Assembly: GCF_042453785.1 (NCBI RefSeq)
Contig: NC_091669.1
Span: 28,351,001-28,415,000, forward strand
Source: Malus domestica
Taxonomy: Eukaryota; Streptophyta; Magnoliopsida; Rosales; Rosaceae
Direction: 5' to 3'
DNA: 64,000 nucleotides
Position 1 is the stretch's first letter. The number at the start of each line of letters is the position of its first letter. A model generated the notes under the pieces. That model was not told where the DNA came from and did not search any database. It saw only the letters and a program-made list of their open reading frames with translations. Shown here piece after piece: positions 1 through 64,000 of the stretch. A program made the translations under genes and the position numbers.

Positions 1-356
1 GCCAATCGTACTTGGATAAGGAACTTCAGGCTCCAAAATCTCTTCATCATCTTCTTTCGGACGGAAGGGATCTCGCTTTACATCTACCGATCAAACGACC
101 ATAGGAGTACTCGATAGTTTCACTTTATCCTTATTAAAATGACGCAACACCTTCCGGGTGTAATTCGTTTGATGTACTAAGATTCCATCCGAATGGTGCT
201 CATCTCAAGACCAAGACATCATCGAGTCTTTCCTAGATCTTTCACCTCAAATTCCAATTTCAGGTGCGTGGCAGTTCTTGCGAGCTCTTCAAGAGTTCCG
301 CTAAGGTTCATGTCATCGACATATACTGCAACTATCGTAAAACCAGAATGTGACTT
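1..356 (-). pseudogene. Copia reverse transcriptase, part beyond the nested insertion
   Basis: Read on the minus strand, this stretch encodes the second half of a Ty1/copia reverse transcriptase, including the catalytic YVDDM box close to position 310-325 and, near position 1, the region just after the RT core. The frame joins that of the copia segment at 15139-15526 when the gypsy element and one copy of GACTT are removed, so the two pieces are one element split by insertion. Stop codons occur after the YVDDM region (around 120-140), so the copy is dead. It continues past the left edge of the window. Confidence 0.85.
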
Positions 357-871
357 TGTTTGTACTATACTTGACCAATCCCGAAACTACTGAGCACCGG
401 TCAAAGTTATACCGTCAAGGACCCAGAAGAGTTTCCCTCCAACCAGAAGGCCAATCACAGCACGACACGTGTCGACATCAGAAGCCAATCATAGTGCGAC
501 ACATGTCAACATCAGAAGCCAATCACAACACGACACGTGGCAATGTCAGAATGAAACTAGAAACTCTCTTCTATAAATAAAGATCATTCTCTCACAATAT
601 TTCCTAATGTCATTTGTACTAAATCATTCATTAGTACTCACTAAAGGAGAGCTTGAACCTATGTACCTGTGTAAACCCTTCACAATTAATGAGAACTCCT
701 TTACTCTGTGGACGTAGCCAATCTGGGTGAACCACGTACATCTTGTGTTTGCTTCCCTGTCCCTATCCATTGACATACTTATCCACACTAGTGACCGAAG
801 CAATCTAGCGAAGGTCACAAACTTAACATTTTCTATTGTACCAAAGTCCTTACTGATTTTGTGCATCAACA
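357..871 (+). repeat. 5' LTR of the Tat-like element
   Basis: It starts TGTTTGTAC and ends GCATCAACA. It is 515 bp, the same length as the 3' copy. Its U3 part holds three 34-bp repeats and a TATA box. The target duplication GACTT lies immediately before it. Confidence 0.92.
450..580 (+). promoter_or_regulatory. LTR promoter: three CCAAT/ACGTG repeats plus TATA box
   Basis: Three tandem 34-bp units start at about 450, 484 and 518. Each begins GCCAATCA (a CCAAT box) and carries an ACGTG or CATGTC core; the first is the 12-bp palindrome CGACACGTGTCG. A TATA box, CTATAAATA, follows at 571-579. This is a standard upstream-element plus TATA arrangement, and the G-box/ABRE-like cores suggest bZIP or bHLH binding. 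The 3' LTR keeps the same layout (14712-14843) with point changes. Confidence 0.7.
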
Positions 872-889
872 TTTGGCGCCATCTGTGGG
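872..889 (+). other. Primer binding site of the Tat-like element
   Basis: TTTGGCGCCATCTGTGGG follows the 5' LTR directly, in the position and with the TGGCGCC start usual for plant gypsy primer binding sites. I do not assign the tRNA. Confidence 0.7.
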
Positions 890-977
890 AACGACACTTA
901 TTCCCACTCTCTTCAGCTTTGTTAAGCTGGTTTCCACCATTCTTACACTCTCATTTGACCAGGCATCCCTCTCCAAC

Positions 978-3076
978 ATGGGGAGCGAAGGAAGCCACAG
1001 CACACAGAATAACACCCATCTTGCACCTAGTGCGAAGCAACGAAAGAATGAAGGAAATAGGGTTGCTCTTCAAGCTAAAGTTGATGAGCTAGAAGCTCAA
1101 AACAACAAAATAGCAATGAAGAATGAGGTCCTCCAGGAGCAGTATGAGAAGCTCTTTGAGACGCTTCACGAAACTATGTGTACTCAAACACGCGAGCTTG
1201 TTGCCCCTATGGACATCAACCATCATCTGGGTATCCCCCAACCCGAAGGGTCACCTTCATTCGACATGGGTATCCCTGATGAGAAGCGAGCTAATCATCA
1301 AAACATTGATCAACTTGAGACTTCTTTCAACCCAGCTGTTTCGACCCGAAGCAGGAGAAGTGGAGGAAAACACCTCATTGCAGAAGGGTTGGAAGGATCG
1401 AAAGCCGTTTATCGTGACTGCCGAGACTTCCTAAAGCAACATCGAGAGAATCATCTCCACATATGCTCGAAGATTAATGACCCAAGGGTTTCTGAAAGAC
1501 TCGGTCCCCTCCTACGACCCAGGCCAGCTGCCAATCTAGGGAAGGAACGACATGTCCTAGAGGAACATGAAGGTACAGGGGACTCTAAGGTATTTCGACA
1601 AACTCGCCTCAGAAGTCAGTACGGCGAGTCTAAGGAAAAATCACACGTCCTTGCTCAAACTTTCCTACTTCAAAGAGGCAATGGAGACTTACGAAAGAAA
1701 ATCCCAGTGGTACTTGACTCCACTCAAGACCCCCTTGTCCTACAGCTCCTTGAGAAAGTAAACAAGTTGAAGGTCGAACGTCAGGCCGAGATACCTGACT
1801 AAAACCAACCCAGGCCTGGCCCTCTCACAAAGAGGATCCTTGACACCCCCTTCAAGTGAAGACAAAACAAAAGCTTGGTTTATAACTCTATACTGCAAGG
1901 GAGGACCCAATTGAACACCTTAACCTCTTTGAGTCCACCATGGCATATCGGATGCACACCGACGAAGAGCGATGTCTTCTCTTCCCCTCCACCCTCTCTG
2001 GCGATGCTCTAAACTAGTATTGCCGTCTTCCACCTGAGATAATAGACTCATTTGAGGAACTAAGGAAACTGTTTGTCTCTCAACACATCTTCCAGACCGA
2101 TCGCTTGCATTCTGTAGATGACTTGTACACTATTCGCCAGAAACCGGACGAGTCACTACGAGAGTATGCTGGTCGTTTCAGCCATGAGTATTCTCGCTGC
2201 GCTGAGGCAGATGACAAGACCGCCCTCAAGGCCTTCACGGCAGGCCTACGTGATTGTTTCTTCAAGTACATGATCAATGCCAACACTTGGAAGACTTACT
2301 CTGAGGTGATGGCATATGTTTACAACCATGCCTCCGCCGAGGCAAGGACATATCAAGGGAAACCCCCCCCCACAACCACCCCTTATCAGCAAGTAGGGAA
2401 TAGAAGCCAGATCCAACCAAATGAGAATACCTCGACCTTCCAAACGGCAGCAGTGCCTCCCTCTGCCTTAATTAATACTTTGCCAAGTCAACAGACATAT
2501 CAATCTCAGGGCAAAAGGAAAGATTTCCATCTTCACCAGTCTCATTTTAGTAAAAAGAGTAAGGGACACTACTGCAATAACCAAGGGTATCGCCATGATA
2601 ATCCTCGACCCCAGGCAGTCAACACAGTGGGTCAAGCACGTGTCAGGACAGCCCCTACCCCGAGGTATGAGGCATACATATCTTTGAACGCCACATGTGT
2701 GGCCATTTACCCCAGCATAGCACACTTGATACCGAAGCCAAAGCCGAGGCACCCGGATTACAAGCCCACGAAGAACACGGGCACGTTTTGTTGCTACCAC
2801 GAGCATAACGGCCATGACGACGAGAAGTGTATCACCCTTCGTGATCATATTGAAGCTTTGGCACGTGAAGGAAAAATTGATCAATTCCTTCTTCACCCTC
2901 CAAGGGGTAACCGTAACCAACGCCAGGTAAATGTGATATATTCCATAAGTGGTGGCACACCTATATCTAAATCTTCCAACAGGGCCATGAAAGATAGTGA
3001 ACGAGCTTTAAGGTCTGGCCACCAAGTGTTTCACGTGGAAGACATCAAGGGAGGTAAGTATCAAAAGCCTAACTAG
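978..3076 (+). pseudogene. gag of the Tat-like element
   Basis: The frame opens at ATG 978 (MGSEGSHST) and runs to a stop at 1800-1802, covering an N-terminal part with a coiled-coil-like stretch near 1075-1160 (ELEAQNNKIAMKNEVL). The capsid (Retrotrans_gag) domain follows in another frame from about 1900 to 3076. It contains an in-frame TAG near 2015 where a Trp is expected, then motifs such as SLREYAGRFSHE at about 2150. A degenerate zinc-knuckle-like CCYHEHNGHDDEKC lies near 2790-2830. At least one frameshift and one stop separate the two parts, so no full gag can be made. Confidence 0.8.
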
Positions 3077-3129
3077 GATCCAATATGTTTCTACCCTGAG
3101 GAAGAAAGATGTATCATCTACCCTCACAA

Positions 3130-5253
3130 CGACCCATTGATCGTGGAAGCTCACATAGCCAACTTTGAAGTATAACAAAGCCTGGTAGACACGGGGGGTT
3201 CGGTCAATATCATGTTTGCTGAAGCTTTCAGGGCACTTAATGTAGCTGAACACTTGCTCGACCGCTCAATTTCCCCTCTGATAAGCTTCTCCGGTGATAT
3301 CGTGCAACCTTTAGGGAGCATACACTTACCTTTCACCATTGGTACAGGCCCTTACACAACTACCATTACCACTAACTTCCTGGTGGTTGATTGCCCAACG
3401 GCAAACAATGTCATCTTCGGACGCACAAGCATTAATGATCTCAAGGCCATGGTATCCACACATATGTTGTTGATGAAATTTCCAACCCCCTATGGCAATG
3501 GTTACATCAGAGGAGATCAACTTAGTGCACGATCATGTTACAACACTTCGGTCAAGCAACAGCACCTGCATGTGCCCAAGGAAACCCTTCTATACATGAC
3601 TAAGTCATAAAGACCAGCCCAGACGAAGCCAACTTGGATCTTCACAGTGGCAACAGTCAACCTGACGATCCTCGAGATGACTCTTTCACCCAGCAAGCAC
3701 AACCCGTTGAAGAGTTGGAGAAGGTCTTTATCTCAAAAGATTATTCGGATCACATGGTGAAGATTGGTACCACCTTATCACCACCCATTCAGTTGGCATT
3801 GATCTCTTTTTTACAAGAGAACACTGAGGTCTTCGCCTGGTCATACGAGGACATGCCAAGCATCTCTCCCGATATAATCTGTCATCGCTTAAGTATTGAC
3901 CTCAAAACTAAGCCAGTGAGACAAAAGCGCAAATCTTATGACGCTAAACGATGCGAGGCAATGAAGGCAGAAGTTGAAAAACTCAAAGGCATAGGCTTCG
4001 TCCGTGAAGTCAATTATCCAACGTGGGTAACAAATGTTGTCCTTGTTAAGAAGAATTCGACCAAGGAAAGTCTCCTGCTCCAAAAGGTCTTGTGGAGAAT
4101 ATGTGTCGATTACACCGACCTAAACAAAGGATGCCCGAAGGATAGCTTTCCTCTTCCTCTCATAGACAGACTTATAGACTCTACAGCAGGGTGTGAACTC
4201 TTGATCTTCATGGATGCTTACTCAGGATATAACCAAATCCTCATGAACCCTCTGGACCAAGAACACACAGCCTTCACTACTGACAGAGGACTATATTGCT
4301 ATAAAGTCATGCCCTTTGGCCTAAAGAATGCAGAAGTGACTTAACAGAGACTGGTCAATTCAATGTTCGCTGAATAGATTGGGAAAAGCATGGAAGTTTA
4401 TGTTGATGATATGCTAGTCAAGAGCAAACATGCTGACCAACACATCACTAACCTACTTGAAACTTTCACCATTCTGAAGAGGTATCGAATAAGGTTGAAC
4501 CCCAACAAATATGCCTTCGGCGTAGACTCTGGCAAATTCTTAGGCTTCATGATAAGCCAACAGGGCATTGAGGCTAATCCCGAGAAGATCAAAACAATCC
4601 TCGACATTAAGGAACCCGTAACTTCAAAAGATATCTAGAGCCTTACTGCAAGGTGGCAGCCTTAACTAGGTTTATCTCTAAGGCCACAGACAGATGTGCT
4701 CCTTTCTTCAAACAATTAAAGGAAGTAAGAAGACATTACATGGACTGATGAATGTGCTGAGGCATTCAAGAACCTCAAAGACTACATGAGTAAAGCCCCT
4801 TTGCTCTCCAAACCTGATGTTGGTGACACTCTTATTATCTATCTGTCGGTATCGGCTTCAGCAGTAAGTTTTGTTCTCATTCGAAAAGATGGTAATGTCG
4901 AACGGTCGGTCTACCACGCTAGCAAGGCCTTACAAGATGCAGAGACACGATACTCTAACATTGAGAAATTGGCTCTAGCATTGGTCATGTATGCTCGAAA
5001 ACTTCGCCCTTACTTCCAAGCACACTCCATTATCGTGCTTACCAATCATCCTCTTCGACAGATACTCCAAAGTCCTGACACTTCCGGGCGAATGATCAAA
5101 TGGGTGATAGCATTGGGTGAGTTTGACATCTCTTACCAACCAAAGCCAGCTGAGAAGGGCCAAGCAGTGGCAGACTTCATCGCCGACTTCACATATCCTG
5201 TTGACATTGTTTCTACGCCTAAAGAAGTGGTTTCATTGCCCTCGGAAGCTTAA
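3130..5253 (+). pseudogene. pol of the Tat-like element: protease, reverse transcriptase, RNase H
   Basis: The retropepsin active site LVDTGGSVN is at about 3181-3207 and its domain runs to 3610. RT follows from about 3880, with the DYTDLN region near 4108, FMDAYSGYNQ near 4208, MPFGLKNA near 4310 and the catalytic YVDDM at 4396-4410. RT-associated RNase H lies at 4786-5253. Stops interrupt the frame at 4342-4344, near 4375, at 4636-4638 and at 5251-5253. A patch at 4639-4780 is frameshifted. Most of it still reads in one frame, so decay came after a functional ancestor. Confidence 0.85.
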
Positions 5254-5751
5254 AAAATAAAACCAACAGCCCCATCATGGAGTCTATATGTTGATGGCTC
5301 GTCCAACCAACAGGGTTGTGGAGGAGGACTAATTCTTACGACCCCTAACAAAGTGGCGATGGAGTATGCTATTCGTTTCAAATTCAAAGCGTCGAACAAT
5401 AAGGCCGAATATGAAGCCCTCCTAGCAGGCTTACGTTTGGCCAAACACCTTGGGGTTAAACAAATTGATATCTTCAGTGACTCCCAATTGGTGGTTAACC
5501 AGGTCACTAACAACTTTGATGCTAAGGATAGCTCTATGGCAGCATATCTGGCACAAACACAATTGTTGCTTCAGCACTTCCACTACCAGATCACCCAAAT
5601 TCCTCGAGCGATAAACAGTCATGCAAATGCTTTGGCTCGCTTCGCCTCAGCGGTGGAAGACAAGATTGGGAGAAAAATTCAAGTCGAATTGTTGGCAGCA
5701 CCAAGCACCATGGCTGCGGAAGTGTGTAACTTACAACAGGGGGATAGTTGA
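5254..5751 (+). pseudogene. Second (archaeal-like) RNase H domain of the Tat-like element
   Basis: The frame reads SWSLYVDGSSNQQGCGGG at about 5275-5330, then NNKAEYEALLAGL, IFSDSQLVVNQ and HANALARFAS. These are the D, E, D-type motifs of the RVT_3 / archaeal-like RNase H that Tat-lineage elements carry in addition to their own RNase H. It follows the first RNase H directly, in the same frame after one stop. It ends at TGA 5749-5751, where a Trp codon is expected; the downstream integrase linker continues in frame. Confidence 0.8.
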
Positions 5752-6270
5752 ATTACCCAGATTTATAGATTCATTGCTCATGGCACCCTTCCAAATGACA
5801 AAGTCCAAGCTAAGCAGATTCGATACAAGGCTACCCGTTACTTGATCATTAATGACCAACTTTACAAACGGGGTTTTAACCTACCATACCTAAGATGCCT
5901 TACACCGGCAGAGGCGGAAACTGTCCTTTGGGAAATACATGAAGGAGTCTGCTGAGATCATGCTGGATCTCGACCCCTAGCACACAAGGCTTTTCGCCAA
6001 GGATATTACTGGCCAACACTCCACCAAGATGCCATCAGAATATCCCGCTCATGTGATAAGTGTCAACGCTATGCAACTATTCCTCACTTCCCTCTCGAGC
6101 CGCTCACTCCCATGATCAGCCCTTGGCCCTTCGCCCAATGGGGACTTGATTTGATCGGCCTAATGCCTGCAGGGAAGGGCAATGTCGGCTATGCAATCGT
6201 TGCAGTTGACTACTTCACAAATTGGGCCGAAGTAGAACCCTTGGCAACCATTACTGGGTATAGAACATAA
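5752..6270 (+). pseudogene. Truncated integrase of the Tat-like element
   Basis: The frame contains the zinc-binding region (HEGVC then a stop in place of a Gly codon near 5953, CDKCQRY near 6055) and the first catalytic Asp in LDLIG at about 6146. The last integrase-like residues are AEVEPLATIT, ending near 6252, followed by unrelated sequence and a stop at 6268-6270. The second Asp and the Glu of the DDE core are missing, so the integrase cannot work. Confidence 0.82.
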
Positions 6271-6345
6271 CATGACCCTTGGGTGGTTCAGAGGACAATT
6301 CTTCATGATGCACCAAACGCATTCCTACACTACGGGGGATACTAC

Positions 6346-6906
6346 ATGACTGCCTTAGGGCCTCAAGCTGCTTTTCGCTATCTAACAAGTTTTGCATCTA
6401 ACAAGTTTTACACTAAATGGTCTGCTATGAACTCAGAGCGAAATATGGGTATGGCGTCACAAACAACCCCCTCACCCACTGACATTAAGGAGGAAAAACC
6501 AATATTGGCTAAGGCTTGGCAATTGCGAGGATCACCCAATCTTGAATTTTTTGTACAAGACTCCAACAAAGGCCCTGAAGACTCCAACATTGCAAGCTCA
6601 AACCTAGAGTTAGAGTTAGGGGAGCCCCCATCACTAGGACTTCCAAACTCTGACATCTACAACAAACAAAAACAAACTTTATCACCACATGAAAGATCGA
6701 AACATAAGGAAGTTCCTAGGGCGCAGAGAAAAGCTCAATCAGTTCATTATGTTCTCAACCAAATACATGAACACTCAAACAATTCAACAAGAATGAAAGC
6801 ATGTGATCTAATGGAGAAGATTACCAACCTGAAGATGGTGCAAAGCGATGTCGGAATCCCTCTCAACTATAAGAGCACTCTATCTCCAAAAATCACTACA
6901 AAATGA
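6346..6906 (+). CDS. Hypothetical ORF replacing the integrase end
   Basis: An open frame runs 6283-6906 with its first ATG at 6346 (MTALGPQAAF), giving about 186 residues. I recognise no domain. It is hydrophilic and rich in Ser, Asn, Lys and Gln, with two near repeats of SNKFYTK-type sequence near 6390. It begins right where integrase similarity stops. A second open frame at 6848-7264 overlaps its end in another phase. It may be captured host sequence, a rearranged element spacer, or chance. I see no intron signals or promoter. Confidence 0.25.
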   Translation: MTALGPQAAFRYLTSFASNKFYTKWSAMNSERNMGMASQTTPSPTDIKEEKPILAKAWQLRGSPNLEFFVQDSNKGPEDSNIASSNLELELGEPPSLGLPNSDIYNKQKQTLSPHERSKHKEVPRAQRKAQSVHYVLNQIHEHSNNSTRMKACDLMEKITNLKMVQSDVGIPLNYKSTLSPKITTK

Positions 6907-7164
6907 GCAAATGGAGACAATGAAAAGAGTGGAAACTTCTCATTCTTATAGGGTTCAACATGGCCAAAGAAATTCAAAATTCAAAATTCAAACCATGAGA
7001 AAACCCCACATGGAAAGTCTTCAAACTTCCACAGAAGCTAGGGAGTTTTCCAATTTCAAACTTGCAGCACCCCCTCTCCCCCTTAAAAAAAAAAAGGAGG
7101 AGGTGAACACATTAGCTTCATCAATTTATGGTGCCAACAAGAGCTTCATCAAAGAAGTTCAACC

Positions 7165-10100
7165 ACAATTCTCAAAAGCTTCACACACTCTTGATCAAGA
7201 CAGTGTGAAGCAAAACCAATTTATGGTGCCAACAAGAGCTTCATCAATGGAGGGCAACCACTGATGCGTAAAATCACTAAACACACAAATTAAACCCTCT
7301 TTTTATCAATTGTAGTAAAGTATGTAAATAGGGATCGTTCTAGGCCGGGGATTAGGAGGGATTGCTAAATCACTTGGAAACTGACTTGAAAACGTGAAAA
7401 CAAAGTTTAAAACACTAACTAGACTCAAAGAATGCAAAACTATACTTTAAAACACTAAAACAAACCAAAAGACTCAAAACAGCCCCTAAACACTCAAAAC
7501 TACCTTAAAAACACAATCTGGGCAATTTTGGGACTCTCACACAAACTTGGACAAATTTTGGTTTTCTAATGAACTAAAACACTTAAAAACATAATCTAAG
7601 ACAAGTTCTAATTAATATGACTCAAAGAAATAAGATGGGGTTGATTTTCGACGAAAATAATTAAATTAAGACAAGAACAAAGTAAACAAATTCTTAGACA
7701 AATTTGGGTGAATCAAAACACTCTAACACACAACCAAAACAGAAATTAAACACTTTGAAACAATAAAGTAAAAGGGGGATTTTGGTTTTAATGAATTTGA
7801 AAACAAAACAACTTTGTAAAACAAAACAGATTGTAAGTGAATTTGAATGAAACTTATGGATGGAAGATTAGCTAGGAGGTTCTTCTCCACATATGTTACA
7901 CTTGCATACAAAACGATTTCCAGTTGCTTTTCGATAAGCTATGAATACTCAATGCCCCAAATTAACCGTGAATTGCACTAATTAACCCTCAGTTTTTTCC
8001 ACAAGTTATTAGGTTGGATGATTGCATACGACAACCCAAAACATTCCCTACAAGTTCCCTACATGAATTGCATAATAGAGATACAAGCAAGAATCATTAA
8101 GTTCTATGAAAAACATAAGCATTGACGAGGCACTCGTTACTATGATTTGCATGAAACTTATGCCAAGAGTTTACTTAACGTGATTGTGACTAGCAACCTT
8201 CACTACTTGTGAATATAAGTTTATAACGATTAGGTGAAACTCCCTTATATTCTAGCGTCAAATTCATGCATGAAAATTAAGTGTGCACTCTTAACCAACA
8301 TACACAAATTAGTTTTTATATGAACGGATAAGTAAATTGAATTCACAACTTATGAATCATAACTGGATGTAATCAAATCATATTGCAAGTATGAACATAG
8401 TTTCGAATCACCCCCTAACTAAGAGGGGTTTAGTTCCTCATACTCACAAAGCAAAGATACATAAAATTAGACATTAAAATCAAAGGAAAGAAAACACCTA
8501 AAATGCTCCAACTTGGTAGCAAGTGCATCCAAGATTCCTCCTTTCCCTATGCTTGCGGCAGATTGGGTTATGGACAGATTTTGGGTAGTTTTATGATGTA
8601 GAATGGATGGGGAATGGTATGGAAGGGTTTAGGGTGAGTGTGGAGGAGTGTTTGATGGTTGGAGGGTGGTGGAGAACTAGGCAAAGAGGGTGGAAGAAGG
8701 TGGAGTGGCTGTTATGTTTTCTAGGCACTAGAATGGTGTTTTTGGGGTGTTTTGCTTCCTAGGGTGTGTATGGACGAATTTTTGTGATAAAATGATGAAT
8801 ATGGGGGATTGTCCTCTGGCCAAGGGGTGTAAACATGTATTTATAGGCCCCCAAAAACCTTAGAAAATCAGGTTAGGTTAAGGATGAAATGCATGGCAAT
8901 TTGTGTGTGTGGTGTGCAATGGTCCAAGGGTGAAAATGAAGTAATGATGCAAAGTGTGAAGGGTAAAATGGAGTGGTGTTGTAGTTAGGGAGCATGAATG
9001 ATTGTGTACATTGCATAGAGATGGAAAGGGAGGTGAAATGTGTCAACAAATGGGTCAAAGGTGCAACAACATGTGTTGCACATGGCATTGGATTCCAAAT
9101 GTGAATGATGGAGCATCAATTGGTGCATGTAATGGATGTAAATGTTGTCTAAAATCTAATGAGTGAAGGGAACAAGAGGTATCAAGAAATTGAGTGTAAT
9201 AATTAAATGAATTGAAGCATGAAATTAGAAATTATGTAGGGGACAAGAGTGATCAAGCATGGCATGGAATCCAAAAGGAATTCTATGTGGTTTGCATGGC
9301 AAGGAATGCAAGTTGGGGTGACAGATTTTTGGGCTGTTTTCTTCATCTTTTGGACCATAATTCTTCATATTCTTGGCCTCTTTAGTTCTCAAATTCGTCC
9401 ATCCACTTGGCCCATGCATTTGCTATCCATTCCAAGCCCGAAACATGCTCCAAAGGCCTCCAAAATGCATCTTCTTGCATACTTTGTCCATAAAATCTGA
9501 AAACACACGAAAATGACTTTAAACATTAAAATAACTAAGGAAACACGACATAAATGCACAAGAACAAGCCAACTAAGTCGCATAAATGTGCTCCTATCAA
9601 CCACAATTCTCAAAAGCTTCACACACTCTTGATCAAGACAGTGTGAAGCAAAACCAATTTATGGTGCCAATAAGAGCTTCATCAATGGAGGGCAACCACA
9701 ATTCTCAAAAGCTTCACACACTTTTGATCAAGACAATGTGAAGCAAAACCAATTTATGATGCCAACAAGAGCTTCATCAAATGAGTTCAACCATAACTCT
9801 CAAAAGCTTCACACACTTTTGATCAAGACAGTGTGAAGCAAAACCAATTTATGGTGCCGACAAAAGCTTCATCAATGAAGGGCAACTACAATTCTCAAAA
9901 GCTTCACACACTCTTGATCAAGACAACGTGAAGCAAAACCAGTTTATGGTGCCAACAAGAGCTTCATCAATGGAGGACAAACACAACTCTCAAACACTTA
10001 ACACACTCTTGATCAAGACAGTGTGAAGCAAAACCAATTTATGGTGCCAACAAGAGCTTCATCAATGGAGGACAAGCACAACTCTCAAAAGCTTCACACA

Positions 10101-10370
10101 CTCTTGATCAAGACAATGTGAAGCAAAATCAATTTATGGTGCCAACCAGAGCTTCATCAAAGGAGTTCAACCACAACTCTCAAAAGCTTCACACTATCTT
10201 GATCAAGATAGTATGAAGCAAAATCAATTCATGGTGCCCAACAAAGCTTCAACCTTAAAGCTTCACCTACAAAGATTCAACACAAAAGCTTCATTAATGG
10301 ATGACAACTACAAATTCTCAAAAGCTTCACACTATCTTGATCAAGATAGTGTGAAGCAAAGTCAATTCAT
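7165..10370 (+). repeat. About 95-bp tandem repeat with embedded palindrome (split by the solo LTR)
   Basis: Units of about 95-100 bp start with CTCAAAAGCTTCACAC and end with GAGCTTCATCAATGGAGG. One copy lies at 7165-7261 and about eight more at 9600-10370. Each has an inverted repeat centred on TTGATCAA flanked by CACACT and AGTGTG. In the later units it is perfect over 34 bp (10324-10357 and again 10662-10695). Translations through it are low-complexity and are not taken as genes. Confidence 0.85.
7262..9599 (-). mobile_element. Solo LTR, 2.3 kb, inserted in the tandem repeats
   Basis: On the minus strand it begins TGATAGGAGCAC and ends ACGCATCA, so its ends are TG...CA. The 5-bp duplication ACCAC lies at 7257-7261 and 9600-9604, and the interrupted 95-bp repeat resumes exactly on the far side. 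No coding frame and no internal direct copies of its ends are visible. A solo LTR left by LTR-LTR recombination fits best. A non-autonomous element with unrecognised structure is possible. Confidence 0.8.
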
Positions 10371-10379
10371 GGTACTCAA

Positions 10380-11034
10380 CAAAAGCTTCAACTCCAAAGC
10401 TTCACCTATAAAGCTTCAACTCCAAAGCTTCACCTACAAAAGCTTCAACACAAAAGCTTCACCCACAAAAGCTTCAACACAAAAGCTTGACCCACAAAAA
10501 CTTGACCTACCAAAGCTTGACCCACAAAAATTTGACCCACAAAAGCTTGACCCACAAAAGCTTGACCTACAAAAGCTTGACCCACAAAAGCTTGACCCAC
10601 AAAACTTCACCCACAAAAGCTTCACCTACAAAACTTCAACACAAAAGCTTCACCTACAAAAGCTTCACACTATCTTGATCAAGATAGTGTGAAGCAAAAT
10701 CAATTCATGGTGCCCAACAAAGCTTAACCTACAAAAGCTTCACCCACAAAAGCTTGACCCATAAAAGCTTGACCCACAAAAGCTTCACCTACAAAAGCTT
10801 GACCCACAAAAGCTTCACCTACAAAATCCTGACCCACAAAAGCTTCACCTACAAAATCCTGACCCACAAAAGCTTCACCCACAAAAGCTTAACCCACAAA
10901 AGCTTCACCTACAAAAGCTTCACACTATTTTGATCAAGATAGTGTGAAGAAAAATCAATTCATGGTGCCCAACAAAGCTTCAACCTCAAAGTTTCACCTA
11001 CAAAGCTTCAACACCAAAGCTTCACCCACAAAGC

Positions 11035-11037
<3 letters not shown>
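10380..11037 (+). repeat. 15-bp minisatellite (ACAAAAGCTTGACCC type)
   Basis: Degenerate units of about 15 bp, ACAAAAGCTTGACCC or ACAAAAGCTTCACCT, follow each other with a HindIII site (AAGCTT) in almost every unit. Two copies of the palindromic motif interrupt the array (about 10662-10695 and 10920-10950). It grows out of the end of the 95-bp repeat, from which it probably arose. Confidence 0.85.
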
Positions 11038-11080
<43 letters not shown>

Positions 11081-11165
11081 GAAATTCAAAAATTCGAAAA
11101 TTCAAAAATTCAAAAATTTGAAAATTCGAAAAAAAAATTGAAAAAAGAAATTTCGAAAAAAAAAA
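11037..11165. repeat. (TA)n microsatellite and A/T-rich simple repeat
   Basis: About 20 TA units at 11039-11077 are followed by reiterated ATTCAAAAATTCGAAA-type sequence to about 11165. No coding content. Confidence 0.9.
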
Positions 11166-11612
11166 TTGCCTAGGCCTCCTCTTCTTTGGGCCTAACAACT
11201 TTCATAACAAATATATATGAAGAAAGAGTTTTAGGCTACCACTTAGAAAGGAAATGCCTCATTCGTCAACTCCCTCGACCGGAGACTTGGGGGACTCCTA
11301 CCATATGCTACTGCACCTTGATACTCGGAAGTCTCACGACCACTCAGTGACTTGGATTTTTCAAGTCTCCAAACGAGAAGTTTTCCTCACTCGGGAAATT
11401 AAGGGAGCACTACCTCAACCTACATGCTTCACTCACAAAGCTTCAACATACAAGCTTCAACAAAAGGAAAAATTCAAAGAACTTAGTAAACAAGGCATTG
11501 GTGTATTTAACACAATACGTTGAAATGAAGCAAAGCTTGTTTATTGATATCTCCGATAAGTTACAAATATGTACATATACATGAATCAAAATAAACAAAC
11601 AAGAGGGAGCCT

Positions 11613-12385
11613 TCACAAAGGTTGCTCAGGAGAAGTCTCAGCAGTCGGCAGAGCCCCAGAAAGAGGAGGCACCATAGGGTGATTATTTGGAGCCTCAGTA
11701 CTAGGCAGAACCCTAAAAGGAGGAGGCACCGAAGGTTGATCATTTGGAGCTTCATTACGTGGTACAGCCATAAAAGACGAAGGCAATAAATGCCTTTGGA
11801 ACAAACCCACAAACCTTTGATGATCAAGTAAAATCTGACCATCAGATTCCTACAGCTGGTCGAGCTTCCTATTCATGTTTGTAGCATAGTCATGTGCGAG
11901 CATGTGCAACTGTTTATTCTCATGCTTGAGCCCTCTGATCTCTTGTTTGAGACTTATCACTCCAGCTGCCAATGATTCAACTTGGCGGGTTTAAGCAAAT
12001 AGGCATTAGGCCATATTAGACACAGAACCTGCACACTGAACACTGAGAGCCAGAGAATCCTTAACAGCCAACTCATTAGACCGTTTGGAAAGTAGTCTGT
12101 TATCTTTGGGAGTGAGAATGTTCCTGGCCACCACCGCAGCGGTCATATCATTCTTCATCACAGAGTCCCCAACGGTAAGAGGACCAGTATGAGATAAGAA
12201 GGTTGGCGCCATATGTTGTCTTGAGAAGGCATTGCTGCCTCTTCACCAAAGTTCAAGTCAAAATGACGGTCGGATGGGCCATACATTCTCAGAAATGATG
12301 AAGGAGAAATGAGGTGCAATAAATTTCTGAAATAAGGGAAAATTCCTTCAAGCAATAACTCTCTGAATGTACTTCTTGCACACAA
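11613..12385 (-). pseudogene. Antisense ORF of the Tat-like element, coiled-coil protein
   Basis: On the strand opposite to gag-pol and between pol and the 3' LTR, a frame starts near 12385 (MCARSTFREL), shifts phase near 12230, and continues through GPLTVGDSVMKNDMTAAVVA at about 12180. A heptad-like stretch follows (LKQEIRGLKHENKQLHMLAH) near 11890-11960, then a Pro-rich tail with repeats of the form PSTEAPNN ending at 11613. Three in-frame stops (near 12000, 11985 and 11853) each sit where Gln fits. Antisense ORFs at this place are known in Retand and RIRE2 elements; their function is not settled. The copy is broken. Confidence 0.6.
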
Positions 12386-12419
12386 TTGGTGCCCTTATAA
12401 AAGAAAAGGCAACAGGGCC

Positions 12420-13445
12420 GTTAGTTCAAAAATCGAAGAGGCACCACTCTCCGGATTTCGAAGAGGCACCACTTTCCACACGCAACATCAGCTTATCAGG
12501 GACCACAGATAACTTTGCCAAAGATCTCTGACAATGTTTAGACACATAAAGTTTGAAGATCCGCCTACCCTACTATTACCCACAAGGGTAAAGGAATAGC
12601 ACCACTGCTTGATAACTAGAAAGTCCCAATGTGTGTCAACCTCCGTGCTCCATGGCAAGGCAGACTGACAAAAATGTCTAACCTTTACTCACATTCGAGA
12701 AAACACTCCCAACAAGATTGCTTGCTCAAAAATCGAAGAGGCACCACTCTCCAAATCTCAAGAGCCAGACTCCCAACAGAATTACTTTCTCAAAAATCGA
12801 AGAGACACTGCTTTCTGAATCTCAAGAGTCAAACTGCCAACATGATTGCTTTCTCAAAAATAGAAGAGGCACCGTTCTCTGAATCTCGAGAGCCAGATCC
12901 CCAACAGGATTGCTTGTTCGAAAATCGAAGAGACACCGTTCTCCGAACTTTGAGAGCCAGATTTCCTTGGATAAAGCTTGTCTACAATCTTCACACGCAA
13001 CATCAGCTTTCCAGATACCACAGACCACTTTTTCAAAGCGCTATAACAAAGTTAAAACATGTGAGGCTTGCAGCTCCCACTACATTGCTATGACCAAGAA
13101 GGGTAAATGAATATCATTATTACTTGCTTAAAAATCGAAGAGGCACCGCCCTCCAAATCTCGAGAGCCAGACTCCCAACAGGATTACTTTCTCAAAAATT
13201 GAAGAGGCACTGCTCTCCGAATCTCAAGAGCCAGACTCCCAACAGGATTGCTTGTTCGAAAACCGAAGAGGCATCGCTCTCTGAACTTCGAGAGCCAGAT
13301 TTCCTTGGATAAAGCTTGTCTACAATCTTCACACGCAACTTCAGCTTTCCAGATACCACATACCACTTTTTCAAAATGCTTTGACAAAGTTAAAACACGT
13401 GAAGCTTGCAGCTCCCACTACATTGCTACGACCAAGAAGGGTAAA
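12420..13445 (+). repeat. 64-bp tandem repeat in a 340-400-bp higher-order duplication
   Basis: Units of about 64 bp begin CAAAAATCGAAGAGGCACC and carry GAGCCAGACTCCCAACAG. They occur near 12427, 12727, 12791, 12855, 12919, 13129, 13193 and 13257. A longer block (from GAGAGCCAGATTTCC through GACCAAGAAGGGTAAA) occurs at about 12951-13106 and again at 13289-13444, 338 bp later. Open frames on both strands here follow the repeat period and are not taken as genes. Confidence 0.8.
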
Positions 13446-14618
13446 GGAATAACATTACTACTTGTTGTTAGGGAAACTCCTATATATGTCAACATCCATC
13501 ATCCACAGACAAGCAGACCTGCAAAAATGCTCAACCCTTCCTCATATCTACGAGGGAACTCCCAACGAAGCCTCTCGAAATACTCAAGCTTTCTTCCCCC
13601 CCCCCAATAATACCTATGCAAACTAGCCACACCAGAGCAAGAGTATCTCATATCATCAAGGTCAAAAGCAAGAGTATCCCATATCATGTTTTTCCCTATC
13701 TTTTCCTTTGCCCTTGTTCTTAGCTGCAAGACAATGAGACAGAGAACAATCAGTCAGCACTTGGAATCAAGCTTTCAATCAGGAACTAACTGCCTGGAAC
13801 CCCTTGCCTGACTACTTACCTGACATTGCTCTCGAGTACTCATCTTCAACATCTTATGCTTCCAGAAAAGATACCATATATGCCTGAGGAACAGATAGGG
13901 CAAGTGAGAAGGATACAAGGAAGTATGTGGAGACAAGCACAACAGAACACGTGCCGATTTATCCACTACTTCGTCAACAGCAAAAGTATCCCATATCATC
14001 AAGGTCGAATGCACTCTTGATTTGATGGACTTGTTTTGACCCTCAAATTCTTGAGTTGGCCTTATACTTTGGAGGAAACCAGAAAACCCTCTAGCCCAGT
14101 TCAAGAATAAGCCTGTGGAAAGTTACTTCTTCAAAAGCAAAAGTATCTCATATCATCTCTTCTCCATTTGCTTCTCCTTATCCTTGTTGCTGTTTACGAC
14201 ACAAGGAGAAGGAGAATAATTAACCGGAAGCCGAAGTCGAACCTCCGATCCAGGTTGCATGCTTAGAAGTCTGATTGCTTACCTTGTCTGTTACCACTTT
14301 CGGCAAATCTCCTAGCTCGGCGACTTGGGGGACTCCTACTATAGGGTTTTGTATCGCACTTGACCAAGCCCGAAACTACAAGTAAGCTTCAAGTGAAATT
14401 GATACATTACCTTGTGCATCTTCATCGGTTAAATATACCACCCCTGGATGGAGGAAAAGTACTTCTAGAGAATATGCCACATCTACGTATGAGACAGATA
14501 AGGCAAGTGAAAATGATACCATACTTCGGTACTTAGAAGTTTCGTCATTACTCAATGGCTTGGATTTTGCAAGTCCCCAACCGATGAGCTTCCCTCACTC
14601 GGGAACTTAAGAGAGCAC
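13446..14618. other. Noncoding 3' spacer of the Tat-like element
   Basis: No gene is supported here. A segment near 14305-14340 (GACTTGGGGGACTCCTAC) and one at 14550-14618 (CTCACTCGGGAACTTAAG) resemble 11278-11300 and 11390-11411, so the pre-LTR region is present twice. The stretch just before the 3' LTR is AACTTAAGAGAGCAC, a weak polypurine tract. Confidence 0.5.
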
Positions 14619-15133
14619 TGTTTGTACCATACTTGACCAATCCCGAAACTACTGAGCACCGATCAACATTATACCGTCAAGGACCTAGAAGAGTTTCCCC
14701 TTAACCAGGAGGCCAATCACAGCGCGACACGTGTCGACATCAGAAGCCAATCATAGTGCGACACGTGTCAACATCAAAAGCCAATCACAACACAACACAT
14801 GTCAATGTTAGAATGAAACTAGAAACTCTCTTCTATAAATAGAGATCATTCTCTCACAATATTTCTTAATGTCATTTGTATTAAATCATTCACTAGTACT
14901 TACTAAAGGAGAGTTTGAACCTATGTACCTATGTAAACCCTTCACAATTAATGAGAACTCCTCTACTCCGTGGACGTAGCCAATCTGGGTGAACCACGTA
15001 CATCTTATGTTTGCTTCCCTATCCCTATCCATTTACATACTTATCCACACTAGTGACCGAAGCAATCTAGCGAATGTCACAAACTTAACATTTTCTGTTA
15101 TACCAAAGTCCTCACTGATTTTGTGCATCAACA
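14619..15133 (+). repeat. 3' LTR of the Tat-like element
   Basis: 515 bp, TGTTTGTACC to GCATCAACA, with about 30 differences from the 5' LTR. GACTT follows at 15134-15138, matching the duplication before the 5' LTR. Confidence 0.92.
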
Positions 15134-15138
15134 GACTT

Positions 15139-16577
15139 CTTAATGAACACACAAGGGCATAGTTTGTTGTTCACATATCCCTGACTAATCAAATACTCAC
15201 TTAGACGGTCATACCACATTCTTCCGGATTACTTCAAATTGTAGAGTGAATGTTTTAGCTAAATTGAGAGTGTATTCCGAGGTTTTGAAATTTTGATCTA
15301 ATCAATGTAAGTCATCAGGAACTTTCATATAAATTTTCGTATCAAGATCCCCATAGAGATACATAGTTACTACGTCCATCAGCTGCATACTCAGTTTTTC
15401 AGAAACTACCAAACTGATAAGGTAGCGAAAAGTAATCACATCAATAACGGGTGAATAAGTTTCATCATAGGCAATCCCGAGGCGTTGTGAGAACCCTTGC
15501 GCAACAAGATGAGCTTTGTAACGCATAATTTCGTTTTTCTCATTACGCTTCTAAACGAAAACCCACTTATAGCCAACAAGCTTCACATATGGAGGAGTAG
15601 GAGGTACAGGTCCAAACACCTTACGTTTCGCAAGTGAATCGAGTTCGACTTGGATTGCTTGTTTCCAGTTTGACCAATCGGTTCTACATCGACATTCATC
15701 AACGGAACGGGGTTCAATGTCATCACTCAACATGATCTCAATAGTTATTGCATATGCTAATGCATCGTCAACGATCATCTCATTTCTACACCACACATCA
15801 TCTAAGCTAGCATAATAGATCAAAATTTCACGATTCTCGGGAGGTGGATTCGTCTTTTCAAGGAAGCTTCTGTAATCTAGAATGTCCTCATGAGTTGGAT
15901 AGAATAAGTAAGTGACAGTCAGATTCAAGGTATGAAATTCTGGTGCCTGTGTTATGGGTTTCCTCTTCTATGGGTGTGAATCCTTTGAACCCAGAGGTCT
16001 GCCACGCTTATATGTAGATCACCAAAGTTGGCGTCTTGGGCCTCAAGAGAGAAATTCGTCGTACATTTGGTACATCCATCTTTGCAGGCACATTAGCAGC
16101 TGGAATATGTGATCTTGTCATTCGCGCTAGATTGGTGAAAACATCTGGCATGCTCTGAGCTATGCTCTGGAGATCTAATATGTGCTACACTTCGGTTTCA
16201 GACTGAGTGGTGCAGGGATCTAAATGAGACAAAGTGGGAGTCGTCCACGATAATTCACATTGTTCTTCAGAAACCTTGACGTTCTTTTCTCCCCCTAACG
16301 AAGAAAAGACTGTCTCATAGAAGTGACAATCCGCAAAAAAAGTGGTAAACAAATCGTCTGTCAAAGGTTCTAAGTAACGAATAATTGAAGGAGAATCATA
16401 TCCGACATAGATTCTCATTCTTTGCTGAGGTCCCATTTTTGTAAGTAAAGGCGGCGAAATCGGTACATAGATCACATAACCAAAAATGCACAGATGCGAT
16501 ATGTGAGTTTCGTATATGGTAACCAATTGAAGGGCGTTATATGGTTGGGTCGCAACAAGCCTCAGGTAGACCAACAT
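15139..16577 (-). pseudogene. Copia integrase C-terminus and reverse transcriptase, N-terminal part
   Basis: Minus-strand frames at 16185-16577 (ISHLCIFGYV, MGPQQRMRIYVGYDSPS) are the end of a copia integrase. 15551-15928 is the linker entering RT (SNWKQAIQVELDSL, GYKWVFV), and 15302-15526 is RT (YKAHLVAQGFSQRLGIAYDE, MDVVTMYLYGDLD). A stop or frame break lies between 15526 and 15551, and others lie upstream of 15928. The gag and integrase core expected beyond 16577 are not recognisable. The rest of RT lies at 1-356 beyond the nested gypsy element. Confidence 0.88.
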
Positions 16578-16975
16578 GGTTGCGTGGGTGGGTTAAGACT
16601 TTATTGAAATTACTAAAACATGGTTGCGTGGTTGGGTTCTCGACTCGAGAAGGTAACGTGGGTGGCCAATCGACATGGGAGCGTTTCGACGAAACCCTAA
16701 ACAAAATCCTTCATTTTTTTTCCAATTTCAAATTAATTCAATACATATTTATATAATTTAATGCATGAGCAGCTATTTAATGCGACTCATGTCAATATCA
16801 AATTGACATAATTCAACAATTATGAATATAATGCGTACACAATTTATGTAGAATCTAAAATTCGAAAAATGTAAAGTTGGGTCATGCATTATGGTGAATG
16901 TTCATTCTATCAGGGCTGCAAAAATATTGAGATAAAAACTATTGTTTTGGAAGAACCTGATTGCGAGATGATATG
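16578..16975. other. Unassigned stretch inside the copia remnant
   Basis: Begins with reiterated ACATGGTTGCGTGG-type sequence (about 16572-16690), then AT-rich DNA. No gene, and no copia gag or integrase core, is visible. Confidence 0.4.
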
Positions 16976-17228
16976 TAGACCTGGCATTTTGGACCCGACC
17001 CGTTAATATTAGTATTTGGGTGGATGTTTTAGTAATTTCAATAAAGTCTTAACAACAAAAAATAAACTCGATGCAAAAAATAAAAATAAAATAAAATTGT
17101 TAACGGGTGTTAACAGGTAAAACAGGTGACCCGTTAGCTTAAGGGGTCGGGTTCGGATGACCTGTTAACTTAACGGGTCGGATTGAACCTGACCCAAACC
17201 CGATAAACCCGACCCGTTTACAGGTCTA
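16976..17228. mobile_element. hAT-type MITE, 253 bp
   Basis: The ends are TAGACCTG and CAGGTCTA (8-bp terminal inverted repeats), and both ends are rich in GACCCGACCCGTTAA-like sequence. The 8-bp duplication ATGATATG lies at 16968-16975 and 17229-17236, as expected of hAT elements. No coding capacity. Confidence 0.85.
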
Positions 17229-17307
17229 ATGATATGGATGAACTGGTTTGATGCAGAAACTTCCACGTCAGATTCCTAAGGATAGCTGTAGGAGCGTGCT
17301 GATACCG

Positions 17308-17561
17308 TGTTGTAGCCTATTTTATCTGACTAAAGGAAGGGGGCCGGCGGCAAGGAGATGTTGTAGAGAGAGATTTGTTTGTAGAATTGTAGGGGAATGT
17401 GTGTTTTATTCCCTCCTACGTAGTACCTTTATTTATAGTAATAAAAGGGAGAAGAATTCCTTCATCCCCAAGGAATATAAGTCCATATAGGAAAGAATAA
17501 CTAGAATCAAATCTAATCTGTGATTTACACAATCACACTTAAACTAGGAAAATTTACAACA
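17308..17561 (-). repeat. Copia LTR, probably the 5' LTR of the split copia element
   Basis: Minus strand: starts TGTTGTAAATTTTCC, has a TATA box CTATAAATAAAGG near 17435, and ends GGCTACAACA. It is followed at 17297-17306 by GGTATCAGCA, a degraded initiator-tRNA-Met type primer binding site. Orientation and order (LTR, PBS, then integrase and RT further left) match the copia coding pieces, so I infer one element. The 3' LTR is beyond the left edge. Confidence 0.65.
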
Positions 17562-17917
17562 AATATGAAATTGTTGGGGTCTTTTTCATTAATAGGCTTT
17601 GTTGGGCTTGTATTGTAAAAAAGGTTGATGAAGCTTTCATGTCCTCCATTTCTGAGTAAACGAGAACTAGGTCCAAAACATCCCTAAAGAGAAGCAAGTC
17701 CTAGGATATGCTATGTTGGAGGGAATTTTGAGTTTTATAGCGTAAAATTATGACTTTTGAGTTTTAAGGGGCAAAATGAGATCAAAATCGAGTTCCAAGA
17801 GGCAAAGTGTAGTGAAGTTTGAGCTTCTGGAAGTAAAGTGTCGACTATTGAGCTACAGAAAGCAAAGTGAGATTAAAAGCTTAGCTAAAAATAAGTATTT
17901 TTAGCAAAAATTAAAAT

Positions 17918-18112
17918 CTAAAATAGTTTTTTTTTTGTTTTTTTGTTTTTACAAACAGTATTATCTACAATGAGGGGAGTGGGCAGCAGAACCTCACAAT
18001 TACTAGCAATAATGTCGTTTAAATTTGTATTTGACGAGAATCGAACCTATGACTTCTCATTTATAGGTGAAGAAAAATGTCATTACATTGTAATTACTAA
18101 GTGACAAAAATA
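17918..18112 (-). mobile_element. tRNA-derived SINE
   Basis: Minus strand: a B box GGTTCGATTCT at about 18046-18056, a body with ATTGTGAGG and TGTAGATAATA, and an A-rich tail near 17920-17945. The same family recurs truncated near 62425-62535. I cannot fix its target duplication. Confidence 0.6.
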
Positions 18113-19035
18113 CAATAGTTATTAAATGGCTGATAATTTTATGCTTTTATGTTGTAAACTTGTAGTGGTACAAAAGCTTACACTCAACCATATAATGCTC
18201 ACTTCAGCTTGAGCAGACGAAACGAATACAGACAGAAAAGGAAAAGTTAGCTAGACAATCATACAATGCTCACATTAAAACAGATTATTTCAATTCTCAT
18301 CCTTAGATTTTTATTTTTATATTTTTTTATCTTATACACTCAGTAGAAGAAAACAAAGAATAATACTAATTACTTGGAACCATAAAAATGTAGACCGTCA
18401 ATAATCTACTAGTCATAATTAAATATTAAACTCGTTATAAATATATTGTTTTCATCGTTCATGCGAGTTACTTTAAAATTGAGATCTCATTCAATCAAGT
18501 ACATGATCACGTATACCACCACAACAACAAAGATAGTCGGCAAGCGAGAAAATGTGAGTGAAAGATTTGAATGTTTGATTGGTTTGAATGTTTGATTGTG
18601 TTTGTGTCCAGTCCACACTCCACAGCTAATCGAAGTGAGTGACGTGCCCCTTCTTCCATTTTGTTTACAGTTAAGTGACGTGCTCATTTCAGATCCCCAG
18701 CCTAGAAAATATGAAGAAAAAGAAATTTAAAAAAAAAAAAAACACCTTAAAGCAAGTGGTGAAAAAGTGTTGAATCTTTGCACGACGACGTGAATTTAAA
18801 CTCTGTTGATGACTAATCTAACAAAATTTATTGTTTAACCAAAAAACAAAAAAACTTAAAACAACTTCCAAGTCCTCCTACCCTAGAGATTTTTTAGTGT
18901 GACCGGCACACGATGTACACCGTGTCACTATACAAATAATGAGATATGTGTGTTAAAAATTTAATAACTTAAAAATTAAATATTTTCATTATTTATATAA
19001 AAAGATATGATGTATCACTCGGGTTCCGTTAAAAT
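18113..19035. other. Intergenic, nothing recognised
   Basis: AT-rich noncoding DNA between the SINE and the FtsH promoter. No open frame, RNA or mobile element could be supported. Confidence 0.5.
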
Positions 19036-19208
19036 AAAAAATTCCTCCTCCCACCCAACAGCGATAAGCCACGTAGGGTGCTCTAAAACCACATCCACTC
19101 CTTAAAAAAATCCCATTTGGCTTCCCCATTCATTGGAGCTATTTATGTAGCTCGCCCCATCCCTAAAATCCCCAATCTTTCCCTCACGAAATCCCTCCAT
19201 TTTTCAAG
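19036..19208 (+). promoter_or_regulatory. FtsH promoter and 5'UTR exon
   Basis: GATAAG (I-box) at 19063-19068 is followed at once by CCACGTAG (ACGT core) at 19069-19076. The pairing is typical of light-regulated photosynthetic genes. A weak TATA-like CTATTTATG lies near 19139-19147. The 5'UTR exon ends TTTTCAAG at 19208 before a GTACGC donor. The transcription start is not determined. Confidence 0.5.
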
Positions 19209-20274
19209 GTACGCGCTTCTCCTCTTCTTCTTGTGCTGCTGGTCCATTAATCTCTACTTTCAGTTACATTGGAGTGCATATCTGTATTGCTTCTGTGTAT
19301 TTCTTGGATTACTATCGATATTCTACATTAAACTATCCTAAGGGAGGGAAGGGTTTGAACCCCGGACGGAGTGGGTTGAGGAGGAAACTCTAACAACCAG
19401 GGCAATCCACCACTTGCGGTTTCGTGTATTTCTGTATCTATGGTTTCGTACTTGTACTTGGAAAACAAATAGAACTAGACATGGGTTTGATGTACTTTTC
19501 CTGAATGTGATTTTTTGATTCTGTGAATATCAATTGTATGCATGTTTCTTGAAGATGGCTGTGTGTTTTTTAATCATTATGTTTTTGTTTGCATTTTTTG
19601 TTGTGAATTTATTGAACCAGAAAATTAGCATCTTTGGTGACACTCCATCAATTCATGTCACCTGATTGCTTTTTAGTTTTTATTTTTTGGTTTTTGGCTT
19701 TTACCTTGTTCACATATGCTATATGCTATTGTTTTTGCTTTTGGTTGAATGGAATTTGAAAAAGTTAAAACTGAAAAAGAATTGCATGTGTTGGGTGAAA
19801 AAGACATCAAGGGTACAAGTTGCTTCGTCGTTGCACTATGAGTGAACATCTTGATATTCATTCATGTTTTTCTGTTAAATGTTGAATTGCTGTTATTTCT
19901 ACCGTAATGTTTATGATGGTATGAATTGAGATTTGATAAATTTAGGGCCTGTTCGGTGTCCTTCTTGATTCCATTTTTGTTTAAACTTATGAGTACTGAG
20001 TATTTTAGCTAGATTCATCGTTTTTGAAAACTATAAATTGTTTTCAAGTTCAATACCAAACAATCCCTTAGCTTCTGTTGAAAATTAATTCTTTGTTTTA
20101 GCTACTTTTCGGGACTGAGATGCAATCAAATATTAAGCTGACCTCATATTTTCTTTATACTTCGATCTTTGTTTTTTTTGTTCCTGCATAGGTTGTTGAA
20201 CTACTCAATTTCGTTTCCTGCAATCTGTGATTGGGCATATAAACTTACAAGTGCCTCTTTTATCGTACTTACAG
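19209..20274 (+). other. 5'UTR intron of the FtsH gene
   Basis: Donor AAG/GTACGC at 19208/19209 and acceptor CTTACAG ending at 20274, one base before the start codon. The intron is T-rich and has no coding frame. An in-frame ATG at 20227 lies inside it and would add residues unlike the family, so it is not the start. Confidence 0.6.
19340..19425 (-). repeat. tRNA-like SINE fragment
   Basis: Minus strand: AGTGGTGGATTGCCC near 19400-19415 (A-box-like) and GGGGTTCAAACCC near 19351-19363 (B box). It lies in the 5'UTR intron of the FtsH gene. No tail or target duplication is clear. Confidence 0.4.
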
Positions 20275-22744
20275 ATGGCAGCATCATCAGCATGCCTTGT
20301 GGGGAATGGGTTATCTACCCACGGTACTAAGCCAAATTTGAGCAAGGACTTCTGTGGCAGGCATCTCTTGCACCCTTCAGCTCTTCCATCGTTGGGTAAA
20401 GTGACAAAAACAGTTCTCACAAAGGCGTCGCTAGACCAAAGGCAAAACGAGGGAAGAAGAGGCTTTCTCAAGTTGTTGCTTGGGAATGTGGGAATAGGAG
20501 CACCAGCTATACTTGGAGCGGGGAATGCTTTGGCCGCCGATGATCAAGGTGTCTCTTCTTCAAGGATGTCTTATTCCAGGTTCTTGGAGTATCTGGACAA
20601 GGGCAGGGTGACTAAAGTTGATTTGTTTGAGAATGGAACCATTGCTATTGTTGAGGCTGTTTCTCCTGAGTTAGGGAACCGATTGCAGCGGGTTCGTGTT
20701 CAACTTCCGGGGCTAAGCCAAGAGCTCCTCCAGAAGTTCAGGGAAAAGAACATCGACTTTGCAGCACATAATGCTCAAGAAGACTCGGGCTCTCTTTTAT
20801 TTAACCTGATTGGAAATCTTGCTTTCCCACTAATTTTAATTGGGGGTTTGTTCCTACTCTCAAGGCGTTCATCCGGGGGCATGGGTGGTCCAGGTGGGCC
20901 TGGATTTCCTCTACAATTTGGTCAATCTAAAGCCAAGTTCCAAATGGAACCAAACACCGGAGTGACATTTGATGATGTTGCTGGGGTAGATGAAGCCAAG
21001 CAAGATTTCGTGGAGGTGGTCGAGTTCTTAAAGAAGCCTGAGAGGTTCACTGCTGTTGGGGCTCGAATTCCTAAAGGTGTTCTTCTTGTTGGCCCTCCGG
21101 GAACCGGAAAGACTCTGCTAGCAAAGGCAATTGCTGGTGAAGCTGGTGTTCCATTTTTCTCCATCTCAGGTTCTGAGTTTGTTGAAATGTTTGTTGGTGT
21201 TGGTGCTTCCCGAGTTCGTGATCTTTTTAAGAAGGCCAAGGAGAATGCACCTTGCATTGTATTTGTTGATGAAATTGACGCTGTTGGACGGCAAAGAGGA
21301 ACTGGAATTGGTGGAGGGAACGATGAAAGGGAACAAACCCTTAATCAGCTTTTGACAGAAATGGATGGTTTTGAGGGCAACACTGGTATCATTGTGGTTG
21401 CAGCGACTAACAGGGCAGATATTCTTGACTCTGCCTTACTGAGGCCTGGCCGGTTTGACAGGCAGGTGTCTGTTGATGTCCCAGACATTCGAGGAAGAAC
21501 AGAGATCTTAAAGGTTCATGCTAGCAATAAGAAGTTTGATGGAAGTGTTTCCCTTGATGTTGTAGCCATGAGGACACCCGGCTTCAGTGGGGCTGATCTC
21601 GCAAACCTCCTTAATGAAGCAGCTATATTGGCTGGTCGACGTGGGAAGTCAGCAATTTCATCTAAAGAGATTGATGATTCAATTGATAGAATAGTGGCTG
21701 GAATGGAAGGAACAGTAATGACAGATGGAAAGAGTAAAAGTCTGGTGGCATATCACGAAGTTGGGCATGCCATCTGTGGGTAAGTGATATTTTAGTCTTT
21801 TATTAGAGGTCGCACTTGGTGCGATGGCAAGTGCCTTCGTCCATGAGCGGTAGGTCTCGGGTTCGAGACTTGGGAGCAGCCTCTCCATAAATGGGGGTAA
21901 GGCTAGCCGACATTCACCTCTCCCAGACCCTGCGTAAAGCGGGAGCCTTGTGCACTGGGTACGACCTTTTTTTATTGGGTTGTTCTTATGATGCTCAAGT
22001 AACTCAAATTGCAGAATAAGAAACTTAAATGACCCAAAATAACGTTTTGTATTCTCCTCAATGCAGGACATTGACTCCAGGGCATGATGCTGTTCAAAAG
22101 GTGACATTAGTCCCTCGTGGTCAGGCTCGGGGTCTTACATGGTTTATTCCTGCAGATGATCCTACCTTGATCTCCAAGCAGCAACTGTTTGCAAGAATTG
22201 TTGGTGGACTTGGTGGTAGAGCCGCAGAGGAAGTGATCTTTGGCGAGCCTGAGGTGACAACAGGTGCAGCTGGTGATTTGCAGCAGATCACTGGTTTGGC
22301 CAAACAGGTAATTGAACATATTTGTTATCTTCTCATAGAAATTGAAAATGTCAGATGACACTACTAGTTCTATCATACTGAGGAACTTAATTGGCATTGT
22401 TGCAGATGGTCACCACCTTCGGAATGTCTGATATTGGACCATGGTCATTGATGGATGCGTCCCAGAGCGGTGACGTCATTATGAGAATGATGGCAAGGAA
22501 CTCAATGTCAGAAAAGCTTGCTGAAGACATTGATACAGCTATTAAGAGATTATCGGATGAAGCATATGAGATTGCGTTGACCCACATAAGAAACAACCGG
22601 GAAGCCATTGACAAGATCGTGGAGGTCCTTCTTGAAAAGGAAACAATGACCGGGGATGAATTCCGGGCACTCCTATCCGAATTCGCTGAAATCCCAGTTG
22701 AAAACCGGGTCCCTGCTGCAGTTCCGTCGCCTGTAGCTGTTTAG
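20275..22744 (+). CDS. FTSH2: Thylakoid ATP-dependent zinc metalloprotease, FtsH2/FtsH8 type
   Basis: Three coding exons, 20275-21779, 22067-22307 and 22406-22744, give 694 residues, about the length of Arabidopsis FtsH2 (VAR2). The start [12 protein letters not shown] matches the family. Residues 1 to about 86 form a bipartite transit peptide with a twin-Arg and hydrophobic stretch ending NALA (61-86). A lumenal domain and one membrane span (about 174-195) follow. The AAA+ domain has Walker A GPPGTGKT (273-280) and Walker B VFVDEIDA (D332, E333). The zinc site is HEVGH at 494-498, with a likely third ligand Asp near 572. All key residues are present. The protein is a type B subunit of the thylakoid FtsH heterohexamer that degrades damaged photosystem II D1. 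The first splice falls within GT of the sequence GTLTPG, with GT/AG borders throughout. Intron 1 carries a SINE. FtsH2 versus FtsH8 is not separable by eye. Confidence 0.95.
21805..21969 (+). mobile_element. Au-type SINE in FtsH intron 1
   Basis: A tRNA-related head carries GGTGCGATGGCAAGTG and the B box GGTTCGAGAC. The body contains CTCTCCATAAATGGGGG and AGACCCTGCG, and it ends GGGTACGACC plus a T run. This is the conserved layout of the angiosperm Au SINE family. The flanks TTTTATT at 21798-21804 and 21970-21976 look like the target duplication. It lies in sense orientation and leaves the splice sites intact. Confidence 0.82.
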
Positions 22745-22900
22745 ATAGTGCAACTCATACCGTCATCGACACTTAGCTAAACATCTATAGTTGGTAAAGG
22801 TGTATAAAAGCTGTAATTTTTTGTATTACTTGTAGCGTAACGTGATGACCAAATATACATGGGCATGAAATTCCTCCACTCTGCAGTCTTTTATTGATCT
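22745..22900 (+). other. Probable 3'UTR of the FtsH gene
   Basis: Follows the TAG stop. T-rich sequence with TTTTTTGTATTACTTG near 22817-22832 could serve 3' end formation. The exact poly(A) site is not determined. Confidence 0.4.
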
Positions 22901-22917
22901 TTTTGTGTTCTACATCG

Positions 22918-23062
22918 TTGGTTCCAGCTTGATATTTAAACTCCGGTCTTCTACAGTGGTAGAGAGGAGTGTTGTCCTTGCACCATGATATGGGTTCAAA
23001 CTTCATCGACTCTCTAATCTAACACTTAATCTAACAAATTTATATTTTGACCCAAAAAAAAA
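22918..23062 (+). repeat. SINE-like fragment downstream of FtsH
   Basis: CAGTGGTAGAGAGGAG near 22956-22971 and GGGTTCAAACTTC near 22991-23003 resemble a tRNA gene half (A and B box). An A-run tail lies at 23051-23062. No convincing target duplication. Confidence 0.45.
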
Positions 23063-23639
23063 AAAGAACTCTAATTTTGGAATTTGTAAACTCAATTGAA
23101 TACAAAGAGACATGGACTGCAGGACATTTTATACAGAAATTTAGAGCTTGTACATGTACATGTCCATCACAGTTAGATATATGCAATACTGGTTTGATGA
23201 TATTGCTATTCTACGAGTTATAACGGTTGAGAAAAATAAAAAGAAATAATAGAAACAGAAATGGCTATTATGTTAATAAAATAGTCTCACAAACTTTTCT
23301 TTTGTGTATAAACACCTAATCAACTTTCTTTAATGATAAGGACAAGAGGCAGTGGCAGTATTGTAATTAAGTTGAAGTTTTGTTGCACCTTTCTTCACCT
23401 TTCTTCATAAATTTTCAGTTATGAAAAAACAGTTGCCGGTACTACCAAAGTTTGACATAATTATGATACTCACCACCACGCTCAAACTACTGTCACCACT
23501 TACTCATTATTGTCAATATTATTAATAAAAATTATATAGTGTATTTCATTAAAAACTTGTTGCCTTAAACCCCTTTAATTCAAGCTACCTTTGTATTAAA
23601 CAGCTCACAAACTCGTTTGGAAGTATTTTTAAAATGACT
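23063..23639. other. Intergenic, nothing recognised
   Basis: AT-rich DNA between the FtsH gene and the PPR pseudogene. No supported feature. Confidence 0.45.
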
Positions 23640-24573
23640 GAAAGCTTTCACGGAAACTGAAGGTGGAGATACTGTAACGCGGAGTTCTATGATTTCTGCA
23701 TATGGGTTTCATGGGCGAGGAGAGGAAGCCATTAAGCTGCTTGAGGAGATGGAGCAGGAAGAACTGGGGGCAAATGATGTTACTTTCTTGAGTTTGCTTT
23801 ATGCGTGCGGTCATTGCGGAAAGGACTTGAGTTCTTGGATTCTATGGTCGAAAAGTATGGACTGCATCTTAAATTAGAACACTATACATGTGTGGTGGAC
23901 CTGCTTGGCCGGTCTGGCTGTTTGGAGGAAGCCGAGGCAATGATACGATCATTGCCTGTTAAAGCAGACGCTATCATATGGAAAACTTTGTTATCTGCAC
24001 ATGTAAAACCCACAAGAACGTAGACATGGCAAGAAGGATTGCTGAATAAGTTATTAGGCAAGATCCACAGGACTCAGCGTCCTATGTGCTACTCTCGAAC
24101 ATCCATGCTTCAGCTCTAAGGTGGCACGATCTTTCTGAGGTGAGAAAAGCTATGAGATAGAGAAAGGTAAAGAAGCCGGGTAAAAGCTGCCTGGAAATAG
24201 AAAACCGAGTTCACTAGTTCTGCGTTGGTGAGAAAAGCAATGGGAGATTGATTTGTATCTTAAAGAGCTAACATCAGAGTTGAAGTTGCATGGTTACGTG
24301 CCTGATACCGGCTCTGTTTTGCATGATATGAATAATGAGGAGAAAGAATATAACTTAGGCACACCATAGTGAGAAGTTGGCGATTGGTTTCTCCTTAATG
24401 AACATTCCTGATAATGTACCAAGAAGGGTGATGAAGAATTTGCGTGTTTGCATTGATTGTCATGTTGTTGTTACGTACATATCTCTAATAAAAAACCGAG
24501 AGATCATTGTACGCGATGCTAGTAGATTCATCACTTTAAAGATGGGATGTGTTCTTGTGGACATTACTGGTAA
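23640..24573 (+). pseudogene. PLS-class PPR protein, E and DYW domains, broken copy
   Basis: The copy starts inside the PPR array (SSMISAYGFHGRGEEAIKLL at about 23680). It continues with DVTFLSLLYAC, LEHYTCVVDLLGRSGCLEEA (about 23875) and IWKTLLSA, then the E motifs (SYVLLSN near 24082). The DYW domain has [11 protein letters not shown] at about 24368, [11 protein letters not shown] near 24430 and IIVRDASRF near 24505. It ends with GMCSCGHYW plus stop at 24571-24573, in a frame one off from the preceding block. The genuine family ends in DYW, so the first residue is changed too. Frameshifts lie near 23830, 24025, 24210 and 24530, with stops near 24048 and 24160. The 5' portion is missing. Such proteins edit organellar RNA; this copy cannot. 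It resembles the At2g41080-type gene from memory. Confidence 0.85.
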
Positions 24574-24714
24574 CGGGAGGTTATACGGGAGGTTATATTG
24601 CAAAGATGAAGAATCGGTACAGAGAAAGAGAAAGGAAACAAACAAGATTGTATTTATTGATTAAAGAAAATGTATACAAATGAACTTAATAAAAATAATA
24701 GTTATACAATCCCT

Positions 24715-24854
24715 TATATAGCAAGCTATTATAATAAACTCTCTCCTAAAAATATTAATTTAATATTGTGTAAACCATTAGTTCCCATATTAGATATTAA
24801 ATTAATAAAAATAATTACTACTCTTGATTTTAGTCAATAGGCAGAGAAAGATAT
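24715..24854 (-). pseudogene. Decayed U2 snRNA copy with promoter
   Basis: Minus strand from 24854: ATATCTTTCTCTGCC, then TTGACTAAAATCAAG and the branch-site pairing region AGTAGTAATT. It lines up with the U2 5' domain but with many changes, and similarity fades after about 140 nt. Upstream are a TATA element CATATAAAAACAG (24876-24888) and ATCCCACATTG (24919-24929), one base off the plant USE RTCCCACATCG, spaced as in plant Pol II snRNA genes. Together they identify a once-real gene. The altered 5' end argues against function. Confidence 0.7.
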
Positions 24855-24875
24855 GCTTCATCTCATGTTTGGCTT

Positions 24876-24929
24876 CTGTTTTTATATGCCACCTCACTAG
24901 CGTACTTCTGCCACCAGCCAATGTGGGAT
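24876..24929 (-). promoter_or_regulatory. snRNA-type promoter (USE and TATA) of the U2-like copy
   Basis: USE-like ATCCCACATTG at 24919-24929 and TATA CATATAAAAACAG near 24876-24888, about 30 bp apart. The same spacing is seen at 39144-39198 and 57746-57797. Confidence 0.65.
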
Positions 24930-25186
24930 ACAAAACCTCTATGCGGTATGTCTTTGTTGTTATATTCAAATCAAAGGGACTTGTCAGCACAAGTTTGAGA
25001 CAATTGGGAGTATATTTTAACCTGGAATATGTCACGTGTTGGTAAAATTAGTGATAGCTGTTATATTTACAATAATTTTGAAAATATATTTTAATTGAAA
25101 TAAAGATTTAAATAAATTACAATAGAAAATTCGAGTAAGAGACTTCAAAGATGACGGAGTCAAGAACTCGGTTCTTTATCCTTAGG

Positions 25187-25557
25187 CAATGTTTTAAAAA
25201 TTCTCGCCTAATCCATACAGATCCCCTTAGGCATCCGTTTAAGTTGCGACTCACTTAGGTAGAAAATAGATAACTTTCATTTTGCATTTTATTTTTTTCA
25301 ATAAATTGTAAGAGACTTGTTGAATACTTAAATGAACACACATTATATACTTGTTCCCCATGTTTTCATTGTGTTTCAATACTTCATAATATATATGTCA
25401 TTCTATTTGTAGTTTATGATGAAATTATATATATTTTAAGTATAAACAGAGACTTATTTACATGAAATATAATGGATTTAGTTAAATCCGCCTAGCCGCC
25501 AAGGCGTTAGGCCACAACTCGCCACCTGACTAGCGCCTAGCGTCTTTTAGAACCTTG
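25187..25557. mobile_element. hAT-like MITE, 371 bp
   Basis: The ends are CAATGTTTTAAAA and TTTTAGAACCTTG, which match as inverted repeats at 11 of 13 positions. Flanks TCCTTAGG (25179-25186) and TCCTTAAG (25558-25565) look like an 8-bp duplication with one change. Its ends contain reiterated GCCTAG and TAGGC motifs. A relative may lie at 39669-40190. Confidence 0.65.
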
Positions 25558-25593
25558 TCCTTAAGACAAAATTGTATGCTCACTGGTGCTTTA

Positions 25594-25868
25594 GGTACCG
25601 TTTGGTACGTGGGACGGGACGGAACGGAGTGGAACGAGGCGTTCCGTCCCACATTTGGTGCGCCTAAAACGGATGGAACGCGCTGTTCCACGGGACGAAT
25701 TTTGGGTGAATTTTCGTTCCGCCTCACCCCCTGGAACGACTCGTTCACATTTGTGGAACACAAAATTATAACCTCTCCGTCTCATTCTTCTTCCTCCTTG
25801 TTTCCATCCGAGAGCATCTTTGCTCCCACTCCGTTCCGTCCCGTCCCGTCTGCATACCAAATTATACC
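25594..25868. mobile_element. PIF/Harbinger-like MITE, 275 bp
   Basis: Inverted ends GGTACCGTTTGGTACG and GGTATAATTTGGTATG continue into a shared GACGGGACGGAACGGAG, about 40 bp in all. The 3-bp duplication TTA lies at 25591-25593 and 25869-25871, typical of PIF/Harbinger elements. Short open frames across it are not genes. Confidence 0.75.
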
Positions 25869-25996
25869 TTAAGGACTTGTATGGCGAATTGCCTCCTCAT
25901 GACTCCATGGTCTCTCCGTCTCTCTCTGATTGAACTGTGTGTGTTTAAGTACTCTTTCTAATTTGTGTTGGTATCTGCATGGCTCTGGTGACAAGC

Positions 25997-27666
25997 AGTT
26001 CGTGTCAGGAATTTCCGTCGGGGATGTTTCCTGGCCGACGAGCACACAGCTCCCCTGGAGGATGGCGCCGGTTGAGGGCTGCTGTCGGGCTTCTGCTTCG
26101 CTGTCGGGCGTTGTCGGGCAAGTCTCGTCGGGCAAGTCTCGTCGGGCAAGACTCTTCGGGCAAGACTCTTCGGGCAAGGCTGAAAGAGAAGGATAGCGTT
26201 AACTTTGAGAGGTGCCTTTGTGGGGCCTTAGGTGTAGGCCTTGAGGCTCACAATCAAGGTTAACATCTAGGTGCTCAGGCGTGCCACTGCCATCTTTAGC
26301 ATGGCAGATGTAAAATGGTTGTCGTGCTTTAGTTGTATATATGTATGTATCCAAGAAACCGTGTTAGTTATAACAGGTGCCTTTGTGGGGCCTTAGGTGT
26401 AGGCCTTGAGGCTTCCCATAAATAACTAAACCAGTGCTCGAACGCATCATATTTGTTCTCGTGGTTGTAGGAGTTTTCTAACTATTATACTTTTGATTAC
26501 CCGAATCCAAGAAGTAGAATGAACCCAAATAGGTGCCTTTGTGGGGCCTTAGGTGTAGGCCTTGAGGCTTCCCATCAGAGTTCATTCTTATACTTAGACT
26601 CTTTAGATCGCCGAACGGAATGAATCCAAATGGATGCCTTTGTGGGGCCTTAGGTGTAGGCCTTGAGGCTTTCCATTAGAATCCATTCCATGCTCAAGCG
26701 TTCTATGATAATCATGACATAATAGAAAGAAAACTAGAAGGTAGGTTGATTACTTGCACCCCAAGTAACTTCGGACTTCTCGTTTATCAAGGACTATCAT
26801 GGATGGGTTAAGTCCACATAAAGTTCTTTTTTATGCCTTGAGGCCAAGGACTTTTAACTGATCAGATTTACATGCCCGAGGGCTTAGGACTTGGATCTGG
26901 TTTGAACACTGACAATATATTCAAATCGGATTCAAGTGCTGAGAAAGCTTTTTAATAGTCATGTTGCTAGAAATAACTTGCATATAACTGGAAGTATACA
27001 ACATATTGAAAAGACAAAACTAAAGCAAAGAAGGTCGGGCAAGGTTAAACCTTATCGGGTAAGGTTGCTCGTCTTGCAGGTTCCTATCTTTGTAGTTTTG
27101 TCAAAGGTCTGAAAGCTTAGAGGGGTAGAGAGAGAGAGATTACAAAAGATGAATCGATACTACAGCAAGGTTTAACAAGGTAGCAGAGCTATTACAAAGG
27201 GTTGAAGAGAGGGTTATCCCGAGAGGGATGAAGGCTGGTCCCGAAAGGGATGAAGGCTGATTACAGCTTTGTTTTGAAGGCAAATCTGGCTTTGAGCAGA
27301 GTTTGTGCTTGCATTTGTTTGTTTGATTGAGTGTCTTTAATCTTGGATTTTCTTTCTTCTTATATAGACAACTCGGCTTGGCCTTTGGTAGCAGCAGCTT
27401 TGCCCGAATGCGGTTTGAGGGTGATGACTCATCAGCTATTTTACATGTAATGCCACCATAAAGTGCTTTATGGGCTGTGTAGCTGACCAGTCTACACCAC
27501 TTGGCTTTTGGGTAGGTAAGCAAGTGGTCTTCATGAGCTGCACCAAGTCAGAAAATGCCTTTCCCTGCTTTCTGGGCTTCGACTGGGCTTCGGCTATCTC
27601 CCTTTCGGGCCTCCTTTTGGGCCAACTCCTTTCTTGAGCCCAAAGTTTCAAGTTTTGATCCAAACA
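25997..27666 (-). repeat. 3' LTR of the young Tat-like element
   Basis: 1670 bp. On the minus strand it begins TGTTTGGATCAAAACTTG and ends at 25997. It contains tandem GTCGGGCAAGACTCTTC-type 15-bp units at about 26118-26180 (one more unit than the other LTR) and the four stem-loops at 26198-26689. Confidence 0.92.
26198..26689 (-). repeat. Four stem-loops with constant core and differing stems (left LTR)
   Basis: A 37-bp core (GCCTTTGTGGGGCCTTAG through GGCCTTGAGGC) occurs four times. Each copy is flanked by its own inverted arms: GTTAAC/GTTAAC-type (26198-26264), TTAGTTAT/ATAACTAA (26363-26430), AGAATGAAC/GTTCATTCT (26516-26588) and GGAATG.../...CATTCC (26617-26689). The core also folds: GGCCT pairs with AGGCC around TAGGTGT, and GCCT with AGGC outside it. 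The arms differ from copy to copy but stay complementary. In the element's own orientation they lie toward the end of the LTR, upstream of the PBS. Confidence 0.8.
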
Positions 27667-27678
27667 GTGCCCCCTTCA
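27667..27678 (-). other. Polypurine tract
   Basis: Minus strand TGAAGGGGGCAC directly precedes the 3' LTR start TGTTTGG. Confidence 0.75.
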
Positions 27679-27728
27679 ATCAATGTTAAGGTTGGAATCC
27701 CAAGCGCCAACATTGATTAAATACCCGC

Positions 27729-28141
27729 ATGCGTGTATCTCAATCTTTTGGAACTTCGTGTTCCCTCGACAGGATGAAGGCAACCCCGTGCCCCTTGAGC
27801 TTCTCACGACCTCTGAACTACCCTCTGGTTTTCTATAAATTCTGGCTCGGAAACTCTTCTATCAAGCCATCAAATCCTCTTCATTCTTTTCTTCCATCTT
27901 CCTCGAGCATTTCAGAATTTGAGAAATGGGTTCCTTAAGCTTTGGGTGGGGTTTCCTAAAACTTCCTTTCCGTGAGAAAAAAGGCTTTCATCAAAGAACT
28001 GCTATCTCCAACACCCTTGGTCGAACGCCCCGCTATCTCCAACACCCTTGGTCAGGCGGTTTCCTCTTGACGGTTTGTCTCCCTGCTCGCTGCGGTGATA
28101 AATCGGGCTTGACCATTACATATGTTGATGGTCCTGTCTGA
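27729..28141 (+). other. Antisense promoter-like segment and short frames
   Basis: On the strand opposite to pol, TTCTATAAATTCTGG at about 27831-27845 (TATA-like) is followed by a C/T-rich leader and an ATG at 27926 opening a 71-codon frame (MGSLSFGWGF). No domain is recognised. Position (between integrase and 3' LTR, antisense) matches where Tat-lineage elements carry antisense ORFs, so this may be a truncated one. Confidence 0.35.
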
Positions 28142-28394
28142 GGATCCTCTACCAAGCCCATGTTGGCCGCACAACCCGATCACCTGATCGGGTCCCATCC
28201 ATGAAGACATCAGAAAATCAGCTGAAGATACCATTGCATCCAGGAAGAGAATTGACTGTAATACGTTGGCCTTGAATCTTTTGTAAATTTCATCAATTTG
28301 TCGAAATGAAATATACATTATCTCAACAACTCTTGTCTTTCCATCTTGAATGTTTGATAAATACGTATTGCATAATGATATCCCGAAGCTCGCT

Positions 28395-31300
28395 TTACTT
28401 CGCATCTTCTTCGATATAACAATCTCTGACATCCCACAACGTAGCACAATATTTCTTTAAGAATTTAACGTTAATGGGATGTTTATGTTTGTTTCCTTCA
28501 AGGTCCGCCAGGTAGTATCCCCTTCTATCTAGGACACGACTAATAATGAAAGGACCTTCCCATGTCGGGCTCCATTTTCCAAAACCCCTGAGCTGAGCTC
28601 CTAGAAGGAGGATTGTCTTCCATACTAAATCCCCTTCCTTGAAAGATTTCATCTTCACCTTCTTGTTGTAAGCTCGGGCAACGGCTCGTTTCCCTTCTTG
28701 AATCTGGTTCAAAGCTTCAATTCGGGCGGCATCCAAGTCTTCAACTCCTTGACACATGGCTTCGACATACTCTTCGCTATGCAATCCAAATTGATTTTGA
28801 ATTCTTAAAGAACTCACATTGATTTCCACGGGGAGCACTGCATCTTGCCCGAAAGTTAAAGCATAAGGAGTTGTGCCTGTTCCTGCTCTCTTAGAAGTTC
28901 TGTATGCCCACAAAGTGTTCCCCAGATTTTCATGCCATCTTTCTGGACTATCAATCACCATTCTCTTGATAATGTTGACCAGGATCTTGTTGCTGGCTTC
29001 TGCCTGGCCATTTGATTCCGGGTAGTATGGACTGGACTGGATCATCTTTATTTTGTACTTACTTGCAAACTCCTCAACTTCTTTTGAAATAAAAGATGGT
29101 CCACGATCTGTCACAATAGTTTCAGGCACCCCATATCTGTGCAGGATCTTGGTCTCGATAAAATTCTTGACTGTGGCTGAATTTATGGATTTCACTGCTG
29201 ATACTTCCACCCACTTGGTAAAGTAATCCGTTGCCATAATTATAAAGGTATGCCCTCTGCTAGAAGCTGGATAGATTTGCCCGATGAAATCCATTGCCCA
29301 TCCTCTGAAGGGCCAAGGCTTGACCACTAGATTTAAAGGTATTGAGGGCACATGCTGGAGAGGTCCGTGCCTCTGACATTCTTCACATCCTCGGGCATAA
29401 GACTTACAATCTTTTTCCATGTCGGGCCAGAAATAACCATACCTCCTAAGCAACCATCTCATCTTCGTTCCAGCCTGATGTGCTCCACAAACTCCTTCAT
29501 GTACTTCGGCCATTACCCTCATGGATTCTTCTTAGCCCAAGCATTTCAACAGTAACCCATCTGGAGTTTTCCTTAGCAAGTTCTTCGCCCATAAGACATA
29601 CTTGGTTGCTTGCTGTCTATCCTTCTTGCTTGTAGGCGAGGAAGGATCCTTCAAATGGTGAATAATAGGTGACCTCCAATCTTCTATCTCGGCCTCTAGC
29701 ACCATTATATCTAGACTGAATCCCCTTTCTAAGATGGAAGGGAGGTTTCTTCTTTGGATCTCAACATCTACCCCATATTTCCTCTCCTGTATTGGCACTC
29801 CTGCGGCTAGTTGTGCCATCTCGTTGGCCGCTAAATTGGATTCCCTGGGAACATGATTGACCGATATCTCAGAATCCCAGAAATTCAATAATTGCGTAGC
29901 TGCCAAGTAATACCCCGCCATGGTAATATGTCTGCACTTGAACTCCCCATTTAACTGGTTTATTACCAACTCTGAATCTCCAAAGACCTATACCTCCTCT
30001 GCCCCCAGATCCATCAAGATTTCCAGACCAATAATTAAGGCCTCATACTCTGCCCGATTATTAGTATTCCCCTGGTAATCCAAGAGAAATGAATAATAAT
30101 GATAAACTCCCTGAGGGTTTACAATTACAATTCCTGCTCCTGAAGCCTTCTGAGTGTGGGATCCATCGAAATACAACTTCCAATGAGTGATCCAGAGACC
30201 AGCCACTCTTCTTATCTCTTGCTGGACCCAGTCTTCTTTGCCCGAAATATCTTTTCTCGGCGGGATCCAAATGCTAGTAACTTCTAGGCTTCCAGGGATA
30301 TTGATCACCTCACTTGAAGATTCTTGATGCTCGGTCAGGAAGTCGGCAATTGCTTGACCTTTAACTGCCCTTTGGGGTACGTACTGAAAACTGAATTCCG
30401 ATAAAGCTAGAATCCATTTCTCAATCCTTCCTGTGAGCATTGGCTTTGACAACATGTACTTTATCACATCTGTCTTGGCGATGATGTGCACGTGACAAGG
30501 TAACATGTAATGCCTTAATTTACTGGCAGTGAAATATAAAGCCAAGCATAATCTCTCTACCGGGGAATACCTTGTTTCTACCTCGGTCAGGATTCTACTG
30601 AGGTAGTACACTGCCTGCTCCTTCCCGCCCTCATTATTTTGGGCTAGCAAGCTTCCAATTGATTTTTCAGAGGCAGAGATATACAGCTTCAAGGGGTTTC
30701 CCCTTTGAGGTGGCACCAACACTGGTGGAGAAGTTAAATAGGCTTTGATGCTGTCAAAGGCTTGTTGGTGTGGTGGTGCCCATTCAAACTTCTCTTTATC
30801 TTTCAACCTTAGTAAAGGAGTCAGCGGCTGGATCTTGCCTGCTAGATTAGCAATGAATCTCCTCAAAAAGTTGATTTTGCCCAGTAACCTCTGGAGTTGC
30901 ACCTTGTTGGTAGGTGAAGGTGACTCCATTATTGCCCGAGATTTGTTCTTATCCACTTCTACACCTCTTTGATGCACCAGGAATCCCAAGAAGTTGCCTG
31001 CTCTTACTCCAAACGCACACTTCTTTGGATTCATCTTCAATTCGTGGATCCTCATCCTTGCTAATGTCTGTCTGAGATCCTCCAGATGCTGCTCTTCTGT
31101 TTTGGACTTTACCACTATGTCATCAATGTATACCTCCATGCTCTGGCCAATTAGATCATGAAAGATGGCATTCATTGCCCTCTGGTAAGTTGCACCAGCG
31201 TTCTTGAGCCCGAATGGCATGACCAGATATTCATATGCCCCCACATGACCGGGACACCTAAAAGCTGTTTTATGTATATCTTCTGGAGCCATCTTTATCT

Positions 31301-32138
31301 GATTGTAACCGGCATTCCCGTCCATAAAAGATAGGACTTTATGTTTTGCCACTGCATCTATGGATAAGTCGGCCATGGGCATGGGATACTCATCCTTTGG
31401 TGTAGCGCCGTTAATGTTTCTGTAATCCACACAACATCGTACCGCTTTTGTTACAGCTTTTAAAACGGGTACGATGTTGGCCAACCACTCCACATATTTG
31501 GCTGGTCTGATAAAGCCAGCTTTCACTAGCCTCTCAATCTCTTCTTTGACCTTTTCTTCTATCTCCTTTGACATCCTTCGTGGTGCTTGCTTGACAGGTT
31601 TATATCCTTCTTTGATGGGCATTCTATGTTCTACCAAGGTTGGATCTAACCCTGGCATCTCGGTATAATGCCAAGCAAAGCAGTCTTTGAATTCTTGCAG
31701 AAGACAAACAATCCTTGCTCGATCATCAACCCCCAATAAACCACTGATCTGTATTGGTCTCGGGTCCTCCTTTGATCCTAAATTAATAACTTCCAGAGGA
31801 TCCTGGACTTCTAGTGGTGGCTTATCCGGTTCTGTACACAAAAATTCGACCAGCTCCGGGCTCTCGAGCAAGTCGTCTGGCCCATCTAGATCATATATGC
31901 ACTCGGCCATTTGAATAGCCCCATCCAGTTCTTCACTGCAAGATTCCTCCTTGCTTTCATGCTGGCTAGTTGAAATTTCCTCATGCCATTCACGCTCTTC
32001 TCTGTCCAATAGCTCTCTTTCTTGTCTTCTTCCCTTCCCGTATACCAGCAGTCTTTTAATCAGGGATCTAACTACCATTACCTGATCTCTCTTCTTTTGT
32101 CCACTCATTGATGGTGTAGGGGATTTGGGAGGATACAA
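28395..32138 (-). pseudogene. pol of the young Tat-like element: RT, RNase H, second RNase H, integrase
   Basis: One reading frame spans RT (VKQAPRRMSKEIEEKVKEEI, CVDYRNIN, FMDGNAGYNQIKM, catalytic YIDDI near 31123) and RNase H. A second RNase H (LYFDGSHTQKASGAGI, NNRAEYEALI) and integrase follow. The integrase zinc region is C..C near 29370, and the core Asp residues lie in AMDFIGQIYP and IVTDRGPSF. Its Glu-containing SNGQAE lies near 28995. Two stops break it: TAG at 29985-29987 and TAA at 29532-29534, each a one-base C-to-T change from a Gln codon. All active-site residues inspected are present. Confidence 0.88.
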
Positions 32139-33654
32139 GGTCTATCCCACTCCTCTCTAGTAAGAAGCATTCCTTGTTCTAAAAGCTTTTGGGCTGTCAC
32201 CTTGGTAGGGCGGCCGTTCTCGTCAGCTCCTGAACACTTCAAGATTCCTACATTGGGGTTGTAGAAACTTGCTTCTGCAACATTGGCTGTGGGGAGAAAT
32301 GGCCGTGATTCGGCCTCTACCATCTCCCAAAAGCCTGGTCCTTCTACGCCCGCTTCATGATAGATAGCCACTTGTTGATGAAGAGTGGAGGGTATAGCCA
32401 AACCTTGGTGGATCCAATCTCTTCCGAGTAAGGCCCCATAAGTAGAGGTGCAGTCCACCACAAAGAATGCCATCATTATCCTTTTAGAAGAGGCAATATT
32501 CCATGAGTCTTAGTGATAGCGCCTGAGAAGCTAGAGACTGTGAGGTCTGTGGGAATAAGATCCTCCGTACCTCTTCCCATTTTCTTCATCTGCTTGGCTG
32601 GTAACACATTAACAGCTGCTCCTCCATCAATTAGAATTCTTTTGAAGGGCACACCTTCTAGGTGAGTTGTAACGTATATGGGTTTCAGATGATTGGCCAA
32701 CGAGCTGTTCGGGCGGCTAAACACCATCTCGTCCGTGTAAATCCTTAGAGGATCGCCTTTGGATGCTTCTGCATATTCAGCCTTGCCCGAGCTTTCTTCT
32801 TCAACTACCTCTATATTGACATGTGCCATCATTGGCTCAGTTGTCAAGTAATCACCCTCCATAGTAGCGGATTGATCAGGTCTGGCACCAAACGTGGCGG
32901 ACAACACGTATGTCATGTTGATATGGAAATTATTAGGCTCGGGCGAACCTTCTTTATTGTCCCCAATCTGGTCCATAAATTCATCCAACCAGGCCATCGC
33001 ATCAGCTGGAAGTAATGGTTCTGGTGCCCCCTCCTGTTGCTGTTGAATCATGCCCGCATACAGTGTTTGTTTTGGAACTTCACCAAAAGGATCCACCAAT
33101 GGCAGAGAAGGTGGTCTCCTTTCAGATGAAATAGTTTCAGCATGGTTAGGACCTGGCTTCCACCCAGGAGTTGGCATCATGATTAGATCTTCTTGAGCTC
33201 TCCTCAAGATCCTGTACTTCCCGGGGTGTTGGCTCTGCGGTACGTGATTTCCCTCGCCTTCCATCTTGCTGTCGGCTTTTTCCACCTCTTTCTTACTTCT
33301 CCAACGGAGCTGACTACTTCCTCCAGATGCTGTTTTCTCCAGCTTTTGATTTTTGGAGGCTTCAGATGTTGTGGGGGTCTTTAAGGAATTCATGTAGGCT
33401 TTATGCTGCCTTTGAACCCTCCTGACCATAGAGGCTCCTATTGGTTTAGCAGGCTGTCCGTTCTTCCCGACTACATACCATTTTCGCCCGAGGTGGGCAG
33501 GATTTCCCTTTCTACCAGGATTGGTCATGCTATCAATCTTCTTGATTTCCTTCCCCATCTGGCCACATTGAGGATGATCTGCACCCCTTCGTATTTTGGC
33601 TTCCATGTATTCCGCTTCATCAGAAACTTCATGGTTTCGAAATACCTCTGACAA
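32105..33654 (-). pseudogene. gag C-terminus and protease of the young Tat-like element
   Basis: 33654-32476 includes a basic gag tail and the retropepsin start ILIDGGAAVNVLP (active site near 32620). The protease continues in another frame at 32476-32105 with MMAFFVVDCTSTYGALLGRD. The join near 32480 lacks the usual linker and shifts frame, so there is a small deletion. A further frame change near 32130 separates it from RT. The first codon used at 33654 is not ATG; the frame is open further upstream. Confidence 0.75.
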
Positions 33655-33677
33655 AGCTTTGGGTTGGGAATCACCTC

Positions 33678-34175
33678 CTAGTCGTTGAAAGACGCTTCGG
33701 GAAGTGTCTTTTTTCGTTGCCTGCTTAATCTTTTCGCGGGCTTCTCGTCTTCTTCCTTTCTCCTGATTAGTTCACGGTCAATGAGTACTCCAGCCGGGGG
33801 AATTTCAAGCTCACACTCGCACTGGCACTTACTGCACATGACCATCCCATTGATTATGGCTGCTTTGGGATATTCAGGTGTTTTAATCACCCCTCCTGTA
33901 GGTTTTTCAGCCAATCTCTTCTCTTCTGGTTCCTTTGTAATTCTTTCTTTTCCTTTCTCAGCCCATGTCATATTGATCATATTTACAGGGACTTCTGAAA
34001 AGGGAACTGCAGGTTTGTCTACCACCAGCTCTTCAGGCGGGCTGTTTTAAGTCTCTTTCCCTCGGGATGAACCAGGTCTGTTTCTTCTCTGAAGCCTGTG
34101 GAAGCTTTCTCCAACCTTTGCAACATTTGTAGTAACGTAGTTTGTAAACCTTTTGGCATATTGACATATATCTTC
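33678..34175 (-). pseudogene. gag N-terminal remnant of the young Tat-like element
   Basis: MPKGLQTTLLQMLQRLEK opens at about 34160, close to the PBS. It passes by frameshift near 34020 into the frame 34025-33678, which contains MVMCSKCQCECELEIPPAG. No Retrotrans_gag capsid domain or CCHC knuckle lies between, so the middle of gag appears deleted. Confidence 0.55.
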
Positions 34176-34187
34176 TGATCAAGGGGT

Positions 34188-34209
34188 CCCACTAGGCGTG
34201 CCAAAACTA
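34188..34209 (-). other. Primer binding site of the young Tat-like element
   Basis: Minus strand, directly after the 5' LTR: TAGTTTTGGCACGCCTAGTG. Position and the TTGGCA... start fit a plant gypsy PBS. tRNA not assigned. Confidence 0.6.
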
Positions 34210-35865
34210 TGTTCGTGTCAGGAATTTCCGTCGGGGATGTTTCCTGGCCGACGAGCACACAGCTCCCCTGGAGGATGGCGCCGGTTGAGGGCTGCTGTCG
34301 GGCTTCTGCTTCGTTGTCGGGCGTTGTTGGGCAAGTCTCGTTGGGCAAGTCTCGTCGGGCAAGACTCTTCGGGCAAGGCTGAAAGAGAAGGATAGCGTTA
34401 ACTTTGAGATGTGCCTTTGTGGGGCCTTAGGTGTAGGCCTTAAGGCTCACAATCAAGGTTAACATCTAGGTGCTCAGGCGTGCCACTGCCATCTTTAGCA
34501 TGGCAGATGTAAAATGGTTGTCGTGCTTTAGTTGTATATATGTATGTATCCAAAAAACCGTGTTAGTTATAACAGGTGCCTTTGTGGGGCCTTAGGTGTA
34601 GGCCTTGAGGCTTCCCATAAATAACTAAACCAGTGCTCGAACGCATCATATTTGTTCTCGTGGTTGTAGGAGTTTTCTAACTATTATACTTTTGATTACC
34701 CGAATCCAAGAAGTAGAATGAACCCAAATAGGTGCCTTTGTGGGGCCTTAGGTGTAGGCCTTGAGGCTTCCCATCAGAGTTCATTCTTATACTTAGACTC
34801 TTTAGATCGCCGAACGGAATGAATCCAAATGGATGCCTTTGTGGGGCCTTAGGTGTAGGCCTTGAGGCTTTCCATTAGAATCCATTCCATGCTCAAGCGT
34901 TCTATGATAATCATGACATAATAGAAAGAAAACTAGAAGGTAGGTTGATTACTTGCACCCCAAGTAACTTCGGACTTCTCGTTTATCAAGGACTATCATG
35001 GATGGGTTAAGTCCACATAAAGTTCTTTTTTATGCCTTGAGGCCAAGGACTTTTAACTGATCAGATTTACATGCCCGAGGGCTTAGGACTTGGATCTGGT
35101 TTGAACACTGACAATATATTCAAATCGGATTCAAGTGCTGAGAAAGCTTTTTAATAGTCATGTTGCTAGAAATAACTTGCATATAACTGGAAGTATACAA
35201 CATATTGAAAAGACAAAACTAAAGCAAAGAAGGTCGGGCAAGGTTAAACCTTATCGGGTAAGGTTGCTCGTCTTGCAGGTTCCTATCTTTGTAGTTTTGT
35301 CAAAGGTCTGAAAGCTTAGAGGGGTAGAGAGAGAGAGATTACAAAAGATGAATCGATACTACAGCAAGGTTTAACAAGGTAGCAGAGCTATTACAAAGGG
35401 TTGAAGAGAGGGTTATCCCGAGAGGGATGAAGGCTGGTCCCGAAAGGGATGAAGGCTGATTACAGCTTTATTTTGAAGGCAAATCTGGCTTTGAGCAGAG
35501 TTTGTGCTTGCATTTGTTTGTTTGATTGAGTGTCTTTAATCTTGGATTTTCTTTCTTCTTATATAGACAACTCGGCTTGGCCTTTGGTAGCAGCAGCTTT
35601 GCCCGAATGCGATTTGAGGGTGATGACTCATCAGCTATTTTACATGTAATGCCACCATAAAGTGCTTTATGGGCTGTGTAGCTGACCAGTCTACACCACT
35701 TGGCTTTTGGGTAGGTAAGCAAGTGGTCTTCATGAGCTGCACCAAGTCAGAAAATGCCTTTCCCTGCTTTCTGGGCTTCGACTGGGCTTCGGCTATCTCC
35801 CTTTCGGGCCTCCTTTTGGGCCAACTCCTTTCTTGAGCCCAAAGTTTCAAGTTTTGATCCAAACA
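34210..35865 (-). repeat. 5' LTR of the young Tat-like element
   Basis: 1656 bp, nearly identical to 25997-27666. The stem-loop set recurs at 34397-34889. CAAGC follows at 35866-35870. Confidence 0.92.
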
Positions 35866-35870
35866 CAAGC

Positions 35871-36486
35871 AGTTGATTTCTCCCACGTCGTACAATATGA
35901 GTATTGCATGCTAGTTTATAAATATGACTTCTCTACTGATGTATAACTCGTATAGTTTGCTCTAATTTTGTTGTGGTATTAGAGTCATGTAATTGGCATG
36001 TTGTTACACAGTATGCATTGCCCATGTAAATAACCTGGCTCCTAATACCATGACAAAATCAGAGGCGGTATAATCAACACTAACTTTTTTGGTTTATTTA
36101 TTTTCAATGAGCTAGGGATAATTACCTTACTATGATAGGTTTTGTAATTTGTGAAATTCACAAGGAATCTCCTTCATTTCATGTTGGTAGTAAAGGTCTG
36201 AATTGGAGTATCTTCAAGTTTCATCTACATATTATTGATATCAACAATTTAACATTGAAAGAACACTAAAATTCAGATTGACAGATTCAAATTTGGTGTC
36301 ACCTCTCCCATATAATTGGGGACTCAGCACAAATATGCCTCCCATATATATACACCGTAATTTGTAGATCATATGATGCGGCAGTTGATATTTGAATTCC
36401 TTATTTAAATCATTAAAAATAAATCCAACCATCAACTGTCACATCATTATATATGTGTCCCAAGCATTACCGTATGAATATATAGG
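35871..36486. other. Intergenic with a dispersed repeat
   Basis: The segment 35965-36060 (GTGGTATTAGAGTCATG, CATGTAAATAACCTGGCTCC) resembles 40603-40690 and, more weakly, 50510-50590. It looks like a shared degenerate repeat family. No gene. Confidence 0.4.
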
Positions 36487-38291
36487 TGAAGGAAAAATTT
36501 GTAAAAACAAGCTCGTTTGAGCAACATCTATGCATACAATTAACAATTAAAGGAGGAATCATGCTTGTGTGCACTCAAAAACAAAACTTTACCCATGAAA
36601 TTCAAGGCTTAGTAGTTGTGGTGAACCAAGATTCAACTCAAATCTTAAAGAAAAGAGTTGAGAAACTTTTATACCTTTGAAGCACCTCTTTGCATAAGCA
36701 AAGGCTAATCACCCAAGAGAGAGGGCCTTCATTCCTTACTTCTTAGCTCCATGGATTTCTTGGAGGAGGATGGTTGAATGGATTCTCCAAGTTCCCAAGA
36801 AAGGGAACCTCTAAGTTTCCACACCAATGAGGGACTTGAAGAAGAGATGAGTGACCTTGGAGGATGATTGATACCCCTCTAAGGGGGCCGGCCTCCTAGA
36901 GAGAAAAAGACAGCTTTTGTTCTCTCCAATTTCCTCAAGAGAGAACCCTAATGAATTTTGGCTATAAAGTCCTTTATATAGTCACTTCACTTAAGTGACA
37001 AAAAGAACCAAAAACTTTCATTCATAATATGGCTAGCCTTCTAAGGGCTTTGGGCTATTTGGGCCCTTTTGAGTCTTTATTCATTAAGTTGTCATACAAC
37101 TTAAGTTAATGGGCTTGACAGTTTTAAACCCAATGGGCCTTGAGGTCCACTAATTACTCAAAAACTAAAACGAACTTATTCGTTTGATTAATTAACATAT
37201 TAATTAATCCTAGCCATAAATAATTAAACCATTTAATTACCCCTACTCATCTCTGTTGTTTCTTCAATCTCTACCTTACACGGTGTACGATCCATAAGGT
37301 TCCTTTTAGCGAGGCAGTGGTTGATTAGAACTCTTCAAATCGATTGTGAATTGAAACTTACTTTCAATTCTTCCTTTAGTGATTATACACCTTTAGGGCT
37401 TCCACAAATCATGAGTGACACCTAGCAATATGTCATGGCTACCCAAACTAATCAGAAGAGGTGGATAACCTATTCAGTTTGGGATTACAATGCAATACGG
37501 TCTTTCTCTAATACAATACTCTTGACCACATTGTTTGTTTTGATAGTTTATTCATGTCTACTATCCAATGTGATTCTCTTACTTATATGATTACCTTGAA
37601 CGTGATTTGGAATGACTTCCTAAATCTTATTCATACTCTGGCCAGAGATTCTTAATCATATCATAGAGAATTCTCCCTCAAACGGTTTGAAGGTTAGAGA
37701 TCCCTTGTTGTGCATTCACTTGCCTCCATGGCTAAGTGGCTTAACCCCAACTATGTTGTGGACACCCTCTAACGGAGTGACTTTGACATAGTCAAAGATT
37801 AAGGACCTAACCATAAGACAACTATGATGCTTCAGGTCAAATGACTACTTTGCATTACCCCAACCATGGGTTCTCATGTGACATGAGTATAAAAACTCCT
37901 TGTTGATCACATTCAGTGGACTCATTCTCTATTGAGCACCTACATGCTTGTCTTGGTGTCAATCACACCAATGACTTGAAACTAGTCACTCTCTCTAAGA
38001 GAAGACATAGCACGTACTGATCTTAACGGACTGTCAATGCCCAATTGGCAATCCTATGATCATGAACGTTTAGGATATGTATACAAAAGAGAATGGTCTC
38101 ATGAATCTAACTTCTTTAGGTCACATTCTCCCAATTACATGTTCCTTGGACTTATCGTTTAAACATATAACGTTTATATGAGACGGCTTTAAACAATAAT
38201 CTTTGCCCTTTATATTAAACTAGATTAGTTTAATATATGAAACGTTTGTAAAGTATCATCATATGATTGGCTTTAGGGCACATTTCCAACA
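36487..38291 (-). mobile_element. Solo LTR, 1.8 kb, probably Ty1/copia
   Basis: Minus strand starts TGTTGGAAATGTGCCC and ends TTTTTCCTTCA. The target duplication ATAGG lies at 36482-36486 and 38292-38296. No internal region is present. The TGTTGGAAATGTGCCCTAAA start is common among plant copia LTRs from memory. Confidence 0.82.
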
Positions 38292-38296
38292 ATAGG

Positions 38297-38915
38297 TTTA
38301 CTTGTTTCTATTTGTGTTGGTCTATTTATTGCTCTGGTGATAACTTATTGATTTGTCCCACATTGTGCCAAGCAAAATTTGGTTTGAAGAACCACCTGAT
38401 TTTTTTTATTTGATGTATTGTTCATGGATTGTAATCACTAGCTGGTTGGGGTTGAAGCCTTGAAGGGAGGGAGCATTCTATTCAGGGTTTAGTTCTTTCA
38501 ATCTCAGCTATTTCTACCCACTTGTGGAAAGAGAGTAGAACTACAAAAGTAATTGCATGACCAAGCCTGATGTGTAGTTTGTTCGGCTCGTATATATCGA
38601 TCATCTCGGTCCAGTTTGGCTCCCAGTATGTTTATTGTGTATTGCTTCTGGTTGTATTTCATAGTTAAATTCATACAAGATAGATTCGTTTAAAAGAAAA
38701 ATTAAAGTTTTACCAAGTATTGTCTAATTTATATGAGGTTTCGTTGATAGATGAAAGAATACAGAGAATTTACCATTCACCTTGGAAAAATAAATAAAAA
38801 TTTACCATTCACCATGGATTTGTATGATTATTAGTTTCAAAGCAAAAACTTAAATAATCTTAAACCAGATCAGTGTCATTAGCAAATATCAAGTTTTAAA
38901 ACTAGATTTTGGTAG
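38297..38915. other. Intergenic, nothing recognised
   Basis: No open frame, RNA gene or transposon end could be supported here. Confidence 0.4.
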
Positions 38916-39117
38916 GTTGCGCGCGCCATGCCCATGCTGTAGTGCAATGCTTGGGTGACACTCAAGAGCCCTAATAGCAAGCTATTGTAATGCACTCTTC
39001 CTTAAAATAATTAATTTAATATCATGTAAACCATTGATTCACATATCAAATATTAAACTATTAAACTGATAAAAACAGATACTACACTTGATCTTAGCCA
39101 AAAGGCCGAAAAGGTAA
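38916..39117 (-). pseudogene. Full-length U2 snRNA-like copy
   Basis: Minus strand from 39117: TTACCTTTTCGGCCTTTTGG, then CTAAGATCAAGTGTAGTATC with the branch-site pairing GTAGTA intact. It keeps similarity through the 3' end (GCACTACAGCATGGGCATGG), about 200 nt, close to U2 length. A 7-nt duplication (GTTTAATA) disturbs stem-loop II and the Sm region is altered (AATTATTTTAAGG), so I call it a probable pseudogene. The promoter is close to intact, so expression is possible. Confidence 0.75.
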
Positions 39118-39143
39118 GGAATGCTTTTTCTTATGTTTGGCTT

Positions 39144-39198
39144 CTGTTTTTATATGCCCCTTCATTAAAATACCTCTCCCATACGGCCGATGTGGTAT
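39144..39198 (-). promoter_or_regulatory. USE and TATA of the U2-like copy
   Basis: ATACCACATCG at 39188-39198 (one mismatch to USE RTCCCACATCG) and CATATAAAAACAG at 39144-39156, spaced about 31 bp, the Pol II snRNA arrangement. Confidence 0.7.
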
Positions 39199-39668
39199 AT
39201 GAAACTTGTATTTCTATGACATTTTCTTAAATGTCATCGTGCCCATACATTTGTAATTGTATCCTCTGTGATACTAAGGAGTAAGGACGACCAAATTGGA
39301 GGGAGGAGGAAAGAACATATACTCTGTCTACACTCAAAAGACTTTATAGAACTACAAAGCATTCTCTCTAAAATGTTCGGCTTTGTTTCAACTTATGTAG
39401 CATGAATGCTACATGTATTAATTTAGCCGTTAGATTTGATTTTCACAACTATTTAAATATTTTATTTTCAATCTCAACCATTCATTTCCCGTATCACTCC
39501 ATGCTACATACCTTTGAATAAAAATTGGAAATTTTCAACGCCAAAGTATCTCCATATTTTAATTATTTTTTGGTTTTCCAAGCTGATTGGAAGAGATGTG
39601 AGCCCAAATTGGAGGAACTCTCCAATATTGTGCCCTAGACTTAGGGGTGCAAGTTGGATTGAAACTCA

Positions 39669-40190
39669 AGGTTCTAAAAGGTGTTAGGCCGGGGGGGGAG
39701 GGGGTGGGGCCTAGTTTTTTTTTCTTTTAATTAACTTTATTATATAATATATTAAGTTTCTACTTATACTTAAAAAATATATAATTGTATTGGAAAACAT
39801 AAATTTAAAAATAGAATGATATATAAACTATAAAGTACTAAAACATTAAAAAAAAAAAATATATATATATATATAGTACTAAAACATATTAAAAATATGA
39901 GGAACAAATATATAATAAGTGTTATATAATATGTAAAATAAAAGTTATATATCAATATGTACGTACAATTTATTGAAAATATAAAATGTAAAATAGAAGT
40001 TATCTAATTTCTATATAAGTGAGAATCGCAACAAAATAAACAAAATGTAAGCTAGGCAGGAAATAAACAAAATGTAAGTCATTTTATTAAATAAACAAAA
40101 TAAGCAAAAAAGGTCACAAAAACACCCAGTCTGCCTAGACCCATCTAGGCCGTTAGGCCACTTATGTCCACCTAGGTAGGCTATGCAGGA
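39669..40190. repeat. MITE-like repeat related to 25187-25557
   Basis: It starts CAAGGTTCTAAAAGGTGTTAGGC and contains near its other end TCTAGGCCGTTAGGCCAC and CACCTAGG, the same motifs as the element at 25187-25557. The middle is AT-rich. Ends and duplication are not clear. Confidence 0.45.
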
Positions 40191-41659
40191 AATTCAAATT
40201 GTAGTATGAAAATCTCGAGTTAAACCCGATTCAAAAAATATCAATAAATTCCGATAATCCGAATATTTCAAAATTGAAACTAAAGTTTAATTTTAACACT
40301 TTTTTATTTAGCACTAGAATACTTGTTTCCAATTCGATCCAACCAAAAAATCACCTCAACCTGGAATCGAGATAGGTACTAGTCACAGTGAAAGTTTATT
40401 TCTATAGCTTTGGAATCGTTCTTCTTGAAGAATTTAAGGGAAACTTTATTAGTATAGGAGGCTGATGATTGATGATGAACCTGCCCACTGCCCAGCAACG
40501 AGTTCATTTTTCCCAAATCGCAAAATGGTAGTTTTGAATAGTGGTTTAAACACATATTTTCTTCATTTTACGGTTACCGGTGTTTGGTTAAGCTCTCAAA
40601 TTAATTTGTGGTATCAGAACCATGTTATATGCATGTTGTTACATGGTAATGTCGCTCATGTGAATAACCTGACTCTAGGATACCATAAACAAATTTACGA
40701 CTTAGTGAAACCAAAGTTTTTATTTCATGTACTTATATTGTTAAATTCATTACTTCTTACCACATCTCCTGAATGTTAATAGGGATCCATTTGTAGCTCG
40801 TCCCACATTGAAAAAAGATCTCCACTTATGCCAACTAGTTGTGGGTTAGAGGCTCATATTCTGATGTGGTATTAGAGTTTTGTTATTTCAAACTGGGTTT
40901 TGTTACTTATAGTAGGTCTATTGAATCAATCATGATCAGTCAAAAATTTAAAAATATTTAACAAAATTATCAATCATGATTAAGTCTATGGGACTCCATG
41001 GAATTCATGTTTAATTGGAGGACCAGATGCATCCATTTCATTCAAATCAAGAAATACAACGCAATCAAATCAATAGCAAATACCTGAATTTGAAGATAAA
41101 GCGGGGAAATATAGAAATCTTCAAGTCTTAAACAGATTGGAGCATAGCCCTGTTTTTGGCAACAAAACAACTATTTTCAGAAAATTACAAAAAGACATAT
41201 AAAACAGGAAATGAAATTACTCAAAAGTTTAGAGAATCTGCAAATTGCTACCACTTGATAATTTCGCAGAAGGTACAATTCTGTTTCATTTCCCTGCAAT
41301 AACAGCAAGTACAATTCTGTTTCAGTCCTATACACTAACCCAAACCCACTTCTTCAATTCCTTCTTATTTGTCTATCCTAAACAAATGGAACCTTATGAC
41401 ATTTAAACCTTAATTATCAATTATACCAAGTATTTTGGAAATACATAAACAACGAAATTCTACTAACGAACTAAACAAATTGCTTTTCAATACATCGCTA
41501 CACAATCACAAATTACCTTCCAAACTGGACAAAATGCAATAAGCAAGAATTGCAATGTCCTAAGACTTCTTCGAGTCAAGCACACACCTAATTCAGAAAT
41601 TTTCCAACAAAAATTGGACAAAATGCAATAAGCAATAATTGAATATCAATATTTACCTT

Positions 41660-42060
41660 CCAAAAGCGCTTCACATACTTCATCAACGGTAACATTAAGC
41701 CCCCTCAACAAAATTCGAAATTCTGCACACCAAATATTATCAGGTACAATTAGCAATAATATAATAAAAAGGCATATAGAGATCCAGAATGTTGAAGTCA
41801 CAATAAAAAATCAAATAATGCTTTAAAGAAATGCAACATATTCATGAAAAAAATGAGAATGATTTTCTTCTTTCATTAGAATCAAATTAAAGAGATTGAA
41901 GCCAAAATTTGAAACAAAAACCAAAAAATGAAATTAAAATCGAACAAAACCCTAACCCAATTTAAGCCCCTGTTTCATACCTTAAATTGGAATTTCGAAA
42001 TTGAAAGACGAAGGCAAAACAACAAGGCGGTACAGTTAGCTGGCGTTTGTTAAAAAAAAA
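41660..42060 (-). pseudogene. Candidate gene fragment: 5' exon and short coding exon
   Basis: Minus strand: a non-coding exon-like stretch ends AATTTAAG/GTATGAAA near 41981. A later segment bounded by TTGTGCAG and GGAAG/GTAAAT (about 41726-41659) reads EFRILLRGLNVTVDEVCEAL. Splice consensus at both ends suggests a real exon. No protein family is recognised and further exons toward 41000 are not clear. The chromovirus starts at 42123 just upstream. Confidence 0.3.
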
Positions 42061-42122
42061 AAGATTTTGGAGAGATTCTTCATCGATGTAGCAGCCGGTG
42101 AATACTGATTAAGTGGGGCAGA

Positions 42123-44322
42123 TGTCACAGCCCGTCCCGGGATTTTATATTTGGGGACGTGAAATGACTGATTTACCCTTAGCGGGTATTAAGGTATGTG
42201 TGTGTGACGTTATTTGGTTTAACTTATTATAAGTTTTGGGATTAAAACTTGGTTTTGGAATTATGTGGTTAGGGAATTGGATGGATGGTGAGGATTTAGT
42301 GTGGACACCTCACACACTTCTTGTTCTCTCCCTCTTCCCGTATCACTCTGTCTCTCTCCTCCCTCACGATTCTCTCTCTCTCTCGCACCCATATCGTACG
42401 GACCTCACCCAAAACCCTCCAAAACTCAGCGGATCGAAGCTATTGAGGTAAGATTCTTCATCCATTCGTCGTCCTGAGTTGAATGGTACTAATTTTAGAT
42501 GGTGAAACCTTCGAAATAACGTGAAACCCGAACCCTCATTTTTTGTCACTGTTCATGCACACGTGAAATGTTGTGTTTCAGGGAATTCTAAGCTTATAGT
42601 GAGCTTAGTGAGGTCCCAAGGAAGCTCGGAGTGCTTCGTTTGAAGGTTTTGGACGTCGGAATCACTAGGTTCGAGTTTGGCCGGTTTTGCTTGGAATTTT
42701 CCGGTGAGATTTAGTTATTTTTTGGAGCTTAAAAGTAGTGTATCGTGATTCTACATGTTTGGGGCTTCAAATTGATATAAAATACGAAGAAAATGGTTGA
42801 GAAACGAAGGAGAACAATGAGTTTCAAGTTGGCCGGAAACCGGCCGCCGGAAAGTTCAGTCCGGCAAGCCGAGGTTAGGGATGATGCGCGTGGGGGCGCG
42901 TGTCCCCGTGCTTGTCCCGGTGCGTGGGGGCTCGTGCGGCCTCCAAAAATTTATCTAAAAATTTCTCGACGTCCGTGACGTCGAGTAGGTCGATGTGGTA
43001 TATTCATATACCCAAATTGAGCATCGTATGAGAAGTTATTTCGAATTGTTGGTCATGTGTTTAAATTAACGTTTTTATAGTTGTTTCGCATATAGGTGAC
43101 ACTTATCCGGAGGACGAGCGCATCCAGGGACGTCACGAGGGTTACGACCCATCAACTTATCAGTGAGTGGGCAGTTTTGTTTTCGTATTACCTATATACT
43201 ACTGTTTTCCCAGAAAATGCGTTTATATGAAAATATGATTTAAATTGCCATGCATGCAATTGTTGAGATATTTAAATTGATAATTGATGAGTATATATGT
43301 GAATCGACGCGGTGGACGCACAGGTGAGTCTTTACATTATTCAGACGATTTATTTTATGTGAATTACGTTGAGAGCTCATAAACTGCACCTTTGGTATTA
43401 GTGCTTATAGTATTCACCACACCGCACGCTCGCCTTAGATCCAAGTAGGTGGATGTCGTACAGACCACTAGAGGTGGTTCCGACATGCCAGTCGTACAGA
43501 CCATTAGAGGGGTTCCGACTGGTGGGTGACTTTAGATTATGTGCACAGATGATTGATGAGAGAAGCACTAGAGCGTATTATTTCACCATTTTAGTCGTAC
43601 AGACTATCATAGGTAGTTCCGACTTATGTGCAGTATAGTGCCGTACAGGTCACAGTTGGTGACTCCGGCAGGGCCGTACAGGTCACAGTTGGTGACTCCG
43701 GCTTGATGGGATATTGAGCTATAGAATCAGCCGTGCAGGACCACTGCAGGGTCTCCGGTTGATTTATTATTGCACCTAAGTTATATTGATGCATTCATAT
43801 TATATTTTGGCATGGCATGGCATATTCTTTTTGAGATGTTATGTTGATAGATGGTAAACTGACTTTTGATGATTTATGTATATATATATGTTTATATACT
43901 ATTTTTCTAGGAAAGTATACAGGTTTTACGGTGAGGGGTTAGAAACGTTTTAAATAAAATGTTTTTGGAAAATATTTGGTTTTACTGACCCACTCACCTT
44001 TGTTTTGCGCCTCTCCAGGTTCTAGTTAGCAGTTGGTGGCTCACGAGGTCTTTTTCGGCATTCTGACAGAAGTACTGCATGTAGGACTCACCTGCGGGTG
44101 TTGTACTTTAATTATGGTCCTACTTGACTGCACTTAGACCTACGCTCTGAATTCGTGTGTTTTACTTTATAACTCTCTCTTTGATGCTAGTAGGTTATGC
44201 TGCTAGTGGTTGGTTTAAATTCCTTCATATTTCTGTTATATCTTGCTTCCGTGTCGCACTTTTGGCTACGTCTCACTCACGTGACGGCCAGCACGCCTTG
44301 ATTCTAGGATCGGGGTGTGTCA
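42123..44322 (+). repeat. 5' LTR of the chromovirus
   Basis: About 2200 bp, TG...CA. It includes pyrimidine-rich CTCTCTCT sequence near 42330-42385, a GC-rich part at 42830-42920, and the hairpin series at 43453-43763. Confidence 0.88.
43453..43763 (+). repeat. Six hairpins with constant motif and covarying stems
   Basis: Six units share the order outer stem, GTACAG (GTGCAG in the last), inner stem and loop, then TCC, outer stem. Outer pairs are ATGTCG/CGACAT (43453-43486), CCAGTCG/CGACTGG (43488-43522), AGTCG/CGACT (43593-43624), TGCCG/CGGCA (43639-43670), GCCG/CGGC (43672-43703) and ATCAGCCG/CGGTTGAT (43726-43763). Inner pairs also differ, for example ACCAC/GTGGT, ACTATC/GGTAGT, GTCAC/GTGAC and GACC/GGTC. 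The fourth and fifth are a direct 33-bp duplication; the others are diverged yet still pair. Confidence 0.85.
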
Positions 44323-44325
44323 GTT

Positions 44326-44337
44326 TGGTATCAGAGC
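44326..44337 (+). other. Primer binding site, initiator tRNA-Met type
   Basis: TGGTATCAGAGC, complementary to the 3' end of plant initiator tRNA-Met, lies 3 bases after the LTR. Confidence 0.9.
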
Positions 44338-44401
44338 CTAGGTTGCAGTCCTGTATAATTGTTAATGCTCTAATGATCTTTTGATGTTTTTTGTCAGAAT
44401 T

Positions 44402-47400
44402 ATGCCACCTCGTAGGGAACGTAGGGAATCCCGCCGTACTTCTGAACCTAATTTCCCTGATATTACTCAGTTAGGGGAAGCAATGGCCCAGGCTTTACAG
44501 AATGCAATTCGTCCTCCTCCCCCTCCTCAGAGGACACCCCTGGAGACCATGTACAATTTGAAATTGGATCGTTTTATGGGTAATGAAGGTCACGAGGGGG
44601 CAGAGAAATGGCTAGACCATATTGAGAAGACGTTTCAGGTGATGCAAAGTCAGGGGAACTTTGCTGCTGATAGGTGGGTTGAGACCACTACCTGGTTTTT
44701 GGGCCGTGAGCTAACAGCTTGGTGGGAAAATCAGACTAGGTACATGTCACCTGAGACGGCTGCTGACTGGAAAGTATTCAAAGAGAACTTTATGAAGAGA
44801 TTTATCCCTCCAGAATACATTGATCGTAAAAAGCAAGAGCTTACTCGATTGAAACAGAAGAATATGTCAGCTCATGAGTACTACAGAAAGTTTACTGATT
44901 TGTCTCGTTATGACCCTGATACAGCTGGTAATCAGGTGGAGATGCTTCGACGTTTCAAGTTAGGAACTAAGAGAAAGTGGCGGACTTTTTCCAGTGCACT
45001 TCCCTGCGCCGATTATCATGAGTTTTTCGAGATTTTGGTTAGGATGGAAGACTCCGATAATCTTCCCAGTGAGAGTGAGGATGACGAGGACAAGAATGAT
45101 GGTCAAAAGAAGGATGATAGAGGTAAAGGTATCTCTATTCCGGGACCTCGCAAGACGCAGAATTTTAAGAAGAGTGGGGCGAGTTCGAGTTCTTCTAGTG
45201 GTGGATATAGTATTACTGGCCCGAGGAGAGGTGGTGGAAGATTTTCTAGTGGACCCAGGTTTCAGAGGCAGAGGGATTCTGGTGGTGCTGGTGGTTCTGG
45301 CGCTCCGTGGTGCCATCGTTGTAATTTTCGTCATCATGGTGAGTGCAGGAGAGGTGGTGGTGCTTGTTATACTTGTGGGCAAACGGGACATCGGGCTTCT
45401 CACTGTCCCCAGGGTCAACAGAGACCTCAGCAGACCACTATGCCACCTCCAGCGCCGATTCAGCAGAGTTTTGGACCAGGCAGTTATGGCCAGTCGGGTC
45501 GTGGTGGTGCCTACCACTACCAGGGGGATGCTGCTCCGTATGCTTCCGAACCTTATCAGTATCCCCAGGAGCCTTATTCTCAGACAGGGTATTCTCAGGA
45601 CTTTGGGGGTTATTCTTCTTATTCATCCATGCCAGCTGGTGGATCTCAGTGGCATCAAGGAGGTCAGCCCCGTCAGGGGGAAGTTGCTACTGGTGGTGCA
45701 GGATCATCTAGGCAACCTAGTCAGTCAGGCCAGGGACGTACTCCCTAGGGGCGAGGTAATCAAGGCAGTAGAGGTCGTGGTGGACGACAGCAAGCTCAGG
45801 GGCGTGTTAATCACATCTCATTTCAAGATGCTCAGAACCATCCCGATTTGATCATGGGTACGTTAAATGTTCTTGGTCATTTTGCTAGAGTTTTAATTGA
45901 TTGTGGTGCTACGCATTCTGTGATTTCTCATACGTTTGCTCAAATGACTTAACCTCACCCGTCGCCTCTAGGATTTGATTTAGAGTTTGCCATGCCTAGA
46001 GGAGATAAATGTTATATTGATAGTGTGTATCTTGGGTGTCCAGTGATGGTAGAGGGCGTAGTTATGCTAGCTGATCTTATTCTATTAGATATTGTGGATT
46101 TTGATGTGATTCTTAGAGCAGATTGGTTGCATTATAATCGTGTCCATATTGATTGTTATGGGAAATCAGTTACTTTTTATCGTCCTGGACTACCCGAGGT
46201 TACTTTTGTGGGTGAAAGAAGTGGGGTGAGACATGGTGTTATTTCTGCCATAAGAGCAAGGAAGTTATTATCGAAGGGTTGCCAAGGATATTTAGCACAT
46301 GTGGTGTTAAATGATGTTGTTCCTACCAGTATAGGAGAAGTTGGTGTGGTCAGACATTATCCTGATGTATTTCCTGATGATTTGCCGGGGTTGCCGCCAG
46401 ACAGAGATGTGGAATTCTCTATCGATTTGCTTCCAGGTACTGACCCTATATCTCTAACTCCTTATAGAATGTCTCCTGCTGAGTTGAGAAAATTGAAAGT
46501 TCAGTTGCAAGAATTACTTGATAAAGGTTTCATTCAACCTAGTTCGTCACCTTGGGGAGCTCCGGTATTATTTGTGAGGAAAAAAGATGGAACTCTGAGA
46601 TTGTGTATTGATTATAGGCAATTGAACCGGGTAACGATTAAAAACCGTTATCCATTGCCTCGCATCGATGATTTGTTTGACCAGCTGAAAGGTGCGTGTG
46701 TATTCTCTAATATTGACTTGAGATCTGGTTATTATCAGTTGAAGATTAAAGATGAAGATGTACCTAAGACGGTTTTCCGAACCCGTTACGGACATTATGA
46801 ATTTTTAGTTATGCCATTTGGGTTGACCAATGCACCTGCAGCTTTCATGAGGTTGATGAATGAGGTATTCCAGCAATATCTTGATAAATTTGTCATTGTT
46901 TTTATTGATGATATTCTGGTATACTCTAAATCTAAAGCAGATCATATCCGGCACCTTAACTTGGTATTAAAGAAATTGAGGGAACATCAGTTGTATGTCA
47001 AGTTCAGTAAATGTCAGTTTTGGTTTACTGAAGTGGCATTTTTGGGGCATGTTGTATCCGCTCAAGGAATTCAAGTAGACCCTCAAAAGATATCAGCAGT
47101 GGAGAACTGAGAGCAACCTCGAACCGTCACTGAGGTATGAAGTTTTCTTGGTTTGGCAAGTTATTATCGACGGCTTGTTCAGGATTTTTCTATGATTGCT
47201 TTGCCGTTAACGAAGTTGACCAGGAAGGATGTTAAATTTGAGTGGGATGAGAATTGTGAGCGGAGTTTCGAGCAATTGAAATATTGCCTCACTCATGCTC
47301 CAGTATTGGTACTTCCTGATGATAGCGGTAATTTTGAGATTTACTGTGATGCTTCCTTGAATGGTTTGGGATGCGTTTTGATGCAGCATAATAGAGTGAT

Positions 47401-49249
47401 TGCTTATGCTTCTCGACAGTTGAAAAATCATGAAAGGAATTATCCTACTCACGATCTTGAATTGGCAGCCATTGTCTTTGCTTTGAAGATTTGGAGGCAT
47501 TATCTATATGGTGAGAAGTGTAAGATCTTCATTGATCACAAGAGTCTTCAGTATCTATTTACTCAACATGATCTTAATCTTCGTCAGCAAAGGTGGATGG
47601 AATTGCTGAGTGATTATGACTGCACTATTGAGTATCATCCGGGTCGTGCTAATGTGGTAGCTGATGCACTGAGTAGGAAACCTCAAGGTAGACTCAATGC
47701 CTTATATGCTTGTCGTGTTCCCCTTCTTGCTGAACTGAGGGCAACTAGAGTAAAGTTGGAGTTGGAAGATGGAAGCCAAGCTTTTCTTGCTAGTTTTCAA
47801 GTCAGGCCAATTTTGGTGGATCGTATACTCGAAGCTCAGGTGGTGGATGAAGAAATTCAAGAAATGGTTCAATTAAGAAATGAAGGGAAAAAGAAAGACC
47901 TCAAGATTCGAGAATCAGATGGCATGCTTATGCAGGAAAACAGAATGTATGTTCCGAATAATGAGGAATTAAAGAAGGAAATTTTGGATGAAGCGCATTG
48001 TTCAGCTTATGCGATGCACCCAGGAGGAACAAAAATGTACCATACCATTCGACCATTTTATTATTGGCCGAGTATGAAAAGGGAAATTGCTGAGTATGTG
48101 AGTAGATGTATTATTTGCCAGCAAGTCAAAGCAGAAAGAAAGAAGCCTTTTGGGCGAATGCAGCCACTTCCAGTTCCCCAGTGGAAATGGGAAAATATAA
48201 CCATGGATTTCGTGTATAAGCTTCCTCGTACACGAAATGGATTTGATGGTATTTGGATGATTGTGGATCAACTTACCAAGTCAGCGCACTTCATTCCAGT
48301 GAGGGAAAAGTATCCTCTGAATAAATTGGCTAAGTTGTTCATTACGAAGATTGTGAAGTATCATGGAGTTCCAGTGAATATTATTTCTGATCGAGACCCA
48401 AGATTTACTTCTAAATTTTGGGTAGTTTTTCAGGAAGCTCTTGGTACGAATTTGCTATATAGTACTGCTTATCATCCTCAAACTGATGGGCAATCAAAGA
48501 GGACGATCCAGACGTTGGAGGATATGCTGAGATCTTCAGTGTTACAATTTGGTGATTCCTGGCATGATCGTCTGGACTTGATGGAATTTGCCTACAATAA
48601 TAGTTTTCACTCGAGCATTGGTATGTCACCATTTGAGGCACTTTATGGTAGGGCGTGTCGTACACCATTGTGTTGGTCTGAGGTTGGTGAAAGAGTGTTA
48701 GAAGGCCCAGAGATTGTGGATGAGACTACTCAAAATATTCAGGTGATTAAGTCTAATCTGAAAGCAGCCCAGGATCAACAGAAGAGTTTAGCTGATCGAC
48801 ATGCCACTGATCGAGTATATAATGTGGGCGATTGGGTATTTTTGAAATTGTCACCTTGGAGAGGTGTGGTACGATTTGGAAAAAGAGGAAAGCTAAATCC
48901 GAGATACATTGGACCTTATGTGATCACTGAAAGAATTTGTGAAGTTGCCTACCGGTTGGAGTTGCCTCCGGAGTTATCTAAGGTTCATAATGTGTTCCAC
49001 GTCTCTATGCTTCGACATTATATTTCTGATCCTTCTCATGTGATCCATTCTCAACCGCTAGAGATTAATCCGGATTTGACATATGATGAGGAACCAGTCA
49101 CTATCTTGGATTGGAAAGATAAGGTTCTAAGGAACAAGACGGTGAGCTTGGTGAAGGTATTGTGGAGGAACCATTCGGCAGAAGAAGCTACCTCGGAAAC
49201 AGAAGATCGAATGAGAGAGATATACCCAAGGTTGTTCTATGGGTATTAA
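44402..49249 (+). pseudogene. gag-pol polyprotein of the chromovirus, four stop codons
   Basis: One frame of about 1615 codons. Gag (MPPRRERRESRR start, capsid around 44560-45050) has a zinc knuckle, CYTCGQTGHRASHC, at about 45364. Protease has LIDCGATHSVIS near 45895. RT has LCIDYRQLN near 46600 and catalytic FIDDIL near 46900. RNase H has [11 protein letters not shown] near 47337 and [10 protein letters not shown] near 47658. Integrase has its HHCC region near 48000-48125 and a DDE core with MDFVYKLP near 48204, ISDRDPRF near 48385 and TDGQSKR near 48482. The SKR variant where NER/SER is usual may affect the Glu. The chromodomain runs to FYGY. Stops are TAG 45746, TAA 45950, TGA 47108 and TGA 47138. 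Confidence 0.93.
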
Positions 49250-49290
49250 GCGGTTTATTTGATTGTGGGAATTTCGGGGACGAAATTCTA

Positions 49291-49304
49291 TAAGGAGGGG
49301 AGAT
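49291..49304 (+). other. Polypurine tract of the chromovirus
   Basis: TAAGGAGGGGAGAT immediately before the 3' LTR start TGTCATAGCCCG. Confidence 0.8.
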
Positions 49305-49398
49305 TGTCATAGCCCGTCCCGGGATTTTATATTTGGGGACGTGAAATGACGGATTTACCCTTAACGGGTATTAAGGTATGTGTGTGTGACGTTATTTG
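49305..49398 (+). repeat. Truncated 3' LTR of the chromovirus
   Basis: 94 bp matching 42123-42216 with a few substitutions. Similarity ends abruptly after GACGTTATTTG. Confidence 0.85.
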
Positions 49399-50926
49399 CT
49401 AGATTTCAATACTATGATGTCAAAGACAGTAATTCCATAAGTGTTTTAATCCTAAGATTTTAACTGATTTCAAGTAGTATACATCCAAGAGCTTATTGGA
49501 TTTTGAGTTGTATACTAAGCTCCATTAAGTCCTCTTATCATCTAAGGATGCAAGTTCATCGGTGAAACCACATGGATCATTTCCACAAACAAATGCTAAA
49601 GGAAATAGCCCTGTAATCAATTAGTAAATGGTTTAAGTCTATTCTAATATATAAATGTGAAGAAAGATAGATAGATAGATAAAAGCATGTTATGAAGATT
49701 GAAAGAGTAGAGAGGAACTAAAATACTTAACAAGAATAGTAGTATTGCAGTCTGTAAAGGGTGCTCAGCAAGAGTAGTAGTATTGCAGTCTGTAGAGGGT
49801 GCCCAATTCTTGGCCTACCTTGTCCCACATTAGAAACAATGAGATCATTGTCGACAGAAAATACAATCGACACAATCCACCTTTTCTTATTGGCCCTTCA
49901 CAAACTTCTCCGAGTACAACCTGCAAACATAAACAATACCCATTATACCTTTTTTCAGATGAATTTTAGAGATAGAGGAGAGAGATTAGGGTTTAAGGAC
50001 AATAATGAAAACTAATTTTATGCTAAGAGGATTTGGTGAAGCAATGTGATAGCCAGAAGGAGTTCGAGAGCGACGGAAGGAAAAATGTAAAAGTTGTAGT
50101 GGAAGCAGAGCTTTGGAGATCTGATTTTTTGGATGACAGAAAGCAGAATGACGTAGAAGAGTTAAGAAGAGGAAGAAAAAGATCGAACAGAAGATGGAGC
50201 AACGACGGATGAGTGGAATCGAAAGGGAAAAACCACCCTTTCACTGTACAAAAGCCGAGAGAAACCATTCTGAGACAAATATTTGGAGGGCATTTTCGTC
50301 TGCGCACTGTCCATGAACAGTGCACGCAGGTTTGGGTTTTAGTATAGGAATAATATAATTTTAATATTTAAAAAAATAAGTTTAAGGATGGTGTCATTTA
50401 AAAAGATGATATTCTAGGTGTCAAATTGCAATAGGCGAGGACCTCTAGCTGTCTTGTGTGCAGGGCGCCTCGAAAAATGTCTCGTTATTCACTTATAAGA
50501 CTTAAATGTTATAGTCATCCAATATGTGTTGTCCATGTGCGTAACTGAGCTCTCATACTAACCATAACATAATTAAAACGATGGGCAAGGCCGCATTTTT
50601 TAATTATTTTTAGCTTCAATGAGCAATATTTTAAAATTGATTCTCTAAACTTTCAAAGCTTAATTTGAGAGTTTGAGGAAGATGATTGACCATTATGCTC
50701 CCATTTTCTTTCAACTTTATCATCAACAGTCCGTCTGAGGAGAAACTTATGTACAAAGAAAGGGGGAAGCATGCAAAATATAGGAAAATCTACCAACTTC
50801 ATACACTATCCCATGATATCCTAAACATGGTAAGATGCCCTCCTGCCTAATCTATATGCCTGTGTCTCAAAAAGTATTAACTTTCTTATTGAAACAAACG
50901 AAACGAAACGAATTTGATTGAAACTT
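49399..50926. other. Intergenic between the chromovirus and TPS
   Basis: A 37-bp tandem duplication (AGTAGTAGTATTGCAGTCTG, twice, about 49733-49803) and an imperfect palindrome GCACTGTCCATGAACAGTGC at 50306-50325 are present. The last few hundred bases before 50927 should contain the TPS 3'UTR. No gene is supported. Confidence 0.45.
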
Positions 50927-51761
50927 TCACGGAGAGCTTTCGTATCCTTCTTCAGTGGGTGGCAAAGACTCAAACGCTTCAGAAAGAGATTCAAGCATGT
51001 TTGTCACTTCCGCTGTATCGTCCAAATAATATGTAGCCTTGCTAGGCTTTTGCCCAACCGTGCAAGCAAAAACCGAAGGATTTGGAGAGAGAACTTTCTT
51101 CTGCATCGAGTTACCAAATATCTCAAACATGTCCTCATCGGATCTGTCATCGCCAATACAGAGCACAAAGTCTGCGTGTTTTCCATTTTCCGCCATTGAT
51201 GAGAAAATCTTCTCTGCTACATGTCCTTTACTAACTCCCTAGAATCATACAAGAACGAAACAAACAAAATATATGTTGGATTGAAACGAAAGCAAAAGCA
51301 AGGGAAAAGCGGAAGTAGAGATTGATGAATCTATATACACGTATACCTGAGGCTTTACTTCTACAATGAACTGACCGTTCTTGACAGCAACAGGTTCATT
51401 TGCCAAGACACTCTCTAGATGATCCAACATCTCCTTTGCCTGGGAGGACCCGAAACCAGGGTCTGCGTCACGATATTGCCAAACCAAAGCACTTTCCTTT
51501 CTTTCAATAGAAGAACCATCAGTAGCCTCCGTATACAATTGCATCACGGGTTCAACAGTCTTCATCCAGCCAAACTCAAAACCCTGAAGACAGGTTTCCC
51601 ATTCCTGATTTTGTGACCATCTGAGAAGTAGCATATTGATCGTTGTGAAAGCTCCATTAACGTTCAAGTTTTTTTTTTTAAGCACAGTGTATTTATCTTT
51701 CAGTTTCCCCATCATTAGCAAAAACACAAGCTATAACTTAACTGACATTTGAGATAGTTTT

Positions 51762-51793
<32 letters not shown>

Positions 51794-53778
51794 GCACACC
51801 TTAAGAAGTAACCATGCTCAGCCGCAATTCCCATCCTCTGACAGGGAGAAAACCACTTGCTTAAGCACTCCCTCCCTCGGCCAGTGACAATGAAAACTGT
51901 GTTTTTCGGGTCCACACAAAGTGTGTTCATAATTGAGATTACCTTCTGACTAGGGGACTTGTCAATTGAGTTCTGGGGCATCACAGTACCATCGTAGTCC
52001 AACAGAATGGCCCTATTTTGTGCCCCTCTGTAAGCCGAAACAATAGCATCAATTGAAAGTTTTCTGAAATTAGGATCAAGTGCCACAACTCTGAATCCAA
52101 AGCCAAAACCAATTCCCCAACATCTTCTCTTAAAATGGTCTGCACAAGCTCTCTGCATGTCTTGCAAGAAACTGCGCGACCAATAAGCCACATCGTGTGT
52201 ACTAACATACCGATAATGCTTCTCATGTCGCAGTTCTTTCTCTGAATCAAGCACTGAAATCGCCACATTCAGTGCCTCCCCAGTTGTTTCAACATTCCAT
52301 GGATTGACACGGATTGCCCCACTGAGTGATGGAGAACATCCAATAAATTCTGACACCACTAACATGCTCTTCTTTGGACCACCGAAATTTGAACACGAAT
52401 TAGAACCAGATATTCCTTGTCTGCAAACTACATATTCATATGGAGTAAGGTTCATCCCATCTCTAACGGCTGTCACAACGACACACTCAGCAATGTTGTA
52501 ATAGCAAATCTTCTCGTTAATGGAAACTGGCCTGTCAATAATGATTATTGGCTCATAGCCTGGTTGACCAAATTCTGCATTGATCCGCCTGCAGCTTTCT
52601 TGTATTTCTGCTCGTATTTCCTCCAAATCTATCCCTTTACCTCTCACAGGGTTTAGAATCTGGACCAGCACTGCCTTTCCCTGCCAATTTGGATGTTGCT
52701 TCAGCATCTGTTCCATTGCTAGAATTTTCAAATTAATTCCTTTAAAAATGTCCATATCATCTATACCAAGCAACATTGTTTTCCCTTCAAACTGTTGTGT
52801 AAGTTCCCTCACTCTACTCTCGTCATCCGCCACCTTCATCACCGATTCTATCCAACCCATATGAACCCCAACTGGCATAATCTTGATCCTGATGTTCCTT
52901 CCATAATATTCCAATCCTAAGTAACCCCTCTTTGACTGATATACCAAGCCCAACATCCGACTGCAACATGTCAGAAAATGACGAGCATAATCAAAGGTGT
53001 GGAACCCAATAATATCTGCATTGAGTAAAGCCTTAAGTATTTCTTCTCTTACAGGAAGAGTTCTATATATCTCAGACGAGGGAAATGGACTGTGAAGGAA
53101 AAAGCCCATCCTAACTCGATTAAAACGCCTTCTCAGGAAAGTTGGCAGCACCATCAAATGGTAATCATGAATCCAGATATAATCTTCATCCGGGTTTATA
53201 AGCTCAACCACTCTTTGAAAAAACAACTTATTAGCTGATATGTAAGCTTCCCACAAAGACCGATCAAATCGGCCTCCTTGATCAGCTGAAAACGGCAGCA
53301 TGTAATGAAAAAGTGGCCATAAATGCCTCTTGCAGAAACCATCATAGAATTTTGACAGAATGTCAGGGGGTAGAAAAGTCGGAACACATTTGAATCTCTC
53401 CAGTAAGACCTGTGACACATCATCCTGCTCTTTAGGATCAACGGAAACCTTCAACGAGCCAACATAAAGAACCTCCATGTCTTCTGGCAGTCCATCCTTA
53501 AGCTGCAAAAGCAAAGAATCCTCATTCCAACTGAAAGTCCAACCTTTATTATCCTCCCTTCTCTTTGCTTTCACAGGAAGTTGGTTAGCTACAATGATCA
53601 CCCGATCGGAAGCAATTGAGGAAGGTTGATCAGACGACACACTACGAGCTTGATCATCGTCAAGATCGGACAAATTTCCAGGAGCTGTGTTCACCCTTGG
53701 GAACCGTCTTCTTTTCCCCTCCATGGTAGGGAAATTCCCTGATGCCAAATCCAAAAGATTTATGTATGACTGCGACAT
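50927..53778 (-). CDS. TPS7: Class II trehalose-6-phosphate synthase-like protein (TPS5-7 group)
   Basis: Three coding exons on the minus strand, 53778-51800, 51620-51347 and 51238-50927, encode 854 residues, the usual length of plant class II TPS. The first ATG (MSQSYINLLDLASGNFP) matches the family; a TTG three codons earlier is not the start. An N-terminal leader is followed by the GT20 synthase-like domain (about 60-545) and a C-terminal HAD phosphatase-like domain (about 590-840) with DYDGT at 594-598 and GDDRSDED at about 780-787. Splices have GT/AG borders. Family members bind or sense trehalose-6-phosphate and sugar status and mostly lack clear catalytic activity; TPS5-7 proteins are phosphorylated and bound by 14-3-3 in Arabidopsis. 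Closest to TPS7 by eye; TPS5 or TPS6 cannot be excluded. The frame is intact. Confidence 0.94.
51769..51793. repeat. (GA)n microsatellite next to the TPS intron 1 donor
   Basis: About 12 GA units on the plus strand. In the transcript it is a CT run beginning 6-7 bases after the GTGTGC donor at 51799. Confidence 0.9.
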
Positions 53779-54430
53779 TATTTCCAACTCTGTTTATAAA
53801 TGGATAATCTCACGAGACTCTTTTCTCAGACAATCTGCATTTCACATCAGTACAACATAAATTCCAATAAAAAGTACAATAAAAGAAAAGAAATAAACAA
53901 AGTTACAAACCAATCAATGCAGTGAAAATCAAACACACAACTAAATTAACAGCGGAAAGAAGACCGATTCACATTCCAAAAATAAGAGAATCTGCTGACA
54001 AATCAAGAATGTTTCCTCTACATATATTCTAATCTCGACGATGCAAAAAATCCCCAAGATTCTTTTTCCCTCTCAATGGGTTACGTTACACCACAGATTC
54101 TTCTCAAGCACCCAACTTTTCTCCCAAAAGAACACAAAACCTAAACACTGAGATACCACATTCAGAATTCATATCCACATTTTACAAAAATCGAATGAAA
54201 TGCAAAAACAGAGAGGACCCCAACAAGATTAATGAGGCAAAATTGCAGTAAACCACAAAGAACATGAAATCTAAAGCCTACCCAGATCCCAAAAGGGTCC
54301 ATAAACGATAACCCAATTCTTCACAAACCCTAATCATTAAAAAAATAAAAAATAAAAAAAAAAAGAGATCAGGAGAAGAAGATTGAAAAACTGACCTCTG
54401 TCTCTCTATGTAGTATTAAAACCAAAACGA
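53779..54430 (-). other. TPS 5'UTR with an intron
   Basis: Minus strand: acceptor TGCAG before 53834 and donor AGAG/GTCAG at 54396/54395 define an intron of about 561 bp. The remaining 5'UTR exon reaches the region near 54430. No upstream ATG is seen in the short exon next to the start codon. Confidence 0.55.
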
Positions 54431-54439
54431 TATGTGTGT

Positions 54440-54900
54440 AGAGGGTTTGAATGTATATATGAACAAGGGGTTTGATTTGCTTTGAATTTACATAATCTCA
54501 TAGTGTTCGATTGACATCTACAATTTTCATTCCTGAATTGTATTGGGATAATTAGGGCTAATGAATATTATTAAGAGAATTGTATATATCTCAGAAATTA
54601 ATAAGGCAAAACAATTAATGAAAATATTAACTTGCCCTTCATGTAAACGTGGAACAAATCCACGAGGAATTATACGAGCACCCGCTAGCCCAACACGACA
54701 GCCAATGAGAGTGTGGGATTTCACGCGGCGAGCCAATAACACGCGATGAAGGTGACGGAGTGGTGTGCGTGCAGGGTGATTTTATCAGAGTTGTGTTAGA
54801 AAATTGGATAAGGTCAGCCAGCTGGCATCACGCGGCGACTAGACACACGTTCAACACGTGAGCTGTGAGAACTGGACACGTGAGACGAGGAGAGTAGGGA
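54440..54900. promoter_or_regulatory. TPS promoter region with TATA and two G-boxes
   Basis: Minus-strand TCATATATACATTC near 54450-54463 is a plausible TATA box for TPS. Two perfect CACGTG G-boxes lie at 54855-54860 and 54877-54882, each in an ACACGTGAG context typical of ABA-responsive elements. The same region precedes the candidate exon at 55105 on the plus strand. Confidence 0.5.
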
Positions 54901-55104
54901 GACCCGGGAAGGGTTTCAGCGCGTTGAACCGCCTCGGCCTTTGGTGCGTACGGACGGACCAATCAGCGGCGCGAGTTCAGTGGTGACTGGGATTCACAGC
55001 TGGGATGCTGCCACTTGGGAGTTTTTCAATTATTCGCGCATCTTGAACCCTCTCTCTCCTCTACTCTCACTCCCCAATCTTTTTTCCTCCGCCGCTGCAA
55101 CTGC

Positions 55105-55338
55105 ATGCCTCCTGCCTCCTGCCTCCTGCCTCCGCCGCCGCCGCCTTCCTCCCCACTTCTTAAAGCTACTCCCTGTCGCTGTCGTGGGTTTCCACTTTCC
55201 ACCTTTGACAGGGACAGCTTGACTCCATTGGGAGCTGTGAAAAATGAAATGATTCTACATATTGGGTGTCACCCTTTTGATGTTGAAAGCAGCAACTTGG
55301 ACTTCACCAAGATATGGGACAGCAGTGATTTTTGTCTA
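55105..55338 (+). CDS. Candidate first exon of an unidentified gene, possibly plastid-targeted
   Basis: ATG at 55105 opens MPPASCLLPPPPPPSSPLLK, a Pro/Ser-rich leader, then GAVKNEMILHIGCHPFDVES and FTKIWDSSDFCL. It ends at a strong splice donor (GTCTA/GTAAGTAC, 55338/55339). A C/T-rich leader precedes it. No family is recognised. No following exon was found before 57000, so it may be a truncated gene or an orphan exon. Confidence 0.35.
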
Positions 55339-55884
55339 GTAAGTACTTAAAAGTTAAAATCTATTAACGTTTTAATGTCATTCTAAATTGATCTTAACTT
55401 TTTTAACATCTACACAACTTTTTTTTTCTTCCAAACAATTTAAGCCCCGTTAATTTTTCCATTGGATGTACGGGTAACAATAATAGGTCTAATTTTTTAA
55501 CTTACTTAGACACTAAAATAATAATAATAATAGTTGGATACTAAAATAATAATTAAAAAGACATAAAGATTAAAAATTAAATAAATAAATTCACAAATAA
55601 AATAGAAAATAAAATTGAAGATCGGGAAATAACAAGCGACCGCCACCTCCAAGCTCAACTTACGACCACCGGAACCACATCTCAACCTTTATATATATAT
55701 ATAACTCACCAACTGGGTATATTGTGGTCAATATTAATATTAATTGTCTCAAAAACTAATTTCAAATAGATCATACTATATGAAACATAATGATCAAACG
55801 GGTATCTAATTGAAACTAAAACGGACCCAAATTGAAATTACATCACGAGCTTAATCTCCTAACAAAGAGGGTTAAGAATTCAAG

Positions 55885-56150
55885 TAGGATTTCAAGGAGC
55901 TTGTTTTTGCTCATATGATTTCTTCATTTGTTGATTCTGGGCTTGTAAAGCTTTCAGTTCTTCTTTGAGAACAGTGAAGATGGTGGTGGCCGCATCATGA
56001 CAGTCCATACCAAATCAATAACCTCCTTAACATTATTCACAATGTTGGTGGCTTGAGTTATAGCGTAGAGTTGGTGGTTGAGCATTGGGTTTTGAGGTGA
56101 TGGCTTGATAGAGGTGGTGATGACTGTTAGTCAATGGAGGTTATGCTTCC
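55885..56150 (-). pseudogene. Fragment of an unidentified coding gene, C-terminal end
   Basis: Minus strand reads NPMLNHQLYAITQATNIVNN then VKEVIDLV. After a one-or-two-base shift near 55995 it continues DAATTIFTVLKEELKALQAQ and NQQMKKSYEQKQAP plus stop at about 55885. The end is helical and coiled-coil-like. The shift and isolation suggest a pseudogene. The family is not recognised. Confidence 0.4.
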
Positions 56151-56639
56151 ATGACTTTCTATTGATTTTGGAGACAAAGTAAGTCTTGTTTATTTAACAA
56201 ACATTTAATTGAGGTTTAACAAATGTGACATTTTCAATAAGTTGAGTATTTGTTTAAATAAACACTAAAAGATTGAGAGATTTTAGGTACTTAATCTTCT
56301 TTTATATATATTTTTTATTTTAAAAGACCTGTTTACTTTGTGAAAAAGCTGCAAAACTGAGATTACATAATTCAACACTTCTTGAAGAAAAACGATATTA
56401 TAACATTGATGACAAACACTTTTCCACCTAACGGAATTTTAATCTTGGTACTAATGGATTTTGGTTAAATTGAAAGGTCAACTAAATAATTACCATATAT
56501 GTTAAACTTTTATGTTTTTATGCGATTCCTCATCCATGCAATTACTAAAACTTTGCCCTAGCTTTTTGTTTGTACGCTTTTAAATTTGTATGATGCATGC
56601 CATGGGTCAGTGCCACAAATTTATATATCTCAAATTGTG

Positions 56640-57117
56640 ATTGCAATACAAAGACCCCAGGAGTTAAGAGGAGACAAATCTTTGGCAGAATTAGGCGAAG
56701 AAGTGCTAGGCGTGCAGTGTTAGGCGAAAGTGCTAGGCACACAATGCTTGGCAGACCAGGATGCTCTGCTGAGGCCACTAAAGAAGTGTACTCTAATCAG
56801 ACCACCGGACCAGGATGCACTTATTTGACCTTCCTTAGGAAGGTGGGCTTTTTTGCCTATATAATGAAGAGAGAGATTAGAGAAGAAAGAGAGGCTTGTT
56901 AGGGTGCAGGGAGCATACTCCTCTTCGGCTTCACCATGCCGACTGAGGGCTTTGAGCCAATTCTATGTACAAATTGTAATCTCAAATTCTACAAATACAT
57001 AAACAGGCTACAATGTTGTAGCCCTGTTTATGGCGAACCAATATATTTTTGTGTTCATCTTACTAGTATTTTTTATTATATCATCTATGTTACCCTTAGA
57101 ATATGTGTGCATCAACA
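56640..57117 (+). repeat. LTR-like remnant
   Basis: A TATA-like CCTATATAATGAAGAG lies near 56856-56871, with a purine-rich leader. The stretch ends GTGTGCATCAACA at 57117, the same ending as the Tat-like LTR (GTGCATCAACA). The start and target duplication were not found. Confidence 0.35.
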
Positions 57118-57572
57118 CACAACCTTCTGAGTTTGACCCGTAATTTTTGAACGTTAACAATGTCAAATAAAAACATCTGATTGTATTGTAAAGTGCACTG
57201 AATGGTGGCACGATTTGGACTGCATTGGTTTGGGTTTTGGGTATGGCATGGAAATCATGTATACGATTGAGTTTCAAAATCCCAGACCCATATCAAATTC
57301 ATGGAATACTTAACTCTACCAAACAACAGACGTAATTCATGTTAAATTTAATTGCATGTATCCTATTTAATCTGGCCAACCAAAAAAAGGCATCAAGACA
57401 AATTATTCTTCTTAGCTTTTAGCAGTACACTTGTATTTCTATATGAATAGAACCCACCAGAATATAACAAAAATTTACACTTGTACGCACAAAACCGACC
57501 AATTCATAGTATCTCTATTCATATAGACCCAACCATAATATAACAAAAAATTAGAACTAGAATTTGTAGGGA
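57118..57572. other. Intergenic, nothing recognised
   Basis: AT-rich DNA before the U4 3' end. The last bases, CAAATTCTAGTTCTAA on the minus strand at about 57557-57572, resemble the plant snRNA 3' box (CA N3-10 AGTNNAA) with one mismatch. Confidence 0.4.
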
Positions 57573-57722
57573 CTACTCCGAAAAGAGAACCCTTCCAGAA
57601 ATTCTCGAAGGCACAAGGTTAAACCAAGGCCTAAGAAGGGGTTTGGAAATAGTTTTCAACCAGCAATAGACGCGCCTCGGTTAGAACCTCATTAGCTACG
57701 TCATTGCCCCAAGCGCAAAGAT
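57573..57722 (-). ncRNA. U4 spliceosomal snRNA gene
   Basis: Minus strand from 57722: ATCTTTGCGCTTGGGGCAAT, then GAGGTTCTAACCGAGGCGCG and TTGCTGGTTGAAAACTATTT. These contain the U4 stem II / U6-pairing region, the 5' stem-loop and the conserved loop sequences. Near the end come an Sm-like site AATTTCTGG (about 57598-57606) and a 3' stem AGGG...CCCT. Length is about 150 nt, as expected. The USE is a perfect match, the TATA box is in place, and a 3' box-like sequence follows. U4 RNA pairs with U6 in the U4/U6.U5 tri-snRNP in the nucleus. It looks functional, unlike the two U2 copies. The exact 3' end is uncertain by a few bases. Confidence 0.9.
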
Positions 57723-57745
57723 GCTTCATCACATTATTTTGGCTT

Positions 57746-57797
57746 CGTTTTATATGCCTTCACTGCCTGACAACTCCACAACCCATCGATGTGGGAC
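57746..57797 (-). promoter_or_regulatory. USE and TATA of the U4 gene
   Basis: GTCCCACATCG at 57787-57797 is an exact plant USE (RTCCCACATCG). CATATAAAACG at 57746-57756 is the TATA box. They lie about 65-75 and 25-35 bp before the RNA start, the Pol II snRNA layout. Confidence 0.9.
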
Positions 57798-58906
57798 AAG
57801 AAATAGTTGCCAAAAGCCTATGATTTCTTTTCCAAAAGCAAGAACAATCCAATAAAATTTCTTATTTGGAACAATCCATGCATAGCTTTGAGAAGATTTT
57901 ATGGTCTTCTTTGCCCTTAAAATTTTAATTCAAGTCAATTTAGTTCACCATCATCTCAATCACCATTATGCTTAGCTAGTGAAGTTGTTGTAAGAAGATC
58001 GAAATTCTGAATTGAACTTCATTGAAACATCATTCAGATTGTCGAATAAGTAAGCTCGCAACTTACCAACCTACCATTAGTAGAGCGTTTTAGGCGATGT
58101 CCTCTACCAACAACCGTTCTTAGTGATTGCTAATGGCGGATTACTTGGACATGATAAAGTGGACGATCTCTATCTAAACAACTAACTAGGCCAAGAGTAT
58201 TATTTGTTCACACTCCTACTCCCTACATAAATAGATTTAACTATCCCACTAAAGACCTTCATCAAATCAGTAATCAACGCCTCTCTTTTTCCCTGTTTTT
58301 TTTCCTTTACTTCCCCTCCCCTTTGAGTCTCTTACAAAATCCTAGTTCCACATGTTTATGTATGTTGTTCATGTGAACGTTGTTCAACAACCCCATGAAT
58401 TTTACACAACCTAGCAATCAATTGATATAAAATGCAAAGCCTAATGAAGGCAATCTTAGTTATCCTTAGTTGCAAATTATACCTCTTGAATAATTCAACA
58501 GATTAGAAAATACTGAGCTCTTTACATATATTTATCCAAGAAAGGTCAATTACGTTTACTAAAATTTCTCCTTACTGACCTCTATTAGAATCGCCAAAAT
58601 GTTAATTGATCCAACCATAGTATTAAAAATATTTTGCAAGCTTACACAAATTACCTATTAAAGTTCCCTTAAAGTAATATGATTGGTAGTATCCATCAAC
58701 GTCATTGTTGTTTCTTCGTTTAGATAAATCTGCACCATTTGTGTGAGAAAGAAATGTTCGTAGGTTTGGGCCCTTGGTCGGCCGGTCCAGCAGGATTTTA
58801 ATGGGCTGCATGGTTTACGAATGGATCCTCTGTAAGAACATAATCAAACAGTTTGTAATTTAAAAGTATTCGTCTTTGCATTCGAGTTCTCAAATACAAT
58901 TATTGT
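57798..58906. other. Intergenic, nothing recognised
   Basis: No supported gene, RNA or transposon end. Short open frames only. Confidence 0.4.
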
Positions 58907-58915
58907 TAATATTAT

Positions 58916-60916
58916 GGATAAAATACTGTTTACTACCCTCATGTTTCGTGGTTTTCAACATTTAGTACATAAAGTTTTTTTCGTCCCAGAGTCATACCTA
59001 AAGTGTTAATTTTGGGACAGTCTCATACATCCGTTAGTCAAACTGTTAAGTCTGCCGTTAACTGATGACGTGGTGCCTATGTAGACAATGACTAGGGATC
59101 CACGTGGAAATTAAAAATTAAAAAAATTCAAAATTAATTATTAAAAAAAATTCAAAAAAAAAAAAAAACAAACAAACAAAATAAAACCCAGAACCCCTTC
59201 GTCTTCCTCACCCCCACTCGACATCCCTTCATCCCCAGAACCCCATTGTCTTCCCCACCCGACACCCTCTATCCCTGCTTCCTCAATTTCCTTGTTATGG
59301 CTGTCGTCTGTAAATCACCATCTATATCTTCCTCCAGCAGCTGAAGACCTCGCCTCCTTGTTGTTGCTCAAAGAGCAGGTGAAGCAGGATGAGCTCGACC
59401 GCGACATGGCACCGAATGACGACGCATCGTTAATAGAAGGGACGCATAAGGAGAGGAACGAGGCCATTTTCGATTACTACTATGATTTGCAGGAGTGCTA
59501 CTCGGAGGTGGAAGAATCTGAAACGATGAAGCGGAGAAAATCGAGAAGCGCCGCCTGTGCGGCGATGTTGGCAGTAGCTGATAGAGTCAAAATAGGTAAG
59601 CCAAAAGTCAAATCAGGTCACCATCGGCGGCTGTGGGTCAAGGACAAGTCGAAAGCATGGTGGGACGAGTGCAACTAGCCGGATTTTTCGAAATCAGAAT
59701 TCAAATCGTCTTACCAGATCCAGTTGATGACGCAGCCTGTCTGTCCGTCCCTTACTCCCTCATTTCTTCTCCCTCCATTCTCTCCTCTGCACGAACCCAC
59801 CAAACCGTCCTACCAGATTCGGTTGATGACGCAGTCTATCTTGGACTGCTGCTACGAGCTATCTCGTCCTCTACGTCCAGATCCTGGACCCACCGCTTCT
59901 TCTCTGCCCTCCCGTCTCATCTTCTTCCCTTTTTCTTCCTTTTTCCTTTTGATTTTCCTTTTCTATTTCCGTTTTATTTTCATCTCGAAAGAGACCCCAA
60001 TTTTTCTGGGTTCACAAAAGAAACCCAATATTAGTTGATCTGAATATTTTTTTTCTTTTAACTTTATAGTTTTCTGGAAAATTGGGAAGATTTGGGTCTC
60101 CTCCACCCACTTCGAGTTTGCATTTTATGGTCCAATTCGAAATGACCCAGAGGAGAAAGAATTTGATTTAATGGTTTATGCCCCAGATCTCGTCAAGATT
60201 ATTGAAACCTCAATCCACACTTTTCAGCTTTTCCTGAAGATGGAAGTCACTTGTTTCCTAATTTGAATTAATTAAACTTCTTGTTGCGTTATTTGAGAAT
60301 TGTGATAGATGTAGAGAGATTGAGTAGCGAGAGAAAGGTGAGTAAGACGGATTGAAGAACGATTCTAATTTAACTTCTTCTCTTTTCGTGGAATAGGGGT
60401 CGTGAGAGAGGCTTTTTTCTGGGTTTTTCTTCTGGGTTCACAAAGAGAAGATTCATACTTGAAAATACCAAATGCTTGTTGAAATAGAATTTCTTTGGGT
60501 GAGATTTTGTTGGGTTGGGTGTGCGGAGATGATGGGTACGGGTTGTAGAAGAGAGAAGGGAGGGTGGTGCAAGTGCAGAAAAGAGAATGGAGGGAAGGGG
60601 TGCGGGTTGCAGAAGAGAGAAAGGAGGGAGAGGGTGCGAGGGATGAGGGAGGAGACAGATGTTTGTTCTTTTTTTTTTCTTTTTAATTTTTAAAATTTTT
60701 TAATATTGAAGTGGGCCCAAATTGACATGTGGCGCCCAATAATTGTCCATGTGGGTGCCACATCATCAGTTAACAAAAGTTCTAACAAAAAACTTAATGG
60801 ATGTATGAGACTGTCCCAAAACTAACACTTTAGGTATGACTCTGGGATGAAAAAAAAATGGATGTACTAAATGTTGAAAACCACGAAACTTGAGGGTAGT
60901 AAACAGTCTTTTACCC
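58916..60916. mobile_element. Mutator-like element with captured gene sequence (Pack-MULE type)
   Basis: Long inverted ends of about 165 bp (GGATAAAATACTGTTTACTA at 58916 and its counterpart GGGTAAAAGACTGTTTACTA read from 60916). The 9-bp duplication TAATATTAT lies at 58907-58915 and 60917-60925, as for Mutator elements. There is no transposase, so it is non-autonomous. The inside is GC-richer than the ends and carries a coding fragment at 59292-59720 and a 37-bp direct repeat (GTTGATGACGCAG) at about 59710 and 59820. Confidence 0.88.
59292..59720 (+). pseudogene. Captured fragment of an ALP1/HARBI1-like gene
   Basis: The open frame 59292-59678 includes AACAAMLAVADRVKIGKPK and ends HHRRLWVKDKSKAWWDECN. 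The stop is followed in frame by PDFSKSEFKSSYQ. The RRLWVKD, WWDECN and PDF sequence resembles the N-terminal part of plant ALP1-like proteins, which derive from PIF/Harbinger transposases. Only the N-terminal exon is present; the nuclease domain is missing. The start of the frame lies in element sequence. Confidence 0.6.
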
Positions 60917-61017
60917 TAATATTATACTAGTATAACAATGTTATATGTGTTAAACCACAAGACAATATGTCATATTTGGTGGGCTGGATGAGATAAGTTG
61001 TGACCAATTAAAATGGA

Positions 61018-61224
61018 TTGGTGGCCCAATGGTAAATGACGGATTGCGAGGCTTTCTTCAAATTAAAAACTAGAGATCTCGGGTTCAAAACACACTGCTG
61101 GTGTGGAAGCCAAACTTATGGCCAGAGAGAGGTTGAAATGCTTCTGTGAGTTTTTCCAGCCCCCGGAAGGGGCGGATAACCGTGGCTTGCTACTAGTTGT
61201 CCCCCTTTTAAAAAAAAATAAAAA
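61018..61224 (+). mobile_element. tRNA-derived SINE with 12-bp duplication
   Basis: It begins TTGGTGGCCCAATGGTAAAT (A box), has B box GGGTTCAAAAC near 61080-61090, and ends in an A-rich tail. AATTAAAATGGA lies at 61006-61017 and 61225-61236, a 12-bp target duplication typical of LINE-machinery insertion. Confidence 0.85.
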
Positions 61225-61236
61225 AATTAAAATGGA

Positions 61237-62424
61237 CTTGAGTCTAGTTAGTTATTTGTTGTGTCAAAATGTGAGATGGACATGATTGGACATGATAGGT
61301 TGTGAATCCACAATATAGTAGGTTATCTAACATATCTTTATACATGGTTTACAAGTCCTGTTTATAAGTCCTTACCAATCCAATCATATACCTAAGATCC
61401 AATCTCATCCAACTCACCAAATGAATGTATGATATACAACTCAAGGCGAAACATGTACATCCCATTGGTACTTCAACTGCGTCCATAGGGAGTTAAAAGT
61501 AGTGGTGTTGGTGCAGTGCGCCCGAATATAAACCTTATAATCGTATACGTTTTTAGAGTTGCTCAACCTTTGTATTCTAGTCCATATTAATAATTAGCTC
61601 TTAGTCTAATGATACGTTTTTATTCTGAATATCAACACCAGTCTCAAGTTCAAATTGCCCATTCTATATAAGAAATGATGCTCGAATGTAAGTATCTAGG
61701 TGTTCAAATCTGAAAACAAAACCTATCTTGTTGGAAATCATAAGCACAAAATACGTCGTTAATTACATTCTTCTTCAAAAATGATGTTTGAATCCACTTA
61801 AATTTTTGCGCCGGAATGATCTTATCTAGAAAAGCTTTATTCTATTGGAAATCATAATGATGGATATTTCATTATTGATGATTGCTGAGGTCGAAACTGC
61901 AAGTTTTAGTGGAGTTGGTGATTGTTGAGGTCGTTCATAGCGGAGAATTTGAAAATGATGTTCATTGTTAGTGTTATGACAGAAAAAATTGTCCTTTAAT
62001 TTTTCACCTTGGACTTGGTGTTAACAAAAAAATAGAATAGAAAATAATATTAAGAACACCAAATTTTTAAAACAAAATTTAAATTTTATGTGCCACTAAT
62101 AAAAAATAATCAAGTTGCTAATCACGAGGTCAATCATGAGAAAGAGGGGAAGACGTAGAAAAATTGAACTCAACTATGGACTGCCTGCGACACTTTGATT
62201 TTGACATCGGCCAATTCGAGCCTGTCATATATCTTTGGCCTTTTATTCACTTCCTACATTTCGGGGAACCCTATCTTCTTTTCTTTTCCATTTCAAAACT
62301 GTCCAAAAACCTTTTACTTTACTTTTGCCTTTGAATTTAAATTTGGATAATGCTGCTGTTTAGTATTATGATCTAGAATTATTTCTTTCATTTGTAAATT
62401 AGATATGTTAGGTTTAATTATTGC
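61237..62424. other. Intergenic, nothing recognised
   Basis: AT-rich DNA. A weak tRNA-like segment near 61597-61660 was not convincing. No gene. Confidence 0.4.
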
Positions 62425-62535
62425 CAAATGCAAATTTGAACCAATTATTGCAAGCTCATTGTGAGGTTAAGCCACCCCTCCACTTAGTATAGTTAATATC
62501 ATTTGTTCAATTTTTTTTTTTTTGAGTAATGCTAT
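62425..62535 (+). repeat. Truncated SINE of the 17918-18112 family
   Basis: GCAAATTTGAACCAATTATTG, CTCATTGTGAGG and TTAATATCATTTGTT, then a T run, match the 3' half of the minus-strand SINE at 17918-18112. Confidence 0.5.
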
Positions 62536-62552
62536 GGAGATCAAATTTTTTT

Positions 62553-63648
62553 GGGTAAATTACATTTTACTCCCTCAAGTTTGAGTGCAATTGCAATACC
62601 TTACAACAACTTTAAAACATTTCAATTTCATACATCCATTAGAAAATCCATTAAGTAAACCGTTAAATGATGACATGGTAAATATGGGATCCATATTTGT
62701 GCTGATGTGGCTACCAACTTTTTGCCACATGGCAAAAAAATAATTTTTTATGCATTTAAAATATAATAATTTACCCTATTGTTAAATAAAAAAAAAATAA
62801 TAATAAAAAAAAAACCCATCTTCCTTCCTCGACCCCTTCCTTCTCTCTCCCCCAAAACCCACTCCTCCCTCTTCACCTTCCCGACCCACCTTCTCCACCT
62901 TCTCCCTCTTTTTCACTCTCTTCACCTCCACCTTCTTCCTAAAATCCAGCTCGTTGAATGACTTGGCCCATGGAAACTCCATCGAGGCTCAAACCCTAAC
63001 CATATCCAGAGATTCGTGGATTGTGATACCGTGACTCCGACGATGAACTTAGTCACCGAGAATGTGAAGAATGAAGGTGAGAAAGGAAAGATTACTACAG
63101 GCCATGGCGACTCGCTCCACTTGAAAACCGTCAAAGTGGTGGATATGGTTCGGAGAACTTGGGGATAAATTGGACCTTGGGGAACCATCTGGACGACAAC
63201 GGCTGGCTTGAGTTGGGCATTCTAGGCCCGGGAGTAGTGGTGGGAGGTGAGGTAAAGGGAGAGGAGAAAGAGGGTGATTGCCCAGATTCCTTTTTCAATT
63301 TGGGGTGGGGGGTTGCGGGGGAGGATGGGGTGGGGTGGGATGGGGGGTTTGGGTTGTGGGGAAGGGGAAGGGGTCGGGAAGGAAGATGGGGTTTGGTTTT
63401 GTTTTGTTTCTTTAAATAATAGGGTAAATTATTATATTTTAAATCCACAAAGTTGGCAACCATATTAGCACAAATGTGGATCCCATATTTGCCACATCAT
63501 CACTTAAAGGTTTACTTAACTAATTTTCTAATAGATGTATGAAATTGAAATAAAATTATAAGTAAATGTATGAAATTGAAATATTTTAAAGATGTTGTAA
63601 TGTATTGCAATTGTACTCAAACTTGAGGGGGTAAAATGTAATTTATCC
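62553..63648. mobile_element. Mutator-like foldback element, 1.1 kb
   Basis: Inverted ends GGGTAAATTACATTTTAC and GGATAAATTACATTTTAC extend, with a small duplication in the right arm, for roughly 300 bp each side. The 9-bp duplication AATTTTTTT lies at 62544-62552 and 63649-63657. The central 460 bp is GC-richer, with a short frame (MNLVTENVKNEGEKGKITTG near 63042) of unknown origin. No transposase. Confidence 0.8.
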
Positions 63649-63657
63649 AATTTTTTT

Positions 63658-64000
63658 TAACCAAATTTGAAAATTAAATAATGTGATTGTAGATGATTAA
63701 ATTATTAATTAAATATAAATTAACATGATTACTTCTTATTAGTGACATATCATTTGATTTAAAAAATTTGATATGCATTTACCTTTAAATTTCTTAGGCT
63801 GCCAGTAAAGTGAAAACTCTTGAGAGTTATAAACCCAAATCTTTGTCTTTCTTAAAAATAAAAAAATTATTTAAAGACCACCATATCCCCGATGATGCCA
63901 ATCTTCAACGCTTGTTAGACCAAACCAAGAAAAAAGCTGTCTCTTCTCTCTCTCAAGAGGCAAGAAGAAGTATACATACATATGTATATATATATTATGT
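63658..64000. other. Right edge, nothing recognised
   Basis: AT-rich DNA with a (CT)-rich stretch near 63940-63955 and (TA) repeats at the end. It could be the 5' region of a gene beyond the window; nothing inside supports that. Confidence 0.35.

Follow-up and report, generated by a model that had tools for sequence, protein, structure and literature searches.

Arrays of small hairpins with covarying stems and a fixed asymmetric loop in LTR retrotransposons of Malus domestica: an apparent cis-acting RNA structure

The window, meaning the whole 64,000-nucleotide stretch of Malus domestica DNA analysed here, corresponds to C9:28351001-28415000 in a 651-Mb genome of 19 contigs. A Ty3-type LTR retrotransposon lies on its plus strand. 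The 5' LTR of this element is 2.2 kb long (42123..44322), runs from TGTCACAGCCCG to GGGGTGTGTCA, and aligns end to end with the LTRs of two other loci (L019 and L027). It is followed by TGGTATCAGAGC at 44326..44337, which we take to be the primer binding site, and by a gag ORF (44396..45748) in which Retrotrans_gag and a zinc knuckle were recognized by Pfam. The pol region as it stands is in two pieces, a protease/RT ORF (45992-47110) and an RNase H/integrase ORF (47153-49249). The element was assigned to the Ty3 type on the presence of an LTR, a primer binding site, gag and the order protease-RT-RNase H-integrase. Only the start of the 3' LTR, 49305..49398, is recognizable. Because its likeness to the 5' LTR stops after approximately 94 nt, a 3' copy of the hairpin array described below was not found at this element. 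The initial annotation had called the element a chromovirus. Pfam detected no chromodomain (E ≤ 10) in the 103 C-terminal residues of the integrase ORF, where the one weak PDB match (E 0.081) was to 2m2l, a putative uncharacterized protein. The label was therefore not confirmed, and chromovirus identity and a Tekay placement are retained here as assumptions.

Two further pairs of direct repeats were noted in the window. Repeats at 25998-27666 and 34211-35865 are 98.7% identical, lie 8.2 kb apart and enclose minus-strand matches of RT and integrase type (28443-31709); they probably mark a second, young LTR element. Repeats at 357-871 and 14619-15133 are 93.8% identical and surround an RT match (3784-4599), with large internal tandem repeats between them at 9598-10251 (95-nt unit) and 10379-10923. 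These probably belong to a third LTR-type element.

Six hairpin units of approximately 36 nt each were located on the plus strand of the 5' LTR at 43452-43762. The layout of a unit is CG-UACAG-(inner stem)-loop-(inner stem)-UC-CG: the outer stem ends in a C-G and a G-C pair, 5' UACAG then stands opposite 3' UC, and an inner stem of approximately 5 bp with its loop closes the unit. Hairpin 1 (43452..43487) has the inner stem ACCAC/GTGGT and an isolated fold of −13.7 kcal/mol. Hairpin 2 (43488..43522) combines a weak inner stem, ACC/GGT (3-4 bp), with a long outer stem. The inner stem of hairpin 3 (43591..43626) is ACTATC/GGTAGT and that of hairpin 4 (43637..43672) is GTCAC/GTGAC, with GCCG/CGGC as outer stem. 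Hairpin 5 (43670..43705) is a tandem duplicate of hairpin 4, which it overlaps by 3 nt; for this reason the 36-position model of the unit lists five hairpins. Since the two arose by a 33-bp tandem duplication and have identical hairpins, they were not treated as independent. Hairpin 6 (43727..43762) carries the variant GTGCAG and the inner stem GACC/GGTC, and was found by the model at E 2.6e-4. The six units that had been reported are thus real. A constant GTACAG in all six is not: it is exact in five, two of which (units 4 and 5) are the same hairpin, and the sixth reads GTGCAG.

Isolated units of the window adopted the expected layout in ViennaRNA. For five of these six folds, the final G of UACAG formed a pair with the U of UC, which left UACA facing C. 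At least six of the seven core pairs were present in the isolated fold of 94 of 116 rows, comprising 115 model hits plus unit 5. The frame CGTACAG-N10..20-TCCG was matched five times in the window, always within the array, against 0.06 matches expected. Folding of the whole 331-nt array was weak and only slightly better than that of shuffled sequence (plus strand: z −1.58, 5/100 shuffles as good; minus strand: z −0.93, 21/100), and several hairpins compete with other pairings in silico. The signal resides in the units and in their covariation.

Across the 651-Mb genome, 3238 matches were counted to the constant frame around a 15-nt insert, whereas the reversed pattern matched 79 times. A looser pattern, GTACAG-N5..25-TCC, was discarded as too common to use (36744 matches; reversed control, 71616). 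Two samples of loci were drawn. The first comprised 264 kb, namely the window and 20 loci (L009-L028) that were picked because their matches looked like hairpins, and was searched with the model at a cut-off of E ≤ 0.01. The second comprised 20 loci (L031-L050), hand-picked for variety from the listed frame matches, all on contig C1. It yielded 81 hairpins. Exact frame hits compared with model hits (30 against 81 in L031-L050; 25 against 110 in L009-L028) put the genome total on the order of ten thousand; this estimate is rough, as the loci had been chosen for the motif. Arrays contain 1-12 hairpins. The largest hold 12 (L042, 244-1042, minus strand) and 10 (L047, 441-1392, plus strand). Most hairpins at L042 are spaced approximately 65 nt apart, so whole units with their spacer were probably duplicated in tandem there. 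Beyond this genome, a scan of viral contigs gave no stretches, and two further scans gave one match in viral contigs (L030) and one in a bacterial contig (L029), with one unit each by the model; both were taken as chance matches. The hairpins are known from one genome, the scans beyond it covering viral contigs and one genome-contig scan.

Covariation was measured on several sets of units. Among 63 distinct GTACAG..TCC units in a first count, 32 had all seven tested pairs, against a mean of 12.0 and a maximum of 19 in 500 shuffles. A set of 54 distinct units (A1) came from the window and from 18 of the 20 eye-picked loci, with the constant letters as the basis of selection. In this set, 82.7% of cells were paired (71.6% shuffled), cells changed on both sides numbered 114 (52.4 shuffled), and the covariation score was 0.451, against 0.248 for shuffles and at most 0.147 when partners were slid by 1-3 columns. 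The model built from A1 was used to find and align two further sets: A2, 101 distinct model hits, scored 0.463 (0.255 shuffled), and A3, 82 distinct rows of the second sample including the stray L029 and L030, scored 0.447 (0.253). A1 and A2 lean towards hairpins through the choice of the first-sample loci. The number of pairs changed on both sides was no higher than in shuffles, being reached by 217 of 500 for A1, 115 for A2 and 67 for A3; nor was the number of pair types (109, 178 and 48, respectively). In 80 distinct listed frame units, chosen with structure ignored, inner pairs 1-4 were Watson-Crick in 76, 76, 72 and 73. Both A1 and the listed frame units fix CGTACAG and TCC, the constancy of which in these sets is by construction.

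A double-mutant cycle was counted over the whole genome, free of any hand-picking of loci, for the two outermost pairs of the inner stem in otherwise free 15-nt inserts. The paired classes AC..GT and GT..AC occurred 2289 and 1571 times, respectively. Neither mispaired class, AC..AC or GT..GT, occurred at all (0 against 3860 paired); independence would predict approximately 547 and 530, as scaled to 3238 from the first 100 listed units, all on contig C1. These counts include many related copies, and units shared by descent are not independent events. As related copies inflate shuffle tests, 90 distinct gap-free units were also placed on a tree, along which every column was simulated 400 times. 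The top three of 561 column pairs were inner pairs 1, 2 and 3 (E 0.003, 0.010 and 0.092), of which two pass E 0.05. Inner pair 4 (rank six) and the outer pair that is third from the loop (rank eight) were not significant, and no outer-stem pair passed E 0.05 among the 90 units. In A1, the outermost three pairs were unpaired in 21, 32 and 24 of the 54 units. The inner stem is well supported and covariation of the outer stem is weaker. Compensatory change in both stems, and selection for folding instead of sequence, had been proposed from the window alone. Across genomic copies, inner-stem covariation exceeds the shuffles, two inner-stem pairs pass the tree-aware null and the whole-genome counts agree, so that both proposals are supported for the inner stem; compensatory change in the outer stem was not significant in the tree-aware null. 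An RNA structure of the units is very likely.

The fold had been suggested to be either RNA or a DNA cruciform. All 115 first-sample model hits (E ≤ 0.01, 264 kb) are in the sense orientation of their LTR. This was established by script for 68 (none opposite), through the strand of the LTR alignment for 26 and by a downstream LTR-end motif for 21. The last group lies at L011, L024 and L028, the first L024 cluster being linked by a direct repeat. No mixed-strand locus was found among the 20 loci of the second sample. Strand was also examined through mismatches, as G.U pairs form only in sense RNA and an A.C marks a pair that forms only in antisense RNA. In the 80 distinct units chosen regardless of structure, G.U outnumbered A.C by 30 to 14 (p 0.023), a modest excess that is support rather than proof, the units being related. 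Further counts came from model-aligned sets, which lean to the plus strand: 56:18 in A2 when counting starts at column 4 and proceeds inward (the inner stem contributing 36:2), 43:16 in the 78 new units of the second sample with L029 and L030 dropped, and 74 of 102 units folding better on the plus strand, with 27 on the minus. Only the 30:14 count is free of this lean. Sense RNA is favoured over a DNA cruciform because of the sense-only orientation, the constant asymmetric loop and the modest G.U excess.

Of the other explanations, the one that survives best, although we consider it unlikely, is that the units act as DNA, either as cruciforms or as palindromic binding sites in the LTR, e.g. 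for a transcription factor. LTRs are known to hold promoters, and CGTAC is the core of plant SBP-box (SPL) sites; the GTAC core of such sites is present in five of the six window units, the sixth having GTGC. GTACAG is nearly constant (in A1 by construction), the last loop G was kept in 72 of the 78 new model-found units, and the inner stems are near-palindromic as DNA. A double-stranded site would, however, leave the compensatory stem changes and the TCC on the far side unexplained, and the sense-only orientation (115/115), the asymmetry of the loop and the 30 to 14 excess of G.U over A.C tell against it.

The sequences flanking the array resemble splice sites. On the plus strand of the window, one perfect donor-like site, CAG/GTGAGT (43321..43329; nine of nine consensus letters), and one acceptor-like site, a pyrimidine-rich block (43998..44019) ending in CAG/G (44016-44019), enclose the array and would delimit a candidate leader intron at 43324..44018. 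The acceptor-like site is the sole one in the LTR, on either strand, that matches the rule applied; the minus strand of the window has two donor-like sites with nine of nine letters (43992 and 44086) and no acceptor-like site under the same rule. A second conserved donor-like sequence, GTGAGTGGG, lies at 43163..43171 and is complementary to 43989-43997. There, at 43983..43997, TACTGAC, presumably branch-like by its consensus, is followed by CCCACTCAC. LTRs only approximately 66-76% alike where aligned still keep the array and the flanking blocks. The upstream GTGAGT was kept in 18 of 18 aligned rows (ATGAGT at L023 in the wider cluster comparison), and the downstream block, CCCACTCA followed by a TTTTGCGCCCCTCCAGGTT-like stretch, is conserved across the aligned LTRs. 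Upstream of and overlapping GTGAGT, a block at 43107-43166 reads by eye in one frame as PEDERIQGRHEGYDPSTYQ and then a stop; much of it is kept in the aligned LTRs, and it is possibly a small conserved ORF or exon within the LTR.

A further donor-like CAGGTRAGT was often found 130-190 nt before the first hairpin. Of 33 clusters counted by hand, 22 had [AC]AGGTRAGT within 700 nt upstream and 26 had the acceptor-like block (≤4 mismatches) downstream; the minus-strand cluster of L009, where the LTR alignment ends beside the array, was scored as a miss in both. In the second sample, CAGGTRAGT was upstream in 15 of 20 loci (1/20 on the other strand) and the acceptor-like block (≤3 mismatches) downstream in 16 of 20 (1/20). 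GTGAGTGGG was not strand-specific (9/20 against 7/20), the other block, CCCACTCAC, being its complement. All bracket counts concern sequences shared by descent and not independent events. An integrated copy lacking the intron was sought at one junction with up to two mismatches, and none was matched; this fits exclusion of spliced RNA and equally fits no splicing. Judged from the sequence, most arrays may lie in a leader intron that marks unspliced RNA, and GTGAGTGGG and CCCACTCAC, which flank the array as conserved complementary sequences, could pair to close off approximately 830 nt of RNA as one domain, or could hide the donor-like site.

The same bracket would also suit a role in splicing only, in which the hairpins bring donor and acceptor of the leader intron together or hide donors, with no packaging or export protein involved. 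The position of the array between donor-like and acceptor-like sites and the complementarity of GTGAGTGGG to CCCACTCAC near the acceptor are as it would predict. Spacing, however, needs no constant internal loop in every unit, and we rate this account as improbable, a little behind a DNA-level element. Next in rank, and also improbable, is an origin by mutation, in which reverse transcription, through template switching or quasipalindrome correction, would copy one arm to the other and produce covariation without selection. The copies do arise via reverse transcription and the arrays do grow by tandem duplication (33-nt and ~65-nt periods). Such correction should, however, also erase the mismatched loop, yet UACAG/UC persists across LTRs that are approximately 66-76% alike, and there are no mispaired double classes against 3860 paired. 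Drift of a functionless tandem repeat amplified in LTRs would accommodate a copy number varying from 1 to 12, but is strongly disfavoured by the double-mutant counts, the covariation, the lack of mispaired classes and the orientation, and we give it almost no credence.

The reading that we prefer, and to which we give somewhat better than even chances, is that the hairpins act as sense RNA and offer a protein one fixed asymmetric loop, the likeliest job being to mark or carry unspliced RNA. The units would be kept by selection as sense-strand RNA hairpins in a group of Ty3-type LTR retrotransposons. Each would offer the same asymmetric internal loop (5' UACAG / 3' UC; probably UACA opposite C, with the G.U pair above) between two stems, the letters of which would be largely free provided that pairing holds. 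Several copies in a row would give a single protein, be it the zinc-knuckle Gag of the element or an RNA-binding protein of the host, a multivalent platform to bind. The array would thereby mark or carry the unspliced, full-length RNA for packaging or nuclear export. An unspliced-RNA role is considered likeliest because most arrays stand between conserved donor-like and acceptor-like sequences; if this bracket is a real intron, spliced RNA would lack the array and full-length RNA would carry it. Transcription, splicing, the binding protein and the function are what we infer here, and packaging or export in particular is the leading guess but a minority one. More ambitiously, and tentatively, the arrays may represent a new family of repeated RNA signals in plant LTR retrotransposons, with up to 12 UACAG/UC hairpins of freely covarying stems placed in a leader intron. 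Packaging or export would then be confined to unspliced genomic RNA, the plant equivalent of retroviral packaging logic. We think this fuller version possible but doubtful.

No Rfam family, hammerhead included, matched 42000-44500 at E ≤ 1. Open-access literature on hairpins, packaging signals, splicing and conserved structure in plant LTRs gave no description of the array among the matches listed, most subscription papers being outside its scope. Both results are consistent with the initial annotation, which knew of no described element with such a layout. The array looks like a cis-acting RNA structure of LTR elements that has so far not been described. Little is known about how plant LTR retrotransposons select the genomic RNA that is packaged or exported, and the thousands of copies with a fixed loop and covarying stems are a ready set of natural binding probes. 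The splice-like sites that bracket them provide a testable rule for which RNA is chosen.

Among known systems, the retroviral packaging signal psi sits downstream of the major splice donor. Psi is a structured RNA bound by Gag and, as in many retroviruses it lies beyond the donor, is restricted to unspliced RNA; the apple array would resemble it in this respect. Unlike psi, the array lies inside the LTR and consists of as many as 12 copies of one small hairpin, and its binding by Gag is putative. Related literature includes a paper on MMTV packaging (PMC8096270) for retroviral packaging signals and one on Cer1 (PMC10309623) for signals exporting unspliced RNA. Constitutive transport elements are a further parallel, in that a repeated internal-loop motif with variable stems would suit an exporter of intron-containing RNA. 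Plants use TREX rather than the TAP/NXF1 receptor, according to passages of PMC12786077 that also describe direct studies of RNA export of plant LTR elements as not done. Fairly little was known in 2013 of packaged RNA outside BARE, as stated in a section of PMC3735527. Retrozymes, as outlined in part of PMC4918200, carry hammerhead ribozymes and are likewise structured RNAs of plant retroelements; the array differs in having no hammerhead or other Rfam match. In an HMM study of LTRs, residual conservation in long retroviral R regions was tied to stem-loops; for its chromoviral model, zebrafish LTRs were the main source, and the passages concerned describe no repeated hairpin of the array's kind (PMC3601003). 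The closest plant parallels for the bracket are Ogre, CRR and BARE1 (PMC3735527, in the passages on splicing) and EVADE (PMC12786077, likewise in part), where splicing separates pools of element RNA. The same passages of PMC3735527 put the splicing of Ogre between ORFs, describe loss of rt from CRR and place a small intron in the gag of BARE1. Unlike in Ogre, CRR and BARE1 as presented there, the candidate intron of the apple elements lies in the LTR and holds the hairpins, and its putative splicing would separate RNAs with the array from RNAs without it.
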